From: Pectinatus haikarae | Lineage (GTDB): Bacteria > Bacillota > Negativicutes > Selenomonadales > Selenomonadaceae | DNA length: 64,000 nt | Assembly: GCF_015732185.1 (NCBI RefSeq) | Contig: NZ_WIQM01000016.1 | Span: forward strand, 248,001 to 312,000 | Direction: 5' to 3' | Shown here: one piece after another, positions 1-64,000 of the stretch | Numbering within the stretch: position 1 is the stretch's first letter | Layout: the number at the start of each line of letters is the position of its first letter | Made by a program: the position numbers and the translations under genes | The notes under the pieces: model-generated | The model's database searches: none | Told to the model about the DNA's origin: nothing | The model's input: only the letters and a program-made list of their open reading frames with translations

Positions 1-56
1 CCAAAGGACCCGCCGATAAGTCCCACACCCAAAATCGCCAGTTTCATTTTTGCCAT
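1..56 (-). CDS. tyrA: prephenate dehydrogenase, N-terminal end (partial)
   Basis: Only the first 18 codons lie in the window; the gene continues past the left edge. The visible start reads MAKMKLAILGVGLIGGSF, the beta-alpha NAD-binding fold with a GxGxxG motif at residues 10-15, as expected at the start of a TyrA-type dehydrogenase that makes 4-hydroxyphenylpyruvate for tyrosine. The start codon follows the aroF stop by one base, so the two genes are cotranscribed and translationally coupled. A second ATG three codons on is possible. Identity rests on a short stretch plus context (aroF under a tyrosine-type T-box), so another NAD(P)-dependent dehydrogenase cannot be fully excluded. Confidence 0.7.
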   Translation of the reverse strand, partial: MAKMKLAILGVGLIGGSF

Positions 57-57
57 G

Positions 58-1068
58 TCATCTTTTTCCCATCATGGCTGCTATTGCCTTGACTTCAGTC
101 ATAGTCGATTCAAAATTCTGCGGTGTCAAGGATTGATCTCCGTCACTTAAAGCACATTCCGGATGCGGATGAACTTCTATTATAAGTCCGTCTGCTCCTG
201 CTGCTATTGCCGCCCTTGCCATAGGCCGCACCATCTGCCATCTGCCTGTTCCATGACTGGGATCAGCAATAACGGGCAGATGCGACAGCTCTTTAACGGC
301 AGCTACAGCACTCAGATCCAAAGTATTTCTGGTAAAAGTTTCATATGTCCTTATACCGCGCTCGCACAATATAATATTATAATTTCCTTCATTAGCTATA
401 TATTCAGCAGCATTGAGCCACTCGCTTATAGTCGCTGACAATCCTCTTTTCAAAAGCACAGGTTTGTGTGTTTTTCCCACTTCCTTGAGCAATTGGAAAT
501 TCTGCATATTTCGCGCACCAATCTGCAATACGTCCGCGTAATTACTGATCATATCTATATCATTTTGATTTACCACCTCAGTAACTACACGTAAATCAAA
601 TTTTTCACCGGCTTCTTTTAGCATAGCCAGGCCTTCCTCTGCAAGCCCTTGAAAATCATACGGAGAGGTGCGCGGTTTAAATGCTCCGCCGCGCAGGAAG
701 GCCGCTCCTCCTTTTTTTACACATTCTGCGGCTTCCATAAGCTGTTCTCTGCTTTCCACTGCACAGGGACCAGCCATCACTGCCAAATGAGGACCACCTA
801 TCTTTACTCCATTGACATCGACTATAGTATCTTCCTGCCGAAATTCACGGCTTACTAATTTATATTTTTCTGTAATACGAATCGTTTTTTCCACCCCTTG
901 AAAAGCATTCATCTGCAAACCAGAAATAATTTTCTTGTCGCCTATCACACCCACAATCGTCCTTACAGCACCTTCAGATAAATGATAAGATAATCCCTCT
1001 GCCTCTATTTTTTCCTCAACTTTGTTCAAATCTTCCCGCGAAGCGTCAGGACTCATTACAATAATCAT
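58..1068 (-). CDS. aroF: 3-deoxy-7-phosphoheptulonate synthase (DAHP synthase, type I-beta)
   Basis: Condenses phosphoenolpyruvate and erythrose 4-phosphate in the first step of the shikimate pathway; cytosolic. The 336-residue protein has a short N-terminal ferredoxin-like regulatory domain (about residues 1-75) followed by the TIM-barrel catalytic domain. Visible family motifs are GPCAVES near residue 100, KPRTSPYDFQG, CERGIRTYET, DPSHGTGR and HPHPECALSDGDQSL. I chose the ATG at 1068 because GGAGGAATTAAG precedes it directly; an in-frame ATG 16 codons upstream lacks a ribosome site and lies next to the T-box terminator. tyrA follows immediately, so the operon makes tyrosine precursors. Regulation is by the T-box leader upstream; the N-terminal domain of this subclass commonly mediates feedback inhibition. 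Confidence 0.95.
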   Translation of the reverse strand: MIIVMSPDASREDLNKVEEKIEAEGLSYHLSEGAVRTIVGVIGDKKIISGLQMNAFQGVEKTIRITEKYKLVSREFRQEDTIVDVNGVKIGGPHLAVMAGPCAVESREQLMEAAECVKKGGAAFLRGGAFKPRTSPYDFQGLAEEGLAMLKEAGEKFDLRVVTEVVNQNDIDMISNYADVLQIGARNMQNFQLLKEVGKTHKPVLLKRGLSATISEWLNAAEYIANEGNYNIILCERGIRTYETFTRNTLDLSAVAAVKELSHLPVIADPSHGTGRWQMVRPMARAAIAAGADGLIIEVHPHPECALSDGDQSLTPQNFESTMTEVKAIAAMMGKR

Positions 1069-1117
1069 CTTAATTCCTCCAAAATCATCAAAATATAAAA
1101 TATGCGATGAATGCAAA

Positions 1118-1371
1118 CAAAAAAACCCGTCCCCAAAAAGGGACGAGCAATTACCCGTGGTACCACCCTACTTGCTTATGCAAGCCGCTTATTTCAGATA
1201 CTAACATATCCTAGCCCAAGATAACGGGGGCAATCCGGCACAGCCTACTGCAATTTCAGCCTGCTGCTCACAAGTGTATTTCCACCGGCATATTTATCAT
1301 GTTTCACCACCCCATGACTCTCTGCAAAATACCATCCAGTGTACTTTTCCTGCTCACTGCATTTCATCTTG
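1118..1371 (-). promoter_or_regulatory. T-box leader, probably tyrosine-specific
   Basis: The minus strand carries the canonical T-box sequence AGGGTGGTACCACGGG at 1169-1154, followed by a GC-rich hairpin and a run of T at 1148-1118, which is the regulated terminator in front of aroF. Further 5' the stem I region has an AGTA motif (1345-1342), complementary CACTGG and CCGGTG arms, then GAAATACA, which places TAC (1278-1276) as the specifier codon, i.e. tyrosine. The UGGU in the T-box bulge would pair with a tRNA ending ACCA, consistent with tRNA-Tyr. Uncharged tRNA-Tyr would therefore let transcription into aroF-tyrA proceed. The specifier assignment is read by eye. Confidence 0.88.
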
Positions 1372-1377
1372 TATAGC

Positions 1378-1406
1378 AATATACCAACATTTTTTATATT
1401 TGTCAA
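1378..1406 (-). promoter_or_regulatory. sigma-A-type promoter of the T-box/aroF operon
   Basis: On the minus strand TTGACA (1406-1401) and TATATT (1383-1378) are separated by 17 bases, just upstream of the T-box leader. This is a near-consensus vegetative promoter. Confidence 0.85.
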
Positions 1407-1486
1407 GCAATCTTTTTGTAAAACTGTTATATGCAACGATCTTATTTAGCCGCAACAAAAAACACATTCTGTTTATTTTTACATTA

Positions 1487-1516
1487 CAAAAAGGCAGATA
1501 AATATCTGCCTTTTTT
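1487..1516 (-). terminator. intrinsic terminator after hpf
   Basis: Arms AAGGCAGATA and TATCTGCCTT form a tight hairpin flanked by A and T runs on both sides, about 20 bases after the hpf stop. The symmetry could allow bidirectional action. Confidence 0.85.
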
Positions 1517-1535
1517 ATGCCAGTCTATCACAATA

Positions 1536-2078
1536 TCAGCGGCTTGGCTCTATCAAACCATAGTTGCCATCTTTACGCCGATATACTACATTTACTTCTT
1601 CTGTTTTTGCATCCCGAAATACAAAAAATTCATGATTTATCAAATTCATCTGCATGATAGCTTCCTGTACATCCATCGGTTTTACTGCGAAGCGTTTTGT
1701 TTTGACGACAGGATACTCATCTTCGCTGCCGGCTGATTCATCTGCCGATATCGGCGGTACTGCTTCAATTTTAAAGCTGCCATTTCTAAAACGGCGTTCT
1801 AATTTTGTTTTATGTTTGCGTATCTGACGTTCCAATTTTTCTATAACAAGATCTATAGACGTATACATATCCATTGTCGATTCTTCGCCCCGCAGTAATA
1901 TGCCCTGCACAGGAACAGTGACTTCGACAATATGCCTGCCTTTTATTACCGTGAGCAAGACTGTTATTTCTCCAACGGTGTCAAAATATTTCGTTACCTT
2001 GCCGACCTTTTTTTCCACGTAATCGCGCAAAGCTGGAGTGATTTCAATATTTTTTCCTCTAATAGTAAATGTTGCCAT
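1536..2078 (-). CDS. hpf: ribosome hibernation promoting factor, long form
   Basis: Binds the 30S subunit in stationary phase and dimerises ribosomes into inactive 100S particles. The 180-residue length is that of the long-form HPF of Firmicutes and cyanobacteria: an N-terminal S30AE/RaiA domain (about 1-100, starting MATFTIRGKNIEITPALRDYVEKK) and a C-terminal dimerisation domain (about 120-180, with KPMDVQEAIMQMNLINHEFFVF). AGAAAGGTG precedes the ATG at good spacing. The gene stands alone, diverging from the secretin operon and closed by its own terminator. Confidence 0.95.
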   Translation of the reverse strand: MATFTIRGKNIEITPALRDYVEKKVGKVTKYFDTVGEITVLLTVIKGRHIVEVTVPVQGILLRGEESTMDMYTSIDLVIEKLERQIRKHKTKLERRFRNGSFKIEAVPPISADESAGSEDEYPVVKTKRFAVKPMDVQEAIMQMNLINHEFFVFRDAKTEEVNVVYRRKDGNYGLIEPSR

Positions 2079-2287
2079 ATAGCTTCAACACCTTTCTTAT
2101 GATTCGTGGATCTTTATATACTATATTCTCTGACAATAATCAAAAACCTTTAAAAAATAATATTTTTAAATATTTTTTAATAACAAGATCGTAATTTTAT
2201 AAATAGCAAAGCTTACTTTACAAATTTTTTTATGATTATCGATATTTTTGCAATTATTCTTTTACGTGTGAGAAAAATCACAAAAGT

Positions 2288-2316
2288 TTGACAGTTAAAT
2301 AAAAAGATCATATACT
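2288..2316 (+). promoter_or_regulatory. promoter of the PilP-like/secretin operon
   Basis: TTGACA at 2288-2293 and TATACT at 2311-2316 are 17 bases apart, about 35 bases upstream of the first gene of the pair. The rest of the 2079-2352 spacer is AT-rich without other clear signals. Confidence 0.75.
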
Positions 2317-2352
2317 GAAAATGTTTATATTCATTTTTTAGAGGAAGTTATT

Positions 2353-2886
2353 ATGAAAATGCTCTTTAAAACTCATCTGCCTCTGTATAAAAAACGAAAA
2401 ATAATACTTTTTTCATTTCCGGCAGCAATTTTTGCTGTCTATCTTTTCCTTGAAATGGACACGCGGGAATTACCAACACAGCCATTTCAATCAAGCTATG
2501 ACGCAAATGCCGCTGAAAAGCTTCCACTTTATAATTATCCTCTTCATCGCACAGAGCCGCTTCGTGATCCTTTTTCTGCCGTCCACTCTGAAAAGCACAC
2601 CATTTCCAAAGCTTCAAAGGAGCTTGACTCAGCTATTGTCCCTAAAGAAGAAATTACAATTTCTTCTTCGCCTGCTGTCGCCTCCCCTCCTCCGCTGCCA
2701 TTACTGGCAGGTACTTTTCTTGATCAAGATAAATATTCAGCAATCATTATCCTGGATAATAAATACTCTACAGTGACCGCAGGCAGCCATTTTTCAAACT
2801 ATGAAGTAGTATCTATTGACAGAAACAGCATACATATAAAAAATATCAACGGTGAAATATTTATTTGTCGCTTAAAAGGGTTTTAA
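2353..2886 (+). CDS. membrane-anchored PilP/GspC-like pilus or secretion accessory protein
   Basis: A 177-residue protein with a basic start, one membrane segment at about residues 16-34, a linker ending in a proline-rich stretch (about 110-118, SPPPLPLLAG), and a small C-terminal beta domain (about 115-177). That layout (inner-membrane anchor, periplasmic linker, small beta domain after a LLAGT-type motif) resembles PilP and the HR domain of GspC, which contact the secretin N-domains. The next gene is a secretin seven bases downstream of this stop (or 22 from its preferred start), so a role as secretin partner is inferred from shape and context. RBS is AGAGGAAG. No pilin, ATPase or PilMNO gene is adjacent. 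Confidence 0.6.
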   Translation: MKMLFKTHLPLYKKRKIILFSFPAAIFAVYLFLEMDTRELPTQPFQSSYDANAAEKLPLYNYPLHRTEPLRDPFSAVHSEKHTISKASKELDSAIVPKEEITISSSPAVASPPPLPLLAGTFLDQDKYSAIIILDNKYSTVTAGSHFSNYEVVSIDRNSIHIKNINGEIFICRLKGF

Positions 2887-2908
2887 TATAATTATGCGGG
2901 TGAAGATT

Positions 2909-4234
2909 ATGATCCACAGACTATTTATATTTATTATTGTATTCATCATATGCAATTTTCCCTCCCGCGCATCAGCCATATCATTGCACTTAGCCGATGC
3001 GGATGTACGCTATATTTTAACTGTTCTTGCCTCATCAGATAATATAAACCTTATTATGGATGATAATGTATCAGGTTCCGTTTCAGTCAATATTAATGAT
3101 GTACTGCCTATAGACGCAATAAAAATGATTGGTAAAATAAAAGGATTAGCTTTTGCAGAAGACAAAAATATTCTTTTCATCGGCAGTCCTAAAAATATAC
3201 GCAGTAATTACGGGCAATTGCATATTTTCAAAGTGCAGTACTGCGATCTTAATACGTTGGCCAACGCCATACGTCTTTCTTTCAACACACAGCCGCCATC
3301 TGCAAATAACAAAAAAGAGAACGCTGCCGAAACAGATCAGGGAGAAAAGAATATTCTTACCGATCAAGAAAATAATACACTGCTTTTTTACGGCACCAGC
3401 AATGAAGCAGAAAAAATATCAAATTTTATCCAAAATTTTGATATTCCCAGCAAACAAGTGATGCTGGAGGCAAAAGTTATAGCCATTCAGAAAGACGCTT
3501 CTGAAAAGTTGGGCATTGAGTGGAATTGGTCACAGCTGCCCCAGTACCCTGATTATGAAAAATCCTACGAAACGATAAAAAGCACTGTAAAAAATGACGA
3601 CGGCAGCTACGCAGCTGTCAGCGAAAACATACCAGTTACTAAAATAAACCGAAAAGCAGCCGGTTTTGATAATATTCCAGGTATAATCCAATTTGGTAAG
3701 GGGCCCGAGGGAATACCATTCGAATTCTATTACGGAGCAACATTAAATGCCCTTATAACAAACGGCAAAGCCAATGTTTTAGCCAAACCCAATATTATGA
3801 CACTTAATAATCACAAAGCCATCATTCGTATAGGCGGCAGTGTTCCCGTTCCCAAGACAAGTGTCACTGACTCCACGACAACAACGGCTTATGAATATCA
3901 TGATACCGGCATAATTCTTCAATATACGCCTTTAATAAACGATAATGGTGATATAACGGCTGATGTCCACACAGAGGTAAGCAGTCCTCTATACGTAGAG
4001 GATCTGAAAGCCTACAGATTTCAAACAAGATCAGCAGATACTGTCGTTCGTCTCAAAGATGGAGAAACAATGGTTATAGGCGGACTTATCGGCAGTGAAG
4101 AATCAAAAAGCATGAGCAAAATTCCTTTTCTTGGTGATCTTCCTATTCTGGGGAATTTTTTCCGCAGTATAAAAAAAAATAAAACTGACAGTGAAATAAT
4201 TATATTTCTTACAGCCCATGTTATGGAAAATTAA
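2909..4234 (+). CDS. secretin (type II/IV pilus secretin family)
   Basis: Forms a gated ring in the outer membrane. The 441-residue protein has a signal peptide (about 1-24), an STN-like N domain (LHLADADVRYILTVLASS), a second N domain (about 105-190) and the secretin core: KQVMLEAKVIAIQKDASEKLG, ANVLAKPNIMTLNNHKA with a GGSVPVP loop, and the signature VIGGLIGSEESKSMSKIPFL followed by GDLPILGNFFR. I prefer the ATG at 2909, which has GGGTGA six bases upstream, over one at 2894. It is shorter than typical PilQ (no AMIN domains) and sits only with a PilP-like partner, so it could serve a type IV pilus, a competence system or secretion. Its presence indicates an outer membrane. Confidence 0.88.
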   Translation: MIHRLFIFIIVFIICNFPSRASAISLHLADADVRYILTVLASSDNINLIMDDNVSGSVSVNINDVLPIDAIKMIGKIKGLAFAEDKNILFIGSPKNIRSNYGQLHIFKVQYCDLNTLANAIRLSFNTQPPSANNKKENAAETDQGEKNILTDQENNTLLFYGTSNEAEKISNFIQNFDIPSKQVMLEAKVIAIQKDASEKLGIEWNWSQLPQYPDYEKSYETIKSTVKNDDGSYAAVSENIPVTKINRKAAGFDNIPGIIQFGKGPEGIPFEFYYGATLNALITNGKANVLAKPNIMTLNNHKAIIRIGGSVPVPKTSVTDSTTTTAYEYHDTGIILQYTPLINDNGDITADVHTEVSSPLYVEDLKAYRFQTRSADTVVRLKDGETMVIGGLIGSEESKSMSKIPFLGDLPILGNFFRSIKKNKTDSEIIIFLTAHVMEN

Positions 4235-4490
4235 CTATGACATTATACCAATATTTAAGCGGACTGCATTTAATATTTATCTTTCATTTCAAAAGCTTCC
4301 ATTTATCTTTTCTATTTGTTTTCTATGTTACTTAAAAATATCGAAATAATTAAAAGGAATTTCTTTATTTTATATTGAATTAATAATAATTATAAATATA
4401 AGTCTTTTATTATCTTTTCCTGTGTAGATAACTGCTTCCGATGCTTTTGATAAAAAACTGATCCGTCATCAGTTCCTAAGGGAGGTTAAA

Positions 4491-5123
4491 ATGGATATTA
4501 TAGTAGATTTACCCGCCTTAAGAATACTTTTGATCACAATAATAATTTTGTCCGTGCTGATAGAAATAAAAACAGGCGGAACGGGATTTGGCGCATTGCT
4601 TGGTATAACGGCGGCTGCTGTATTCTGGGGAAGCGGTTATATAAGTGGACTTGTGAATATATATCATATTGCCCTTTTTCTCGGCGGCATATTGTTTATA
4701 ATAATAGAAGTGTTCACTCCTGCTACCGGAATATTCGCAGCACTTGGTATAGTGATGATGCTCTACAGCATAATTTTAGGATTGGGCGGAGATATCGGTG
4801 CCGTTTATATGCTGGCAGGTTCGCTGATCATTGCCGTTTTTTTGTTTATCCTTATTGTGAAAAAACTGCCTTCAAGCATTTTTTGGCAAAAAATGATTCT
4901 AAAGGATTCTTCCAGTTCAGCTAAAGGCTATATATCAAGTACAGACAGATCTTTTCTTCTGAACAAAGAAGGTGTCGTTTTGACCGAGCTTCGTCCTGCC
5001 GGGACCATTCTGATTGATGGTTCACCAATTGATGCAGTATCGGAAGGGTCGTATATAAGCAGAGGAGAAAGGGTCCGCATAATAAAGACAGAGGGCAATC
5101 GTATAATTGTCAGGCAAGTTTAA
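4491..5123 (+). CDS. NfeD-like membrane protein
   Basis: A short-form NfeD protein of 210 residues: about four membrane segments between residues 5 and 125, then a soluble C-terminal OB-fold domain (about 145-210, GVVLTELRPAGTILIDGSPI followed by GERVRII and IIVRQV). NfeD proteins pair with flotillin/SPFH proteins and are thought to help organise membrane microdomains. floA follows after 27 bases, the standard nfeD-floA arrangement. The RBS GGGAGG is strong. The 256-base gap upstream (4235-4490) is AT-rich and I see no further gene in it. Confidence 0.88.
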   Translation: MDIIVDLPALRILLITIIILSVLIEIKTGGTGFGALLGITAAAVFWGSGYISGLVNIYHIALFLGGILFIIIEVFTPATGIFAALGIVMMLYSIILGLGGDIGAVYMLAGSLIIAVFLFILIVKKLPSSIFWQKMILKDSSSSAKGYISSTDRSFLLNKEGVVLTELRPAGTILIDGSPIDAVSEGSYISRGERVRIIKTEGNRIIVRQV

Positions 5124-5150
5124 AATCCACTTATCTCGGAGGTTATAAAA

Positions 5151-6146
5151 ATGGAACCAGTGTTAATTTCAGGCTTTATCCTCGTTCTCGCGGTCATAAT
5201 CATTATGATGTTTCTTTACTTTGTACCGCTCGGCTTGTGGATTTCAGCTCTTGCCGCCAATGTTCCTGTGGGAATATTCACGCTGGTAGGCATGAGAATG
5301 CGCCGCGTAATACCGCAAAGAATTATTCTTCCTCTAATAAAAGCCAACAAAGCAGGACTTACAGTTAATTCGAATCAATTGGAAGCACATTATCTTGCGG
5401 GCGGTAATGTTGATAAAGTGATTGATGCGTTGATTGCCGCCCACCGTGCACAAATTCCTCTTCCTTTTGAACGTTCTGCCGCCATAGACCTTGCCGGCCG
5501 TGATGTCTTGGAAGCCGTGCAAATGAGTGTTAATCCAAAAGTTATAGAAACTCCTATAGTTTCTGCTGTAGCGCGAAATGGCATAGAATTAAAAATCAAA
5601 GCTCGTGTAACTGTTCGTGCCAATATTGACCGCCTCGTGGGCGGTGCGGGAGAACCCACTATAATTGCCCGTGTCGGTGAAGGTATTGTTACTACTGTCG
5701 GTTCTTCTGAAACTCATGCTGATGTTCTTGCAAATCCCGATGATATTTCTAAAACAGTTCTGGGTAAAGGACTTGATGCCGGTACCGCATTTGAAATATT
5801 ATCTATCGACATCGCAGATGTCGATGTCGGCAGAAATATCGGCGCACAATTACAGACGGATCAGGCGGAAGCCGATAAACGCATAGCACAGGCCAAAGCT
5901 GAGGAACGGCGTGCAATGGCTGTGGCAAAAGAACAGGAAATGAAAGCCTATACTCAGGAAATGCAGGCACGTGTGGTAGAATCGGAATCTGAAGTTCCGC
6001 ATGCACTGGCTTCGGCTTTGCGTGAAGGGAAAATGGGTGTTATGGATTATTACAACATGAATAATATCAATGCTGATACAAAAATGCGTGAGACTATCGG
6101 TAAAACCGGAGATGATGAAGCCCAAATATCCCAGCCGGTGAAATAA
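5151..6146 (+). CDS. floA: flotillin-like protein FloA
   Basis: Scaffolding protein of functional membrane microdomains. The 331-residue length and sequence match FloA/YqfA: an N-terminal hydrophobic hairpin (about 5-48, with [16 protein letters not shown]), the SPFH domain (about 60-220, with [20 protein letters not shown] and [10 protein letters not shown]), then a coiled coil rich in Ala/Glu/Lys (about 235-290, [20 protein letters not shown]). RBS is GGAGG. Translation of the next gene begins one base after this stop, so the three genes form one operon. Confidence 0.95.
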
Positions 6147-6147
6147 A

Positions 6148-6621
6148 ATGAATACACTTATTATAATTGCTGCGATCGTTTTTTGGGTAGTCTCCAGCAT
6201 GGGCAAAAAGAAAAAAACTACTTCTTCGAAGCGTCGCTTGCCTCCTATCAAGAATCCCCAATCAGAAAAGAATTCTTCTGCCGGTAAAATTACACTTGAC
6301 CATATGATGAAGCACCCTCACACTGCAGCGCCCCCTGCTCCTGCTGAACGGCAGAATTCTTCCCCAGCACCTGCAGCAGCCAAAGAAATTGAGGTTCCCC
6401 CTCTGTTTTCTTCGACCATGCTTCAGAGAAATTCTACTAGTATACCACTTCGACAAGTACTGCCCCCCATGCAGGATAACAGCACTTCAATAACGTCAGC
6501 GCAGATGGATATAGACAGCAAAACAATATTGCGTGCCATTACTTATGCTGAAGTGCTAAATCCGCCCAAATCTGTAAAATATCTCAGACAATACGGCATA
6601 AAAAGATTTCCTTTAAAATAA
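6148..6621 (+). CDS. small membrane-anchored protein of the nfeD-floA operon, function unknown
   Basis: A 157-residue protein I do not recognise. It has one N-terminal membrane segment (about 3-17), a basic patch GKKKKTTSSKRR, a long low-complexity Pro/Ala/Ser region (about 40-120) and a more conserved-looking C terminus (about 125-157, SKTILRAITYAEVLNPPKSV). The layout suggests a membrane tether with a cytosolic tail. Its start overlaps the floA end region, so it probably acts with FloA and NfeD. The C-terminal block is the part to search for homologues. Confidence 0.7.
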   Translation: MNTLIIIAAIVFWVVSSMGKKKKTTSSKRRLPPIKNPQSEKNSSAGKITLDHMMKHPHTAAPPAPAERQNSSPAPAAAKEIEVPPLFSSTMLQRNSTSIPLRQVLPPMQDNSTSITSAQMDIDSKTILRAITYAEVLNPPKSVKYLRQYGIKRFPLK

Positions 6622-6738
6622 CATACGGATATTTTCTGTACTAACATCAGAGCGCAGCTTATCGGGCCATTTCTTGTGAGTGCAATTCACGGATGAAACA
6701 TTTTTTATACTAACTAAATTGCAAGGTGACGATATGTT

Positions 6739-7881
6739 ATGATTATATTACCTGTGGAAAGATTGCGCCCAGGGATGACAATTTGTCAAAGTGTCTTCGA
6801 TGATAATGGTCTTTTTCTATTGCGCCGCGGCACAAAACTCAGTGAATTTTATATATTCAAGCTGAAACAGGCCGGTATCAAAGAGATTGCTGTGGTGTCA
6901 ACAAACACTTATTCAAATTTCACTATTTCACAGGATATTGTATGCGAGGCAACGCGTGCTGCCGCTATAAAAAATCTTTCCAATACTATGGAGCAATTAG
7001 AAAAAAAGGGTGTTCTTCTGGTCGATAAACTTCAGCGCTCCATCTTATCAATAATAAGAGAAGTTTCTGCCAATAAGCGCACTCTTGTCCAATTAAACGA
7101 CATCCGCTCACATGACGGCTATACATTAGTGCATTCTGTCAATGTAGCAATATTGTCGGCTTTGATCGGTTCATTACTTGCTTTGCCTCATAGGGATATG
7201 GAAGATCTGACCCTTGGCGCTATCCTGCATGATATAGGCAAAATAGCCATTCCGGTAGAAATTCTTAATAAACAAACTGCTCTCACGCAGGATGAATTCG
7301 AGTTTATAAAAAAGCATCCTATATTCTCCGTGCAAAAATTACGTGATGCTTCCTGTTTTAATACCAACATAATTAATATTGCCGGTCAGCATCACGAAAA
7401 AGTCAATGGTACAGGTTATCCTTACAAGCTGCACGGCAATCAGATCCACTTATTCGCAAAAATAGTCGCTATAGCAGATGTTTATGACGCCCTTACGAGC
7501 GTACGTTCGTATAAAAAGGCTTATAAGTCACATATTGCATATAATATTATGGCATCTCATTCTCCTGGTCAGTTCGACACAAATATACTGCGAAAATTTT
7601 TTGATCATATAGCGCTTTATCCCAACGGCACAATTTTAAAAACTAATTTAGGTTCCGCTATAGTGAAGGAATCTTCTTTTGGTAAAGTGCTGACGCCTGT
7701 TATATATCTTTTCACCAATACACGCGGTAATGTGCTCAAAGATCCTATTTTAGTTGATATGTCGCAAAATGACAGCTGCGTTATTGAATATGTCTATGAT
7801 GATTATGAAGCGTTGAATCTGATCAAATTGATGCAGATAGATCCTGCCAGCCTTATTGATAACGATGAAACAACAAAATAA
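6739..7881 (+). CDS. HD-GYP domain protein, probable cyclic-di-GMP phosphodiesterase
   Basis: A 380-residue protein with a conserved N-terminal segment common to HD-GYP regulators (PVERLRPGMTICQSVFDDNG), a linker, and an HD-GYP domain at about residues 120-290. Metal and signature motifs are visible: HDIGKIAIP (HD), KKHP, QHHEKVNGTGYP (the HHE and GYP elements) and ADVYDALTSVRSYKKA. The full HHExxxGxGYP signature supports hydrolysis of c-di-GMP. The C-terminal about 90 residues form a further domain of unknown role. There is no receiver or sensor domain. AAGGTG precedes the ATG. Monocistronic, ending at a hairpin shared with brnQ. Confidence 0.88.
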   Translation: MIILPVERLRPGMTICQSVFDDNGLFLLRRGTKLSEFYIFKLKQAGIKEIAVVSTNTYSNFTISQDIVCEATRAAAIKNLSNTMEQLEKKGVLLVDKLQRSILSIIREVSANKRTLVQLNDIRSHDGYTLVHSVNVAILSALIGSLLALPHRDMEDLTLGAILHDIGKIAIPVEILNKQTALTQDEFEFIKKHPIFSVQKLRDASCFNTNIINIAGQHHEKVNGTGYPYKLHGNQIHLFAKIVAIADVYDALTSVRSYKKAYKSHIAYNIMASHSPGQFDTNILRKFFDHIALYPNGTILKTNLGSAIVKESSFGKVLTPVIYLFTNTRGNVLKDPILVDMSQNDSCVIEYVYDDYEALNLIKLMQIDPASLIDNDETTK

Positions 7882-7920
7882 TGCATCCGGTCCGTAAAAC
7901 GAATTTAAAAGGCTGCAATA

Positions 7921-7970
7921 AATACACAAACACCCTCATATACAGAAACTATATGAGGGTGTTGTGTATT
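7921..7970. terminator. long inverted repeat between convergent HD-GYP and brnQ genes
   Basis: Arms CACCCTCATATA and TATATGAGGGTG with a seven-base loop, extended outward by AATACAC and GTGTATT with one bulge. It lies between two convergent genes and most likely ends both transcripts, although the T run is poor. Confidence 0.6.
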
Positions 7971-8016
7971 TGCGGAGACTGCAGCTTGTTGAAATACAAA
8001 ACTAGAAAATGTCTCT

Positions 8017-9369
8017 TCACTTCCTGATAAAACTATAAATTACGGACAGGCAGCCAAGGACAAAGCCGGCAGCTGCCGGAACAGCCCAGCCCATACCGAT
8101 ATCAAAGAATGGTAGAAAAGAATAATAGAAGTGTATTACAGACTGGATTACATCAATATTTTTCACCACTGCCGGTGCACTATTCAAGACATCACCAAAT
8201 GCTGCAAAAACAGTAAATATTGTTGTACACACATATACGGACTGCCTGTGTCCAAAAAGCGGAGACAAAAGTGACAGCAATATTAAGGTTATACATAAAG
8301 GATATAAAAACATTAAAACAGGAACGGCTAGATTAATTATTTCAGTAAGACCAATATTGCTGATAATAAAAGATATTATTGTAAATATAAACACATATTT
8401 TCTATAGGAGACCGAATCGGGGAACATAGTGCAAAATATGTCAGAACAGGCAGTTATGAGTCCGATAGCTGTTTTTAAACAAGCCAGAGTAACTATTACA
8501 GCAAGCAATATGTCCCCTGCTGTTCCCAAATAATAATCGGCTATCTGTGCCAGTGCGATACCGCCATTATCTGATACGGGAAATTGGTTGGCGCTGAAAA
8601 CACCTATATAGGAAAGACAGCTGTAAAGGATACTCATAAGTATCAATGTGATTATTCCCGCCTTCAACGCACCGGCGGCTATTTCTTTTGGCTGGGAGAG
8701 CCCAAGCCCATGCAGAGTATCTATGACGATAACCCCAAATACTAATGATGCCAGTGCATCCATGGTATTATAGCCTTCGGTAAAACCACGAAAAAATGGT
8801 GCAGAAGCAAAGCCAGCCTGAGCAGGTGGGATAGCACCGTTGCCCATAGGATTACAAAAAGCAATGATAATAAGTATTGCCAGAAATACCAAAAACAAAG
8901 GATTGAGTATTTTCCCTACCCACAACAATATTTTGCTGGGCCGCAATGACAAGATCAGCGCTGCCGAGAAAAACAGCAGCGTAAAAATAAACAGTGCGAT
9001 TGCCTGATGATTCGCTGCTATATAAGGTGCCAAGCCGATCTCGTATGACACTGAACCAGTTCTGGGTAAAGCAAAGACAGGTCCGATAGTCAAGTTGAGC
9101 GCTACCGTGAGCAAAAGAGCATAAAAAGGATGAATGCGTCCCGCCAATTCGTATAGGTTAGCACTGCCTGATACACCAAGTGCCAGTACCCCCAGAAAAG
9201 GAAGCCCCACACCAGTCAGTAAAAAACCGATAATAGTCGGCAGAATATCGGTACCGGCTTCCTGTCCCATATGTACAGGAAAAATCAAATTTCCTGCGCC
9301 AAAAAATAAACCAAACAACATTGAACCAACAAATAGGTATGAAGACAGTGAAAGTTTGCTGCGGATCAT
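8017..9369 (-). CDS. brnQ: branched-chain amino acid transport carrier (LIVCS family)
   Basis: Na+/H+-coupled uptake of leucine, isoleucine and valine across the inner membrane. The 450-residue protein has about 12 hydrophobic segments and typical BrnQ sequence near the start (LFGLFFGAGNLIFPVHMGQEAG) and ALPRTGSVSYEIGL in the middle. I use the ATG at 9369, nine bases after GAGAGGTG; a GTG four codons upstream overlaps that ribosome site. The gene lies downstream of the metallophosphoesterase on the same strand, with a 108-base gap that could hold its own promoter. Confidence 0.93.
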   Translation of the reverse strand: MIRSKLSLSSYLFVGSMLFGLFFGAGNLIFPVHMGQEAGTDILPTIIGFLLTGVGLPFLGVLALGVSGSANLYELAGRIHPFYALLLTVALNLTIGPVFALPRTGSVSYEIGLAPYIAANHQAIALFIFTLLFFSAALILSLRPSKILLWVGKILNPLFLVFLAILIIIAFCNPMGNGAIPPAQAGFASAPFFRGFTEGYNTMDALASLVFGVIVIDTLHGLGLSQPKEIAAGALKAGIITLILMSILYSCLSYIGVFSANQFPVSDNGGIALAQIADYYLGTAGDILLAVIVTLACLKTAIGLITACSDIFCTMFPDSVSYRKYVFIFTIISFIISNIGLTEIINLAVPVLMFLYPLCITLILLSLLSPLFGHRQSVYVCTTIFTVFAAFGDVLNSAPAVVKNIDVIQSVIHFYYSFLPFFDIGMGWAVPAAAGFVLGCLSVIYSFIRK

Positions 9370-9477
9370 TAAATTGAACACCTCTCTGATAAAATGTTTC
9401 TTCGTACAGGATACATCTTATCATATTGTAAACCTTAGAGCAAAGTCATCAGATTCTCCATTCTGTATTTGTCGATC

Positions 9478-10578
9478 CTATATCTTCTCTATTTTTATTA
9501 AAACTATTTCAGGAGGCGGCCCAAGTCTCACCGGCGTGCCCCAAAAACCATAGCCATTAGAGACAACAGCAGTCATTTTATCAAATAATTTTGTACCATA
9601 GTCTAAGGCATATATTCTTCTGGTTACTAATCTGTCCGGATAAAACTGCCCCGCATGTGTATGTCCTGCCAGATACAAATCATATTTGGCCGCAGAAGCA
9701 GCTGCAATTTGATACGGTTCATGTTCCATTAATATTTGAAAGAGATTATCCTCCTGTACAGGCGGTATGGGCGTGGGATGGTATATATAATCATCAAGAC
9801 CGGTAATTTTGAGACAATCATCCAAAACAACTGATTCATTTTTTAGAAATCTTATATCAGCGGACTTTAACAATGATTGTTCCTTCACCAGACTGCCCCC
9901 AAAATAATCATGATTGCCATACACAGCATATTTGCCAAGAGTTGCCGTAATTTTTTTAAAAGGACTGCTGCTATTATCCCTTATGACAAACTCAAGATTT
10001 CCGTCGATGATATCTCCGCCAAAAAGGACCATATCGGAAACTTGGGCATTTATCTGCGCTGCCAGTTTTTGCGAAAAAGATTTGCCGATTATTGTCCCCA
10101 AATGGATGTCACTGACAAAGACGATTGAATAATCGCGTTTGAGCGGTTTATCAGTTTTTACAACGACCCTTCGGCAGACAGGATGAAACACATTCCACGT
10201 TCCTTTTATAATAAGGCATATAATGAGCAGCAATCCCGCCATTATAATTTTTGCCGAAATCACCTGCCAGTATTCATTCAGGCCAAAAATGTACACTATT
10301 ACGTATAAAAGAAAGTAAATCAGCATCAAATATATGGAATAATAAAAAAAGATAAGCCAATACCCGCCAACAACAGAAAGCAGCTTAGCTAAAGCAAAGG
10401 GAAGTTGATTCTTTATTATATTTGGTAAAGTAAAAATGACAGGCAATAATACAAAAAATATAATCGTCCATGTATCAAAAATATTCGGCAGCATTTCATT
10501 ATATATGAACCACTGTCCGATACCGATGCCCATTCCGACAAGACAAATAAAAATAAAAAAAGCTGAACGTTTTTTCAT
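9478..10578 (-). CDS. membrane-anchored calcineurin-like metallophosphoesterase (YkuE/YaeI type)
   Basis: A 366-residue protein with about four N-terminal membrane segments (residues 1-125) and a metallophosphoesterase domain (about 145-366). All dinuclear-metal motifs are visible: VSDIHLG (DxH), GGDIID (GDxxD), YGNHDYFGG (GNHD) and AGHTHAGQF (GHxH). Related enzymes with this layout act on phospholipid or lipid A precursor phosphates; the true substrate is not shown here. The start ATG has AGGGAG 15 bases upstream, with a short out-of-frame ATG in between. Confidence 0.85.
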   Translation of the reverse strand: MKKRSAFFIFICLVGMGIGIGQWFIYNEMLPNIFDTWTIIFFVLLPVIFTLPNIIKNQLPFALAKLLSVVGGYWLIFFYYSIYLMLIYFLLYVIVYIFGLNEYWQVISAKIIMAGLLLIICLIIKGTWNVFHPVCRRVVVKTDKPLKRDYSIVFVSDIHLGTIIGKSFSQKLAAQINAQVSDMVLFGGDIIDGNLEFVIRDNSSSPFKKITATLGKYAVYGNHDYFGGSLVKEQSLLKSADIRFLKNESVVLDDCLKITGLDDYIYHPTPIPPVQEDNLFQILMEHEPYQIAAASAAKYDLYLAGHTHAGQFYPDRLVTRRIYALDYGTKLFDKMTAVVSNGYGFWGTPVRLGPPPEIVLIKIEKI

Positions 10579-10700
10579 ACTTAGTCATAGTCTCCCTAAA
10601 AAATACAATTGTAAAAAATGCTACCGGATAATAAATAAAGCACTATAGGAAATTATACCATAGATAAAAATAATCGCATTATTTGTCTGCGGTTCATATA

Positions 10701-10738
10701 TAAAAAATTACGCCGGTAAAAACCGGCGTAATTTTTTA
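10701..10738 (-). terminator. intrinsic terminator after the gamma-carbonic-anhydrase-like gene
   Basis: Arms ACGCCGGT and ACCGGCGT with an AT-rich loop, flanked by A and T runs on the two sides. It lies directly after the stop at 10736, and overlaps it slightly. Confidence 0.85.
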
Positions 10739-11287
10739 TATTATCTTTTCTCCATTATATTTCTCACCATCGGCATCCGGTAAAATACCATAGCCTTCCG
10801 TCCACGCTGTTTTATATTTTACAGCCTGAGAATGTATGCTGGCAAATGCCTTTTCATCAAGTGTTTTCACGATTTTTGCCGGTACGCCGAGAACAAGTGA
10901 ATGAGGAGGCACTATCGTATTTTTGGTGACGAGCGCTCCCGCACCTACGATAGATCCCTCCCCTATGACCGAGCCATCAAGCACTGTAGCACTCATGCCG
11001 ATAAGGCAGTTATTTTCAACTGTACATGCATGCAGTACAGCACTGTGTCCCACCGTAACAAAATCCCCCAAAACACAAGGCAGATCATCAGCAACATGAA
11101 GTACAGCATTATCTTGAATATTAGTATATCGGCCTATTTTTACAGGTGCTATATCGCCTCGCACGGTGGCATTGAACCAGACACTGCTGTATTCAGCCAT
11201 CTCTACCATGCCCACTACACATCCTTCTTGAAAAACATAAGCCTTACCGTCAATAACAGGTTTTTTCCCGTCAAAATCTCTGATCAT
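10736..11287 (-). CDS. gamma-carbonic-anhydrase-like hexapeptide-repeat protein (YrdA/PaaY family)
   Basis: A 183-residue left-handed beta-helix protein built from hexapeptide repeats (about 15-140), the usual length for this family. The three zinc-ligand histidines of gamma carbonic anhydrases appear to be present (LHVADD and GHSAVLH), as is the DNAVLH turn before them. Members trim or hydrate small substrates, but many have no proven activity, so the name is a family assignment. AAAGGGTGATC precedes the ATG. Monocistronic. Confidence 0.85.
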   Translation of the reverse strand: MIRDFDGKKPVIDGKAYVFQEGCVVGMVEMAEYSSVWFNATVRGDIAPVKIGRYTNIQDNAVLHVADDLPCVLGDFVTVGHSAVLHACTVENNCLIGMSATVLDGSVIGEGSIVGAGALVTKNTIVPPHSLVLGVPAKIVKTLDEKAFASIHSQAVKYKTAWTEGYGILPDADGEKYNGEKII

Positions 11288-11353
11288 ATATGATCACCCT
11301 TTCCTCATCGTTGACCAAACACATGTAATATTAACACAATTTATCTTATAATT

Positions 11354-12208
11354 CTATTTTTCTGCAGGGAAATTCTCCGGCAGAAAGCGATCTCTAAGCA
11401 ATTTTATCTCTGCGGCATATCCGTCATGATCGTTGGGTGTCTCCAGAATAAACGGCAGTTTGCGCAATTCAGGATGGTTTATAACTTTAACAAAAGTATC
11501 CAAGCCTATATACCCTTTTCCTATTTTTTCATGGCGATCTTTGTGTGACCCCATGGGATTTTTACTATCATTCAAATGCACCGCCTTAAGCTTTTCTAAG
11601 CCGATAATGTCATCGAAGTCCCTGATAACATTGTCCAAATTATTCACTATGTCATAACCTGCATCAAAAATATGGCAGGTGTCCAGGCAAATGCCGACTT
11701 TGTCCTTAAATTCCACCTTATCTATAATTGATTTCAGCTGCTCAAAGCTGCTGCCTATCTCCGTTCCCTTTCCCGCCATTGTCTCAAGGAGAATTGTAGT
11801 ATTCTGCTGTGGCGTTAAAACAGCATTCAGACATTCGGTAATTTGCCCTATTCCCTCTTCCACTCCCTGGCCGACATGACTTCCAGGATGAAAATTATAA
11901 TAATTTCCGGGAATATATTCCATTCTTTTCAGATCATCAAGCATTGTTTCTTTGGCAAATAAACGCAGGTCTTCTTTATTGGAGCAGGCATTGAGTGTAT
12001 AAGGCGCATGTGCTATCAATTTTCCCATATTATTCTCTGTGCAAAAAGCATTAAATTTATCAATGTCGTCCTGATCTATTTTCTTTGCTCTTCCTCCGCG
12101 CGGATTGCGTGTAAAAAAAGCAAACACATTGGCATCAAGAGAAATGGCTTCCTTCCCCATAGCAGAAAAACCGCCGGCCGACGAAATATGATTTCCGATA
12201 TTGAGCAT
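11354..12208 (-). CDS. nfo: endonuclease IV (AP endonuclease)
   Basis: Cleaves DNA 5' of abasic sites in base excision repair. The 284-residue TIM barrel shows the family zinc-ligand segments in order: [62 protein letters not shown] and FILETPN. The start [14 protein letters not shown] follows AAGAGGTT. Length and motifs are complete. Confidence 0.96.
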
Positions 12209-12596
12209 TATATAACCTCTTTTAATTTCTGTTCATCAGTATTATATAACAAAAACTGGCTGCCGCAGCAGGTTGAGCTGTTGACTAAAATAGCTGCAAT
12301 TTCCATGGCATAAATATATTAAGAAATACTTCAAAAATTTTGGGGGAATGTTTCAGACCCGTTCGCTTTACATAAATAACCAATCAATTGCAGGCAAGCC
12401 ACAAAATTTTTCTAACGGAACTATTTATGTTATGAAAAGTATAACACAAAATAATCATCTATAAATTGACAGCTAAAAAAATATATGTATTAATCATTTT
12501 ATGTCATTATGTTTTTTAATTTTGAGAAAAATGTCTTGATTTTTGTCTCAAAATGATATAATATGAAAAAGCCCCAAAATTTAATAATTGGCAATG
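12209..12596. other. AT-rich intergenic region with nested complementary segments and the symporter promoter
   Basis: No gene is visible. Two pairs of complementary segments interleave: 12332-12342 can pair with 12402-12411, and 12370-12378 (ACATAAATA) with 12422-12430 (TATTTATGT). Because the pairs cross, they would form a pseudoknot if transcribed. I match this to no known riboswitch. The 3' part holds the promoter described separately. Confidence 0.4.
12530..12562 (+). promoter_or_regulatory. promoter of the sodium:solute symporter with shared TGTCTCAAAATGA motif
   Basis: TATAAT at 12557-12562 is preceded at 17 bases by a weak TCTTGA (12534-12539). The spacer holds TGTCTCAAAATGA (12544-12556), nearly identical to the spacer of the NCS2 permease promoter (37733-37770) and the dpaL promoter (45527-45564). 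An inverted copy, ATTTTGAGA, lies about 25 bases upstream. This looks like a common operator. Confidence 0.65.
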
Positions 12597-12638
12597 ATGC
12601 CATAACTGAAATTTGCATTTCAGTTATGGCATTTTTTT
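12597..12638 (+). terminator. intrinsic terminator inside the symporter leader
   Basis: Perfect 16-base arms (ATGCCATAACTGAAAT and its complement) with a TTGC loop and seven T lie between the promoter and the start codon at 12675. Read-through must be regulated or partial for the gene to be expressed. CCCCAAAATT just before the hairpin could also pair with AATTTTGG just after it, and its CCCC with the GGGG of the ribosome site. Confidence 0.8.
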
Positions 12639-12674
12639 AATTTTGGTGACATTTTGACTTAAAGGGGAGTAAAT

Positions 12675-14066
12675 ATGGAAATTATATGGGGTATTTTTAT
12701 TTTTTACATGATAGCCAATCTGGCCATCGGGATCTACAGCCAGTCCAAGGTGAGCAGCAGTGCTGATTACCTACTGGCAGGAAGAAGAATAGGTTTGCTG
12801 ATGACAGCCGGAACTTTAGCTGCCACAGAAATAGGCGGAGGAAGCACTGTAGGTGTTGCCGCCAAAGCTTATGGCAGCTGGGGGCTTTCAGCTGGATGGT
12901 ATGTAACAGCAGCTGGATTAGGGATTATACTTGTTTCTTTTATCGCTCCGAAATTAAGAAGAGCGATGGCTACAACAATGCCCGAAATCATAGGCCGCAG
13001 ATTTGGGAGGCCCAGTTATATAATCACTTCGTTGCTTTCACTTTTCGCTAACCTGGCTTTAGCCGGAGTACAGATCACTGCATCTGCAACAATTATCAGT
13101 GTTTTGACAGGACTTTCCCAAAATACAGGCATTTTAATTTCCGGCATCATTCTGGTTCTGTATACAACTGTAGGCGGTATGTGGAGCGTCACGCTGACGG
13201 ATATCATCCATTTTTTTGTATTGATTATCGGTTTTGCACTTGCTGTTCCATTCGCAATACATAATGCAGGCGGCTGGACACATATAGTCAGTCAGCTACC
13301 ACCCGAACAGCTGGGCTTTACAAAAGTAGGCTGGAAAACTATCATCGGGCTTGTGATTATGTATTTTATGACTTTTTCTACCGGACAGGAAGCAGTGCAG
13401 CGATATTATGCAGCTAAAAATGAAAAAACAGCTGTATGGGGCTCTGTATTATGCGGTGCCCTCATGGCGTTATATTCTTTTGTTCCGGCAATTTTAGGAT
13501 TAGTCGCACTGGCCGTGTATCCTCAGATAAATCCCAATGATGCCATAGCAACGGTTTCCATTCATCTTACGCCTTCCTTAATAGCCGGTTTAGTGATGGC
13601 GGCTGTCATCTCCGCAACATTATCAGCCGGTTCGGGAGATCTTCTGGGTGCGGCTACAGTATTTACCAAAGACATCTGGCAGCAATATGTGCACAAGAAT
13701 ATGACAGACAAAGAAATCGTCAAATTCAGTAAAATTACAGTTTTTATCTTTGGTATAATAGCTATTGCTGTTTCCATGTACAGCAAACAAATAATACCGA
13801 TGCTCGTTTTTGCTTTCACTATGCGGTCAACAGGACCATTCGCCGCATTCATACTTGGTCTGAACTGGAAGGGAGCCACTCCTTATGCCGGAATCTGGTC
13901 GATCATCCTTGGTACCGTGGCCGGATTATACTGGCAGTATATAAATGAACCATATGGCATAATGGCCATTATTTTTGGTTCGATAGTAAGCTGTGTAACA
14001 TTTATCATTGTAGTATGGATAGAAAAAATGCTTCATCACGACCCCGCCCCTCCGGCATTACGCTGA
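12675..14066 (+). CDS. sodium:solute symporter family protein
   Basis: A 463-residue inner-membrane transporter of the SSS family with about 12-13 membrane segments. The N terminus shows the family signature SSADYLLAGRRIGLLMTAGT followed by ATEIGGGSTVG, and the middle contains STGQEAVQRYYAAK. RBS is AAAGGGGAG. The substrate cannot be read from sequence. Its promoter and leader resemble those of the purine permease/xdh and dpaL operons, so a purine-derived or amino-acid substrate of the same pathway is a reasonable inference. moaC follows 218 bases downstream behind its own promoter. Confidence 0.88.
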   Translation: MEIIWGIFIFYMIANLAIGIYSQSKVSSSADYLLAGRRIGLLMTAGTLAATEIGGGSTVGVAAKAYGSWGLSAGWYVTAAGLGIILVSFIAPKLRRAMATTMPEIIGRRFGRPSYIITSLLSLFANLALAGVQITASATIISVLTGLSQNTGILISGIILVLYTTVGGMWSVTLTDIIHFFVLIIGFALAVPFAIHNAGGWTHIVSQLPPEQLGFTKVGWKTIIGLVIMYFMTFSTGQEAVQRYYAAKNEKTAVWGSVLCGALMALYSFVPAILGLVALAVYPQINPNDAIATVSIHLTPSLIAGLVMAAVISATLSAGSGDLLGAATVFTKDIWQQYVHKNMTDKEIVKFSKITVFIFGIIAIAVSMYSKQIIPMLVFAFTMRSTGPFAAFILGLNWKGATPYAGIWSIILGTVAGLYWQYINEPYGIMAIIFGSIVSCVTFIIVVWIEKMLHHDPAPPALR

Positions 14067-14214
14067 CATACAGCGCCGAATTTCGTAAACAGTGCTCTGC
14101 TCATGAGAAACCTATATCAGCCACAGGCATCAGAAATATATGCGTTTTTTTATCCATCCCAATAGATATTTTTTATGCCGGTCATAAAGAATCACAGAAT
14201 TTTTTCTGCTGAAA

Positions 14215-14243
14215 TTTACAACAGCTATAAAAGATGTTATTAT
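14215..14243 (+). promoter_or_regulatory. probable promoter of moaC-MOSC-mogA
   Basis: TTTACA (14215-14220) and TATTAT (14238-14243) are 17 bases apart, about 40 bases upstream of the moaC start. Confidence 0.6.
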
Positions 14244-14284
14244 TGTCCCCAACAGATAATCTTATCAATCAAGTGGTGAATACA

Positions 14285-14767
14285 ATGAATAAATTTTCTC
14301 ATTTCGATGAAAACGGCAAGGCAGTCATGGTCGATATAAGTGATAAGCCTGTTACAAAACGTTCGGCAGTGGCAGTAGGACGCATTTATGTCAGTCCGGA
14401 AATATTCACCGCCGTGAAAAACGGCACTGCAAAAAAAGGTGATGTTTTGGGGACGGCCCGCCTTGCCGGAATAATGGCTGCAAAAAAAACCAGTGATATC
14501 ATTCCGCTGTGTCATCCCATACCCATAAGCAATATTTCTGTCGATTTCACTTTGGAAGCGGACAATCTTTCTATATATGTTCAGTCCGAAGCAAGAACTA
14601 CGGGCCAGACAGGCATTGAAATGGAGGTTCTCCATGCCGTTTCCGTCTCTTTGCTGACAATTTACGATATGTGCAAAGCAATCGATCACAGCATGAAGAT
14701 TGCCGATATCCATCTGATTTATAAGGATGGCGGGAAAACCGGAATCTACGACACGGGAGAAAGATAG
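14285..14767 (+). CDS. moaC: cyclic pyranopterin monophosphate synthase
   Basis: Converts 3',8-cyclo-GTP made by MoaA into cyclic pyranopterin monophosphate in molybdopterin synthesis; cytosolic hexamer. The 160-residue protein has the expected FSHFDENGKAVMVDISDKP start, KKTSDIIPLCHPIPI (active-site region) and TGIEMEVLHAVSVSLLTIYD followed by MCKAID. The ATG at 14285 follows AGTGGTGA; the longer reading frame upstream overlaps the promoter and is not used. The MOSC gene begins two bases after the stop. The partner moaA lies far away at 37810. Confidence 0.96.
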   Translation: MNKFSHFDENGKAVMVDISDKPVTKRSAVAVGRIYVSPEIFTAVKNGTAKKGDVLGTARLAGIMAAKKTSDIIPLCHPIPISNISVDFTLEADNLSIYVQSEARTTGQTGIEMEVLHAVSVSLLTIYDMCKAIDHSMKIADIHLIYKDGGKTGIYDTGER

Positions 14768-14768
14768 C

Positions 14769-15209
14769 ATGGGAAGAATAAAAGCTATATGTATAAGTCC
14801 CAAACGGGGCACGGTAAAAAACGCGGTGAGCCTGGCAAAAATGCTGCCTGATTTTGGACTGGAAGACGATGCCCATGCCGGTACATGGCATCGGCAGATA
14901 AGTCTGCTCGCCAATGAAGCTGTCAGAAAGTTCTCTGATGCATACGCACTTGATCTTTCTGCCGGAGCTTTTGGGGAAAATTTACTCATCGAAGGCATTG
15001 ATCTGAAATGTCTTCCCATCGGCACAAAACTAAAATGTGCCACAGAAATTTTGTTGGAAGTAACCCAGATAGGAAAAACCTGTCATCTGGGCTGCGATAT
15101 CCAAAAGCGTACAGGCAAATGTATAATGCCAAGTGAAGGTATATTTGCCAGAGTTTTGTGCGGCGGTACAATACAAACCGGAGATTCTATAACAGTGCTG
15201 TCCCGTTGA
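14769..15209 (+). CDS. MOSC domain protein
   Basis: A 146-residue stand-alone MOSC domain, the module found at the C terminus of molybdenum cofactor sulfurases and in YiiM-type proteins. Visible features are GLEDDAHAGTWHRQISLLA, GAFGENLLIEGIDL and a conserved cysteine segment (TCHLGCDIQKRTGKC). Such short proteins commonly sit between moaC and mogA in Firmicutes and are believed to handle sulfur or ligand exchange on the cofactor; the exact reaction is unknown. It starts one base after the moaC stop, so translation is coupled. Confidence 0.88.
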   Translation: MGRIKAICISPKRGTVKNAVSLAKMLPDFGLEDDAHAGTWHRQISLLANEAVRKFSDAYALDLSAGAFGENLLIEGIDLKCLPIGTKLKCATEILLEVTQIGKTCHLGCDIQKRTGKCIMPSEGIFARVLCGGTIQTGDSITVLSR

Positions 15210-15233
15210 CAGATTTTCAGGAGATGACATAAT

Positions 15234-15722
15234 ATGTTCAAAACAGCCATAATAACCGCCAGTGACAAGGGCTTTGCAGGACTCAGAGAAGACTTGAGCG
15301 GACCTTTAATAAAACAACTGCTGGCAGATACTGTTTATGATATTGTCAGCTATGAAATTCTATCTGACGATAAGGATTATCTGACAAAACGTTTAAAAGA
15401 ATTATGCGATACTGATATATCCCTTATCCTTACCACCGGAGGCACCGGATTTTCGCCGCGTGACAATATGCCCGAAGCCACAAAAGCGGTCATAGAAAAA
15501 GAAACCCCCGGCATACCGGAAGCGATGCGGGCCTACAGCATGAAAATAACTCCGGCCGGTATGCTGAGCAGGGCAGCGGCAGGAATAAGGAAACAAACAC
15601 TCATAGTCAATCTTCCGGGCAGCCCCAAGGCTGTGAAGGAATGTCTCGGCTGTATCCTGCCTTCATTGGAACACGGCTTAAAAATAATGTACGGTCTGGA
15701 CAGTGAATGTGCCCGTACCTGA
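15234..15722 (+). CDS. mogA: molybdopterin adenylyltransferase (MogA/MoaB family)
   Basis: Adenylates molybdopterin before molybdate insertion. The 162-residue single domain shows TASDKGFAGLREDLSGP, LILTTGGTGFSPRDNMPEAT (the GGTG nucleotide-binding element), MLSRAAAGIRKQTLIVNLPG and SPKAVKE. RBS is CAGGAGATGA. It is the last gene of the moaC operon. Its stop is followed by AATAAAAAAATCTGC, one half of a hairpin whose other half lies beyond the island at 25557. Confidence 0.94.
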   Translation: MFKTAIITASDKGFAGLREDLSGPLIKQLLADTVYDIVSYEILSDDKDYLTKRLKELCDTDISLILTTGGTGFSPRDNMPEATKAVIEKETPGIPEAMRAYSMKITPAGMLSRAAAGIRKQTLIVNLPGSPKAVKECLGCILPSLEHGLKIMYGLDSECART

Positions 15723-15729
15723 CTTTTAA

Positions 15730-15744
15730 AATAAAAAAATCTGC
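15730..15744 (+). repeat. left half of a split terminator hairpin
   Basis: AATAAAAAAATCTGC follows the mogA stop. Its exact complement, GCAGATTTTTTTATT, lies at 25557-25571 after the xdhC-like stop. Brought together, the two halves would make a 15-bp bidirectional terminator between convergent genes, so the island appears to have been inserted into this hairpin. Confidence 0.65.
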
Positions 15745-15761
15745 AGAAATGATATGAGTTC

Positions 15762-15796
15762 GAGAGTTCTCCAAGTTTTATGTAAACGCTAAAAGC
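15762..15796 (+). repeat. IS256-type terminal repeat, left outer copy
   Basis: A 35-base segment starting GAGAGTTCTCCAAG and containing TGTAAACGCTAAAAGC. It matches, in inverted orientation and with three differences, the segment at 25522-25556. The sequence style (TTTNTGTAAAC) is that of IS256-family ends. It lies about 58 bases from the stop codon of the transposase remnant at 15854, as the end of that element would. Confidence 0.75.
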
Positions 15797-15853
15797 TAAT
15801 ATAAATTTAATAGTAATATATTTTAAGGGTATTGCTTGTAAAAGTGATGCCCT

Positions 15854-16146
15854 TTAAACATTTCTTTCTAAAAGGCGTTCTTCAAAATAGATATCTAGCT
15901 GTGCCCTTATTTGACTCCAGTCTTGTCGCCGTCCAGTCCATTTTTTAGTAATGTCCATCATTGCTAAATACAACATTTTTAGGAGGCTGTCGTCTGAAGG
16001 GAAAATCGTCCTGGATTTAGTGACTTTTCTAAGCTGCCTGTTAAAGCCCTCTATGGTATTTGTAGTATAAATGAGTCGCCTAACGGCGAGTGGATATTTA
16101 AAATATGTTGATAAAACAGCCCATTTTCATGCCAGGATTTGAGACT
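15854..16146 (-). pseudogene. IS256-family transposase, C-terminal remnant
   Basis: Reading the minus strand gives roughly the last 95 residues of a Mutator/IS256 transposase: WAVLSTYFKYPLAVRRLIYT followed by TNTIEGFNRQLRKVTKSR, IFPSDDSLLKMLYLAMMDIT, and KKWTGRRQDWSQIRAQLDIY up to the stop at 15854. The segment includes the N-x-IE-x-x-N motif that carries the catalytic glutamate. One base is missing near 16124 (the expected KSWHEN-WAVLS junction changes frame), and everything upstream, including both catalytic aspartates, is gone. It joins directly to an SDR fragment near 16145. Confidence 0.88.
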
Positions 16147-16306
16147 TATTCATAGTCTGTTCATCAGCAAGATCGCCGTCAAAATAATCATTATATTGTT
16201 TATCTATGATGCAGATCTTAACATCATTATTTTTAAATGAATCAGCAATTATTTTTCCAATACCATTTGCTGCACCAGTTATAATCGCAATTTTGTTTTG
16301 TAATAT
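16127..16306 (-). pseudogene. short-chain dehydrogenase, N-terminal remnant
   Basis: The minus strand encodes about 59 residues of an SDR: IAIITGAANGIGKIIADSFK (TGxxxGIG cofactor motif), then a beta-alpha unit (VKICIID) and DGDLADEQTMNK, ending at TGA 16127 where transposase sequence has replaced the rest. The expected start codon reads ATA (16306-16304), 15 bases after GAGGAG, so the gene is dead at both ends. It differs from the intact SDR at 16814. Confidence 0.82.
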
Positions 16307-16319
16307 GATGGCAGTAATC

Positions 16320-16813
16320 TCCTCTTTTATTTTACTTTTTAATTTTAGAAAAAAAGCTACAGATATCGTTTGTATAATATCATGACTTTTCGGGTGGACG
16401 GCACAGACACGCCAATTACAACATCTAGGTTAGGGGAGCCTTGCATCACAGTAGCAACTGAATGAAAATGTGATCAGCATTTAGGATGAGAAGAACGCGG
16501 GGCGCGGGGCGATCCAGCAACTAAAAAAGCAAGGATAGTTTTTTGCCATCCTTATTTCTTATGGAGGCGTCCGGTAAGTGACTCGGCTACTAGACACCAG
16601 AAGTAGTATTCGACGTTTTTCTCGATAACTTTGATATCGTTTGATATCGCTGGTATTTTACTAAGGTATTCAATTTGCTATTGCAATTTAAGAAAATGTA
16701 CTTTATATTAATATTTTTAGAATGTTTTGCATTATTAAATTAGCAAGATAGTAGACCAATCTAAGCAAATATATTATGTATAAATTGTGCTTAATAGAAA
16801 AAGAGGAATATTT
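16320..16813. other. intergenic stretch with unassigned coding-like fragments
   Basis: No intact gene. On the minus strand two short frames look coding-like. One of about 36 residues ends at a TAG near 16355 and contains VMQGSPNLDVVIGVSVPS; another of about 40 residues ends near 16560 and contains EKNVEYYFWCLVAESLTGR. A small hairpin (AAGGAT/ATCCTT) followed by T on the minus strand lies at 16529-16554. Part of 16395-16600 is richer in GC than the flanking island. I cannot assign either fragment. The last 150 bases before the SDR are very AT-rich. Confidence 0.35.
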
Positions 16814-17578
16814 ATGAAAATTGCATTGGTTACAGGTGCTTCTAGTGGTCTTGGTAGAGCATTTGTTGAATTGATTGATAAAAAACATTTTGTTGATGAA
16901 ATATGGGGAATTGGGCGTTGCGAAAGATCTTTGCAACAGATACGTATATGTACTAATTTTCGGCCAATTGTATGTGATATTACTAAAATACAAGATATTA
17001 AGAAATTAGATCAAATACTACAGATGGAAAAACCAGAAATTAAAATTCTTATTAATTCTGCTGGGGCAGGTAAATTTGGCTTATGGAAAAACATTTCCTT
17101 GCAAGACAGTATAAATATGATTGATCTTAATTGTAGAGGAACTGTACTGGTTACACAAATTAGCATTCCTTTTATGGTGAGAGGTGGACATATTTTAGAA
17201 ATTTGTTCTACCGCTGCATTTCAGCCATTGTCGTATTTTAATATTTATGCAGCAACAAAAAGTTTTTTATATAGTTATAGTTGTGCTTTGCATAAAGAGT
17301 TGTCTTGTAATAATATATCAGTCACCGCAGTATGTCCATATTGGATAAGCGATACTAATTTTATTAATGAAGCAAAAAAAAATGGAGATAAAAATTGCAT
17401 AAAAAATTTTCGCTTTGCTTTAAATACAAAAACGGTAGCGTCAAAAGCATTAAGAGATGCAATGCAAATGAAAATCGTTTCGACTCCGGGTGTTATAAGC
17501 AGTTGGCAATATATTTTAAGTAGGGTCGTTCCAGATAAAATAATTATGAAATTTTGGGACTGGTTTCGTAAATTATAA
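16814..17578 (+). CDS. short-chain dehydrogenase/reductase
   Basis: A 254-residue classical SDR with a Rossmann fold: TGASSGLG at residues 7-14 for NAD(P), D61 in VCDITK, NSAGAG (NxAG motif) around 86-91, the catalytic Ser in EICSTAAF, and YAATKSF (YxxxK) around 153-159. The C terminus is basic and aromatic (MKFWDWFRKL), which may touch the membrane. The ATG follows AGAGGAAT. Substrate unknown. No operator copy lies immediately upstream, so it may or may not belong to the MarR regulon that begins 60 bases further on. Codon use is strongly A/T-rich. Confidence 0.85.
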   Translation: MKIALVTGASSGLGRAFVELIDKKHFVDEIWGIGRCERSLQQIRICTNFRPIVCDITKIQDIKKLDQILQMEKPEIKILINSAGAGKFGLWKNISLQDSINMIDLNCRGTVLVTQISIPFMVRGGHILEICSTAAFQPLSYFNIYAATKSFLYSYSCALHKELSCNNISVTAVCPYWISDTNFINEAKKNGDKNCIKNFRFALNTKTVASKALRDAMQMKIVSTPGVISSWQYILSRVVPDKIIMKFWDWFRKL

Positions 17579-17608
17579 ATAAAATAGTAATTATTATAAA
17601 ATTAAAAG

Positions 17609-17654
17609 TTGACAAATATATTAAGTGAATATAAAATTAATTTGTCAATGACAA
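17609..17654 (+). promoter_or_regulatory. marR promoter with operator
   Basis: TTGACA (17609-17614), 17 bases, TAAAAT (17632-17637), followed at once by the palindrome TTGTCAATGACAA (17642-17654) covering the likely start of transcription. The identical layout recurs at 19649-19694. This suggests autorepression by the MarR protein. Confidence 0.78.
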
Positions 17655-17727
17655 TAAATTTAAGTGTACCTGTTTAAAAGTAAAATTAGTTTGAAAGTTA
17701 TTATAATAAATATATGGAGATTTTACA

Positions 17728-18153
17728 ATGTTATATGAAATAGATACAATTGGTTTTTTTATTAGTAGAGCGCAGGCAAATTTGAGAAAAAGATTTCTTA
17801 AAAATTTACGGTCTTACGATATTACCCCTGAAGAATGGGTTTTGTTTGTGAGGCTTTCAGAAGAAGTGGGGATTTCGTTAACGGATTTATCTAAAACATC
17901 ATTAAGAGATAAGCCGTATACAAGTCGCCTTATTGATAAAATGGAAAAAAAAGGTCTTATAAGAAAAGAAGAAAGTCAAAATGATAAACGTTCGTCTTTA
18001 ATTTATCTAACTGAAAAAGGAGCTATAAGTAGAGAAGAAATTAATTTAGTTATTATAGAACTGAATCGTTGGGAAATGGAAGTGTTTAGTAAAAAAGAAA
18101 TTGAAGAACTAAAATTTTTATTAAATAAATTATATGAACACGTAAAATTTTAA
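17728..18153 (+). CDS. MarR-family transcriptional regulator
   Basis: A 141-residue winged-helix regulator of typical MarR size. Helices for dimerisation flank a DNA-binding core (about 35-105): TPEEWVLFVRLSEEVGISLT, DLSKTSLRDKPYTSRLIDKM (recognition helix), then the wing KEESQNDKRSSLIYLTEKG. RBS is ATGGAG. Five copies of one 13-bp palindrome lie upstream of, after, and between the following genes, making this protein the obvious candidate to bind them. MarR proteins usually release DNA on binding a phenolic or other lipophilic ligand, which fits an export operon; the ligand is unknown. Confidence 0.92.
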   Translation: MLYEIDTIGFFISRAQANLRKRFLKNLRSYDITPEEWVLFVRLSEEVGISLTDLSKTSLRDKPYTSRLIDKMEKKGLIRKEESQNDKRSSLIYLTEKGAISREEINLVIIELNRWEMEVFSKKEIEELKFLLNKLYEHVKF

Positions 18154-18175
18154 GTTATAAAACTTAAAATTTTTT

Positions 18176-18212
18176 GCCAATATAGTTGTCATAGACAATT
18201 ATATTGGCAAGG
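18176..18212 (+). terminator. hairpin after marR with embedded operator
   Basis: Arms TTGCCAATATAGTTGTC and GACAATTATATTGGCAA (one G-T wobble) around ATA form a 17-bp stem just after marR. At its centre is the operator variant TTGTCATAGACAA (18186-18198). T-rich sequence follows a few bases later. It could end the marR transcript and also bind the regulator in front of the activase remnant. Confidence 0.6.
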
Positions 18213-18243
18213 TATTTTTTGATTTTTAGCGAGGTGTTTTGAA

Positions 18244-19421
18244 GTGAATAATGTGCCTAAAGTGGGGCTGGATATTGGATCGACTACTATAAAATTGGTA
18301 ATACTTAATGAACAAAATGAAATTATTTTTAAAGACTATAGAAGACATTTTTCTAATATTCTTTCTACATTAAAGTCGTTAGTTGATATGGTTCATATAA
18401 AATTTCCCAAAAGGATGCTTGTTGTAACGGCTACAGGATCTGCGGCTATGGAATTAGCAGAAGTTCTCCAGATATCATTTACTCAAGAGGTTATAGCGTG
18501 TACCAAAGCAGTAAAAACATTTATTCCAGAAACGGATACTGTTATTGAATTAGGAGGGGAAGATGCTAAAATAACCTATTTGAAAGACTCGTTAGAGCAA
18601 CGAATGAATGGTGTATGTGCTGGAGGAACCGGCGCATTTATTGATCAAATGGGCATTTTATTGAATACGGATGCAAATGGCTTAAATGACTTAGCTAAGG
18701 AATATAAAAATATTCATTCAATTGCATCTAGATGTGGTGTTTTTGCAAAAACAGATATTCAGGCTTTGATGAATGAAGGTGTGACAAAAGAGGATATTGC
18801 TGTGTCTATATTGCAAGCTGTGGTAAATCAGACGATTGGAAGTTTAGCACAGGGAAGGCCAATATCAGGTAATGTTGGGGTAATAATCAACTTGTTAATT
18901 TATTGGAAAAAGAAAATATGGAAATTATACTGCCAGAGTTATTAAATTTTTTTCAGTACTCAATATACGATAAGATAGTAGAACATGATTTATTGTCTGG
19001 TTCCGTAGGAGCAAAAATAAAAGCAAAGATTTTTATTAAAATATTAGATTTTTATCGTAAAAATATACAAAAAGCTCTTTTTAATAGTGAACGGTTTAAG
19101 CCTTCGTATACAATAGAAGAATTAGCTGATTTAGCTAAGAAGTATTTATCATTAGAAAATATGACAGGGGAAGGGTGGTTATTAACAGCAGAGATTATAG
19201 CATTATTGGAAGAGGGGGTAAGTAATATTATTTGTGTACAACCGTTCGGCTGTTTACCAAACCATATTGTTGCAAAAGGAATAATAAAGAGGCTGCGTAA
19301 AGATTATCCTAAAGCAAATATTCTTGCTTTAGATTATGATTCAGCTGTAAGTGAAGTAAATCAAGTAAATCGTATAAAGCTTATGATTGCTATAGCAGAT
19401 GAAAATTTGAGTTTAGGATAA
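18244..19421 (+). pseudogene. 2-hydroxyacyl-CoA dehydratase activase-type ATPase (BadF/HgdC large form), internally deleted
   Basis: The first part (18244 to about 18885) encodes an ASKHA-fold activase domain: GLDIGSTTIKLVIL, LGGEDAKI, and the two cysteine motifs NGVCAGGTGAF and SRCGVFAK that hold the bridging [4Fe-4S] cluster. After GRPISGNVG the homology stops. A different frame (from about 18893) then gives the C-terminal end of the large activase family: LPELLNFFQYSIYD, TGEGWLLTAEIIALLEEG and IICVQPFGCLPNHI. Intact large members run to well over 1,000 residues, so most of the middle is missing and the join is out of frame. Two partial proteins of 233 and up to 172 residues remain. Confidence 0.82.
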
Positions 19422-19640
19422 GAGCTTTGATTGGTTATAAAAATTTATAGATTAGATATTGAATATAGAATGTAGAATAAAATCAAATAAATGAATCTTG
19501 AGTTTAAAAAATTAACTTAAAAGAAAAATAGTCTCAAGGAGATTTGAATTAGGAGCTGGATTTAGAAAATTTTTTTTAGATGTATTTAGATAATGTTAAA
19601 TCTAATAAATGTTTGCTTACCTTGTGGTAAAAATATAGAT
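19422..19640. other. AT-rich spacer
   Basis: Between the activase remnant and the next operator-promoter I see no gene, only AT-rich sequence with scattered stop codons. It may be further decayed coding sequence. The spacer from 19422 to the next start at 19808 totals 386 bases; its second half is the regulatory region listed separately. Confidence 0.4.
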
Positions 19641-19648
19641 TGGAAAGA

Positions 19649-19694
19649 TTGACAAATATAATAAGTTTGTATAAAATAAAATTGTCAATGACAA
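19649..19694 (+). promoter_or_regulatory. promoter with operator before the FMN-reductase remnant
   Basis: TTGACA (19649-19654), 17 bases, TAAAAT (19672-19677), then TTGTCAATGACAA (19682-19694). Spacing and sequence copy the marR promoter almost exactly. Confidence 0.75.
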
Positions 19695-19744
19695 CAATAT
19701 TCTTATCATACTTTATGTGATTTTAAAGTGGTATTTTGATATAG

Positions 19745-19757
19745 TTGTCATTGACAA
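19745..19757 (+). promoter_or_regulatory. operator TTGTCATTGACAA
   Basis: Second palindrome upstream of the FMN-reductase remnant, 51 bases after the previous one. Its right half also reads TTGACA, followed at 17 bases by TACAAA, so it may overlap the -35 of a second promoter. Confidence 0.68.
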
Positions 19758-19807
19758 AATGTTTTGATGCGTTTACAAAATTATTTGGTAGAATTGGAGG
19801 GGAAATG

Positions 19808-20261
19808 ATGAAAATTGTAGCATTTATAGGTAGTCCGCGTGAAAATGGAAATACAGCAAAATTAGTAAATACTATTTGTAAAGAGGCCGAATCTAATGGG
19901 CATGAAATCGAAATATATAATTTATCAGCTATTAGTAATAATGGTTGTATAGCATGTAATGCATGTCAATTGAACATGGTGAGGGGGTGTGCTATTGATG
20001 ATATTATATCTCGTATTTTTTCGAAAATGCAGATAGTAGATTTGATCATTTTAGGAACACCTATTTATTTTGAACAAGTTAGTGGATTAACAAAAAATTT
20101 TATAGATAGAATGCGTATGTTTTTGGATTATAATACAAAAACATCAATGCTAGCTGAAAAATATAGCAAATATCATAGCTGGTAATTTAATAGCTGAAAA
20201 TGATATTTTAAAACGAACAGATTTTTTGTTGGCAGCAAAGCGCTTAGGACATGATTTATAA
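19808..20261 (+). pseudogene. NADPH-dependent FMN reductase/flavodoxin-like oxidoreductase, internally deleted
   Basis: The first frame (19808-20185) encodes 125 residues of an iron-sulfur/flavodoxin-like reductase: KIVAFIGSPRENGNTAKLVN (FMN phosphate loop), CIACNACQLNMVRGCAIDDI (CxxCxxC-type segment) and IILGTPIYFEQVSGLTKNFI DRMR in sequence. It then stops. The last bases in another frame give IIAGNLIAENDILKRTDFLL followed by AAKRLGHDL and a stop, the usual C terminus of the family. A middle piece of some dozens of residues is therefore missing and the join is out of frame. The ATG follows GGAGGGG. Operator-controlled promoters remain upstream. Confidence 0.78.
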
Positions 20262-20335
20262 GATAAAGTACCGTCATTTATTTTAGCAAGTAAAGGACGT
20301 AAAAATAAAAAGAGCACTTTTTTTTAAAATATTAG

Positions 20336-20348
20336 TTGTCATTGACAA
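20336..20348 (+). promoter_or_regulatory. operator TTGTCATTGACAA before the export operon
   Basis: Fifth copy of the palindrome, 90 bases upstream of the HlyD gene. TTGACA is contained in its right half and could serve as a -35; I see no good -10 at the right distance. Confidence 0.65.
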
Positions 20349-20437
20349 TTAATACTTAAATATAAAGAAAAAATTATTTTTGATGAAGTATATATTTAAG
20401 TTTTATCGGAATGCATGGATTTTAGGAGGATGTAGTA

Positions 20438-21571
20438 ATGGAAGTTACAAAAAAGACAAAGCAAACTTGTATAATTTTTTTCGGATTATTAGTAATAGGC
20501 ATTGCTGGACTCGTTTTGGAAGGACAAGATGCAATAACGGTTGCTTCAGCAAAAAAAGCAGGAATTCTTACATCAGAGCAAGTGAATGTTGCTTTTCAGA
20601 GAGTTGGTGGCCGGATAATAAAAAAAGGTGTTGAAGAATCGCAGCTTGTTAAAAAGGGCGATATCTTAATGGAGCTGGATTCGAAGGATACAGATTTAGC
20701 GATACAACAATTAGAAACACAGATCGCAGAATTTGATGCAAAAATTAAACAAAACAGTAATGGCATAGATATTAATTATAAAAAGACAGATACTAAACAA
20801 CAACAAATGTATCATGAAATTGAACAACAGAAAAATGCATTAAATGCAGCAGAAGCTTCATTTACAGAAAAAAGTCTTAATAATGATCGTATGAAGAGCT
20901 TACTGGCATCGGGGGCAATATCGGAAGCGGAATATGATGCAGCATTAATGAGCTATAATGTTACAAAAGCGAGTGTAGGACAGCAGCGTAGTGCATTGGA
21001 AAAAATGGTTGCAGGTAGTTCAGAAGAAGAAAAAATGGCATTATTATCAAATGGACGTGCTGATGGAATGCATTTAGATATAATTGATAATGATAGGAGA
21101 GATATTGATAATCAACAGAATGTTGTTGCTCAATCAATACATCAAAGAGAAAATTTAATAGTTCAATTGGAAATGAAGAAAGTAGAAAAAGAACGATTGA
21201 CATTGAGAGCACCTGAAGACGGAAAAATTTTAAAGGTGATTGTGAAGGAAGGCGAACAAATAGCACCAGGAAGCCCTGTAGTTTTGCTGGAAAGTAGCCG
21301 TTGGTATTATGATATTTATCTTAGTGAAGATACAATACATAAACTTTCTGAAGGTAGTGAAGTGATTGGACATGTTAAGTCAATTAAAGAGCCTGTTAAA
21401 GGCAACATACGTTATATAATGGCTGCACCGGGATTTGCTGATTTAAAAATGAGTCGAGAAAAAGGCCAGGCTGATTTGACTAGTTTTCAGGTAAGAATAT
21501 ATGTTTCGCCAATGGAAAATTTGCTTCCTGGGATGACAATTGAGGTGAATGAAAATGAACTCCATTCGTGA
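20438..21571 (+). CDS. HlyD/EmrA-type membrane fusion protein
   Basis: Periplasmic adaptor linking an inner-membrane transporter to a TolC channel. The 377-residue protein has a short cytosolic start, one membrane segment (about 11-29), a biotinyl-lipoyl half (GRIIKKGVEESQLVKKGDIL), a long coiled coil (about 85-240, rich in Gln/Glu/Lys), the second lipoyl half (LRAPEDGKILKVIVKEGEQI) and a beta-barrel end. AGGAGGATGTAGTA precedes the ATG. It overlaps the permease gene by 17 bases, and TolC follows, so the three form one export system. A MarR operator lies upstream. Confidence 0.9.
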   Translation: MEVTKKTKQTCIIFFGLLVIGIAGLVLEGQDAITVASAKKAGILTSEQVNVAFQRVGGRIIKKGVEESQLVKKGDILMELDSKDTDLAIQQLETQIAEFDAKIKQNSNGIDINYKKTDTKQQQMYHEIEQQKNALNAAEASFTEKSLNNDRMKSLLASGAISEAEYDAALMSYNVTKASVGQQRSALEKMVAGSSEEEKMALLSNGRADGMHLDIIDNDRRDIDNQQNVVAQSIHQRENLIVQLEMKKVEKERLTLRAPEDGKILKVIVKEGEQIAPGSPVVLLESSRWYYDIYLSEDTIHKLSEGSEVIGHVKSIKEPVKGNIRYIMAAPGFADLKMSREKGQADLTSFQVRIYVSPMENLLPGMTIEVNENELHS

Positions 21572-22727
21572 TGAATTGGAATTTATTCTTTCTGGTAGAA
21601 CTATACCATACAACAAAGTGGCAGTTGTTTTGATGTTGGTTATTACATTGATTTTAGGTGCAATGATTAGTAATAATACCATTTTAGAAGGAAAAATTGC
21701 TGTTATTGATATGGATAATTCTAAATATAGTAGAGATCTTATTGCAAAAATGAATGCCTCTGAATTTATAAAAGTGACAGAAGTCATTCATTCTCCGGTG
21801 GCAGCGGAGAAGCTTCTTTATCATGGGAAAAATTTAGGCGTAATATATCTGCCGCAAGGTTTAGAAGAAGCACGATGGAAAGGTGATAGTTCTATACATA
21901 TAGGAACTTTATATGATCGGACAAATTCAGCACAATGTGCTGAATTGACAATAGCTGTAAATGAAATTATTCAAGGAGAAAACGGAGAAATTGGCGGTCC
22001 GCGTATTGGAAAAATGGGATTAAGTTCAGAGCAAAATGAGGCTATTGTGGCGGGAATTGGAATTAGCGATAGACAGTTGTTTAATCCAACAGGATCTATG
22101 GCAGATGGAATTGTAGTAGGCTTGTTATATTTTCTTTCTACCATTATATATACTCTTGTTGCTTTGCAAATTATTGCGCATTTGAAAATTCGCAATAAAT
22201 GGGAAGAAGAAATTCTTTCCGGGAATCCATTTCGTTTGTTGGGAAGATTAATTCCATATGCAGTAATGTTGATCTCTGTATTGATTTTTGGAATGGCAAT
22301 ACTGAGATGGGTTCAGGATTTTAGATTTGCAGGGAATATTTTGGCATATATGTTTAGTCTGATTATTTTTGCAATGTCTATGGGGATGGTTGGATTGATA
22401 TTTGGATGGTCAGCCAATGATCCTAGTGATGGATCTAGTAAAATGATTCTGTTAGTTCCTCCTGGATTTATTTTTGGTGGGATGACATTAGCAAGAGCTT
22501 ATTTGCCTGATTGGGTTGCAATTGTTTCTAAACTTTGGCCTCTTACATGGCAATTTGATTTTTTGAGAGATTTTGCTATTCGAGGGGCATTACTGCGTGA
22601 TATGTATATTCCATATTGTGAATATATTTTATATATGTTGGTGATTGCAGCAATTTTTTTCGCAAAATACTTTAAGGAGTACAACCGACTTATAGAAAAC
22701 AAAAAATGTGAGAATCCAATTTTATAA
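21555..22727 (+). CDS. ABC-2-type transporter permease (YhhJ-like)
   Basis: A 390-residue inner-membrane protein with the ABC-2 exporter layout: one N-terminal membrane segment (about 22-40), a large periplasmic domain (about 45-170) and five further segments (about 180-385), including VVGLLYFLSTIIYTLVALQI and the conserved LVPPGFIFGGMTLARAYLPD before the last helices. I use the ATG at 21555, six bases after GAGGTGA; an ATG at 21549 touches that site. No ATP-binding subunit is encoded in the operon as it stands; it may be the gene cut at 24149-24205, or act in trans. Confidence 0.87.
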   Translation: MNSIRDELEFILSGRTIPYNKVAVVLMLVITLILGAMISNNTILEGKIAVIDMDNSKYSRDLIAKMNASEFIKVTEVIHSPVAAEKLLYHGKNLGVIYLPQGLEEARWKGDSSIHIGTLYDRTNSAQCAELTIAVNEIIQGENGEIGGPRIGKMGLSSEQNEAIVAGIGISDRQLFNPTGSMADGIVVGLLYFLSTIIYTLVALQIIAHLKIRNKWEEEILSGNPFRLLGRLIPYAVMLISVLIFGMAILRWVQDFRFAGNILAYMFSLIIFAMSMGMVGLIFGWSANDPSDGSSKMILLVPPGFIFGGMTLARAYLPDWVAIVSKLWPLTWQFDFLRDFAIRGALLRDMYIPYCEYILYMLVIAAIFFAKYFKEYNRLIENKKCENPIL

Positions 22728-22810
22728 TAATACGGAACGTATAATTTTTGTTAAAGTATTTAGTAAGAAAAATTAAGCTTAATTACGAAAAAATGAATGC
22801 AGGTGAAATG

Positions 22811-24100
22811 ATGTTAAAGAAAAAATTTACTACAATTTGTTTGATGGGATTGTTTATAGGGTGCTCAGTACACGGGTTTGCTGCTGAAAAAGGCACTGCT
22901 TTAAACTTAAATGAATGTATAGATAAGGCGTTGAAACAAAACGAACAAATAAATGTGGCTGCTCATGGATTGGAGGCGGCGAAATGGCAATTAGCAGAAG
23001 CGAAGGGAGCTCGAGAATTCAACTTAATTTTTTCGCATACAAGTTCGAAAATTGGTGGAGCATACTGGAAAGTTTTTTATATTGAAGATGATCCATCAAG
23101 TTACTTTATCAATAGTTTTACTGCTTCTATGCCGATTTATACAGGCGGGCGTATAGAAGGTGGGATTGATCAGGCGAAACTTGGTGTTGAAATTAGCGAC
23201 TTGAGTTTGCAAAATACAAAACAGCAAATTAAGTATCAAGTAACTCAGGCTTATTACATGATTTTGGCTTGTGGAAACTATGAGGACGCCAAAGCAGAAG
23301 CGGTAAAACAATTGCAGGAACATTTAAAAAATGTAAATGAACAATTTGCGGTGGGGGGTGTTGCAAGATCAGATATTCTTCGTTCAGAAGTTGCATTGGC
23401 AAATGCACAACAAGAACTTGTAACAGCAAAAAATAATACAAGGATAGCGAAAGCTTCATTTAACAAATTGCTCGGAAATCCTATACAAAATGATGTATCA
23501 ATTATAAATGATATGCAGTATGCACAATGTGATTATGTATTGGACGATTGTATAGTATATGCACTTGAACATAGGCCAGATTATTGTGCAGCAAAAAAAG
23601 GGATTTTACAGGCGAAAGATGGAATAAAAATTGCGGCTGCAGGAGAGAAGCCAAGTGTTGCGCTTATAGGGAGCTATGGAACTTATGATACGAAATTCAA
23701 TGAATTTGATACAAAAGAATGGCAGGCTGGTATTAATATTAGCTTGAATATATTTGATGGAAATATTACAAAGGCAAAGAAAAAAAAAGCAAATGCTAAG
23801 TTAGCACAGGCAGAGGCGGGAGTAAAAGATGAGACAGCTTCGGTAGAATTTGAAGTGCAACAAGCATATCTTAATATGAGAAAGGCAGAAAGTAATATTA
23901 CGACCAATAAGGCTGCCGTAGCAAAAGCTCAAGAAGATTTTGTGCTTGCAGGAGCAAGATATAGTGTTAATTTAGGAACTAACTTAGATGTTGTTGACGC
24001 ACAAGTTGCCTTGACAAATGCCAAAACCTCATACATAGGGTCACTTTATGACTATAATGTTAGTAAAGCAGCGCTCGAACGTGCTATGGGAAAAATTTAA
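22811..24100 (+). CDS. TolC-family outer membrane efflux protein
   Basis: Outer-membrane channel of the export operon. The 429-residue protein has a signal peptide (about 1-25, KKKFTTICLMGLFIGCSVHG then FAA), and two structural repeats of the OEP family, each with long amphipathic helices. NLNECIDKALKQNEQINVAA opens the first, and NVSKAALERAMGKI ends the protein. Short beta-strand segments (SFTASMPIYTGGRI and WQAGINISLNIFDGNITKAK) sit where the barrel is expected. AGGTGA precedes the ATG. Adjacent ATGs at 22808 and 22793 are alternatives. TolC proteins require an outer membrane. Confidence 0.9.
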   Translation: MLKKKFTTICLMGLFIGCSVHGFAAEKGTALNLNECIDKALKQNEQINVAAHGLEAAKWQLAEAKGAREFNLIFSHTSSKIGGAYWKVFYIEDDPSSYFINSFTASMPIYTGGRIEGGIDQAKLGVEISDLSLQNTKQQIKYQVTQAYYMILACGNYEDAKAEAVKQLQEHLKNVNEQFAVGGVARSDILRSEVALANAQQELVTAKNNTRIAKASFNKLLGNPIQNDVSIINDMQYAQCDYVLDDCIVYALEHRPDYCAAKKGILQAKDGIKIAAAGEKPSVALIGSYGTYDTKFNEFDTKEWQAGINISLNIFDGNITKAKKKKANAKLAQAEAGVKDETASVEFEVQQAYLNMRKAESNITTNKAAVAKAQEDFVLAGARYSVNLGTNLDVVDAQVALTNAKTSYIGSLYDYNVSKAALERAMGKI

Positions 24101-24148
24101 TGATAATAGAATAAAGTAGATCGCTTGAAAAATAAAGGAGAATTTTTT

Positions 24149-24205
24149 ATGAAAAACATAAAAACTCTTAGTATTAAGCGACAGACGCAGGATAGTGTCA
24201 AATGA
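24149..24205 (+). pseudogene. fourth gene of the export operon, truncated by the IS
   Basis: AAAGGAG followed by ATG at 24149 opens a frame MKNIKTLSIKRQTQ that runs straight into the IS at 24191 and stops at 24205. The good ribosome site and 48-base distance from tolC indicate a real fourth gene of which only 14 codons remain. Too little is left to identify it. Confidence 0.6.
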
Positions 24206-25521
24206 AGTTCGCAAAAACCATCGGCCGTTCCAACATCAGGTGTTCCGCTGTCGTTCTTCCTGAATCAGTTGAAGAATCTCCGGTTTTATATAGCAATGGC
24301 CATCGGACTATTCTTCACCATACTCAATCATATAGGTCGTGACTAAACGAATATACGAGTCCAGGCTAGGAAAAATGCCAACGACAGCTGTACGCCGCCG
24401 GATTTCCCTGTTCAGTCGTTCAAGGATATTGGTCGAAGCAATTTTTCGCGAGTCGATCCGCTTGAAGTGATAAAACTGAAGCGAACTTTCAAGACCGGAT
24501 TCTAATATGCCGACAGCTTCCGGAAAGGCAGGCTCTTGTTCGTCCATAAGCGTGTAAGCATAGGCTTTGGCGCTGTCATAATCCGGCTGTAGCCAGATTT
24601 GCTTTAGTCGCTCGGCAAACTTCGCTTTTGTCTTTGATGAAACTTTTGCCAGGATATTTCGCATGAAGTGCACTTTGCAACGTTGCCAACTGCAACCGAT
24701 AAACGATTCTTGCACTGCTTTCACAAGGCCTTTGTGAGCATCTGAAACAACTAACCAAACGTCCTGTACACCGCGTTGTTTTAGATCTTCAAATACGGTC
24801 TTGTATGTTGCTTCGGATTCTTCTTGCATCGGCTCGATTGCCAAGATGTCACGTCGGCCGTTTTCGTCCAGTCCAATAACCACCGATACCGCCATGTTTT
24901 GCACGCAACCGCCATTGCGAATTTGCTCATATAGAGAATCCACCCATAAAACCGGATATGTCTTATTAAGCGAACGAGTGCGAAAGGCCGCTACTTGATC
25001 ATTTAGTTCTTTGGTGATCTGCGATACTTGACCCCGTGAGATTGAATCAATGCCGAGACCTTTCGCTAGTTTTTCAATCTTGCGCGTGGATACGCCGTTG
25101 ATGCACGCTTCTTGAATCACGTTTAATAGCGCTGCTTCAGAGCGCTTTTTCTCACTGACAAAGAACGGAATGTATCCGCCTCAGCTTCGGGACAAACAGA
25201 TACATCGTTCCCATTCGCGTATCATACCGTCGAACTCGATAGCCAGATTGGTAGCCGCAACGCTCGTCCGTACGCTCAGATTTTACTGCATTGAGCTTGG
25301 CGCCGACTTCAACCTCCATCAGTTTTTCACAGAGCCATTTCAGCATGGAAAGCATCGGATCGTCTTCGGACATGAATTGTAATAGCATTTTTTCTAGCGG
25401 TAGGTTAGAATTAGGATAAATCATCGATTTCAACTCCTTTGAGGTTTGCTCAGCACTTACCTTCCTCGGAGAGAACGATGGTTTTCCTTTTGCCTTTTTG
25501 CGAACTTAATTATATGCTATC
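24191..25521 (-). mobile_element. IS256-family insertion sequence (degenerate)
   Basis: About 1,331 bp, the usual size for this family. The ends are imperfect inverted repeats of about 27 bases, both starting GATAG and sharing AAGTTCGCAAAAA (left 24204-24216, right complement 25497-25509). The flanks show no matching 8-9 bp duplication (left AGACGCAG, right GCTTTTAG), so the copy has been rearranged since insertion. Its right end abuts another IS-type terminal repeat at 25522. Confidence 0.82.
24236..25433 (-). pseudogene. IS256-family transposase with frameshift and in-frame stop
   Basis: The N-terminal frame (25433-25152) starts MKSMIYPNSNLPLEKMLLQF and reads to VPKLRRIHS, where one base has been lost near 25180 (the conserved continuation GGYIPFFVSEKKRSEAALL follows in the next frame). 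The second frame then carries the DDE core: VLWVDSLYEQIRNGG, LVVSDAHKGLVKAVQ with the CSWQRCKVHF motif, and ILERLNREIRRRTAVVGIFP. A TAG at 24308 replaces an expected Trp codon (EE-stop-SDGHCYIKPEIL); the frame stays open to a natural end at 24236. With two lesions it is very probably inactive. Confidence 0.88.
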
Positions 25522-25556
25522 GCTTTTAGTGTTTACACAAAACTTGAAGAACTCTC
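25522..25556 (-). repeat. IS256-type terminal repeat, right outer copy
   Basis: Inverted partner of 15762-15796 with three mismatches in 35 bases, placed between the end of the degenerate IS and the split terminator half. It may be the surviving end of a second copy of the element whose transposase remnant lies at 15854. Confidence 0.75.
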
Positions 25557-25571
25557 GCAGATTTTTTTATT
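25557..25571 (-). repeat. right half of the split terminator hairpin
   Basis: GCAGATTTTTTTATT, the perfect complement of 15730-15744. It lies directly after the xdhC-like stop and next to the IS-type repeat. As it stands it lacks a partner arm, so the xdh operon may read into the island. Confidence 0.62.
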
Positions 25572-25579
25572 ATTGTCCC

Positions 25580-26575
25580 TCAACAAACGGCTTCAAACAG
25601 GACTTTTACATGCCCGCCGCATATCATCCCCAAATCACTCGTGTTCTGCAGACCCAGATCATATTCAATGACAGCCGCCTGTTTGCTGACCGCTATTTCG
25701 GCGCATTTTTTCTGAGCGGCAAATTCGACAGCACCGCCGCCTATCGAGCCGAACACTTCTCCGCTTTCGGTCACCAGCATCTTGCTGCCTGCGCCGCGCG
25801 GTGATGAACCGTGCTTATCTATTATAGTTGCCAACGCGGCGTTCTGCTTTAACTGCCCGGCGGATATCTTTTCCATGGCAGCAAATACATTATTCTGCGA
25901 TCTGTCACCAATAAATGCGCTTTTCACTTCAATAATTTCTGCCAAAATACTCACGGCTATTTCTTCCGGTGTAATTGCGCCTATCGGCACTCCTATAGGT
26001 GCGTGCACCTGCGCCAACACCTCCTTTGAATATCCTTCCTGCTCAAGTTTATGCATGGTGATGCCGACTTTTTGCCTGCTGCCTATCATTCCCGCATAGC
26101 GATAATACTTCTTGGCCAAAACCGCTGACAACGCCCGGAAATCATCTCTGTGTCCTTTTGTCACAATTACATAATAGGCATTATCGCCAAAATCGCGCTG
26201 TAAGGCAGCTTCGACATCCTCGACATATCTTTTGGCATGCGGGAATCTTTCCTGTGTAACAAATTCGGCCCTGTCATCTATCACTGCTGTATCAAATTCA
26301 AGGAATTTCGCCAGCCTGGCAATAGCGCAGGATACATGCCCTCCTCCCGCAATAACGATTATCGGTATATCATTTATACTTTCTATAAAATATTTTTCTT
26401 CAGCTTCGGTAAAAACAAACGGCAATTTCTTTTTTCCGGCTTTAAGCTCCATTTTTTTTAGTTGCTCTCTGCCGATCAATTTTTTCTCGCCTATTTGTGT
26501 ACTGAGCGAAGTCATTGTATAAAAGATTTTTTTCTTTTTATATAAAGCTAAAATTTCTTCATAAATTGCTTTCAT
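25580..26575 (-). CDS. XdhC/CoxI-family molybdenum hydroxylase maturation factor
   Basis: XdhC-type proteins bind sulfurated molybdenum cofactor and deliver it to xanthine-dehydrogenase-like enzymes. The 331-residue protein contains a Rossmann domain (about 70-200, IPIIVIAGGGHVSCAIARLA through YAGMIGSRQKVG) and the XdhC/CoxI domain with NAALATIIDKHGSSPRGAGS and EVFGSIGGGAVE (about 245-330). Here the Rossmann part comes first and the CoxI part last, the reverse of the usual order. RBS is GGAGG. It is the last gene of the xdh operon, 12 bases after the MocA-like gene. Confidence 0.88.
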   Translation of the reverse strand: MKAIYEEILALYKKKKIFYTMTSLSTQIGEKKLIGREQLKKMELKAGKKKLPFVFTEAEEKYFIESINDIPIIVIAGGGHVSCAIARLAKFLEFDTAVIDDRAEFVTQERFPHAKRYVEDVEAALQRDFGDNAYYVIVTKGHRDDFRALSAVLAKKYYRYAGMIGSRQKVGITMHKLEQEGYSKEVLAQVHAPIGVPIGAITPEEIAVSILAEIIEVKSAFIGDRSQNNVFAAMEKISAGQLKQNAALATIIDKHGSSPRGAGSKMLVTESGEVFGSIGGGAVEFAAQKKCAEIAVSKQAAVIEYDLGLQNTSDLGMICGGHVKVLFEAVC

Positions 26576-26587
26576 TAAGAACCTCCG

Positions 26588-27190
26588 TCACAGCTTCTCA
26601 GAATATCCTTCCGTTTCCAGTAATCGCCTATATTCCTCGGGAGTGTCAACGTCCACGTTCAGTCCGTCATCCGATATTTCTATGAGAAATGCTTTTTTTT
26701 CGAGTTTATTCAGTATGCCGCGCATGCCATTTTCTCCCGAAAAGGATATGATATCCGCGAAATATCTTCTGCCGATCAGCGGCGGATGTTTCCAGCGGCC
26801 ATTTTGAACGGGAATGATCAGCTCTCCTTTATTCGCCTGCCATGCATTAGTAATATCGGCAAAAGTCTGCAGCGAAATAGCCGGCATATCTGCCGGCATA
26901 ATGAATGCCGCAGCTGCTTTTTTTATATTTTTTATACCGCATTGCAGAGAATAAAGCATATCTCTTTCCCTGTAATGCGGATTATAGACAATTTTTAAAG
27001 AACTGTCCTTAAAGTATTTCCTGATTTCCTCATGACGATGTCCTGCCACAATTACTATTTCTTTCGCACCGACTGCCCGCAGTTTTTCCACGGTCGCCGC
27101 TAAAATAGTCTTTCCCCTGTACGGAAGCAGCGGTTTGAAATCTCCCATGCGGCTGGACAGTCCGGCCGCCGCAATTACTGCACCCAGCAT
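26588..27190 (-). CDS. MocA-like molybdenum cofactor nucleotidyltransferase
   Basis: A 200-residue NTP-transferase of the MobA/MocA family: AVIAAAGLSSRMGDFKPLLP at the start (nucleotide loop with the SSRMG/KPLLP signature), ADMPAIS for metal and nucleotide binding, and HPPLIGRRYF. MocA makes the cytidylated cofactor used by xanthine dehydrogenases and aldehyde oxidases, which fits its place between a molybdenum hydroxylase and XdhC. Activity towards CTP is inferred from family and context. AAGGAG precedes the ATG. Confidence 0.88.
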   Translation of the reverse strand: MLGAVIAAAGLSSRMGDFKPLLPYRGKTILAATVEKLRAVGAKEIVIVAGHRHEEIRKYFKDSSLKIVYNPHYRERDMLYSLQCGIKNIKKAAAAFIMPADMPAISLQTFADITNAWQANKGELIIPVQNGRWKHPPLIGRRYFADIISFSGENGMRGILNKLEKKAFLIEISDDGLNVDVDTPEEYRRLLETEGYSEKL

Positions 27191-27200
27191 AATATACTCC

Positions 27201-29756
27201 TTACTTCTTGTAATATGTCTGCCTCAAAGGAAGCGATGTCCTGAATTTTTTATCGAAGCGATAATAAGCATGCGAGCATGCCGGCGATGTCGGTATGAGA
27301 CAAAGCTCACCCACACCCTTTGCGCCGTAAGCATAGGGTGATTTTTTCCCCTTTGCCTGTACGAGTTTAACATCTATAGGCGGCACTGCCGTTGCCCGCA
27401 TCAGATTAAGTGCGGCCATATTCATCTTGGGATAGCCGTCTTCCACCACAAAATCCTCTGTCAGCGCAAAGCCCAATCCCATAACGATACCGCCTTCGAT
27501 CTGACCTTCGACGGAAGGAACATTGACCGGAGTCCCCACATCGTATGCCGCTTCGACCTGCTGCAGTTTTCCGCCGTCATCGATAACCATCACCTGTGCC
27601 GCATAACTGTAGCTTACATGACTTACAGGAAACGGCTTTGGCGAGCCCATCGGATCGGTCTTGGCCGAAAATTCTCCATAGAAGCTTTTCCCTTCCAAGT
27701 CGTCCAATGTTTTTCCTTCTAAGGCTATCTTCAATTTTTCTGCCGCTCTGTGCACCGCTTCTCCGGTAACTACTGTTTGCCTTGAAGCTGTACTCGTTCC
27801 GGAATTGGGCGTTCTTATTGTATCCGGTGCTTCATGTATCAGTAATGAAGGTGCTATCCCCGCAGTCTGATATACCATCTGTGTGCACATGGTGGCAATT
27901 CCCTGTCCCATGCAGGCTGCCGATGTACGTATATGAACGCTGCCTTTTTCAACGGACAGGATACATCTGCCTATATCCTTCAAACCCACACCGGTGCCGC
28001 TGTTTTTAAAAGCACAGGCGATGCCTGCATAAGGGTTTTTTTCGTATATTTCCCTCACCGCTTCAAGACATTCCCGCATGGCACAGTTTTCATCGGCTAT
28101 CTGCCCGTTAGGCAGAACCTGCCCTGGTTTTATGGCATTGCGCCAGCGTATTTCCCAAGCGGATATACCGACCTTCTCCGCCAGAAGATTTATATTGTTT
28201 TCTATGGCAAAGCAGCTTTGCGTCACTCCGAAGCCTCTGTACGCTCCGCTTACCACATTGTTTGTATATACGGACATACCTAATATATCTATATTCTGGT
28301 AATTATATGGTCCGCCGGCATGAGTACATGCTCTTTGCAGCACCGGCCCGCCCAGCGACGCATACGCTCCGGTATCCGCTATAATAAACGCACGCATGGC
28401 CGTGAATATTCCATTTTCATCGCAGGCCAGTGTAAATTCCATATCCATGGCATGACGCTTTGTGTGATAGTCAAGGCTTTCCTGTCGGGAGAATTTTACC
28501 TTGACCGGTCTTTTCGTATACCACGCTGCCAAAGCGGCATGATGCTGCACACTCATGTCTTCTTTTCCGCCAAAGCCGCCGCCTACCAGCATAGAGTGGC
28601 AGTGCACCTTTTCAGGAGAAATGCGAAGCATATTCGATATTTCCCGCTGTTCGTCATACACGGACTGTCCGCCCGTATAGAGCAAAAGGCCGTCTTCTCC
28701 TTCCGGCATGGCGATGGCGCATTCCGGTTCCATGAATGCGTGATCATTGAACGGAGTATGATATTTTTTTGTTATCACATATTTGGATTCTTTCAGCGCC
28801 CCGGGCACATCGCCGCGTTTTAAATGCTCCTTGCTCATTATATTTCCTGTGGAATGAATCAAGGGTGCCTCTGCCCTTAAAGCATCCTGCGGTGATATAA
28901 CAGGTTCCAGAACGGTATAGTCAACATTGATCAGTCCGATTATTTCGTCAAGTGCTTCCTTCGTACCGGCAACCACAAGTGCCAATGCATCGCCGATATA
29001 CCTTGTAGTATCTCCTTCCGCTATCATGACGTCCCAGTCCTGCACTATATGTCCGATTTTATTATTGGGAACATCACCGGCTTTGAGGATTTTTATACAG
29101 CTTTTATGTTTTAATGCTTCTGTTGTATCTATTTTATTTACAACTGCACGCGGATAGGCCGAACGCAATGCTTTTGCATACGCCATTCCAGGCAGAACAA
29201 CATCATCCGCGAATTTCCCCTCTCCCAAGACCTTCTGATATGCATCAACACGTTGAAAAGCTGTATTGAGAAAGGCTTCCTGCTGTGGTTCCGGCAATTG
29301 TTTTTGTTCACGAAAAAACTCGGCGGCCATCATAATCGCTTTTTCGATTTTTATATAGCCCGTACACCTGCACAAGTTGCCGTTAATTGCTTTTTTTATT
29401 TCCGGCACTGTAGGTGCAAGATTTTTATCAAGCAGACTCTTAGCCGATATGACCATACCCGGGATGCAAAAACCACACTGTACTGCGCCGCACTGGGCAA
29501 AAGAATACGCATATACATCTTTTTCCCGTTGTGTCAGACCCTCCACTGTCACAACTTCCGCATTATTCAGCTGAGAAAGTTTCAGCACGCAGGATTTTAT
29601 CTTTTTCCCGTTTGCCAAGACCGTGCATGTTCCGCATATCCCCGAACCGCAGCCATTTTTAACTGAGGTGATACGGAGATCATCACGCAGGAAATCTATA
29701 AGTTTTTTATCCGATTCACATTCAACATTGTTTCCGTTAACTTTTAGAAAAAACAT
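27201..29756 (-). CDS. selenium-dependent xanthine dehydrogenase-type molybdenum hydroxylase
   Basis: A single-chain 851-residue molybdenum hydroxylase. The N terminus binds two [2Fe-2S] clusters (CGSGICGTCTVL at about 38-49; CGAVQCGFCIPGM and GNLCRCTGY at about 90-140). The rest is the molybdopterin domain with GGFGGKEDMSVQHHAALA, AYRGFGVTQ and the C-terminal KSPYAYGAKGVGE with the conserved Glu. No FAD domain is present, and it lies among ssnA, ygfK, ygeY and dpaL homologues, as in the Se-dependent XDH family, where a labile (non-selenocysteine) selenium ligand is known. ATG at 29756 is six bases after AAGGAG. Electron transfer may use the neighbouring FAD subunit. Confidence 0.88.
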   Translation of the reverse strand: MFFLKVNGNNVECESDKKLIDFLRDDLRITSVKNGCGSGICGTCTVLANGKKIKSCVLKLSQLNNAEVVTVEGLTQREKDVYAYSFAQCGAVQCGFCIPGMVISAKSLLDKNLAPTVPEIKKAINGNLCRCTGYIKIEKAIMMAAEFFREQKQLPEPQQEAFLNTAFQRVDAYQKVLGEGKFADDVVLPGMAYAKALRSAYPRAVVNKIDTTEALKHKSCIKILKAGDVPNNKIGHIVQDWDVMIAEGDTTRYIGDALALVVAGTKEALDEIIGLINVDYTVLEPVISPQDALRAEAPLIHSTGNIMSKEHLKRGDVPGALKESKYVITKKYHTPFNDHAFMEPECAIAMPEGEDGLLLYTGGQSVYDEQREISNMLRISPEKVHCHSMLVGGGFGGKEDMSVQHHAALAAWYTKRPVKVKFSRQESLDYHTKRHAMDMEFTLACDENGIFTAMRAFIIADTGAYASLGGPVLQRACTHAGGPYNYQNIDILGMSVYTNNVVSGAYRGFGVTQSCFAIENNINLLAEKVGISAWEIRWRNAIKPGQVLPNGQIADENCAMRECLEAVREIYEKNPYAGIACAFKNSGTGVGLKDIGRCILSVEKGSVHIRTSAACMGQGIATMCTQMVYQTAGIAPSLLIHEAPDTIRTPNSGTSTASRQTVVTGEAVHRAAEKLKIALEGKTLDDLEGKSFYGEFSAKTDPMGSPKPFPVSHVSYSYAAQVMVIDDGGKLQQVEAAYDVGTPVNVPSVEGQIEGGIVMGLGFALTEDFVVEDGYPKMNMAALNLMRATAVPPIDVKLVQAKGKKSPYAYGAKGVGELCLIPTSPACSHAYYRFDKKFRTSLPLRQTYYKK

Positions 29757-29768
29757 CACATGCTCCTT

Positions 29769-30623
29769 TTAATTCCATTTTATGCAGTTATCATACACAT
29801 GATGCAGCAGATTTCTGGCCGTCTGTCTGCGGTAATCCGCCGTGGACCGTACATCATCTATAGGCTGTATGAACTTATCATATTCGCCGTAAATGGTTTT
29901 AAGCAATTCGGCATTCAATACTGTCTTTCCCTCCGCCAGCCGTTCGATTTCCGGCAGTCTGACAACGGTTGGTCCCACAGCACCTATGGCAACAGCTATT
30001 GTTTTAACATAACCGTTCTTTTTGCTGCCTCTCATTGCCAGCGATACTTTGGCTATCGCCGCGGCCCTGCGCACAGCAACTTTTTTATAAAAAACCATAT
30101 CATTGTCAGGAGCCGGAAAAAACAGCTTTATACCTATAAGTAATTCGTCTCTTTTTAATACGGTCCTGCCCGGTCCCGTGATAAAACTGCTGACCGGTAA
30201 TTCACGTATTCCCGCCGCTCCCTGCAGACATACAACTGCGTCAAGTGCATATAATGGCGGCAGTGTGTCACCGGCCGGAGAGGCATTGCAGATATTGCCT
30301 GCGATCGTCCCTACATTGCGTACCGCAGGAGCAGCCATTTCCAGCAGTGCCAGCCGCAAAAGGCGTGGCGTCCATTTCCATTCGATCAATTGCGCCAATG
30401 TCGTATTGGCACCTATATACAGACATGTATCTTTTTTCTGCAGAATATTCATTTCGGCAATATTTTTCGTGAACAGCATATCACCGGAAAAAGCCGGTAA
30501 AATACCGGCAGGACGACGCCAGCGGACCATAAGATCAGTACCGCCGGCAATAGGGCGTATTTCTTTTTTCTGACGCAGTTCCAATGCTTTTTCCAGATTA
30601 TCCGGAAAAAAAGATTCTACCAT
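29769..30623 (-). CDS. FAD-binding subunit of a molybdenum hydroxylase (XdhB type)
   Basis: A 284-residue FAD-PCMH subunit. EIRPIAGGTDLMVRWRRPAG is the FAD diphosphate loop, and VRNVGTIAGNICNASPAGDT is the second flavin motif; the C-terminal CO_deh_flav_C domain follows (about 170-284). It accepts electrons from the [2Fe-2S] subunit and passes them to an acceptor. Its start overlaps the end of the [2Fe-2S] subunit gene (7 bases), so the two are coupled. Confidence 0.92.
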   Translation of the reverse strand: MVESFFPDNLEKALELRQKKEIRPIAGGTDLMVRWRRPAGILPAFSGDMLFTKNIAEMNILQKKDTCLYIGANTTLAQLIEWKWTPRLLRLALLEMAAPAVRNVGTIAGNICNASPAGDTLPPLYALDAVVCLQGAAGIRELPVSSFITGPGRTVLKRDELLIGIKLFFPAPDNDMVFYKKVAVRRAAAIAKVSLAMRGSKKNGYVKTIAVAIGAVGPTVVRLPEIERLAEGKTVLNAELLKTIYGEYDKFIQPIDDVRSTADYRRQTARNLLHHVYDNCIKWN

Positions 30624-31090
30624 AATCCTGCGCCCTCCCTTGCTGCCGTTCTGATCGCCTGTACGATCATATTATAACCGGTGCAGCGGCATAAATTTCC
30701 TGATATTGCCCTCCTGATCTGCGATTCATCAGGATGAGGCACTTTGTTCAAAAGAGCCTCGGCAGCTAAAATCATTCCTGGCGTGCAAAAGCCGCACTGC
30801 ACGGCACCTGCTCCTGCAAAAGCATCCGCCAGCTTTTTATAACGCATTTCACCGCTGAAACCTTCGATGGTGAGTACCTCATGCCCCGCGACATTTCCCG
30901 CCGGCATTATGCAGCTGTTCACCAATTTATGATCGACAAGTACAGAGCATGCCCCGCATTCACCTTCACCGCATCCTTCCTTTGGTCCTGTCAGCCCGAG
31001 AATATCACGCAGGACATCCAGCAGCCGCATCGTCGGATCTATATTCACCGATATATTTCCTCCATTCAGAAGAAACTTTATTTCACTCAT
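30617..31090 (-). CDS. [2Fe-2S] subunit of a molybdenum hydroxylase
   Basis: A 157-residue two-domain ferredoxin subunit: CGEGECGACSVLVD (plant-type cluster, about 40-55) and CGFCTPGMILAAEALL plus GNLCRCTGYNMIV (second cluster, about 98-145). It passes electrons from the molybdenum site in the next-upstream subunit to the FAD subunit. Its ATG overlaps the upstream stop by 8 bases; GGGAGG lies 14 bases before it. Confidence 0.94.
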   Translation of the reverse strand: MSEIKFLLNGGNISVNIDPTMRLLDVLRDILGLTGPKEGCGEGECGACSVLVDHKLVNSCIMPAGNVAGHEVLTIEGFSGEMRYKKLADAFAGAGAVQCGFCTPGMILAAEALLNKVPHPDESQIRRAISGNLCRCTGYNMIVQAIRTAAREGAGLW

Positions 31091-33236
31091 TTTCCGATGC
31101 CTCCCTCATAATATATTCGGGAGTAACCGGAAGTTTTGCGATATGGATGTTCATAGCCTGCGCAACAGCAGAAGCGTACGCCGGAGCTGCCCCCAGCAGT
31201 GTAAGCTCTCCCGCCCCCTTTGCGCCGAACGGCCCGTCTTCATAGTAAGTTTTCATAAGATGATTTTCTATCGGAGCAAAATCCATAGCCGTGGGAATCG
31301 TATAGTTGGTCAGATTATTCTGACGTGATCTTCCGTTTTCGTCATTTGCCATAACTTCCATTGCTGCATAGCCCAACCCCTGAAACATACCGCCCTGTAT
31401 CTGTCCCTCGACGATCATTTCATCAATCGGCTGTCCGATATCAAAAACAGACCATGCACCTGTCACGGAGGTCTCACATGTCAGCGGATCGATTTCTACC
31501 TCTACAACATTTACTCCCCACGAATAAGCGGGATAGGCATCCCCCGACGATTCTCCGCCCTTCCACTTTATCCGCTCCGGTGCTTCATAGTCCTGTATTA
31601 TTTCGATATCGTTATTTTCCTGCCATCTTTTTTTCAGACGCTCGGCGGCCTTTTGCAGCAGCCGGCCCACTATCATTATTGAACGCGATGCTACAGTCGG
31701 GCCCGAATCGGGTACTCTGTCCGTATCCGGATAAGCAAAAATCACATCAGCGACAGATATATCCAATACGCTTGCCGCAATCTTCCGGAAAGTTGTCTGC
31801 AAGCCCTGCCCCATGTCGACATTTGCCGCAAAGATTTCCACCCTCTTGGAATCTTTCTTTCTGCGCAATTTCAGCTGTGCTTTGATTATGTCCCGTTCAC
31901 CGCTGCCCGTAAAACCACAACCGTGCAAAAAAAGAGAAATGCCTATTCCCTTGTGCAATTCCGGGTCTGCTTGATAAGCCGCCCTTTTCGAGGTGTAGAA
32001 GGAAACCTCCTGTGCCTTTTCAATCATTTCCGGCAATTTTATTTCATCATAGAACAAACCGTTCGTTGCCGTTCTGTCTCCTTGTTTTGCCATATGCCGT
32101 TTTTTATAATCAAGCACATCGTACGAAAAGATTTTTGCCAGACTTTCCATATGCATTTCTATGGCAAAAATGACCTGAGGTGCACCAAATCCACGAAAAG
32201 CACCGTTTGGTACAGTATTCGTTGCCACTGCCGCACCCGTCACACGCAGATTTTCTATATTATAAACACCGCAGATATTATAGATGCTGCGCTGCAGCAC
32301 AACTTCAGATATTCCCGCATAGGCACCGCCGTTTAACTTTATATCAGCCTTCATGCCCAATATCCTGCCTTCTCTGTCCAGAGCCGTTTCCAATGTTACC
32401 TCTGCCGGATGGCGCCGCGGTGTATAAGCGGTATCTTCCTCGCGTTCATAAAGTACGGCTACGGGACGCCGCGTTTTCAAAGCCGCAAATGCGGCATGCC
32501 CGGCCAATAAAGAAGGATAATCCTCCTTGCCCCCAAAGCCGCCTCCTGTAAAAGCCTGTACTATGCGGACTTTTTCTTCGCCGACTGCCAATGCCTGAAC
32601 TAAGGCATTTTTTACATAATAAGGACACTGCATCGAACCATATACAGAAATCTTACCGTCATTTTCCGGAACTGCTATCATTCCCTGATTTTCCAGATAA
32701 GCCTGTTTCTGGTAACCTGTGGAATATTTTTCTCTTACAACCTTGAATGCTGCGGAGAACCCCCTGTCCACATCTCCTTTTTCGTAATTATAAGAGGCAA
32801 ATTTATTATCACTGCCGAATATCGGCGTAAAGTTATTGCTCAAAGCATCTTTTATCGTTAATATTGCCGGTATCATCTCATACTCTATATATACCCTGCC
32901 AGCCAGTTCCAATAGTTTTGCGCGATCCGGACCGACTATAAGCAGTATGGCTTCACCAAAATAATTCACTCTGTCCTTTGCCAGAAATGGCCAGTCATCT
33001 GCCAAAAATTTTATGATATTTTTACCGGGGATATCATCGGCAGTCACTGAAAAATATCCTTCCGGTAAAACAGGAATATCTATTCTTTTTATTATGCCGC
33101 GCGGACAGTCCGCTCTGACTGTTCTGGCATAAAGCATACCGTCAATATGGAAATCGGCAATATATTTTGCCTGCCCCGAAAGCTTAATGTCATTATCTAC
33201 TTTCCGTACAGGTTTACCAATATCAAAATCACTCAT
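31083..33236 (-). CDS. molybdopterin-binding large subunit of a xanthine-dehydrogenase-family enzyme
   Basis: A 717-residue large subunit without iron-sulfur domains. Segments include KLSGQAKYIADFHIDGMLYA at the start, GGGFGGKEDYPSLLAGHAAF (Gln/Phe loop region), GAFRGFGAPQVIFAIE, NVDMGQGLQTTFRKIAASVL and DGPFGAKGAGELTLLGAAPA with the catalytic-type Glu. With the two genes downstream it makes a three-subunit hydroxylase. Gene order and neighbours resemble xdhD/xdhABC sets in purine clusters; the substrate is unproven. The ATG at 33236 follows AGAGAGG; an upstream in-frame ATG 17 codons earlier lacks a site. Confidence 0.9.
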   Translation of the reverse strand: MSDFDIGKPVRKVDNDIKLSGQAKYIADFHIDGMLYARTVRADCPRGIIKRIDIPVLPEGYFSVTADDIPGKNIIKFLADDWPFLAKDRVNYFGEAILLIVGPDRAKLLELAGRVYIEYEMIPAILTIKDALSNNFTPIFGSDNKFASYNYEKGDVDRGFSAAFKVVREKYSTGYQKQAYLENQGMIAVPENDGKISVYGSMQCPYYVKNALVQALAVGEEKVRIVQAFTGGGFGGKEDYPSLLAGHAAFAALKTRRPVAVLYEREEDTAYTPRRHPAEVTLETALDREGRILGMKADIKLNGGAYAGISEVVLQRSIYNICGVYNIENLRVTGAAVATNTVPNGAFRGFGAPQVIFAIEMHMESLAKIFSYDVLDYKKRHMAKQGDRTATNGLFYDEIKLPEMIEKAQEVSFYTSKRAAYQADPELHKGIGISLFLHGCGFTGSGERDIIKAQLKLRRKKDSKRVEIFAANVDMGQGLQTTFRKIAASVLDISVADVIFAYPDTDRVPDSGPTVASRSIMIVGRLLQKAAERLKKRWQENNDIEIIQDYEAPERIKWKGGESSGDAYPAYSWGVNVVEVEIDPLTCETSVTGAWSVFDIGQPIDEMIVEGQIQGGMFQGLGYAAMEVMANDENGRSRQNNLTNYTIPTAMDFAPIENHLMKTYYEDGPFGAKGAGELTLLGAAPAYASAVAQAMNIHIAKLPVTPEYIMREASENE

Positions 33237-33290
33237 AAAAATCGGCCTCTCTTCAGTAAAACATGAACTACAACAAATATACGCCATATT

Positions 33291-34937
33291 CTAAAGCATC
33301 ATACGCATATCTTTCTTTGCGGCTTTGATCAGTTCCGCCTGATCTCTGCTGTCTTCTTTTTTTGCAGCCATAATCCTTATTTTCCAATCGTCTTCTGCCT
33401 TAACCATGCCGTCATTTATTCCTGTCATATATGCCTTCAATGAGTGATAAACTGTAAACTTAGCCCTATACGGTTTACCTTCATATGGACAGAATACCGC
33501 ACAGCTGCCGCACTCATTGCAAAAAGCATCAATATGCACTACTTGTTTCTTGCCGCCGGCATCAAGCATGATATTTGCTCTGTTCGGGCACACCGTTATA
33601 CAAAGGCCGCAATTTTTGCAATTCAGCAGAGGAAGTTTTGCCCCCTTTTTACTGCGGACCATCTGCTTCTTGCAATAATATGCATCATTCAGAGATATTC
33701 CGGTCAAAAAACTGATCTTATCTTTTTGCGGTCTGGACACAGTCTTTTCTATTCTGCCGAAGAGATCGGCATATTCTGATAAACAGCGATACCCTTTTCC
33801 CTTCAGTAAAACAGTGGCCATCGTCAGCGGATAAATGCCGGTTTCAAATATCTGGCTGATATTATGCCCGTCCAATCCTCCCGAAAATGATACAGGCAGC
33901 TCATCCCCAAATTTTTCAGCCAACTTTTCAGCTGCCGCCAAGGATAACAGAAAGAGCGGCTTGCCCGAAAGATACATCTGTTTATCGGGCAGCTGTCCGT
34001 CTGCAGCCACCGGTAATGTATTTGTAAGCTTCACACCAAAAAAGCCTTTTGCTTTTTCTGCCTTTTTGAGCAGACGCCTGAGCATAGCTTCAGCATCGTC
34101 TTGACTCAGATCATTGACAAAATTGCTTTCGATAAGCTTTATATAAGCATATCCTCTGTCTGCCAAAATTTTTTTTGTTTCTGCCAGTCCATTCAATGTA
34201 GGATTTAATTTGATATATACAGGCAGCTTCTTTTCCGCCATTAAATATTCAGCTATTTTTTCTATTTCCTCCGCAGGACAGCCATGCATAGTGGATACTG
34301 TTATAGATTGGGCTATCTGCGGCTTTATTCGTTCAAGATCAGTCAATGAAAATTTTGAAAAGGAATCAGTCTCTTCTGCCAGGCATGCGCAGCATTCTCT
34401 GTAAACAGCAGTATTTTCCGCGTTTTTCATATTTTCGATAAAGGTATCTACTTTTTTGCTTTTTATTCCCTGCAAATCATAACCGACACTCATATTGAAG
34501 CTGAACCCGTCAGGACGACCCAGTTCAAATTCCACGGACATAAATTTCAGAAGCAGATATGCTTTCACATATTCCGCGAAAGCCTGTGCTGTTGTGAGCT
34601 CGGTAGACCATTCGATATTGTAGCATTCACATTCATCAGGCACACTTATGCAGGGTTTATTTATATGCAGCTCTTCGCCATCGATCACCTGCACTGTTTT
34701 CAGTTCAAAGAACCGCGCTCCCGCGGCATAACCTGCCGCGATATTCTGCGCCAGCTGTGTATGCGGCCCCGCCGCCGGACCGAAGGGCATTTCAATATCC
34801 ATATATTCATTTTTATAGGATATTTTTCTGCTGATAATTTTTGCGGGCACACCATATACAGTCTTTTTACTATTATATTCATTTCTTATATTTTTCAGCA
34901 TGACGGAAAAATCCGCCGGTATCATTTTATCACTCAT
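33291..34937 (-). CDS. YgfK-like Fe-S protein lacking the central flavin domain
   Basis: A 548-residue protein. Residues about 35-420 match the dihydroorotate/dihydropyrimidine-dehydrogenase-like barrel of YgfK (MPFGPAAGPHTQLAQNIAAG, STMHGCPAEEIEKIAEYL, YIKLNPTLNG, VSFSGGLDGHNI), and about 445-500 carry two [4Fe-4S] motifs (CKNCGLCITVCPNRAN and CNECGSCAVFCPYEGKPY). Typical YgfK is about 1,000 residues and has a GltD-like FAD/NAD(P) region, which is absent here. It may need a separate reductase. The start at 34937 lies nine bases past the ssnA stop, with a weak ribosome site; ATG three codons later is an alternative. Confidence 0.78.
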   Translation of the reverse strand: MSDKMIPADFSVMLKNIRNEYNSKKTVYGVPAKIISRKISYKNEYMDIEMPFGPAAGPHTQLAQNIAAGYAAGARFFELKTVQVIDGEELHINKPCISVPDECECYNIEWSTELTTAQAFAEYVKAYLLLKFMSVEFELGRPDGFSFNMSVGYDLQGIKSKKVDTFIENMKNAENTAVYRECCACLAEETDSFSKFSLTDLERIKPQIAQSITVSTMHGCPAEEIEKIAEYLMAEKKLPVYIKLNPTLNGLAETKKILADRGYAYIKLIESNFVNDLSQDDAEAMLRRLLKKAEKAKGFFGVKLTNTLPVAADGQLPDKQMYLSGKPLFLLSLAAAEKLAEKFGDELPVSFSGGLDGHNISQIFETGIYPLTMATVLLKGKGYRCLSEYADLFGRIEKTVSRPQKDKISFLTGISLNDAYYCKKQMVRSKKGAKLPLLNCKNCGLCITVCPNRANIMLDAGGKKQVVHIDAFCNECGSCAVFCPYEGKPYRAKFTVYHSLKAYMTGINDGMVKAEDDWKIRIMAAKKEDSRDQAELIKAAKKDMRMML

Positions 34938-34945
34938 ATCCGCTT

Positions 34946-36262
34946 TCAGCGAAGCTTTTGCCAAAGCTCTGCCGCTCCCCGTCTGCAATTTTCGATTATT
35001 TTTTCTTCGTCCAAGGCGGTCAGCTGTCTGTTCTTCATCACTATCCGCCCCTGAGTCATTGTAAAGGAAATATTTCCGCCGGCAAGGCCAAAAAGCAGAT
35101 GTGCCTCTGCATTTTCCTCAGTGAGCGGCGTGAGAGGCTTATAATCGGCAATTATAATATCAGCCGCAGCGCCTTTTTTTATGATGCCTGTTTCCCTGCT
35201 GAAATAACGCCCGGCAATTTTTCTGTTATTGTAAAACATCGCTTCAAACAGTTCCCTGCCCCCTGCAGCCGCATCATTCAGGACATGTTTCTGTAAAAGG
35301 GAAGCTGTTTTCCATGACTCGAGCATATCATGTGTATAACCGTCCGTACCCAGTCCGAGCAGAATATTCTGCTCCATCATCTTTATGACCGGCGGACAGC
35401 CCGCCGCATTATTCATGTTGGATTGAGCATTGTGCACTACCGCCGTACCGCTGTGCCGCAGCAGCTGCATTTCTTTTTCATTCACATGAATACAATGGGC
35501 AGCAATAGTTTTTTTCCCCAGTATGTCGAACTTGTCGAACCGTTCGACTACTCTCATGCCATGCCTTGCCAAACACTCATTCTGATCAGCCTCTCCTTCG
35601 GCAACATGCACATGATATCCCGCGTCACCGCCGTGCTCGGCACAATACAGCAATGTTTCATCCGAGAGGGTAAAGGATGCATGCAGTCCCATAATTCCCG
35701 TCAGCAGCTCAGATTTTTCTGTTTTCTTTATAAAACGTTCATTTTCTCTGACAGCTTTTTTCATTTTATCCCTGCCGGAACGATCAGATACCTCATAACA
35801 AAGACATGACTTTACAGAGAATGCTTCGGCAGCAGCAGCAATGGCCGATAAGCTGTCCTCAATTTCACCGTATGCGGCATGATGATCAATAACTGTAGTA
35901 ACACCGTTTTTGACCAATTCCATATATGCAGCCATAGCACTTTTATAAACCAATTCATTGGTAAGCGCCGCATCAAGTTTCCACCATAATTTTTGCAATA
36001 TCGTATTCAAGTCTGCCCGTTTCGGCAGCTCAACCGCCATGCCGCGGGCCATCATGCTGTATATATGTTCATGCGCATCAATGAATCCGGGTAATATTAA
36101 ACCTCCTTCAGCGTTTACGAAGGAGGCTTTATCGTATATACTGCGCATTTGAGCAAGAGTTCCGCAGTCGATGATGGAATCCCCAGCCGTAACGACAGCA
36201 CCGTCCCGCAGTACCGTATTATTATCATGTGTTATTACGGTGCCGTTTCCTATAATAAACAT
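34946..36262 (-). CDS. ssnA: SsnA-family amidohydrolase
   Basis: A 438-residue metal-dependent aminohydrolase. DAHEHIYSMMARGMAVELPK holds the first metal pair, with further ligands in LHASFTLSDETL, YHVHVAEGEADQ, AAHCIHVNEKEM and LGLGTDGYTHDM. Known members sit in Se-dependent molybdenum hydroxylase clusters and in the purine/urate breakdown cluster; the reaction is taken to be deamination or ring hydrolysis of a purine-derived compound, not proven from sequence. AAGGAAA lies 11 bases before the ATG. It follows the NCS2 permease gene by 21 bases. Confidence 0.88.
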   Translation of the reverse strand: MFIIGNGTVITHDNNTVLRDGAVVTAGDSIIDCGTLAQMRSIYDKASFVNAEGGLILPGFIDAHEHIYSMMARGMAVELPKRADLNTILQKLWWKLDAALTNELVYKSAMAAYMELVKNGVTTVIDHHAAYGEIEDSLSAIAAAAEAFSVKSCLCYEVSDRSGRDKMKKAVRENERFIKKTEKSELLTGIMGLHASFTLSDETLLYCAEHGGDAGYHVHVAEGEADQNECLARHGMRVVERFDKFDILGKKTIAAHCIHVNEKEMQLLRHSGTAVVHNAQSNMNNAAGCPPVIKMMEQNILLGLGTDGYTHDMLESWKTASLLQKHVLNDAAAGGRELFEAMFYNNRKIAGRYFSRETGIIKKGAAADIIIADYKPLTPLTEENAEAHLLFGLAGGNISFTMTQGRIVMKNRQLTALDEEKIIENCRRGAAELWQKLR

Positions 36263-36283
36263 ATGTTATATTTTCCTTAAAAA

Positions 36284-37621
36284 TTATTTATATTCTGCCT
36301 GTCCGGCCTTTTCCTGCACAGCATTCTTTTCAATGCCCTTGTTTAAAACCGCATTCAGGATTATTGCCGTCAGACTTCCCACTGTGATGCCGCTGTCAAA
36401 AATAACCTGCATGGTCCCTGTAAGATGCGAATAAAAATTGGGCATGGCCATAGGTATCAGTCCCATCGCAAGGCTTACACCTATTATCAATACATTATAA
36501 TTGCCGTTGAAATCGACCTTGCTGAGTGTTTTTATGCCGTTAGCCGCAACCATGCCGAACATTGCCAGCCCCGCACCGCCCAATACAGGCGCAGGTATTG
36601 AAGCAATCAGCGCCGCCAGCTTCGGAAAAAGTCCCAATGCTATCAAAATGACACCCGACGCGGCAACAACAAAACGGCTTTTAACATTGGTAAGGCTGAT
36701 CAAGCCTATATTCTGGGCGAATGCAGTATACGGAAAAGCGTTGAATATACCGCCTAAAAAAGTAGAAAAACCATCCGCCCTGAGACCGCGTGTCAATGTT
36801 TTCTTATCGATCTCTTTATCGACTATTTCGCCGACAGCGATAAAATCCCCTGTTGTTTCTGTCATAACAACCAGCATGACCAGTATCATAGCGGCTATCG
36901 CCGAAATATCAAAGGTCGGCAGCCCAAAAGAAAACGGTGTAGTCATGCCGACCCACGCAGCACTGCCTATAGCGGAAAAATCCGTTCTTCCCAAAAATAC
37001 TGCTATCACCGTTCCGGCGACAAGTCCCAGCAGGACTGAAATATTGCGCAAAAAACCTGTGAAACAGCGATAAAAACCGATAACTATAGCCAGTACCAGC
37101 AAAGCCAGCAGCAGCGAAGAAACATCACCAAAATCTTTGGCTGCCGGATTGCCGCCTCCGGCCCATCTCACTGCCACCGGCAGCAGAGATAAACCAATGA
37201 TCGTAATAACCGAACCGGTCACTACCGGAGGAAAAAAACGAATCAGTCTGCTGAAATACGGTGCGATCAAAAAAACTACCAGCCCCGAGACTATCACAGC
37301 CCCATATATATCCGTCAGCCCGCCATTCTTGCCGATCATTATCATCGGTGTCACGGCAGCAAAAGTCACTCCCTGAATAATCGGCAGCTTGCTGCCGATC
37401 CTGCACGGTCCCAGTGTCTGTATCAAAGTGGCTATACCACAGGTAAACAAATCTGCATTTATTAAATAAATAAGATGTTCCGTATCAAGTCCCAGTGCAT
37501 TAGCAAGAATCAACGGCACTGCCACAGCACCTGCATACATTGCCAAAACATGCTGCAGGCCGTATAAAAAAGTCTGCCCCAAAGGCAATTTTTGATCTAC
37601 GGGATGTAATAATTTCTCCAT
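36284..37621 (-). CDS. NCS2-family xanthine/uric acid permease
   Basis: A 445-residue nucleobase transporter with about 14 membrane segments. The start VDQKLPLGQTFLYGLQHVLA followed by MYAGAVAVPLI is typical for NCS2, as are the QGVTFAAVTPMI and TETTGDFIAVGEIV segments (substrate and coupling residues). Neighbouring purine-oxidation genes favour xanthine or urate over uracil. I use the ATG at 37621, eight bases after GGAGGGA; the frame is open a further 60 codons but that part is the leader with a terminator. It is the first gene of the xdh operon. Confidence 0.92.
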   Translation of the reverse strand: MEKLLHPVDQKLPLGQTFLYGLQHVLAMYAGAVAVPLILANALGLDTEHLIYLINADLFTCGIATLIQTLGPCRIGSKLPIIQGVTFAAVTPMIMIGKNGGLTDIYGAVIVSGLVVFLIAPYFSRLIRFFPPVVTGSVITIIGLSLLPVAVRWAGGGNPAAKDFGDVSSLLLALLVLAIVIGFYRCFTGFLRNISVLLGLVAGTVIAVFLGRTDFSAIGSAAWVGMTTPFSFGLPTFDISAIAAMILVMLVVMTETTGDFIAVGEIVDKEIDKKTLTRGLRADGFSTFLGGIFNAFPYTAFAQNIGLISLTNVKSRFVVAASGVILIALGLFPKLAALIASIPAPVLGGAGLAMFGMVAANGIKTLSKVDFNGNYNVLIIGVSLAMGLIPMAMPNFYSHLTGTMQVIFDSGITVGSLTAIILNAVLNKGIEKNAVQEKAGQAEYK

Positions 37622-37671
37622 CGTCATTCCCTCCAATTGATTCGGACTTAAATCTTTTTGCCAAGACAATA

Positions 37672-37713
37672 TAAAAAGCCTGCAGACAGCTTTATTAAGC
37701 TTATCTGCAGGCT
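37672..37713 (-). terminator. intrinsic terminator inside the permease leader
   Basis: Arms AGCCTGCAGA and TCTGCAGGCT, with an inner AAGCTT-like extension, followed by T on the minus strand. It lies between the promoter and the start codon, as in the symporter and dpaL leaders. Confidence 0.82.
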
Positions 37714-37732
37714 CCCTTGCCTTTTTTATATT

Positions 37733-37770
37733 ATGAGACATATGATAACTCATTTTGAGACAGTTGTCAA
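37733..37770 (-). promoter_or_regulatory. promoter of the permease-xdh operon with shared motif
   Basis: TTGACA (37770-37765), 17 bases, TATCAT (37747-37742). The spacer holds TGTCTCAAAATGAGT and a second GTCTCAT copy follows the -10. Both are shared with the dpaL promoter at 45527-45564, and the first with the symporter promoter at 12544. Confidence 0.8.
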
Positions 37771-37809
37771 TCTGTAAATTTCTTTCCGTCCCGGCTGACA
37801 ATAAACAGA

Positions 37810-38775
37810 TCAGCCGCCGATTTCCGACATAAAGCCATGCTTAATATTAAAGAAAATCTTCTTCTGCATAGCGTGCTGTTCGGGCTTCCCATAAATAATT
37901 TTTTTTATTGCCGCCGTTATTTCTTTGCTTGAACAATTTTGTTTAAGCATTTGTTTTAAATCATATTCCTTATCGGAATATAAACAAGGACGCAGACAAC
38001 CGTCAGCCATTAACCGGACACGATTGCAGCTGCCGCAGAATTTATGCGACATAGCTGATATAAAACCGATCTTACCGCGTTTGTCGCTGAAGTTATAATA
38101 ATGAGCGGCACTTTTTCCTGATTTTTCAGCATACAATCTGCCATATCTGTCAGATATTATTCCTTTTATACTTTCTTCAGACATTCCTTCATAATCTTTT
38201 GTCTGTGAAAAAGGCATCAGCTCGATAAAACGCACCGGTATATCATATTCGCGTGAAAAATCCGCCAAAGGAATAATTTCCTGTTCATTTATATTCTTCA
38301 TAATAACGCTGTTTATTTTTACAGAAATATGGTTCCGTACCGACTCGATGCCTTCAATAACTTCATTTATATCGGCACCGCGTGTCATCACCGAAAAAAC
38401 AGCCGGTGTCAACGCATCTATGCTGACGTTGATACTGCTCAGTCCGCTGTTTATGAGAGCAGCACTGTTTTTTCGCAGCAATACCCCATTTGTCGTCATA
38501 GCAATTTCTTTAAGATCGGGAAAAGTTCCGAGGCACTTTATAAAATTAATGATTTCAGGAAAAAGAAGCGGTTCGCCTCCCGTAAGACGAATTTTTTTTA
38601 TACCGGTTTCAATAAAAATAGAAAGCAGATATAAAAGATCGTCAGACTGAATCGGCTGCACAGCAGAGAGAGCGTCCCCTTCCTTTGCCGGACGGCAGTA
38701 CAGGCAGCGCATATTGCATTTATTTGTCAGAGAAACACGCAGATAATCTATACTGCGCCCCAGTTTATCCAGCAT
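37810..38775 (-). CDS. moaA: GTP 3',8-cyclase
   Basis: Radical SAM enzyme for the first step of molybdopterin synthesis. The 321-residue protein has the CNMRCLYC cluster motif near residue 25 (CxxxCxxC), TGGEPLLFPEI for SAM, VNVSID-type barrel strands (INVSIDALTP), and a C-terminal second cluster in FCGSCNRVRLMADGCLRPCL. The usual C-terminal GG tail is seen as SEIGG. The ATG at 38775 follows AAAGGA. It ends the dpaL operon; 189 bases further on the permease operon starts, on the same strand. Confidence 0.95.
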   Translation of the reverse strand: MLDKLGRSIDYLRVSLTNKCNMRCLYCRPAKEGDALSAVQPIQSDDLLYLLSIFIETGIKKIRLTGGEPLLFPEIINFIKCLGTFPDLKEIAMTTNGVLLRKNSAALINSGLSSINVSIDALTPAVFSVMTRGADINEVIEGIESVRNHISVKINSVIMKNINEQEIIPLADFSREYDIPVRFIELMPFSQTKDYEGMSEESIKGIISDRYGRLYAEKSGKSAAHYYNFSDKRGKIGFISAMSHKFCGSCNRVRLMADGCLRPCLYSDKEYDLKQMLKQNCSSKEITAAIKKIIYGKPEQHAMQKKIFFNIKHGFMSEIGG

Positions 38776-38797
38776 AAAAAACATCCTTTACCGAAAA

Positions 38798-40015
38798 TCA
38801 ATGCTGATCGATGGCCTCTCCGCCTGTCAACAGTTCAGCCTCTATTTTATCACCGGCTGTTATTTTTTGTCCTGCCGGCAGATATATATATGAATTGCAT
38901 TTTTGCAGCAAAAACGGCCGCGTGACCGCTTTCGGGTTTATTATTGCCGCATGATACTCACCGTTTTTACTGCAGATGTGTGCCTGTACACAAAAATCAA
39001 ATTCATCGGCAGCCTGAAAAGAAAAATCTGCTTTTGCAGTAATAAGAACCGCCGTTTTTTCTTTTTGTCCGTAATAGACGCTGATCAGTGAACTTAAATA
39101 AAACCGTGCGGCAAGCTCAGCGCCATTAGGCGGCCCGGCCATGCCCAGCACCGGTTTTCCGCGGAAAAAGGAAAAACTTGAATGCTTGCCCGGGCGGCAC
39201 CCCAATTCATAGACCAGCACACGGCCTTCACTTTCCAATATATCCAGTGTAAAGTCCTTCGTTCCTTTTGATGAACCTGCATTTATGAGAATTATATCGG
39301 CCTGTTCTGCCGCCTCCTCCAGTGCTTTCCGCAGTGCATCTCTGTCATCGGGAACGATCGGCAATATTATCGGCTCGGCATTATATTCCTGCAAAAAACC
39401 ATATATCATAACACTGTTTGATTCTATATTTTTACCCGCAGGCAAAAAGCTTTCTCTCCAGGGAGATAATTCATCACCGGTCGGTATGAATGCCACCTTA
39501 GGTTTTGCAATTACCGAAACTTTTTCGATTCCGCCGGCGGCCATGAGTCCCATAAGCGGCGGTGTTATCTGCATATTACGGGGCAGCAGGACTTCATTCC
39601 TGCCGATGCCGCTGCCCGGAAGATCCACCATTTGTCCTGCCCGCGGTATTTTTTTTATGATCGGATAGCCTTTGGAAAAATCGACGTCCTCTATCATTAT
39701 CAGTGTATCATAAGGGGGCAATATAGCGCATCCTGTATTAACGAACACATATTCATTTTTTTCCTGCCATGAAGATGTATCAGGTATCCCTCCGGCAAAA
39801 GCATCCGCTCTGACACCTATTCCGTCCATCTTCCCCACGGGTACATTTGGCAGTTCTCTCTTTGTCTTTATCTTCTGTGCCGTGACCCTGCCCATACAGT
39901 CCAGCAAATCGACTTCTTCTGCACGGCAGGTAAAATCGACAGCACGTCTCAGCAATTCACGCATTGATCGTCGTGAAGGCATGGGACCTTTCTCTATATA
40001 TCTGCGATATTCCAT
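38798..40015 (-). CDS. moeA: molybdopterin molybdenumtransferase (MoeA family)
   Basis: Inserts molybdate into adenylated molybdopterin. The 405-residue protein shows the MoeA N-terminal region (EEVDLLDCMGRVTAQKI, PVGKMDGIGVRADAF), the molybdopterin-binding domain (GDELSPWRESFLPAGKNIES, NSVMIYGFLQEYNAEPI, INAGSSKGTKDFTLDIL) and a short C-terminal domain. The usual GGxSxG element reads NAGSSKG. It lies between an amidohydrolase and moaA, i.e. in the pathway operon rather than with moaC/mogA. The ATG at 40015 follows TGGTGAT. Confidence 0.9.
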   Translation of the reverse strand: MEYRRYIEKGPMPSRRSMRELLRRAVDFTCRAEEVDLLDCMGRVTAQKIKTKRELPNVPVGKMDGIGVRADAFAGGIPDTSSWQEKNEYVFVNTGCAILPPYDTLIMIEDVDFSKGYPIIKKIPRAGQMVDLPGSGIGRNEVLLPRNMQITPPLMGLMAAGGIEKVSVIAKPKVAFIPTGDELSPWRESFLPAGKNIESNSVMIYGFLQEYNAEPIILPIVPDDRDALRKALEEAAEQADIILINAGSSKGTKDFTLDILESEGRVLVYELGCRPGKHSSFSFFRGKPVLGMAGPPNGAELAARFYLSSLISVYYGQKEKTAVLITAKADFSFQAADEFDFCVQAHICSKNGEYHAAIINPKAVTRPFLLQKCNSYIYLPAGQKITAGDKIEAELLTGGEAIDQH

Positions 40016-40049
40016 AAACATCACCATATCATAGCCGGCAAAGCGATAA

Positions 40050-41636
40050 TTACCTGTACAGCACCCTGCCGCAGCGCTTCTGCGCTGTGATATATTTTCC
40101 CTTTTCCAGCATTTTACATCCGTTTACAAAAACATACTCTACTCCTGCCGGATATTGGACAGGTTCAATAAATGTACCTTTATCAATAATAGTTTTTTCA
40201 TCAAAGATCACTATATCGGCATAAAAACCGCTTTTGAGTTCTCCCCGTTTTTTGATGCCCAAAGCAGCGGCCGGTTTTTTCGTCATTTTATAAATTGCCT
40301 TTTCCATCGGCATCAATTTTTCTTCACGCGCATATTTTCCCAGCACACGTGGAAAAGCTCCGAATGCCCGCGGATGAGGTTTGCCGCCAAGCAGTCCGTC
40401 AGTGCACGCGTTCATCTCCGGCCGCTGCATAAACAGCTTTACATGCTCTTCCGTACCATAAAAATCTACCATGCCTACGGCATTTTCTTCCTCATATAAA
40501 AGATCAAAAACAGCATCATAAGTAGCCTTATGCCGCAGCTTGGCAAATTCTGTCAAGGATAATCCTACCGCATCCTTATTTTTTTCCGTTTTTACACTTG
40601 TGACATATATATTGTCCATTCCGGCAAAATCAATAAAATTATCCCAGCCGCTTATACCGTTTTCTATATCATGAACCATTCTCTGTCTTGCCGTTTTATC
40701 ATTTAATCTTTCCAAAACCTTATTCGTACCGCCGTCATGCACCCACGGCGGCAGAATCACACCCAGCATCGTACTGCCTGCGACATAAGGATATTGATCA
40801 AAGGATACTCTTATCCCTTCTGCCTGTGCTGCATCCAGCAGTTTTACCATTTCATCAATATAATGCCAGTTTTTCTTGCCGCATACTTTGAAATGAGAAA
40901 AATGGACTCTCACTCCTGACTTTCTGCCTATTTCTATTATTTCCCTCATTGATTCTATAATAGTGTCTGCTTCACTGCGCTGATGTACGACAAATACACT
41001 GTCATACTCAGCTGCCACTTTACAAAGTTCTATCAATTCTTCAGTAGGCGCATAAGCGCAAGGCATATAAATCAATCCCGTGGACAAGCCATAAGCGCCT
41101 GCTTCAAGCTCACGTCTCAGGATTTGCTTCATCCTGTGCATTTCTTCGGCGTTGGGTGCCCTGTTGATCAGCCCCATTGCCTCCATACGCACATTGCCGT
41201 GCGGGACAAGATAACATTCATTGATGGACGGTTGTGCTTTCTCTATCATTTTTAAATAATTTTCAGCAGTCTCGTACTGCCAGTCCACCTCATTGCTGTC
41301 ACCATCAAGTCCTGCCAGATTTTTTCGCCACGGATCAATATATTTTACAGGCAGCGGTGCCATCGATACCCCATCCTGCCCGAGCACTTCGGTTGTTATT
41401 CCCTGCATTATCTTTGGCAGCAGCTGCGGCTTTATCAACACATTCAGATCACTGTGGCTGTGTGTATCGATAAATCCAGGGGCAGCGCACAAGCCGGTAC
41501 AATCGATAAGCTCGTCAGCCTTTGCAGAAAAACTGCCTGTTTTTACTATTTTATCATTTTCTATAAAAATATTGCCGTCAAACGGTTTTTCACCGCTGCC
41601 GTCAAATATTTTTAAATTTGTCAGCATTATTGTCAT
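40050..41636 (-). CDS. N-acyl-D-amino-acid deacylase-family amidohydrolase
   Basis: A 528-residue zinc amidohydrolase of the D-aminoacylase/dihydroorotase-like group. APGFIDTHSHSDLNVLIKPQ carries the metal-binding HxH, LGQDGVSMAPLP follows, GAYGLSTGLIYMPCAYAPTE is typical of the family, VHFSHFKVCGKKNW supplies another histidine, and NACTDGLLGGKPHPRAFGAF the catalytic Asp. It probably hydrolyses an N-acyl or N-carbamoyl amino acid formed after ring opening by the hydantoinase whose gene it overlaps by 4 bases. The substrate is inferred. AAGGA precedes the chosen ATG; an ATG two codons upstream is possible. Confidence 0.85.
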   Translation of the reverse strand: MTIMLTNLKIFDGSGEKPFDGNIFIENDKIVKTGSFSAKADELIDCTGLCAAPGFIDTHSHSDLNVLIKPQLLPKIMQGITTEVLGQDGVSMAPLPVKYIDPWRKNLAGLDGDSNEVDWQYETAENYLKMIEKAQPSINECYLVPHGNVRMEAMGLINRAPNAEEMHRMKQILRRELEAGAYGLSTGLIYMPCAYAPTEELIELCKVAAEYDSVFVVHQRSEADTIIESMREIIEIGRKSGVRVHFSHFKVCGKKNWHYIDEMVKLLDAAQAEGIRVSFDQYPYVAGSTMLGVILPPWVHDGGTNKVLERLNDKTARQRMVHDIENGISGWDNFIDFAGMDNIYVTSVKTEKNKDAVGLSLTEFAKLRHKATYDAVFDLLYEEENAVGMVDFYGTEEHVKLFMQRPEMNACTDGLLGGKPHPRAFGAFPRVLGKYAREEKLMPMEKAIYKMTKKPAAALGIKKRGELKSGFYADIVIFDEKTIIDKGTFIEPVQYPAGVEYVFVNGCKMLEKGKYITAQKRCGRVLYR

Positions 41637-43003
41637 CGGCATATCCTTCTTTCTATAAACAGCCCTGTTCCTTTTTGTCCAATAAATCTGTCTTCGGCAT
41701 ATACAATATCACCGCGCCTTATAACCGCATCCATGCGGCCCGTCATTTTTTTCTGCCCGTAAAGAGAATAACCGGCAGATCCATGCAGTCCTGCATCGCT
41801 GAAATCAGTTTCTCCCTTTTCATTTATGATCATGATGTCAGCATCACTGCCGGGCAGCAGATTTCCCTTGCGCGGATATAATCCGTAAATACGTGACGGA
41901 TTTATGCATAAAGTTTCCACAAATTTATTCAAAGTGATCTTTCCGGCCGCCACTCCTGCGGAAAATATTGCCATGACTCTTTCTTCCACACCGGGCGCAC
42001 CATTCGGACATTCAGTAAAATCTCTTTCACCGCGCAGCTTATCTGCCGTACTAAACGGACAATGATCTGTGGCTATTATATCAATACTGCCGTCAGACAA
42101 TCCTTTCCACAAAGCCGCTTGATCTGCTGCCTTTCGCAGAGGCGGCGACATAATGTATTTTACCGCATCCCTGTTGCTGTAGCAATTCTCATCAAGCAGC
42201 AAATACTGCGGACAGGTTTCCGTATAAATATTTCTTTGTCCTCTCGCCCTTGCCTCTCTGACAGCATTCAAACCGCCCTCTGTGGACAAATGGACTATGT
42301 AGATCGGTGCATCTCCTGCCATATGTGCAAGGCGCAGTACTCGGCATACAGCTTCCGTTTCACATTCGGCAGGTCTGCTCAATGCATGGTAAAACGGTGT
42401 TTTTTTATTTTCGGCAGCAAAACGTCCGCGCAGATAATTTATTATCGAATCATTCTCACAATGCACAGCGGTCACAGTACCAAGCTCTCCGCCCTTTTCC
42501 AGGACACGCAGAATATCTGCATCGGCAAGTGCGAAATCATATGTCATATATATTTTAAAGCTGGAAATCCCCTCAGCTGCCAGTTCGCCCATCTCCCGCA
42601 GTATATCGGCATCAACATGCTGAATAACGCCATGCAGGCCATAATCGCTTACAGCCTTGTCTTTTGCGGCTGTCTTATATTCATTTATCCTGCTGCGCAG
42701 AGAGCATCCTTCAGGTCCAAAAGCCAGATGCTCAACGACGGTAGTCGTCCCACCGCAGAGAGCCGCACGCGTTCCCGTAAAAAAATCGTCACTTGTATGA
42801 TAATCCCCGGCCTGCAAATCTATATGTGTATGCACGTCGACAGCCCCTGGCATTATATATTTTCCGTCGGCATTGATCCTTTCTCCCGGCTGTTCTGCAA
42901 AATCGCTGCCGATGGCTGCGATTTTTCCGTTTTTCAGCATTATATCCGCTTTGAATATATCGCGTCCCGTGACAAGAATTCCATTCTCAATAATAAGTTC
43001 CAT
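41633..43003 (-). CDS. hyuA: dihydropyrimidinase/hydantoinase
   Basis: A 456-residue cyclic amidohydrolase. VDVHTHIDL is the first metal motif, SFKIYMTYDFALADADIL contains the lysine that is carboxylated in this family, and HLSTEGGLNAV, AVHCENDSIINYL and IIATDHCPFSTADKLRGERD supply the other ligands. It opens a five- or six-membered ring imide; hyuA belongs to the known purine/urate cluster. The sequence GGGGAC before the ATG is a weak ribosome site. Confidence 0.92.
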   Translation of the reverse strand: MELIIENGILVTGRDIFKADIMLKNGKIAAIGSDFAEQPGERINADGKYIMPGAVDVHTHIDLQAGDYHTSDDFFTGTRAALCGGTTTVVEHLAFGPEGCSLRSRINEYKTAAKDKAVSDYGLHGVIQHVDADILREMGELAAEGISSFKIYMTYDFALADADILRVLEKGGELGTVTAVHCENDSIINYLRGRFAAENKKTPFYHALSRPAECETEAVCRVLRLAHMAGDAPIYIVHLSTEGGLNAVREARARGQRNIYTETCPQYLLLDENCYSNRDAVKYIMSPPLRKAADQAALWKGLSDGSIDIIATDHCPFSTADKLRGERDFTECPNGAPGVEERVMAIFSAGVAAGKITLNKFVETLCINPSRIYGLYPRKGNLLPGSDADIMIINEKGETDFSDAGLHGSAGYSLYGQKKMTGRMDAVIRRGDIVYAEDRFIGQKGTGLFIERRICR

Positions 43004-43038
43004 AATAAGTCCCCGTCATCATAAATTGAATTTTTCAC

Positions 43039-44223
43039 TTACTTCAGCAACGCTTTCATGATAGCATTATAACATTCTGTTACCTTTATCAGCTGATCTA
43101 TTTCAATATACTCATCGACAGTGTGCGCTATATTTTCTTTTGACGGTCCCATACCTATGGTCTTTATACCCGCTTCACCAGCATAATGACTGCCGTTTGT
43201 GCAGAAATTATACTGAGTGATCTCCGGTGAAAAACCGGCTGCGTTCAGTTCCGCAATTATATTTTCGATAAATTCATCATCTTCTTTATAAAGCCATCCC
43301 GGAAAAAATCTTTCACCAATGATGCAATTGCCCGTATAACATTTTTCCTGACCGACCGCATAAGAGATTTTGTATTGCGCATCTTTATCCTCGCGCATTA
43401 TTTCCGTCAGCGCATTTTTCAGCGGTTCCATAACCGATTCTTTATTTTCACCGGTCAGCAGCCGTCTGTCATAGGTCGCTCTGCAATATTCAGGAACAAC
43501 AGATGCACCCGGATAGGGAGCTGATTTTATATCCGTCAGTTCCAGAATCCCATCTCCCAGAACAGCATGATGCCGTGGCTTTACCTTTTTGAGCATTTCT
43601 ATGGCACGGCATATTTTATATACAGCATTTATTCCTTTTTCCGGATTGGCCGAGTGACATGCTTTACCGAAAGACTCCAGCACGATTTCTGCCCGGCCTC
43701 TTTGTCCTATTTTCAAATTCAGATTTGAAGCTTCACCGATTACCACATAATCAGGCTTCACTATCCTGCTTATTTCTCTGGCAGCCACTCCCTCAAAACA
43801 TTCTTCATGAACAACTCCCGCAAAATAAATATCACCGGCAAAGTCTCTGTCCGAATCCTCAGCAAAAAAACCTGCGGCAGCAACCATTGCCGCAGCAGCT
43901 CCTTTCATATCGGAAGCACCTCGTCCATATATCTTATCGCCATGAATCTCAGCCGCAAAAGGGGGATACTGCCATTTTGTTTCATCTTCCACGGGCACAG
44001 TGTCCATATGTCCGTCAAACAGCACTTTCGGCCCTTTTTTCCTGCCCTTTATATGTCCTATTATATTGCCGTATTTATCTGTCTGCACATCATCAAAATG
44101 GGCTTTTTCCATATAGCCTCGCAAAACCTGCGCGACTTTGTCTTCTTCTCCCGAATAACTTTTATTTTTAATAAGCGTGCGGCAGAGATCGATTACTTCA
44201 CCGCTGCGTTCTTGTTCCAGCAT
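43039..44223 (-). CDS. ygeY: YgeY-family M20 hydrolase
   Basis: A 394-residue M20 metallopeptidase-fold protein. VLFDGHMDTVPVEDETKWQY and YGRGASDMKGAAAAMVAAAG give the metal ligands, VVHEECFEGVAAREI the catalytic Glu pair, and NFCTNGSHYAGEAGIKTIGM the late ligand region. The match to the selenium-metabolism-linked YgeY type rests on both sequence and neighbours (dpaL upstream, hydantoinase downstream). It probably cleaves a peptide-like or acyl bond in a pathway intermediate. The ATG at 44223 follows AAAGGGGAA; the longer frame would overlap dpaL. Confidence 0.9.
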   Translation of the reverse strand: MLEQERSGEVIDLCRTLIKNKSYSGEEDKVAQVLRGYMEKAHFDDVQTDKYGNIIGHIKGRKKGPKVLFDGHMDTVPVEDETKWQYPPFAAEIHGDKIYGRGASDMKGAAAAMVAAAGFFAEDSDRDFAGDIYFAGVVHEECFEGVAAREISRIVKPDYVVIGEASNLNLKIGQRGRAEIVLESFGKACHSANPEKGINAVYKICRAIEMLKKVKPRHHAVLGDGILELTDIKSAPYPGASVVPEYCRATYDRRLLTGENKESVMEPLKNALTEIMREDKDAQYKISYAVGQEKCYTGNCIIGERFFPGWLYKEDDEFIENIIAELNAAGFSPEITQYNFCTNGSHYAGEAGIKTIGMGPSKENIAHTVDEYIEIDQLIKVTECYNAIMKALLK

Positions 44224-44248
44224 GATCTTTTCCCCTTTGTTTTTATCT

Positions 44249-45445
44249 TTACTCTGTACAGCTCGCTTCTTTGCCGTCCCATACAATTGACTGATAATTT
44301 TTTTTATCGGTAGCACCTTCCGTACTGAAGCACAGAACCACTGAATTTTGATTGAGCCCTATTCTTCCGCACAATTGCGCATATTCGGGTTTCATTAAAA
44401 GTTCCATAACAGCACCGCTCGGCGCTGCTCCGCTTTCACCGGAAATTATGCGTTTATCACCGGCAAGAGGAGCCCCCAGTGCTCTCATACCTTTCGCCGA
44501 TACATTATCGGCACAGGCTATGGCAAAATCAGCATAGCCTGCCAATACTTTCCAGCCTATATCACACGGTTCTCCGCAAGCCAGCCCCGCCATCATCGTA
44601 TTCATGCTGCCGCCCACAAAATGCAGCCTGCCGTCATCAGCCTTTGCCGTATCAAAAATACATGCGGCAGTATCCGGTTCTACGATTGTAACTATCGGCT
44701 TTTCCTTCCCCTTGCAGACATTGGCAAAAAATCCTGTCACGGCTCCTGCCAAAGCTCCCACGCCGGCCTGAATAAAAATATGCGTAGGTTTTTCCGGCAG
44801 CTGCTTATAAGCTTCCAGCGCCATTGTGCCGTACCCTTGAATTATCCACTTTGGTATGTCCTGATATCCCTTCCACGAGGTATCCTGCACCATTACCCAT
44901 CCATATTCATCGGCATGTGAATTGGCCAGACGCACGGCATCATCATAATTAAGATCCGTGATCGTCACATCTGCCCCTTCTGCTTTTATATTTTCAAAAC
45001 GCTCTTTACTGCTGCCCTTCGGCATATAAACGACGGCTTTCTGACCGAGCTGCCTTGCTGTCCATGCCACACCTCTGCCGTGATTGCCGTCTGTCGCTGT
45101 TACGAAAGTTATACTGCCCAGCTTTCCCTTTATTTCCGGTGATATCATTTTCTCAAAGGACAATTCACTTATATCCATTCCAAGCTTTTTGGCAATATAG
45201 CTGCCAATGGCAAAACTGCCGCCAAGTACTTTAAAAGCGTTGAGCCCAAACCTGTAAGACTCATCTTTTACAAAAAAGTTTTTTATCCCAAGCAAAGCTG
45301 CCATTTCTTTTAGTTCGACGAGCGGAGTTTCCTTATACATCGGAAAAGATTTATGAAAGGCCAGAACCTTATCGGCGTGCTCTCTGTTTAAAAAATCAAT
45401 GCTGTTAATATTTTTTATGCCTTTGGTAAATGCTGTCAACTGCAT
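44249..45445 (-). CDS. dpaL: diaminopropionate ammonia-lyase
   Basis: PLP enzyme that splits 2,3-diaminopropionate into pyruvate and ammonia. The 398-residue length matches YgeX. SYRFGLNAFKVLGGSFAIGS contains the PLP lysine (NAFKVLGG), TATDGNHGRGVAWTARQLGQ the phosphate-binding and substrate region, and SGESGAAPSGAVMELL the late cofactor loop. AGGAGG lies 11 bases upstream of the ATG. First gene of the operon dpaL-ygeY-hyuA-deacylase-moeA-moaA. Confidence 0.95.
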   Translation of the reverse strand: MQLTAFTKGIKNINSIDFLNREHADKVLAFHKSFPMYKETPLVELKEMAALLGIKNFFVKDESYRFGLNAFKVLGGSFAIGSYIAKKLGMDISELSFEKMISPEIKGKLGSITFVTATDGNHGRGVAWTARQLGQKAVVYMPKGSSKERFENIKAEGADVTITDLNYDDAVRLANSHADEYGWVMVQDTSWKGYQDIPKWIIQGYGTMALEAYKQLPEKPTHIFIQAGVGALAGAVTGFFANVCKGKEKPIVTIVEPDTAACIFDTAKADDGRLHFVGGSMNTMMAGLACGEPCDIGWKVLAGYADFAIACADNVSAKGMRALGAPLAGDKRIISGESGAAPSGAVMELLMKPEYAQLCGRIGLNQNSVVLCFSTEGATDKKNYQSIVWDGKEASCTE

Positions 45446-45469
45446 TTATAGAATATCCTCCTTTTAATG

Positions 45470-45501
45470 AAAAAACGCCCGGAAAATTTATTTTCCAGGC
45501 G
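45470..45501 (-). terminator. intrinsic terminator inside the dpaL leader
   Basis: Arms CGCCTGGAAAAT and ATTTTCCGGGCG (one mismatch) followed by six T on the minus strand, between the dpaL promoter and its ribosome site. A second small hairpin (ATTAGTCT/AGACTAAT) lies just before it, near the 5' end of the transcript. Confidence 0.85.
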
Positions 45502-45526
45502 ACTCTGCCATTAGTCTAATCTCTTT

Positions 45527-45564
45527 ATGAGACTAATGTTATCTTATTTTGAAACAAATGTCAA
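45527..45564 (-). promoter_or_regulatory. dpaL promoter with shared motif
   Basis: TTGACA (45564-45559), 17 bases, TAACAT (45541-45536). The spacer holds TGTTTCAAAATAAGA and AGTCTCATAA follows the -10. Both elements match the permease promoter at 37733-37770 in sequence and spacing. Confidence 0.8.
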
Positions 45565-45578
45565 TATGCAATTTATTC

Positions 45579-46208
45579 TCAATCCGTCAAATCATATTCC
45601 TGTATCTTTCTGTACAAAGTGGCTCTGCTTATACCAAGCATTTTTGCGGCTTTTTCTGCCTTGCGCACTTCTCCCGCCACTTCCTCCAGTGCTTTTTGTA
45701 TCGTACGTCTTTCCAAATCACCAAGATTGAGTTCACTATATTTTTTATTCTTGCTGACCTGTTCTTCTTCCGCCACTTCAGCAATATTTCCGGTTATAAG
45801 CTCTGCCATTTTGCCGATGAATTGCACCATCCACGGCTTATTCTCCACAAAATGCCTTGTCTGTTTTTCATCAAAACTGACCAAACCGATGACGCCGACA
45901 GTTTCTCCGTTGAAAATTATCGGTGCGGCAAGCTCCGTATACTCCGGACAATTCTGGTAATTCGGACAGGGTTTGCATAATATATGAAAACCGGGATGCT
46001 CTATCATTATCATTTTTCCGGTTTGCAATACATGATCATACACAAATCCGGCATTCATCAATTCACCGCAGTTTTCGCTGTATTTACCGGTACCGGCAAT
46101 ACGTATAAAATTCTTATCGGCTACCTCAACTTCAAGTCCGATAACTTCCGCTATAGCCTGAGCCGTTTTTTGTACAACCGGCTGTATCTGCTGCAACAAA
46201 CTCTCCAT
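45579..46208 (-). CDS. sensor-type transcriptional regulator with Fis-like helix-turn-helix
   Basis: A 209-residue protein. The N-terminal domain (about 1-125) resembles the PAS/GAF-like sensor found before sigma-54 activators: AEVIGLEVEVADKNFIRIAG then TGKY, and a cysteine cluster CKPCPNYQNCPEY that could bind a metal or cluster. The C-terminal about 45 residues are an HTH_8/Fis motif (TIQKALEEVAGEVRKAEKAA then KMLGISRATLYRKIQEY). There is no AAA+ domain between them, so it is not a classical sigma-54 activator. It lies just upstream of the dpaL promoter and is the best candidate for reading the motif shared by three promoters. An ATG five codons upstream (46223) is an alternative start. Confidence 0.78.
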   Translation of the reverse strand: MESLLQQIQPVVQKTAQAIAEVIGLEVEVADKNFIRIAGTGKYSENCGELMNAGFVYDHVLQTGKMIMIEHPGFHILCKPCPNYQNCPEYTELAAPIIFNGETVGVIGLVSFDEKQTRHFVENKPWMVQFIGKMAELITGNIAEVAEEEQVSKNKKYSELNLGDLERRTIQKALEEVAGEVRKAEKAAKMLGISRATLYRKIQEYDLTD

Positions 46209-46258
46209 ATCCACCAACCTCATAAATCTATAATATTAAGCTTCATTTACCGGGACTG

Positions 46259-47122
46259 TCAATGTTTTCCGCAGTGCCTCAATATATTTTCATATAATTC
46301 GTACGGAATACAAAGGTTATCGTCCGTTCCCGTACCCAATTCCACACCTATACGGTTTTTACCGTGAAAATCACTGCCGCCCGTAGGTAATAAATCATAT
46401 TTTTCGATCATAGCCGCAGCAAAAGCTTTGTCATCCTCACTGTAATTTGTATAATATTGCTCCATCCCATCAAGCCCCATACCGTGAAGCTCAGCAATGG
46501 CATTTTCCTGCTCACGGCGGCTCATCCCCATAAGGCCTATCAATTTATGAAAATGAGCAAGCGAAAGCACCCCGCCGGCTTGATGTATTCCCTCCGCAGC
46601 TTCGGCAATGCCGATATTTTTGTTCAGACCCAGCTCCTGTATTGTCGGGTTCAGGTATGTGTCCCAAAGTTCCTGCATGGTATCGGTCAAATGCAAGGTC
46701 GTCATATAGCGCATTATAGCATAGCGCTCCATCTTTTCACCGTACACGAAAGGTCTGACTTTTTCCAGACTTATATCTACTCCTTTTTCCCGTATGCGAT
46801 CGATCACCCGTTCCATCTGATTTTCCTTATGTGCACGAATATTTTTATATAAGCTCTTAAAAGCAGGATGGTTATAATCAAAGCCAAGTGCCACGGCATG
46901 AAGTTTTCTATTTCTGTAATCTATAGAAACCTCCATTCCCGGAATAAATTCTACTCCTGAACACAGAGCTTCCTGCGCAGCTTCATTAATTCCATCTATA
47001 GTATCATGATCAGACAAAGTAATCGCCGATACACCGCGTTTTTTTGCCAATTGTACTAATTCCCGCGGTGTGTATGAACCATCTGACATAGTAGAATGAA
47101 CATGTAAATCAATAAATTTCAT
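46259..47122 (-). CDS. PHP-domain phosphoesterase (RNase AM/TrpH type)
   Basis: A 287-residue PHP protein: DLHVHSTMSDGSYTPRELVQ at the start, ITLSDHDTIDGI, FIPGMEVSIDY, LAHFHKLIGL and TGGSDFHGKNR supply the metal-binding His/Asp/Glu set. Characterised relatives remove 3' phosphate from 3',5'-bisphosphonucleotides and degrade short 5'-monophosphate RNA. AAGGGTG precedes the ATG. It stands between the regulator and uvrC on the same strand. Confidence 0.88.
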   Translation of the reverse strand: MKFIDLHVHSTMSDGSYTPRELVQLAKKRGVSAITLSDHDTIDGINEAAQEALCSGVEFIPGMEVSIDYRNRKLHAVALGFDYNHPAFKSLYKNIRAHKENQMERVIDRIREKGVDISLEKVRPFVYGEKMERYAIMRYMTTLHLTDTMQELWDTYLNPTIQELGLNKNIGIAEAAEGIHQAGGVLSLAHFHKLIGLMGMSRREQENAIAELHGMGLDGMEQYYTNYSEDDKAFAAAMIEKYDLLPTGGSDFHGKNRIGVELGTGTDDNLCIPYELYENILRHCGKH

Positions 47123-47215
47123 TTTCCGACACCCTTCGTTAATAATATATGCAATTCAATATAATATATTTATTGTAAAGCAATTTATTTATAAACACAA
47201 CATCAGGTGTCACTT

Positions 47216-49036
47216 CTAATGCACAAATGATTCCTGTGCCGCAAAAAAATTATATACAGCCTGTGCTGTCGGTTTAGTCATTCCCCTTACGGCTGCCATT
47301 TCCTCCACAGAAGCTGACTTTATTTTATCCAGCCTGCCAAAATGATCCCACAAAAGCTTGCGTCGTTTGGGACCTATGCCGTCAATATGATCAAGAATGG
47401 AAACCATATTTCTCTTGCCGCGCAGTTTCCGATGATAAGTAATAGCAAACCGATGCGCTTCATCACGTATTCGCTGCACCAGATAAAGTGCATCGCTGCG
47501 GCGAGGCAGAATGACCGGATCACTCTCCCCTTCTGTAAAAATGTACTCGAACTGCTTGGCAAGTCCCACGACCGGCACAGTCAGATGACCTGCTCCTCTT
47601 ATTATCTCAAGTGCCGAACTCAGCTGCCCTTTGCCGCCGTCTATTATTATAAGATCTGGCATTTCCCCTTCATCAAGCTTTTCATAACGTCGTTTTGTGA
47701 CTTCACGCATGGACATAAAATCGTCTGGTTTTCCTTCCGTGGATTTTATTTTAAACCGTCTGTAATCTGATTTTTTAGCCTCACCGTTTTCAAAAACCAC
47801 CATAGATGCTACAGTTTCCGAACCTTGTATATGTGATATATCAAAACATTCCATTCTTTTTGGCAGATGCACCAGGCGCAGATATTTTCCCAGTTCTTTT
47901 ACAGCCCCCATAGTTTTGGCATCTTCACGCAAAATTCTTTCTTCTTCATCTTTAAGATATTTTTCTGCATTTTCTTCGGCCATTTTTATTATATCTTTTT
48001 TTACTCCCCTCTGGGGAATATTCACTTCCACCTTTGAACCATATTCTTTTGTCAGCCAGCTTTCCAGCAGCGATTGTTCCTTTATACCGCACGGCAGCAA
48101 TACTTCTCTGGGCAGTGAGGATGTCTGATTGTAATATTGCTGCAGGAATGCGGTAAGAACATCCTCATCTGTTTCCTCTTCACTGTTTTTAAGTATAAAA
48201 TGACTGCGGCCCGTCATCTTCCCATTTCTGATATAAAAAACCTGTATGCATGCCCCGCGGCCAGAACGAGCCATACCGATGGCATCCTGATCTCCTTCCC
48301 CCGTCATTATTTTTTGTTTTTCAATTGTTTTTCTGACAGATGCAAGCTGATCACGCAATGATGCCGCCATTTCAAACTGAAGATTTGCGGCTGCTTTTTC
48401 CATTTGCTGCTGCAGTGATTTTTCAAGGATATCATTTTTCCCGTCCAGAAAAAGCACTACAGAATTGACCATTTCAGCATATGCTTTCTTGCCTATTTTC
48501 CCCACACATGGCGCAAAGCATCTTTTTATATGATATTCCAGACAAGGCCGATCCACATTCATATTCTTACAGGTGCGCAGCGGAAAGGATTTCCTCAAAA
48601 GTTTCAAGCTCTCCTTAACCGCGCCAACATTTGTATATGGTCCGAAATAACGCGAACCATCCTTTTTTATATGTCTTGTCACTATTACTCTTGGAAAATC
48701 TTCTAAAAGAGTGACCTTCAAATAGGGATATGTTTTATCATCACGCAGACTGATATTGTACCGCGGATGATGCTTTTTTATAAGGTTGCATTCCAAAATC
48801 AAGGCTTCGATCTCAGATCCTGTCATTATTGTTTCAAAATCGGCTATTCTATTTACCATTGAAATTACTTTGGCAGAATGATTTTTATTGCTCTGAAAAT
48901 ACTGCCTTACCCTATTCTTCAGAACAATTGCCTTGCCCACATATATTATTCTCTTATTGGCGTCCTTCATGATATATACACCGGGACTTTGGGGCAGCTG
49001 CTGCAGCTTCTGCTCTATAAGCTCATTCATTTTCAT
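47216..49036 (-). CDS. uvrC: excinuclease ABC subunit C
   Basis: Makes both incisions in nucleotide excision repair. The 606-residue protein has the GIY-YIG nuclease domain (about 12-95, SPGVYIMKDANKRIIYVGKA), a cysteine-rich linker (RTCKNMNVDRPCLEYHIKRC), a UVR segment (about 200-240), the RNase H-like nuclease domain (CFDISHIQGSETVASMVVFE; DLIIIDGGKGQLSSALEII) and C-terminal helix-hairpin-helix repeats (IDGIGPKRRKLLWDHFG). The ATG at 49036 is six bases from AGGAGG. Confidence 0.97.
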   Translation of the reverse strand: MKMNELIEQKLQQLPQSPGVYIMKDANKRIIYVGKAIVLKNRVRQYFQSNKNHSAKVISMVNRIADFETIMTGSEIEALILECNLIKKHHPRYNISLRDDKTYPYLKVTLLEDFPRVIVTRHIKKDGSRYFGPYTNVGAVKESLKLLRKSFPLRTCKNMNVDRPCLEYHIKRCFAPCVGKIGKKAYAEMVNSVVLFLDGKNDILEKSLQQQMEKAAANLQFEMAASLRDQLASVRKTIEKQKIMTGEGDQDAIGMARSGRGACIQVFYIRNGKMTGRSHFILKNSEEETDEDVLTAFLQQYYNQTSSLPREVLLPCGIKEQSLLESWLTKEYGSKVEVNIPQRGVKKDIIKMAEENAEKYLKDEEERILREDAKTMGAVKELGKYLRLVHLPKRMECFDISHIQGSETVASMVVFENGEAKKSDYRRFKIKSTEGKPDDFMSMREVTKRRYEKLDEGEMPDLIIIDGGKGQLSSALEIIRGAGHLTVPVVGLAKQFEYIFTEGESDPVILPRRSDALYLVQRIRDEAHRFAITYHRKLRGKRNMVSILDHIDGIGPKRRKLLWDHFGRLDKIKSASVEEMAAVRGMTKPTAQAVYNFFAAQESFVH

Positions 49037-49144
49037 CAACTACCTCCTATGCAGTCTGATTTAACGGACAATATAAGCAGAATTGTACAAGCTGCACTCA
49101 GTTCTTAAAATCTGATCAACTATTAACATTTCTACTTTAAGACA

Positions 49145-49168
49145 AAAAAGCCGCCTGAATGGCGGCTT
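49145..49168 (-). terminator. intrinsic terminator after the SYLF gene
   Basis: AAGCCGCC-ATTCA-GGCGGCTT followed by T on the minus strand, about 55 bases after the stop at 49223 and before uvrC. Confidence 0.88.
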
Positions 49169-49222
49169 GGCAATCAGCTGACAAGGGTAGGCTTCATCGA
49201 CTGCAAAAAGCGCCCTTGCTGT

Positions 49223-49792
49223 TCAGTTAAGATTCTTGTCTTTGTAATAATTTGTCCCTTTTACTGCAACTTCCACGGCCAGGCCCTTTGTAGTCATCTG
49301 ATATATCCATACTCCCGGAGACACCATCACTGCGCCTTCCAAAGAATCGCCGCTTACCCCGTCATTGGCAGCCGCTGTTGCCTGTGCACCGAAGGACCAT
49401 CCTTTTTCCACAAAGGTGTTCCATGCATCTTCATTTGCAAAAACAAAAATCACTGCATACTCCTTGACTCCCAATCCCAATCCAGCCTGATATTCCTGCA
49501 TACGCATGAATATTTCCTGTCCGCTGCTGTTATTTACAGCCATTCCCCGTCCGTGAGCGCTGCCCAAAAGTCCCAATTTCAAACCGGTACTGTTGAACAC
49601 CGCATAACCAGCCGCATGTTCGATGACCGATTGTGCCTTAGGCTGTTCTTTATAAAGCGCATCCAGCGTTGCTGCCGTTTTCTGCCGCAATTCATCTCGT
49701 TGTGCATCTTTACTGGCGGCTGCCGCTGTTGAAGCAAATGCTATCACCAAAACAAATATCAGCCAAGCTGTCTTTCCCACTATCTTTTTCAT
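49223..49792 (-). CDS. exported SYLF/YSC84-domain lipid-binding protein
   Basis: A 189-residue protein with a signal peptide (about 1-25, TAWLIFVLVIAFASTAAAAS) and a SYLF domain: YAVFNSTGLKLGLLGSAHGR, GLGLGVKEYAVIFVFANEDA, and GAQATAAANDG. SYLF proteins bind phosphoinositides in eukaryotes; bacterial ones are periplasmic with no firm role. GGAGG precedes the ATG. Monocistronic. Confidence 0.85.
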   Translation of the reverse strand: MKKIVGKTAWLIFVLVIAFASTAAAASKDAQRDELRQKTAATLDALYKEQPKAQSVIEHAAGYAVFNSTGLKLGLLGSAHGRGMAVNNSSGQEIFMRMQEYQAGLGLGVKEYAVIFVFANEDAWNTFVEKGWSFGAQATAAANDGVSGDSLEGAVMVSPGVWIYQMTTKGLAVEVAVKGTNYYKDKNLN

Positions 49793-50126
49793 TGGTATTC
49801 CTCCACAATAAAAAAATTTTCCTACGGGATCCTGAATAAATAATGAAGTGCACTAAGAAATTCACACTGATATTATAATAGCAAATCCCCAGTATTAGCG
49901 CAATATTATATTTTCATTAGGTTCCATATACTTGCTGCTTAGCCATCGCAGTTTATTTTATCCCATATCTTATTCCAAGATTGAAAATATCCAGCACAGA
50001 ATTTTTTAAATAATATTTTGATATAAATCGTTTGTAGATACTTTAATATTTTTTGTGATCTGTGGTACTATTATATATTGTTAGATTGATAAAATATGTG
50101 AACATACATATCTGGAGGTAATAGAA
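49793..50126. other. divergent intergenic region
   Basis: Between the SYLF gene (minus) and the EamA-type gene (plus). On the minus strand TTGCGC (49903-49898) and TATTAT (49880-49875) are 17 bases apart and probably drive the SYLF gene. The remainder is AT-rich; I see no gene or repeat. Confidence 0.5.
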
Positions 50127-50555
50127 TTGGAAAGTTGGCTCTTTTATGCATTGCTTTCGGCACTTAGTGCCGCGCTGGTTTCTATTTTTGGCAAGGTGGG
50201 CTTACAGGGAATCGACAGCAATGCAGCAACGGCAGTGCGCTCTATAATTATGGCATTATTTTTGATAGGCGTTACTGCTTTACAAGGCAGCCTGCAACAT
50301 ATTCCTGATGTTTTTGCTGATCGAAAAGCACTGCTGTTCATATGTTTGAGCGGAATTGCCGGAGCAACATCCTGGCTGTTCTATTTTTTGGCATTAAAAG
50401 TCGGAAAAATTTCTCAGGTAGCTCCGATAGATAAACTAAGTGTAGTTTTTTCTGTTCTATTGGCCATGTTGATTTTTCAGGAGAAAATAAGTCTGATTCA
50501 TGGCTTAGGCATCTTACTTATTGCTTGCGGAGGACTGGTCTTAGCAATTTTTTAA
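50127..50555 (+). CDS. small EamA-type (DMT superfamily) transporter
   Basis: A 142-residue protein with five hydrophobic segments, one EamA unit instead of the usual two: SALSAALVSIFGKVGLQGID at the start and ISQVAPIDKLSVVFSVLLAM later. Single-unit proteins of this type probably work as dimers. I use the TTG at 50127, eight bases after GGAGGT; no ATG fits. Substrate unknown. Confidence 0.85.
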   Translation: MESWLFYALLSALSAALVSIFGKVGLQGIDSNAATAVRSIIMALFLIGVTALQGSLQHIPDVFADRKALLFICLSGIAGATSWLFYFLALKVGKISQVAPIDKLSVVFSVLLAMLIFQEKISLIHGLGILLIACGGLVLAIF

Positions 50556-50636
50556 AAATATGTACCGGACAGATAACGACAATTAATTATAATATATTTT
50601 ATATATAACCAGGATTTCACCGTGTAAAAAAAACAC

Positions 50637-50667
50637 TTGACTTGGTGTTGACTCCAAGTGTTACTCT
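50637..50667 (+). promoter_or_regulatory. MerR-type long-spacer promoter upstream of larC1-larE
   Basis: TTGACT (50637-50642) and TACTCT (50662-50667) are 19 bases apart, and the spacer contains the imperfect palindrome ACTTGGTGTTGACTCCAAGT (50641-50660). An overlong spacer with a central palindrome is the hallmark of promoters activated by MerR-family proteins, which untwist the DNA. No MerR gene is in the window. The start codon of larC1 is about 125 bases downstream. Confidence 0.6.
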
Positions 50668-50792
50668 TATTATGAAAAAATGAGATCAAACGGCAGTTGT
50701 GTTTCAGTAATGGCTATAAGGATTGCCATGCAGAAGAAAGACACAGCTCATTGATTTTACTTACTAACAGCTAGAAATTGGAGAGAAAATTT

Positions 50793-51602
50793 ATGAAAGT
50801 TTTATATTATGATTGTTTTTGCGGTATCAGTGGTGATATGAATATTGGCGCATTGCTTGATTTAGGTGTAGATGAAAATTACTTGAGACAGGAATTATCT
50901 AAACTCAATCTGGCTGCTGAGTACGAACTGAAGATAAAAAAAGACAAGAAAGCTGGTATCAACGGCACCAGAGTTGATGTAGTTTTAAAGCAGGAAACCA
51001 TTGGCAGCCACGGACATAATACTCAAAAGCAGCCCGATATGAGTCATGATCACAAACAGGGGCATCATGATCATAGAAATTTGAAGGATATTGAAAATAT
51101 CATCAACAAGAGCAGTTTAAATGCTTCTGTCAAAAAAACATGCTTAGATATTTTTATGAAGATCGCGGAGGCCGAGGCAAAAGTTCATGGCAGTTCTTTG
51201 GATGAAGTTCATTTCCATGAAGTTGGCGCAGTAGATTCAATTATTGACATTACCGGAGCCGCTATATGCCTGGACTTTTTAAAAGCAGACAAGATCATCG
51301 CTTCAGCCGTTCAGCTGGGCGGAGGATTTGTAAAATGTGCTCACGGCATTATTCCTATTCCTGCACCGGCTACAATTGAAATCTTAAAGGATATTCCCAT
51401 TAAGACAGGCATAGTCCCGTTTGAAACTACTACACCGACCGGCGCCGCTATTTTGGCGGCAAATGTCAGTACCTTCACCGACAACATGACCTTTTCAATA
51501 AGCAAGATCGGTTATGGCATAGGACATAGAGATCTTGAAATTCCTAATGTTCTAAGAGTATATCTTGGCAGTGAAAAAACTAACAAAGACTCTGAAAAAT
51601 GA
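50793..51602 (+). CDS. larC: LarC1: N-terminal part of the nickel-pincer cofactor nickel-insertion protein
   Basis: LarC loads nickel into the pincer cofactor of lactate racemase. The 269-residue protein matches the LarC1 portion: KVLYYDCFCGISGDMNIGAL at the start, a histidine-rich loop (about 76-100, SHDHKQGHHDHR), VHFHEVGAVDSIIDITGAAI and PFETTTPTGAAILAA. Full-length LarC, about 400 residues, adds LarC2, reached in some species by ribosomal frameshifting. Here no LarC2-like sequence follows in any frame before larE. GGAGAG precedes the ATG. Confidence 0.85.
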   Translation: MKVLYYDCFCGISGDMNIGALLDLGVDENYLRQELSKLNLAAEYELKIKKDKKAGINGTRVDVVLKQETIGSHGHNTQKQPDMSHDHKQGHHDHRNLKDIENIINKSSLNASVKKTCLDIFMKIAEAEAKVHGSSLDEVHFHEVGAVDSIIDITGAAICLDFLKADKIIASAVQLGGGFVKCAHGIIPIPAPATIEILKDIPIKTGIVPFETTTPTGAAILAANVSTFTDNMTFSISKIGYGIGHRDLEIPNVLRVYLGSEKTNKDSEK

Positions 51603-51660
51603 CTATTATGCTCGAATAATATTTATTCATCCCGAAAATATGAAAAAGAGGTTATGAACT

Positions 51661-52479
51661 ATGAATATTGAACTTCAGTCCAAATTGGATCACTTAATAA
51701 AATTATTGACTGATCTTGACAGTGCAGTCGTAGGTTTTTCTGCCGGTGTGGACAGCACTTTTTTAACGGCTGCAGCCTCTCGCAGTCTGGGAAAGAAAGC
51801 AATAGCCGCAACTGCGTATTCGGCTACACTGCCTGTATCAGAAAAAGAGGAGGCAGTACGAATAGCCAATCAATTAGGAATACAACATATTTTACTGCCT
51901 ATCGATGAATTGGCGAATACCGAGTTTGCAGCCAACACTAAAAATCGCTGCTATTATTGCAAAAAAACCCGCTTTAATGCCCTGCACCAATGGGGGATAG
52001 AACATGGTTATACATGGGTGCTGGACGGTGCTAACGCTGATGATTGCATGGATTATCGTCCGGGCATGAAGGCAATAGCCGAAATGGAAGGTGTATGCAG
52101 TCCCCTGCTGGAAGCCGGCTTGACCAAAGCAGAAATACGGGAAATTTCTAAAGAATGGGGTTTGCCTACATGGAATAAACCCAGTGCAGCCTGCTTATCA
52201 TCCCGAATAGCTTATGGTCTGACTGTCACAAAGGAACGTCTGAATCAAATTGAACAGGCAGAAAAGATAGTAAAAAAATTTTGCAGTGGGCAAATCCGAG
52301 TCCGACATCATGATAATTTGGCCCGCATCGAGGTTTCTCAGGCTGATATTCCCATTCTTGCCATACCTGAAAATGCTCAGTATATATGCAACGCTTTGAA
52401 AAAACTGGGATTTAAGTTTGTTACACTGGATCTTGCCGGCTATCGCACCGGCAGCATGAATGAAGTACTGGCACAATAA
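51661..52479 (+). CDS. larE: LarE: ATP-dependent sacrificial sulfur transferase
   Basis: Supplies sulfur to the nickel-pincer cofactor. The 272-residue PP-loop protein has VVGFSAGVDSTFLTAAASRS (the SGGxDS-type ATP motif, here SAGVDS), NRCYYCKKTRF and PSAACLSSRIAYG, which contains the cysteine known to donate its sulfur in single-use LarE enzymes. It lies 58 bases after larC1. larA and larB are not in the window, so the cofactor-using enzyme is elsewhere or absent. AAAGAGGTT precedes the ATG. Confidence 0.92.
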   Translation: MNIELQSKLDHLIKLLTDLDSAVVGFSAGVDSTFLTAAASRSLGKKAIAATAYSATLPVSEKEEAVRIANQLGIQHILLPIDELANTEFAANTKNRCYYCKKTRFNALHQWGIEHGYTWVLDGANADDCMDYRPGMKAIAEMEGVCSPLLEAGLTKAEIREISKEWGLPTWNKPSAACLSSRIAYGLTVTKERLNQIEQAEKIVKKFCSGQIRVRHHDNLARIEVSQADIPILAIPENAQYICNALKKLGFKFVTLDLAGYRTGSMNEVLAQ

Positions 52480-52510
52480 TTTACCTTTAAATAATTTCAT
52501 CTGAAAAATC

Positions 52511-52557
52511 AAAAAAGCAGTATCATCTGCAGCATTGCACTGCAGATGATACTGCTT
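52511..52557 (-). terminator. intrinsic terminator after rplL
   Basis: Perfect arms of 18 bases (AAGCAGTATCATCTGCAG and its complement) followed by six T on the minus strand; the weaker A/T flank on the other side may also serve larE. Confidence 0.88.
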
Positions 52558-52603
52558 AAATATTATTATTGATCCTTTATGCTCTGTCCAAAGAGAAATA
52601 AAA

Positions 52604-52972
52604 TTATTTTACTTCTACAGTTGCGCCAGCTTCTTCTAATTTAGTTTTAACAGTATCAGCTTCATCTTTAGCTACTTTTTCTTTGATAGGAGCAGGAGCA
52701 CCATCAACTAAAGCCTTAGCTTCTTTCAAACCAAGTCCGGTTATTTCACGAACAGCTTTGATAACGTTGATTTTGCTTGCGCCAGCAGATGCAAGGATTA
52801 CATCAAATTCGGTTTTTTCTTCAGCAGCAGCGCCGCCAGCGGCAGGAGCAGCAGCAACAGCAACAGGAGCAGCTGCACTAACACCGAATTTTTCTTCCAT
52901 AGCTTTTACAAGTTCAGATAATTCAAGAACAGTCATTTCTTCAATGGCTTGCATAATTTCTTCTTTAGTCAT
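52604..52972 (-). CDS. rplL: 50S ribosomal protein L7/L12
   Basis: The 122-residue stalk protein: N-terminal dimerisation region [20 protein letters not shown], Ala-rich hinge (about 36-52) and C-terminal factor-binding domain with [25 protein letters not shown] precedes the ATG. Last gene of the nusG-rplL block. Confidence 0.98.
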
Positions 52973-53021
52973 TTTAATATTCCTCCAAAATTGAATGTCG
53001 TTTTATTATATAATATATAGC

Positions 53022-53561
53022 TTAGGCTGATTCTTTCTGTTTACGAATCGCTTCAAGCACATAAACAGCATTGCGGATCGTGCCCTGAAGTACATTGACC
53101 ACACCGGAAACAGGAGCCTGCATACTGCCAAGCAATTTGGCAATGAGGACTTCGCGGGAAGGCAGAGAAGCCAAAGCCTTAACGCCTTCAGCATTAATAA
53201 CCTTACCGTCAACAACACCGGCTTTAACAGTTAAAGTTTCTGTTGTTGCCAGATTGTTTTCCTTTATAAAAGTTTCAATAACTTTCGCCGGAGCAATAGC
53301 ATCTTCACTGGAATAAGCAACTGCTGTCGTACCTTCCAAATATTGAATCAAATCTTCATAACCAAGATCCTTAGCCGCAAAACGGAGCATCGTATTTTTT
53401 ACAACATGATAAACAACACCCGCTTCACGCATTTTTGCACGAAGCTTTGTATCCTGAGCAACAGTGAGACCTTTATAGCTGGTGAGAACAATCCCCTGTG
53501 CATTGGTAAAGCTTTCCTTAAGTTCTGCAACGATAGCTTGTTTTTCTGGACGTACTGCCAT
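53022..53561 (-). CDS. rplJ: 50S ribosomal protein L10
   Basis: The 179-residue stalk base protein: AVRPEKQAIVAELKESFTNA at the start, ending in a helix that binds L7/L12 dimers. The ATG at 53561 follows GGAGGTG; the longer frame runs into the L10 leader. Regulated by that leader. Confidence 0.97.
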   Translation of the reverse strand: MAVRPEKQAIVAELKESFTNAQGIVLTSYKGLTVAQDTKLRAKMREAGVVYHVVKNTMLRFAAKDLGYEDLIQYLEGTTAVAYSSEDAIAPAKVIETFIKENNLATTETLTVKAGVVDGKVINAEGVKALASLPSREVLIAKLLGSMQAPVSGVVNVLQGTIRNAVYVLEAIRKQKESA

Positions 53562-53564
53562 GAA

Positions 53565-53725
53565 AACACCTCCTCTCAAAAATTGTGCCTGCATAACAAA
53601 ACAGCCTGTGGTCTTCTGCCGCAGGCTGCATTTTAGAATAATGGCATTGCCATATATATCAAAAATCCATTAAACCTCGGCAGGCAATCACAATTATACC
53701 GCGATGCGGCACCTGCTGTCTTAAG
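53565..53725 (-). promoter_or_regulatory. L10 leader (ribosomal protein autoregulatory RNA)
   Basis: Between rplA and rplJ the minus strand reads ACAGCAGGTGCCGCA, then GCCTGCCGAGGT, the conserved elements of the L10 leader to which the L10-L12 complex binds. CAGCCTGCGG and CCACAGGCTG followed by TTTTGTT form the downstream attenuator-like hairpin. A promoter may lie inside or upstream. Confidence 0.8.
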
Positions 53726-53739
53726 TTTCTTAAGATGTA

Positions 53740-54441
53740 TTATTCAGCTTTAGTTGCTTTCAAAGACGGATTAACATGAACACCAGGGCCCATAGTAGCA
53801 CTCAAGGTAACAGATTTCATATATTGTCCCTTTGCTGCTGCCGGTTTCACTTTTATCAGTGTATCAATCAATATCTGGAAATTTTCCAGTAACTTAGCAC
53901 TGTCAAAAGAAGCTTTTCCGATAGGCACATGAATATTCCCTGCTTTATCCGTACGATATTCGATCTTACCGGCTTTTATTTCGCCGATAGCTTTTGTAAG
54001 ATCCATAGTAACAGTTCCCAATTTTGGATTAGGCATCAGGCCACGCGGACCAAGAATCTTACCTAAACGACCAACAACCCCCATCATATCAGGAGTCGCA
54101 ACTGTTACATCAAAATCATACCAGCCGCCTTGAATCTTAGTAACAAACTCATCTGATCCAACATAATCAGCTCCCGCTGCTTCCGCTTCGTTAACCTTGT
54201 CACCTTTAGCAAAAACGAGAACCTTTTTAGTTTTACCTGTACCGTGCGGCAGAACTAATGCGCCGCGAACCTGCTGATCCGCATATTTAGGATCTACACC
54301 TAAACGTATTGCCGCTTCTATTGTTTCATCAAACTTAGCTGTCGCAGTTTTTTTAACTAATTCAACAGCTTCGGAAGCATCATAAAGCTTATCTTCAATA
54401 AGTTTTGCTGCATCCTGATATTTTTTGCCAAATTTGGCCAT
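53740..54441 (-). CDS. rplA: 50S ribosomal protein L1
   Basis: The 233-residue two-domain L1: [20 protein letters not shown] at the start, [20 protein letters not shown], and [20 protein letters not shown]-like segment ([20 protein letters not shown]). The ATG at 54441 follows AAAGGAGAA. Cotranscribed with rplK, 53 bases upstream. Confidence 0.98.
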
Positions 54442-54494
54442 AAAATATTCTCCTTTCGTGGTTATAACGGGTATGCCTCCCACGTACTATGAAA

Positions 54495-54920
54495 TCAATC
54501 TACGATTTCAATCCCCATACTACGGGCAGTGCCTTCTATCATACGGGTTGCTGCTTCAACATCAGCAGCATTCAAATCCTGCATTTTTGATTCAGCAATT
54601 TCTGCAGCTTTTGCGCGAGGCAACTTAGCTACTTTCTTTTTGTTTGGTTCACCAGAAGCCTTTTCAATCCCAGCAGCTTTTTTTAATAATATTGCAGCTG
54701 GCGGTGTCTTCGTGATAAAGGTAAAAGAACGATCTTCAAACACACTGATTTCTACAGGAATTATAAGACCAGCCTGTTTGGCTGTTCGTTCATTGAATTC
54801 TTTAACAAAAGCCATAATATTTACCCCAGCCTGACCTAATGCAGGACCAACCGGAGGAGCAGGAGTCGCTTTTCCTGCTGCTACTTGCAGCTTTACCATC
54901 TTTACAACTTTTTTCGGCAT
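54495..54920 (-). CDS. rplK: 50S ribosomal protein L11
   Basis: The 141-residue L11: [20 protein letters not shown] and [20 protein letters not shown], with the C-terminal rRNA-binding domain. ATG at 54920 is preceded by AAGGAGGTG. Confidence 0.98.
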
Positions 54921-54947
54921 ATCTAACACCTCCTTAAACGAGATATA

Positions 54948-55499
54948 TTAAATCTTCTCTATTTGGTCAAAGCCGACTTCTACAGTCGTTTCCCTGCCAA
55001 ACATATCGACGATAACTTTCACTTTTGATTTATTATAATCAATTTCTGTAACAGTTGCTGCAAAATTCTCGAAAGCCCCTGAATTAATATGGACGCTTTC
55101 TCCTATTTCTACATCAATGCTGACTGTCGCCGAAACAGCTCCATCTTCTCCACAGGAACCAAGAATCTTTTTCACTTCTCCGTCAGTAAGAGGAATAGGT
55201 TTCGTTCCAGATCCGACAAAGCCGGTAACTCCAGGTGTATTTCTTACTACGTACCACGAACGGTCACTCACGATCATTTCGACAAGCACATATCCCGGAA
55301 AAACTTTATGACTTACTACCTTTTCTTTCCCGTTTTTCTTCTCAATTTCATTTTCCAAAGGAACAACTATTTTAAATATTTCACTTTCCATCCCCATGGA
55401 ATGAACCTTACGTTCCAGATTAACCTTTACTTTGTTTTCATAACCGGAATAGGTATGAATGACATACCATCTTTTTTCAGTTTCCGCATTAATGGACAT
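54948..55499 (-). CDS. nusG: transcription termination/antitermination factor NusG
   Basis: The 183-residue NusG: NGN domain (about 8-110, RWYVIHTYSGYENKVKVNLE; VFPGYVLVEMIVSDRSWYVV) and KOW domain (about 128-183, ENFAATVTEIDYNKSKVKVI). GGGAGGTG precedes the ATG. Standard place between secE and rplK. Confidence 0.98.
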   Translation of the reverse strand: MSINAETEKRWYVIHTYSGYENKVKVNLERKVHSMGMESEIFKIVVPLENEIEKKNGKEKVVSHKVFPGYVLVEMIVSDRSWYVVRNTPGVTGFVGSGTKPIPLTDGEVKKILGSCGEDGAVSATVSIDVEIGESVHINSGAFENFAATVTEIDYNKSKVKVIVDMFGRETTVEVGFDQIEKI

Positions 55500-55518
55500 T
55501 CACTGCACCTCCCCGGTA

Positions 55519-55752
55519 TCAACGCAAAATAATTTCTAAAGCCCTGGCGAAAACGGTATCGCATATCCAGATGAGAGCACACACAAATATAACTGCGATG
55601 AATACAACGACTGTATAAGAAGACAATTCCTTACGAGTAGGCCAAACCACTCTTTTCATTTCTGCTTTGACGCCAGTTAGAAATTCTTTTAGATTGAAAC
55701 TCTTACTTTTTTCATTCTCAGTTGTCATTTTCCCATCAGTCAATCCATTCAC
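55519..55752 (-). CDS. secE: preprotein translocase subunit SecE
   Basis: A 77-residue single-pass SecE: FLTGVKAEMKRVVWPTRKEL, the conserved amphipathic region, then a membrane helix (about 47-66). AGGATGTG precedes the first ATG; an internal ATG at codon 9 is an alternative. Confidence 0.95.
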   Translation of the reverse strand: MNGLTDGKMTTENEKSKSFNLKEFLTGVKAEMKRVVWPTRKELSSYTVVVFIAVIFVCALIWICDTVFARALEIILR

Positions 55753-55800
55753 ATCCTAAAATAAATACAGTATAAAACTCATCATCTTCAAACATAAAAA

Positions 55801-55950
55801 TTATTTTGTTTCTCTATGCGGTGTATGTTTCTGACAAAACTTGCAATATTTATTCATTTCCAGTCTGTCCGGATCGTTCTTTTTGTTTTTATTGGTCTGA
55901 TAATTACGCTGTTTGCAAACTGTGCAGGCCAAAGTAACTGCATTACGCAT
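55801..55950 (-). CDS. rpmG: 50S ribosomal protein L33
   Basis: A 49-residue zinc-type L33 read from the minus strand: start [20 protein letters not shown], then [20 protein letters not shown] and a short tail ending HRETK. Both CxxC pairs are present, so this is the zinc-binding form. It is the usual gene upstream of secE. Confidence 0.96.
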
Positions 55951-56127
55951 TTCCTATGCACTCCTTACCGAATAATAATTCATATGATAATTTATCAAGC
56001 GCCGCAATTTTACGGCTGCATACCCGAATAAACTTTACCATAGCAAGCGATAACTGTCAATTAAAAACCGCTTTAATTTCTTACTTACATAAATAAAACC
56101 CCCATAAAAGGGGTTGTACTTGCACTT

Positions 56128-56204
56128 TGGTGGCGGCGCACGGATTTGAACCGCGGACACTGCGGGTATGAACCGCATGCTCTAGCCAACTGAGCTACGC
56201 CGCC
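56128..56204 (-). tRNA. tRNA-Met (CAT), elongator
   Basis: 77 nt with encoded CCA; acceptor GGCGGCG pairs with CGCCGCC; anticodon loop TTCATAC. It closely resembles the elongator tRNA-Met of Firmicutes rather than tRNA-Ile(CAT). Confidence 0.95.
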
Positions 56205-56220
56205 GCAATTCTCTTTTTTA

Positions 56221-56296
56221 TGGAGCTGATGACCAGGATTGAACTGGTGACCTTATCCTTACCAAGGATACGCTCTGCCGACTGAGCTACATCAGC
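56221..56296 (-). tRNA. tRNA-Thr (GGT)
   Basis: 76 nt with encoded CCA; acceptor GCTGATG pairs with CATCAGC; anticodon loop CTTGGTAAG gives GGT. Confidence 0.96.
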
Positions 56297-56301
56297 ATAA
56301 T

Positions 56302-56377
<76 letters not shown>

Positions 56378-56383
56378 ATAATT

Positions 56384-56459
56384 TGGAGCTGACGAGAGGA
56401 CTTGAACCTCCAACCTGCTGATTACAAATCAGCTGCTCTGCCAATTGAGCTACATCAGC
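56384..56459 (-). tRNA. tRNA-Thr (TGT)
   Basis: 76 nt with encoded CCA; acceptor GCTGATG pairs with the imperfect GTCAGC end; anticodon loop TTTGTAA gives TGT. Confidence 0.95.
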
Positions 56460-56582
56460 ATGCTATGCCTTTCAATCGAATCAGCCGTCGGTAATATATA
56501 CTACCATGTTCTAAACCATTTGTAAAGAACTTTTTTCATTTTTTTTAATCCAATCAATGAAATAAATTCTTAATGAAAAAAA

Positions 56583-56659
56583 TGGTCGGGATGACAGGAT
56601 TCGAACCTGCGACCTCATCGTCCCGAACGATGCGCGCTACCAAGCTGTGCTACATCCCG
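56583..56659 (-). tRNA. tRNA-Pro (CGG)
   Basis: 77 nt with encoded CCA; acceptor CGGGATG pairs with CATCCCG; anticodon loop TTCGGGA gives CGG. It is separated by about 120 AT-rich bases from the other four. Confidence 0.95.
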
Positions 56660-57028
56660 TTGAAAACAAAATATATTATATCGCTTTTCAAACAATAATG
56701 CAAGCCTTATTTTAAAATTATTTCTGCATATTTATATCTTTTTCTCTGTAATTAATACGGGAACCGATTAAAAAGCAATGCACGTATTTCATATTTTAGA
56801 TTCAGCGTTATTTTAAAGTTTGCATGAACATATCGGATAATCGGATATGTTCAATACAATTTCAAGACAGGCCTATCAGCAGGATATAAATTAAATATTT
56901 TTGAGATCATTTTCTTTTATTTTATAAAAGCAGATTGTAATATTGCAAATATATTATGTTTTAGCTATAATAAATTTTACCGACTTTGAAGCGGCAATTA
57001 TATTATATAGAAGCAGGAGAGTTTTATA
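56660..57028. other. intergenic region with inverted repeat and ilvA-type gene promoter
   Basis: No gene. TGAACATATC (56825-56834) and GATATGTTCA (56844-56853) form a perfect 10-bp inverted repeat around GGATAATCG, without a T run; it may be an operator. A promoter TTGCAA (56943-56948), 17 bases, TATAAT (56966-56971) precedes the threonine ammonia-lyase gene. Confidence 0.6.
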
Positions 57029-58288
57029 ATGGAAAAAACAGCAGTAAAAAAAGAGACAGTGCAGATGCCTGCACAAATTGTCGCAGAAACATCAATAGCC
57101 GATGTTTATCGCGCGGCCAAACAACTTGACGGTATAACCCGTCATACTGATCTTATTTATAGTGAATATTTCTCTCAGATTTCATCCAATGATGTATATA
57201 TAAAACCAGAAAATCTTCAAAAAACAGGTTCGTTTAAGCTTCGCGGTGCATATAACTGCATCAGCCAGCTGTCTGACGCGCAGAAAAAACGTGGTGTAAT
57301 TGCTGCTTCTGCTGGTAATCATGCGCAGGGAGTGGCATTTGCCGCCCAAAAATTAGGTATTAAAGCAGTAATAGTCATGCCCGCCACGACACCGATTCTA
57401 AAAGTTGAGGCGACGCGTGCTTACGGAGCAGAGGTTATCCTGTACGGCGACAGCTACGATGATGCCTGTGCAAAAGCTTATGAGTTAGAAAAAAAGAACG
57501 GTTATGTTTTTATTCATCCTTTTAATAATCTGCAGGTCTTGCTTGGGCAGGGAACGACCGCACTGGAAATTATAGACAGCCTGAAGGATGTTGATGTCAT
57601 TCTTGTTCCGATCGGCGGGGGCGGTTTTGCCAGCGGGGTAGCTTTGGCAACAAAGCTTGTAAATCCTCATGTAAAAGTGATCGGGGTCGAGCCGGCAGGC
57701 GCAGCCTGCATAAAGGCGTCTTTAGAAGCAGACAGAGTAGTATCACTTGCCAGTGTGGAAACAGTGGCAGAAGGCACAGCAGTGAAAACTCCCGGTGATC
57801 TTACCTTCGCCTTCATAAAAAAATATGTTGATGATGTGATAACAGTCACGGAATTCGAAATAATGTCCGCACTGCTTTCTTTGATAGAAAAGCACAAGCT
57901 CATAGCTGAGGGAGCAGGTGTTCTTTCCTTGGCAGCTTTGCCTAAATTATCTTTCAAGGGAAAAAAAGTCGCAGCTATAGTCAGCGGCGGCAATATCGAT
58001 ATATCTACAATTTCAGCGCTTATAGATAAAGCATTGGTGGCACGCAGCCGTGTGTTCTGTTTCAGCGTTCAGCTGCCTGACAAGCCGGGACAGCTTCTTG
58101 CAATCTCAAAAATTCTGGCAGATCTTGATGCCAATGTCATTCATCTTGATCACAATCAAGCTAAAGTTACGGATAGTTTTCAAAAAGTATTATTGGAAGT
58201 GACCGTTGAAACTCATAACAGCGAACATGTCGCAAAAATTTCTGAGGAATTAAAAAAACATGGCTTCCAAATTACGAAAGTATATTAA
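57029..58288 (+). CDS. threonine ammonia-lyase (threonine deaminase)
   Basis: PLP enzyme converting threonine to 2-oxobutanoate and ammonia. The 419-residue protein has KTGSFKLRGAYN (PLP lysine), SAGNHAQGVAFAAQKLGIKA, VPIGGGGFASG (phosphate loop) and a single C-terminal ACT domain (about 345-419, VQLPDKPGQLLAISKILADL). One ACT domain and this length fit the shorter catabolic-type or ACT-bearing IlvA of Firmicutes. AGCAGGAGAG precedes the ATG. Either isoleucine synthesis or threonine catabolism is possible. Confidence 0.93.
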   Translation: MEKTAVKKETVQMPAQIVAETSIADVYRAAKQLDGITRHTDLIYSEYFSQISSNDVYIKPENLQKTGSFKLRGAYNCISQLSDAQKKRGVIAASAGNHAQGVAFAAQKLGIKAVIVMPATTPILKVEATRAYGAEVILYGDSYDDACAKAYELEKKNGYVFIHPFNNLQVLLGQGTTALEIIDSLKDVDVILVPIGGGGFASGVALATKLVNPHVKVIGVEPAGAACIKASLEADRVVSLASVETVAEGTAVKTPGDLTFAFIKKYVDDVITVTEFEIMSALLSLIEKHKLIAEGAGVLSLAALPKLSFKGKKVAAIVSGGNIDISTISALIDKALVARSRVFCFSVQLPDKPGQLLAISKILADLDANVIHLDHNQAKVTDSFQKVLLEVTVETHNSEHVAKISEELKKHGFQITKVY

Positions 58289-58328
58289 AGAATGTTTTAG
58301 ATCGGCAGAATTAATCTCCCGGATTGAC

Positions 58329-58387
58329 AAAAAAACTGCCCCCCAAAAGTTAGATTTAGGAAATCTGACTTTCGAGGGGCAGTTTTT
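58329..58387. terminator. bidirectional terminator between threonine ammonia-lyase and Dcu genes
   Basis: AAAAAACTGCCCC and GGGGCAGTTTTT enclose an inner AGATTT/AAATCT stem. A long hairpin with A and T tracts, placed between convergent genes. Confidence 0.88.
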
Positions 58388-58429
58388 CATTGCACAATAG
58401 CGTTTATGTCAGTCATCGAAAAATTAAAT

Positions 58430-59773
58430 TCAATACAGTATATGCGCTATTATATAGCCCACACAGCTGCCTGTAATAATACCGATAAGTCCGGGAAGTA
58501 TAAAGCTATGATTTATTACAAACTTGCCGATGCGTGTAGTACCCGAACGGTCAAAACCAATGCAAGCCAGATCCGAAGGATATGTCGGCAAAACGAAATA
58601 CCCGTAACAAGCTGAAATAAATGAGATGATTATCAGCGGATCTACACCTACGCTCAATGCCATGGGGACAACAATAGCCAATGCCGCAGCCTGCGAATTA
58701 ACAAGTTTTGATATCAAGAACAATACTACCGCATAGGTCCATGGATATTGGAGAACCACTTCTCCCAATACTTTTTTCATTCCCGGCAGATAGGCACCAA
58801 AATAGGTTTCTGCCATCCACGCTACACCATACACAGAAACAACAGCCACCATACCGGATTTAAATACCGATCCGTTTGTAACCTCACTTACCTTGACCTT
58901 GCACGCCAAGAGGATTACCGCAGCTATAACAAGCATAGACAACTGAATAGTAGGCGTCATTGACAATGGCTGCCATACGCCTTTTCCGTCAGGTACAAAC
59001 GGAAGCAGTTCTGTCGGGAAGCTACCGAACAAGGCTATTACTACTATTCCCGCCAGAAAAATAAAAGTCGCTCTGTATGCAGTCTTTGGCAGTTTCATTT
59101 CGGCTATGGATTCACCCTGCTCTTCATAAATATAAGCACGCTGCTCCGGATCTGCCAGTCTTGCCTGAAATGCCGCATCCTTGTCCAAATCCTTGCCGCG
59201 ATGCAAACTCCATAATCCGGCCACAACTACTCCGCAAAAAGTGGCAGGTATCGATACTGACAATATCTGCACAACCCCCAAAGGATGAGATGTATTTGCC
59301 AGCATTGCTACCATTGATACTACAGCCACCGACGCAGGTGAAGCGCATATTCCCATCTGTGAAGCAACGGAAGCCACAGCCATAGGGCGTTCCGGACGTA
59401 TATTCTGCTTTATGGCAATATCATAAATGATCGGAAACATCGTATAAACCACATGACCTGTTCCGCATAAGACAGTAAGAAACCATGTCGTAATAGGAGC
59501 CAGGACTGTTACTTTCTGAGGATTCTTACGCAATATTTTCTCTGCATATTTCAGCATAACATCCAGTCCCTTTGATGCCTGCAAAAAGCCTGAGCATGTT
59601 ACGACAGCCATGATGGTAAGCATAACATCAATAGGCGGTTTACCGGGAACCAGCCCTATGACAAAGACGAAAAAAGTTAAACCGATACCTGATACTGCCG
59701 CCAATCCCAAGCCGCCATAATGCACACCGACAACGAGACAGGCGATTAGAACAATAAAACCTAAAATTTCCAT
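58430..59773 (-). CDS. anaerobic C4-dicarboxylate transporter, Dcu family
   Basis: A 447-residue inner-membrane protein with about 11-12 hydrophobic segments. TTWFLTVLCGTGHVVYTMFP, VASQMGICASPASVAVVSMV and YPSDLACIGFDRSGTTRIGK match the DcuA/DcuB signature. It exchanges fumarate, malate, aspartate and succinate in anaerobic respiration. GGAGGG precedes the ATG. Which of DcuA or DcuB it equals is not decided. Confidence 0.92.
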   Translation of the reverse strand: MEILGFIVLIACLVVGVHYGGLGLAAVSGIGLTFFVFVIGLVPGKPPIDVMLTIMAVVTCSGFLQASKGLDVMLKYAEKILRKNPQKVTVLAPITTWFLTVLCGTGHVVYTMFPIIYDIAIKQNIRPERPMAVASVASQMGICASPASVAVVSMVAMLANTSHPLGVVQILSVSIPATFCGVVVAGLWSLHRGKDLDKDAAFQARLADPEQRAYIYEEQGESIAEMKLPKTAYRATFIFLAGIVVIALFGSFPTELLPFVPDGKGVWQPLSMTPTIQLSMLVIAAVILLACKVKVSEVTNGSVFKSGMVAVVSVYGVAWMAETYFGAYLPGMKKVLGEVVLQYPWTYAVVLFLISKLVNSQAAALAIVVPMALSVGVDPLIIISFISACYGYFVLPTYPSDLACIGFDRSGTTRIGKFVINHSFILPGLIGIITGSCVGYIIAHILY

Positions 59774-60189
59774 AATATGAGTCCCTCCAAAATAAATTGT
59801 ATTTATTATACAATAGGGTTATTATATAAATTTAAAATGGATTAGTCAAATTCATATAAACATAAAAATGGGCAATTTATATTTATGTTTATATAATATA
59901 ACTGCTGAAAAACATTGTAAAGCAAATATTTCGGCATATTGTCATCTGTATTTATTTATTCAATTGTTTTTTTTATTGCATGCGATCGGTTTTTTTTATG
60001 ATAAGCTACACCGTCCTGTTCCAGCTTATATAACCTTTTTCCTGATCTGCTAAAATACTCCCGAATTTATTCTTTTACTTTTCCGATAGAATTATTTTTT
60101 TATAACACAAAAACTCCCTATAAAATAGACAAAAGAAAAATCCATTTTATGGGGAATTTTTTACATTTCCTTACTGCGGTTTTTTACTA
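59774..60189. other. intergenic region between Dcu and metK
   Basis: On the minus strand TTGACT (59849-59844), 17 bases, TATAAT (59826-59821) is the likely Dcu promoter. The metK terminator lies at 60110-60162. The rest is AT-rich; a 61-codon frame at 59868-60053 looks like noise. Confidence 0.6.
60110..60162 (-). terminator. probable intrinsic terminator after metK
   Basis: On the minus strand AAATTCCCCATAAAAT and ATTTTATAGGGAGTTTTT enclose an A/T-rich loop, ending in T. One mismatch in the stem. Confidence 0.7.
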
Positions 60190-61377
60190 TTATAATTTAC
60201 TGACTGCCGCCTTTATTTCATCAGCTTTGTTCAGCCTTTCCCATGGCAGATCCAGATCATTTCTGCCGAAATGGCCGTAAGCGGCCGTCTGTCTGTAAAT
60301 AGGTCTTCTTAGTTCCAGTGTTTCAATAATGGCACCCGGTCTCAGATCAAATACTGTTTTTATAACATCCACTATCTGCCCGTCGCTTATTTTTCCTGTT
60401 CCAAAAGTTTCAACGGCGACTGATACGGGTCTGGCAACTCCTATTGCATATGCCAGTTCGATTTCTATTTTATCCGCTATGCCTGACGCAACTATATTCT
60501 TTGCCACCCAGCGTGCGGCATATGCTGCCGAACGGTCAACTTTCGTCGCGTCTTTGCCGGAGAACGCACCGCCTCCATGACGGCTTGTTCCTCCGTATGT
60601 ATCTACGATTATTTTTCTCCCGGTCAGCCCAGAATCTCCCTGAGGTCCGCCTATAACAAAACGGCCTGTCGGATTGATAAAATATTTTGTCTGCCCGTCA
60701 AGCAGGTTGGCCGGAATTACCTCCCGAATCACATATTTTTTTACATCTGCTTCTATTTGTTCAAGTGATATTTCTTCACTATGCTGCGTGGACAATACTA
60801 TTGTATCAATTCGTTTCACATTATTATCATCATCAAATTCCACTGTCACCTGTGTTTTGCCATCAGGTTTCAGATATGGCAGAACACCCGTTTTTCTCAC
60901 CTTAGCCAATTGCCTTGCCAGACGATGTGCAAAGGTAATCGCCGGCGGCAGATACTCGGGTGTTTCATTAGTAGCGTAACCGAAAATTATTCCCTGATCG
61001 CCCGCACCTGTATCAAAAGCTGATGCATTTTCTTCAGAACGCGTTTCCAGAGCTTTATCGACTCCTTGAGCGATATCCGGTGACTGCTCGTCGACCGACA
61101 CCAGTACGGCGATCGAATCGGCATTAAATCCGTCTGATTTTTTATTGTACCCTATATTGCGTATTGTTTCACGGGTGATTTTAGCAATATCGACGTATGC
61201 TTTCGTAGAAATTTCTCCTACAATCAAAGCCAGTCCGGTAGCAACCGTAGTTTCTGCCGCCACTCTGGAATAGGGATCCTGTTCCAGCAGCGCATCTAAT
61301 ATGGCATCTGAAATCTGGTCGGCTATTTTATCAGGATGTCCTTCCGTAACTGATTCGGATGTAAATAATTTTCCCAT
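60190..61377 (-). CDS. metK: S-adenosylmethionine synthetase
   Basis: Makes SAM from methionine and ATP. The 395-residue protein shows [20 protein letters not shown] at the start, [12 protein letters not shown] (signature 1) and [20 protein letters not shown] (signature 2). GAGGTAA precedes the ATG. No S-box is visible upstream (61378-61504). Confidence 0.98.
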
Positions 61378-61504
61378 GGTGAATTACCTCTTTTATATTA
61401 TTTTTGTACTTACACGCTCATTATCCACCCACCTGATATTGCATTATTACCCGCCAAATAATTTTTATCATTTGAATGTTACTGCTTTGATCATTTTTTG
61501 CCGT

Positions 61505-62275
61505 TCAGATATTATATTCCACGGCCAATTCCTCTTTAGGAAAAAATTGTTCATATACCAGCCTTCGTACACGGGCAAAATCATCACTGGTTCTGTCTCT
61601 GGGTCTGGGAAGCTCCACGGAAATAACTTTTTTTACGGTTCCCGGCTTAGCTGATAAGACCACTATCTTATCCCCCATAAATATAGCCTCATCAATATCA
61701 TGTGTCACCAAAATCAGCGTAGTCTTCTCTTTTTCCCAAATATGCAATACCTCTTTTTGCATATTTATTTTAGTGAATGCATCAAGTGCACCAAACGGTT
61801 CATCCAAAAGCAATGTATTTGGCCTGTTGATCAAAGAACGCGCTATGCTGACCCGCTGCTGCATACCGCCCGACAGCTGCTTGGGCAGTGCTTTTTCAAA
61901 TCCGGTCAGTCCTACCAGATCGACATGTTCCCTGATAATCTTTTTTTTCTCTGATTTTGACAATGTTTGCGATATGCCGAACTCAATATTTTTTTCGACC
62001 GAACTCCATGGCAGCAGCCTTGGTTCCTGGAAAATTACACCTATGTCCTTTTCGGAAGGATGATCTATTTTTTTTCCGTTTAATTCTACGCTGCCTGATG
62101 TGCTTTGTTCCAATCCGGCTATAACTTTTAACAATGTGCTTTTTCCGCAGCCGCTGGTCCCAACTATACTGATAATCTGTCCGTCGCCAATAGAAAAATT
62201 TATATCATGCAAAACTTCGATTTTTCTGCCGTTAATAATGAAAAATTTTTGCACATTTTTTACATTTATAGCCAT
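61505..62275 (-). CDS. ABC transporter ATP-binding protein (SsuB/TauB type)
   Basis: A 256-residue ATPase: GTSGCGKST (Walker A), GVIFQEPRLLPW (Q loop), QLSGGMQQRVSIARSL (signature), TLLLDEPFGALD (Walker B) and LVTHDIDEA (H loop). With the adjacent permease and binding protein it imports an organosulfur or related anion. The ATG at 62275 follows AAAGGAT; it overlaps no gene, unlike the longer frame. Confidence 0.93.
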   Translation of the reverse strand: MAINVKNVQKFFIINGRKIEVLHDINFSIGDGQIISIVGTSGCGKSTLLKVIAGLEQSTSGSVELNGKKIDHPSEKDIGVIFQEPRLLPWSSVEKNIEFGISQTLSKSEKKKIIREHVDLVGLTGFEKALPKQLSGGMQQRVSIARSLINRPNTLLLDEPFGALDAFTKINMQKEVLHIWEKEKTTLILVTHDIDEAIFMGDKIVVLSAKPGTVKKVISVELPRPRDRTSDDFARVRRLVYEQFFPKEELAVEYNI

Positions 62276-62289
62276 AGATTTATCCTTTC

Positions 62290-63078
62290 TTAATCCTCCT
62301 GATCCACCCAATACAATGTTTTTTTCTGTATTTTGATAACTAATATATCTATGATCAGCCCAATTATCGCGATCGAAATAATTCCCACGAATAATGTCCC
62401 AGGCTGTGCCAGCTCACGTCCGTATGATATCAAATATCCCACTCCGGCCGAAGCAGCGATCATTTCGGCTGCAACCACGCAGGTCCATGCGCCGCTTATC
62501 CCCAAACGCAGTCCGGTAAATATCGCCGGAACGGCCGAAGGTAAAATAATTTTGCATAACATTATTTTTCTCGTCTTGCCGAAGGCTTTTGCTAATTCCA
62601 GAAGTTTCGGATCCGCACTGCGTATTCCCTGCATTGTATTGAGCAGTACGGGCCAAAATGCGCCTATTACAATAACTCCTATTTTTGATGCCTCACCTAT
62701 TCCCAGCCACAATATAAAAAAGGGAATACAGGCGATAGCCGGAATCGGTCTCAATATGCCTATTAAAGGGTCAACCATTTTGCCGAAGGTTTTAAATAAT
62801 ACCGCCAGGCTGCCAAGCACAAGACCAAGCATGCTCCCTATAATATATCCATAAATTACTCTTCCCAGACTTGCTGTAACATGTTTAAAATAGCTGCCTT
62901 TCTCCACCATTTGATCAAACGAAACGGTAATAGTTTCAGGGCTGGCAAATATCGATGGTTTTATAAGACCGCGATCACTTGCAATCTGCCATAAAATTAT
63001 TATAAGCAGGGGCAGCACTAAGGCTAAAAATAAATTTTTAAATAACGCTTTTACCCGAAAAATATTGTGGACTGCCAT
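62290..63078 (-). CDS. ABC transporter permease (SsuC/TauC type)
   Basis: A 262-residue permease with about six membrane segments and the BPD_transp_1 domain; the ATPase-contacting loop appears as ELAKAFGKTRKIMLCKIILP. GGGGG precedes the ATG. Located between the binding protein and the ATPase. Confidence 0.93.
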   Translation of the reverse strand: MAVHNIFRVKALFKNLFLALVLPLLIIILWQIASDRGLIKPSIFASPETITVSFDQMVEKGSYFKHVTASLGRVIYGYIIGSMLGLVLGSLAVLFKTFGKMVDPLIGILRPIPAIACIPFFILWLGIGEASKIGVIVIGAFWPVLLNTMQGIRSADPKLLELAKAFGKTRKIMLCKIILPSAVPAIFTGLRLGISGAWTCVVAAEMIAASAGVGYLISYGRELAQPGTLFVGIISIAIIGLIIDILVIKIQKKTLYWVDQED

Positions 63079-63116
63079 GCTTTCCCCCTTCTTTCATCTA
63101 GGTATATAGATAACAT

Positions 63117-64000
63117 TTATTGAATGCCTGCTTTTTGCAAAATTGAGGTATCAATATATTTGGCAATATCAACATTTTTTTTCAGCAGACCATATTTATA
63201 AGAGTCCTTTGCACCTTTATCAAGAGCATCTATTTTATCCTGAGTAAGTGTCAAATTCAAATCTCCTACATCTAATAATATTTTTAATCCCGGAACAGTT
63301 GCTTCTGTAGCTTCATGAGTAATTTCTATTGCCTTGTCAGGATTTGCCTTCGACCACTCTGCGGCTTTCTGCAGTGCTTTCAGCAGTTTGGCCGTTGCTT
63401 CCGGATTATCTTTGATAAATTGGTTTCTTGCCAATATTGGCGACACAAATAATTTTATACCTGTACCTCTTTGCAGAACGGATACACCGTTTCCTGTCTC
63501 TGCCGCTTGTGAAAGGTTTGGTTCCCATATAACATCAGCATCAATATCACCTGATACAAGACTTGAAACTCCATCTGACGGGCCAAGATTTACAATTTCG
63601 ACATCTTTTTCGGTCAGCCCCCCTTTAGCCAGCAGCAGATATAAAAAAGGCTGAGCGTTACTGCCAAAAGGAACTGCTATTTTTTTCCCTTTTAGATCAG
63701 ACAGCTGATGAATATGGGCGGCATCTCTGACAGCAATTCCCTGATTGTCGCTTGAAGCACTCGCCGAAGCTATGATCTTTATGTCAAGTCCGTTGGCAAT
63801 ACCTGAATAAACCGGCATATCGCCCATAAAACCGACATCCAGATTATCAGATGTCATTCCTTCAATGATCGGTGGCCCATAATTGAATGTGGAAATTTCC
63901 ACATCAAGTCCCTCATCCTTAAAATAGCCTAGTTTTTCCGCCACATAAACCTGAAAATATGTTGGCTGTGATGCCAGACGTATTTTTACGTTACTGTCTT
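63117..64000 (-). CDS. SsuA/NrtA-type substrate-binding protein (partial at right edge)
   Basis: The gene runs off the window on its 5' side; about 293 residues are visible. VKIRLASQPTYFQVYVAEKL then GYFKDEGLDVEI is the usual start of the mature domain of SsuA/TauA proteins. GLDIKIIASASASSDNQGIA, DLKGKKIAVPFGSNAQPFLY and DADVIWEPNLSQAAE follow in the expected order. The signal peptide lies outside. Substrate (sulfonate, taurine or nitrate-like) is not determined; the adjoining ATPase and permease are of the same type. Confidence 0.9.
   Translation of the reverse strand, partial: DSNVKIRLASQPTYFQVYVAEKLGYFKDEGLDVEISTFNYGPPIIEGMTSDNLDVGFMGDMPVYSGIANGLDIKIIASASASSDNQGIAVRDAAHIHQLSDLKGKKIAVPFGSNAQPFLYLLLAKGGLTEKDVEIVNLGPSDGVSSLVSGDIDADVIWEPNLSQAAETGNGVSVLQRGTGIKLFVSPILARNQFIKDNPEATAKLLKALQKAAEWSKANPDKAIEITHEATEATVPGLKILLDVGDLNLTLTQDKIDALDKGAKDSYKYGLLKKNVDIAKYIDTSILQKAGIQ

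Follow-up and report, generated by a model that had tools for sequence, protein, structure and literature searches.

A decayed composite-type island that probably lies in a mogA/xdhC terminator, and the probable preference of its IS256-family clade for terminator hairpins

How did a 9.8-kb block of foreign genes come to lie between two convergent molybdenum-cofactor genes of Pectinatus haikarae, and does its position reflect a target preference of the element that bounds it? For the window (the whole 64,000-nucleotide stretch that was analysed), the favoured answer, given a probability of about 0.66, is that a decayed composite-type block with two inverted copies of one insertion sequence, here called IS A, sits in the mogA/xdhC terminator, and that the IS A clade prefers terminator stem-loops. 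The site is framed by the following features:

15234..15722, plus strand: mogA/moaB-type molybdopterin gene, left neighbour (ORF; Pfam MoCF_biosynth, 2.9e-31)
15730..15744, plus strand: left arm of the interrupted terminator stem-loop (sequence; joined-flank fold)
15745..15761, plus strand: loop and adjoining upper stem of this hairpin, reaching the element (joined-flank fold; comparison with the hairpin of congener G003)
25557..25571, plus strand: right arm of the interrupted terminator stem-loop (sequence; fold)
25580..26575, minus strand: xdhC-type gene, right neighbour (ORF; Pfam XdhC_C and XdhC_CoxI)

The ORF list and Pfam matches agree with the preliminary description of a convergent pair, mogA ending at 15722 and the xdhC-like gene at 25580. 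Just past the two stops lie AATAAAAAAATCTGC (15730-15744) and, as had been claimed, its exact complement (25557-25571), a 15-bp inverted match between short flanks that arose in none of 20,000 mononucleotide shuffles; among the loci fetched, the exact 15-mer is confined to four, which cover the mogA/xdhC site. Once joined, the flanks fold as one hairpin, at -16.1 kcal/mol (z -4.7) and -15.4 kcal/mol (z -5.6), one value per strand, and in this predicted fold the stem-loop has an A-tract before it and a T-tract after it, the form of a bidirectional intrinsic terminator. The halves had been described as facing each other; their complementarity stands, but not their symmetry, as the right arm touches the element end and the left arm is 17 bases (15745-15761) away, bases that become the upper part of the hairpin in the joined fold. 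The block between them is AT-rich as described, at about 25-37% GC (500-base windows, 16000 to 24000) against mostly 40-50% in the surroundings. The proposal that an island split a shared terminator is supported, and the two checks suggested with it, described below, agree with it: the block appears to lie inside a predicted hairpin that once ended both mogA and xdhC.

Both outer ends of the island belong to IS A:

15762..15796, minus strand: inverted repeat of the IS A right end (IRR), left copy (repeat and end matches)
15762..16140, minus strand: 3' remnant of IS A, IS256 family (blastn/tblastn)
25522..25556, plus strand: IRR, the sole remainder of a second IS A copy in inverse orientation (repeat and end matches)

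The inverted 35-base ends, with three mismatches, are as first described, and each is the right-end repeat of IS A. The left remnant, 379 bp long, corresponds to element bases 1036-1415 with 96.8% identity to the full copy and encodes the last 90 transposase residues; the right one is 35 bp long and abuts a second IS256-type element, IS B. Full copies of 1415 bp occur elsewhere in the genome at G000:C6 and G000:C14, each with an 8-bp target duplication (8 or 9 bp were allowed in the search, and 8 were found in both) and with terminal inverted repeats matching at 19 of 26 end bases; the reconstructed empty sites of both are terminator hairpins. The transposase matches Pfam Transposase_mut (3e-117) and NCBIfam transpos_IS256 (4.5e-130, above its cut-off), and IS A belongs to the IS256 family of insertion sequences. 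The element ends at GAGAG, a point that had been proposed for checking: all eight left-end matches outside the island begin no more than 2-3 bases from this motif, with flanks that all differ. The identity of the bounding element and the position of its ends are established. That the 15-base arms are an extended terminal repeat of the element rather than its target, an alternative raised earlier that would suit their inverted order at both ends, is virtually untenable: elsewhere in the genome, copies begin at GAGAG or beside it and have unrelated flanks, the full ones carry 8-bp duplications, the exact 15-mer occurs only at loci covering the mogA/xdhC site, and 17 other bases stand between the left arm and the element end.

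Congeneric genomes provide a view of the empty site. Both genes were matched at the search threshold in two of four congeners, G003 and G001, and in each the pair is adjacent and convergent, 95 and 85 bp apart respectively, with one hairpin in the gap (predicted -33.1 and -23.1 kcal/mol, over a stretch of roughly 100 nt). Adjacency and the single hairpin are established in these relatives. The expectation that relatives would hold an intact hairpin was borne out in its place but not in its sequence, which is unlike the window's two halves; such differences may be expected of terminators, which change fast. About six bases are apparently missing from the window's right arm relative to G003. On another reading, mogA and xdhC never shared a terminator; they would owe their proximity to the island or to some rearrangement, and the arms would be two separate features. 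The recovery of both genes in only two of four congeners at the search threshold and the differing hairpin sequences speak for it, but the adjacent, convergent pairs of G003 and G001, each with one hairpin in the corresponding position, and an exact 15-base complementarity unexpected for unrelated sites, make it very improbable.

Within the split hairpin, the island carries the following features inside its IS A ends:

16787..17578, plus strand: short-chain dehydrogenase (Pfam adh_short)
17728..18153, plus strand: MarR regulator (Pfam MarR)
18244..19421, plus strand: remains of a large BadF/BadG-type CoA-enzyme activase (Pfam; collinearity with locus L299)
19745..20185, plus strand: NADPH-dependent FMN reductase, partial Pfam profile match (FMN_red)
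20438..21571, plus strand: HlyD-type adaptor (Pfam HlyD_3)
21549..22727, plus strand: ABC-2 type permease (Pfam ABC2_membrane_3; 93% identical to a G073 protein)
22748..24100, plus strand: TolC-type outer-membrane efflux protein (Pfam OEP)
24191..25521, minus strand: IS B, second IS256-type element, with 27-bp inverted ends (repeat, ORFs, related copy)

Two insertion sequences flank cargo, with outer ends intact and inverted, which is the arrangement of a composite transposon, both IS A copies being remnants. IS B, whose transposase is split into two ORFs (24308-25120 and 25152-25433), was considered as the bounding element and rejected: the outer 35 bases are the IS A right end, and its 71% identical relative at G000:C6:389131-390410 aligns only up to 25522, the first base of the IS A repeat. 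The cargo is collinear with G073:C25, from another genus of the same family, at 83-94% identity (about 90%); the activase remains have an internal deletion of about 3 kb relative to a 1412-aa relative, and none of the four congeners has a match to the permease at E<=1e-60. This near-identity to the DNA of another genus is established, as is the lack of an 8-bp target duplication around the whole island, the left flank ending ATGAGTTC and the right beginning GCAGATTT. The missing duplication and the roughly six lost right-arm bases would fit either an adjacent deletion or a double insertion of IS A into the same terminator, after which recombination swapped the intervening part.

Whether IS A and its relatives favour hairpins in general was assessed for a clade defined by transposases at least 60% identical, at sites with an exact 8-bp duplication and canonical ends. 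Ends with at least 7 of 8 duplicated bases were found for 53 of 110 locus ids, 27 of 44 in a second set, 7 of the 9 viral loci tried (of 11) and 16 of 50 control loci, many of these loci being the same site fetched twice or having non-canonical ends. After removal of repeats, canonical ends and exact duplications left 38 clade and 21 control sites; a further clade site, L271, repeats L157. Copies at contig ends or without recognisable ends were dropped, as were sites with 7-of-8 duplications (L074/L135, L123, L124 and L213), among which L124 is a hairpin site and L123 is immediately adjacent to one. A plasmid search gave one record above 60% identity. A strong hairpin is a 52-nt fold of at most -8 kcal/mol, a threshold and window picked after the first sites had been seen; terminators with long loops escape this window and are left out of the count, L214 being an example at -5.0 kcal/mol in 52 nt and -24.7 kcal/mol in 90 nt.

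Strong hairpins occur at 11 of 38 distinct clade sites against 1.55 expected from flank positions (0 of 20,000 draws), and at 11 of 28 against 1.44 with an intergenic background only (again 0 of 20,000). Without the two discovery copies the count is 9 of 36 (1.46 expected). Other IS256 clades have 0 of 21 sites in strong hairpins, or 1 of 21 in a slightly different set that counted L082 (-9.5), a site removed by a stricter end rule that gained L282; an earlier control run gave 1 of 9, and none of three divergent IS256 copies with exact duplications in the window's genome lies in a hairpin. A laxer rule (stem plus T-tract), reported here but not used as evidence, has a detector that covers some 16% of flanks (7.0 of 43). 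It finds 17 of 43 clade sites (7.0 expected, P = 1.5e-4) and 6 of 21 control sites (3.0 expected), with no significant difference between clade and controls (Fisher p = 0.28). Hairpins with a T-tract are seen at L112, L073, L096, L114, L077, L159, L279 and L214. Since 27 of the 38 clade sites have no strong hairpin and 9 of 38 are inside ORFs, the IS A clade probably favours terminator hairpins as a bias, not as a strict specificity.

Chance and survivorship might produce the same picture: insertions between convergent genes do little harm, the gaps are short and rich in hairpins, and the survivors would look terminator-directed. A convergent setting is indeed found at 17 of 26 intergenic clade sites, and also at 6 of 11 control sites; PMC9208149 reports convergent contexts as overrepresented for several IS families, including IS256. 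This explanation is nevertheless unlikely to account for the whole. Folds at the insertion points rank high within their own intergenic gaps (KS p = 0.0004, n = 26), also when the discovery copies are left out (p = 0.0023, n = 24). In convergent gaps, 6 of 13 clade sites are in hairpins, compared with 10.3% of the positions in a background of 15 other gaps of this kind (p = 0.001), and control IS256 clades reach only 0 or 1 of 21. The comparison of convergent gaps is weak without the Pectinatus discovery copies (4 of 11, p = 0.02), and with a background of no more than 15 gaps, part of the pattern could reflect the survival of insertions where they do little harm.

Preference for intrinsic terminator hairpins has a known parallel in group IIC introns, which insert at terminators; these differ from IS A as RNA-using retroelements that have no DDE transposase and make no target duplication. 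IS A is typical of the IS256 family (Transposase_mut, PF00872) in its transposase, size of 1.4-1.5 kb, imperfect terminal repeats and 8-bp duplication; its clade differs in being enriched in terminator hairpins. No case of terminator preference in this family was known to the preliminary description, and a full-text search of mainly non-subscription literature found no report of one; the statement is qualified by the clade's enrichment and by ISRm5 of Sinorhizobium meliloti, an IS256-family element tied to palindromic extragenic DNA. ISRm5, described in PMC1525189, is the nearest published precedent found: five of seven copies are associated with palindromic REP sequences, as type 2, near or next to a REP and with no broken REP pieces at the ends, whereas the IS A clade splits intrinsic terminators, with the duplicated bases within the hairpin. 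The same source lists ISPsy8, ISPa11, ISPpu9, ISPpu10, ISRm22 and ISRm19 as type 1 REP-specific elements and notes that REPs often lie between convergent genes. Type 1 elements share insertion within palindromic DNA with the IS A clade, but all their copies occupy the same fixed position in a repeated sequence. Assignment of the clade to type 1, as described there, is rejected: its position in the hairpin varies (15 sites drawn), its targets are not one repeat, and only 11 of 38 sites are strong hairpins, the other 27 not.

Under the favoured reading, in which the IS A clade is biased towards terminators, IS A would have arrived because its clade inserts preferentially in the stem-loop DNA of terminators that separate convergent genes. 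The cue would probably be extruded hairpins or their supercoiled setting rather than sequence, because the 8-bp duplications lie variously in the loop, an arm or the T-tract, and no target consensus was seen by eye at the duplicated sites. A wider proposal, put forward tentatively and with less confidence than the reading of this locus, is that an IS256-family clade picks its targets by DNA structure, namely extruding terminator hairpins and above all bidirectional ones between convergent genes, and that its composite units bring foreign genes there, destroying the terminator. If so, structure targeting would let the clade insert safely in whatever genome it enters. Should the bias be real, a DDE transposase without a sequence-specific target would follow a simple rule that spares the host, and in gut and anaerobic Firmicutes such elements with their cargo would be predicted to remodel transcription termination between convergent genes.

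In the window (G000:C1:248001-312000; G000 is the window's own genome and C denotes a contig), a 9.8-kb block, mostly AT-rich, separates a mogA/moaB-type gene from an xdhC-type gene. The genes and the insertion sequences at the island's ends (IS A, an IS256-family element, and IS B) are as follows:

15234-15722, plus strand: mogA/moaB-type gene (Pfam MoCF_biosynth)
15762-16140: left IS A piece, matching element bases 1036-1415 at 96.8% identity
24191-25521: IS B, second IS256-type element, own 27-bp inverted ends at 24191-24217 and 25495-25521
25522-25556: right IS A piece, the IS A right-end repeat, abutting IS B
25580-26575, minus strand: xdhC-type gene (Pfam XdhC_C, XdhC_CoxI)

The sequence AATAAAAAAATCTGC follows the mogA stop (15730-15744), and its exact complement follows the xdhC-type stop (25557-25571). 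On each strand, the joined island flanks are predicted to form a single hairpin (-16.1 and -15.4 kcal/mol, with z scores of -4.7 and -5.6, respectively), whose upper stem and loop are the 17 bases separating the left arm from the element. The mogA and xdhC queries were searched in 60 genomes including the window's own; in two congeners, G003 and G001, both genes were matched in convergent orientation, separated by 95 and 85 bp, respectively, with a single predicted hairpin at the corresponding place in each gap (-33.1 and -23.1 kcal/mol, ~100 nt). Neither query matched in the congeners G002 and G004 (E<=0.001). The preliminary description, which proposed that the island had split a shared mogA/xdhC terminator, was right: the complementary arms, the joined fold and these relatives all bear it out. 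The G003 and G001 hairpins are unlike the window's two halves in sequence; compared with that of G003, the window's right arm looks about 6 bases short beside the element. The IS copy of G001 and its flanks are identical to those in Pectinatus brassicae DSM 24661 (L074, L135), so the window's DNA probably belongs to Pectinatus as well.

When the island's left 161 bases were searched against the window's own genome, all 8 matches outside the island began at query bases 60-64, at or beside GAGAG, with differing flanks, confirming the element end suspected there. Two full IS A copies of 1415 bp, each flanked by an 8-bp duplication, lie at G000 C6:320811-322225 and C14:114276-115690; the transposase they encode is of IS256 type and 422 aa long. 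Since the left and right pieces both match the IS A right end, both outer island ends are, judged by sequence, its right-end inverted repeat, the arrangement of a composite unit bounded by inverted copies. The flanks hold no duplication around the island; recombination between copies or adjacent deletion, listed among published causes in extracts of PMC11708052, would fit. IS B, whose transposase frame is broken, lies flush against the 35-base IS A end and lacks a flanking 8-bp duplication, which makes a rearrangement of the right boundary probable. Elsewhere (L288, G000:C10:24000-30000), an IS A end is interrupted by a divergent IS256-type element flanked by an 8-bp duplication, a nested insertion between relatives.

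The cargo comprises a short-chain dehydrogenase, a MarR regulator, BadF-type activase remains, an FMN reductase, an HlyD adaptor, an ABC-2 permease and a TolC-type protein. It is collinear with G073:C25, from another genus within the family (DNA identity 83-94%), where the activase has 1412 aa (L299); the window gene (18244-19421) lacks ~3 kb of it, and two overlapping ORFs remain. The permease had no match in the four congeners at E<=1e-60. Palindromes resembling TTGTCAATGACAA recur upstream of several cargo genes (17604-17657, 18170-18201, 19644-19697, 19724-19768, 20320-20351) and are possibly operators of the MarR regulator.

Both full IS A copies also split terminator hairpins, and a clade-wide test was therefore undertaken. 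Transposase relatives were collected, ends were located by terminal repeats and duplication, and empty sites were rebuilt, giving 38 distinct clade sites (at least 60% transposase identity, exact duplications). Folds of 52 nt around the duplicated bases counted as strong at -8 kcal/mol or lower, a threshold chosen once the first sites were already known. Strong folds occurred at 11/38 sites, against an expectation of 1.55 when positions were drawn at random from these sites' flanks, and at 11/28 versus 1.44 with intergenic positions only (0/20,000 draws reached the observed value in either case); without the two discovery copies the count was 9/36 versus 1.46. Most sites (27) fall short of that threshold, and 9 of the 38 lie inside ORFs. 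Several clade copies (L143, L154, L123, G000:C3:150901), excluded from this count, lie just past a strong hairpin, ~10-12 bases downstream, and not within it.

The main rival to terminator seeking is survivorship of insertions between convergent genes, a setting in which several IS families, IS256 among them, are overrepresented according to extracts of PMC9208149. It is weakened, not removed, by two comparisons. Within their own intergenic gap, clade sites shift toward stronger folds (KS p = 0.0004, n = 26; omitting the discovery copies, p = 0.0023, n = 24). Other IS256 clades gave 0/21 strong folds (Fisher p = 0.004 versus the clade); 12 of these 21 sites come from genomes belonging to a family in which the clade also occurs. 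An earlier set, for which ends were defined less strictly, gave 1/21 (p = 0.03). In convergent gaps, 6/13 clade sites were strong versus 10.3% of positions in 15 other such gaps (p = 0.001; 4/11, p = 0.02 without the discovery copies). Of three divergent IS256 copies in the window's genome that have exact duplications, none lay in a hairpin. Counting against a preference, clade (17/43 versus 7.0 expected) and controls (6/21 versus 3.0) were not distinguishable under a lax stem-plus-T-tract rule (p = 0.28).

In drawings of 15 sites, the duplicated bases occupy the loop, one or other arm, or the T-tract; structure or setting would therefore be a likelier insertion cue than sequence. Extracts of PMC1525189 associate 5/7 copies of ISRm5 (IS256 family) with REP palindromes, describe its ends as lacking broken REP pieces, and report REP insertion at a fixed position for members of other families. 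Literature searches turned up no description of an IS256-family element that prefers terminators. The IS A clade probably tends to insert in terminator hairpins, a new twist on the known insertion into extragenic palindromes.
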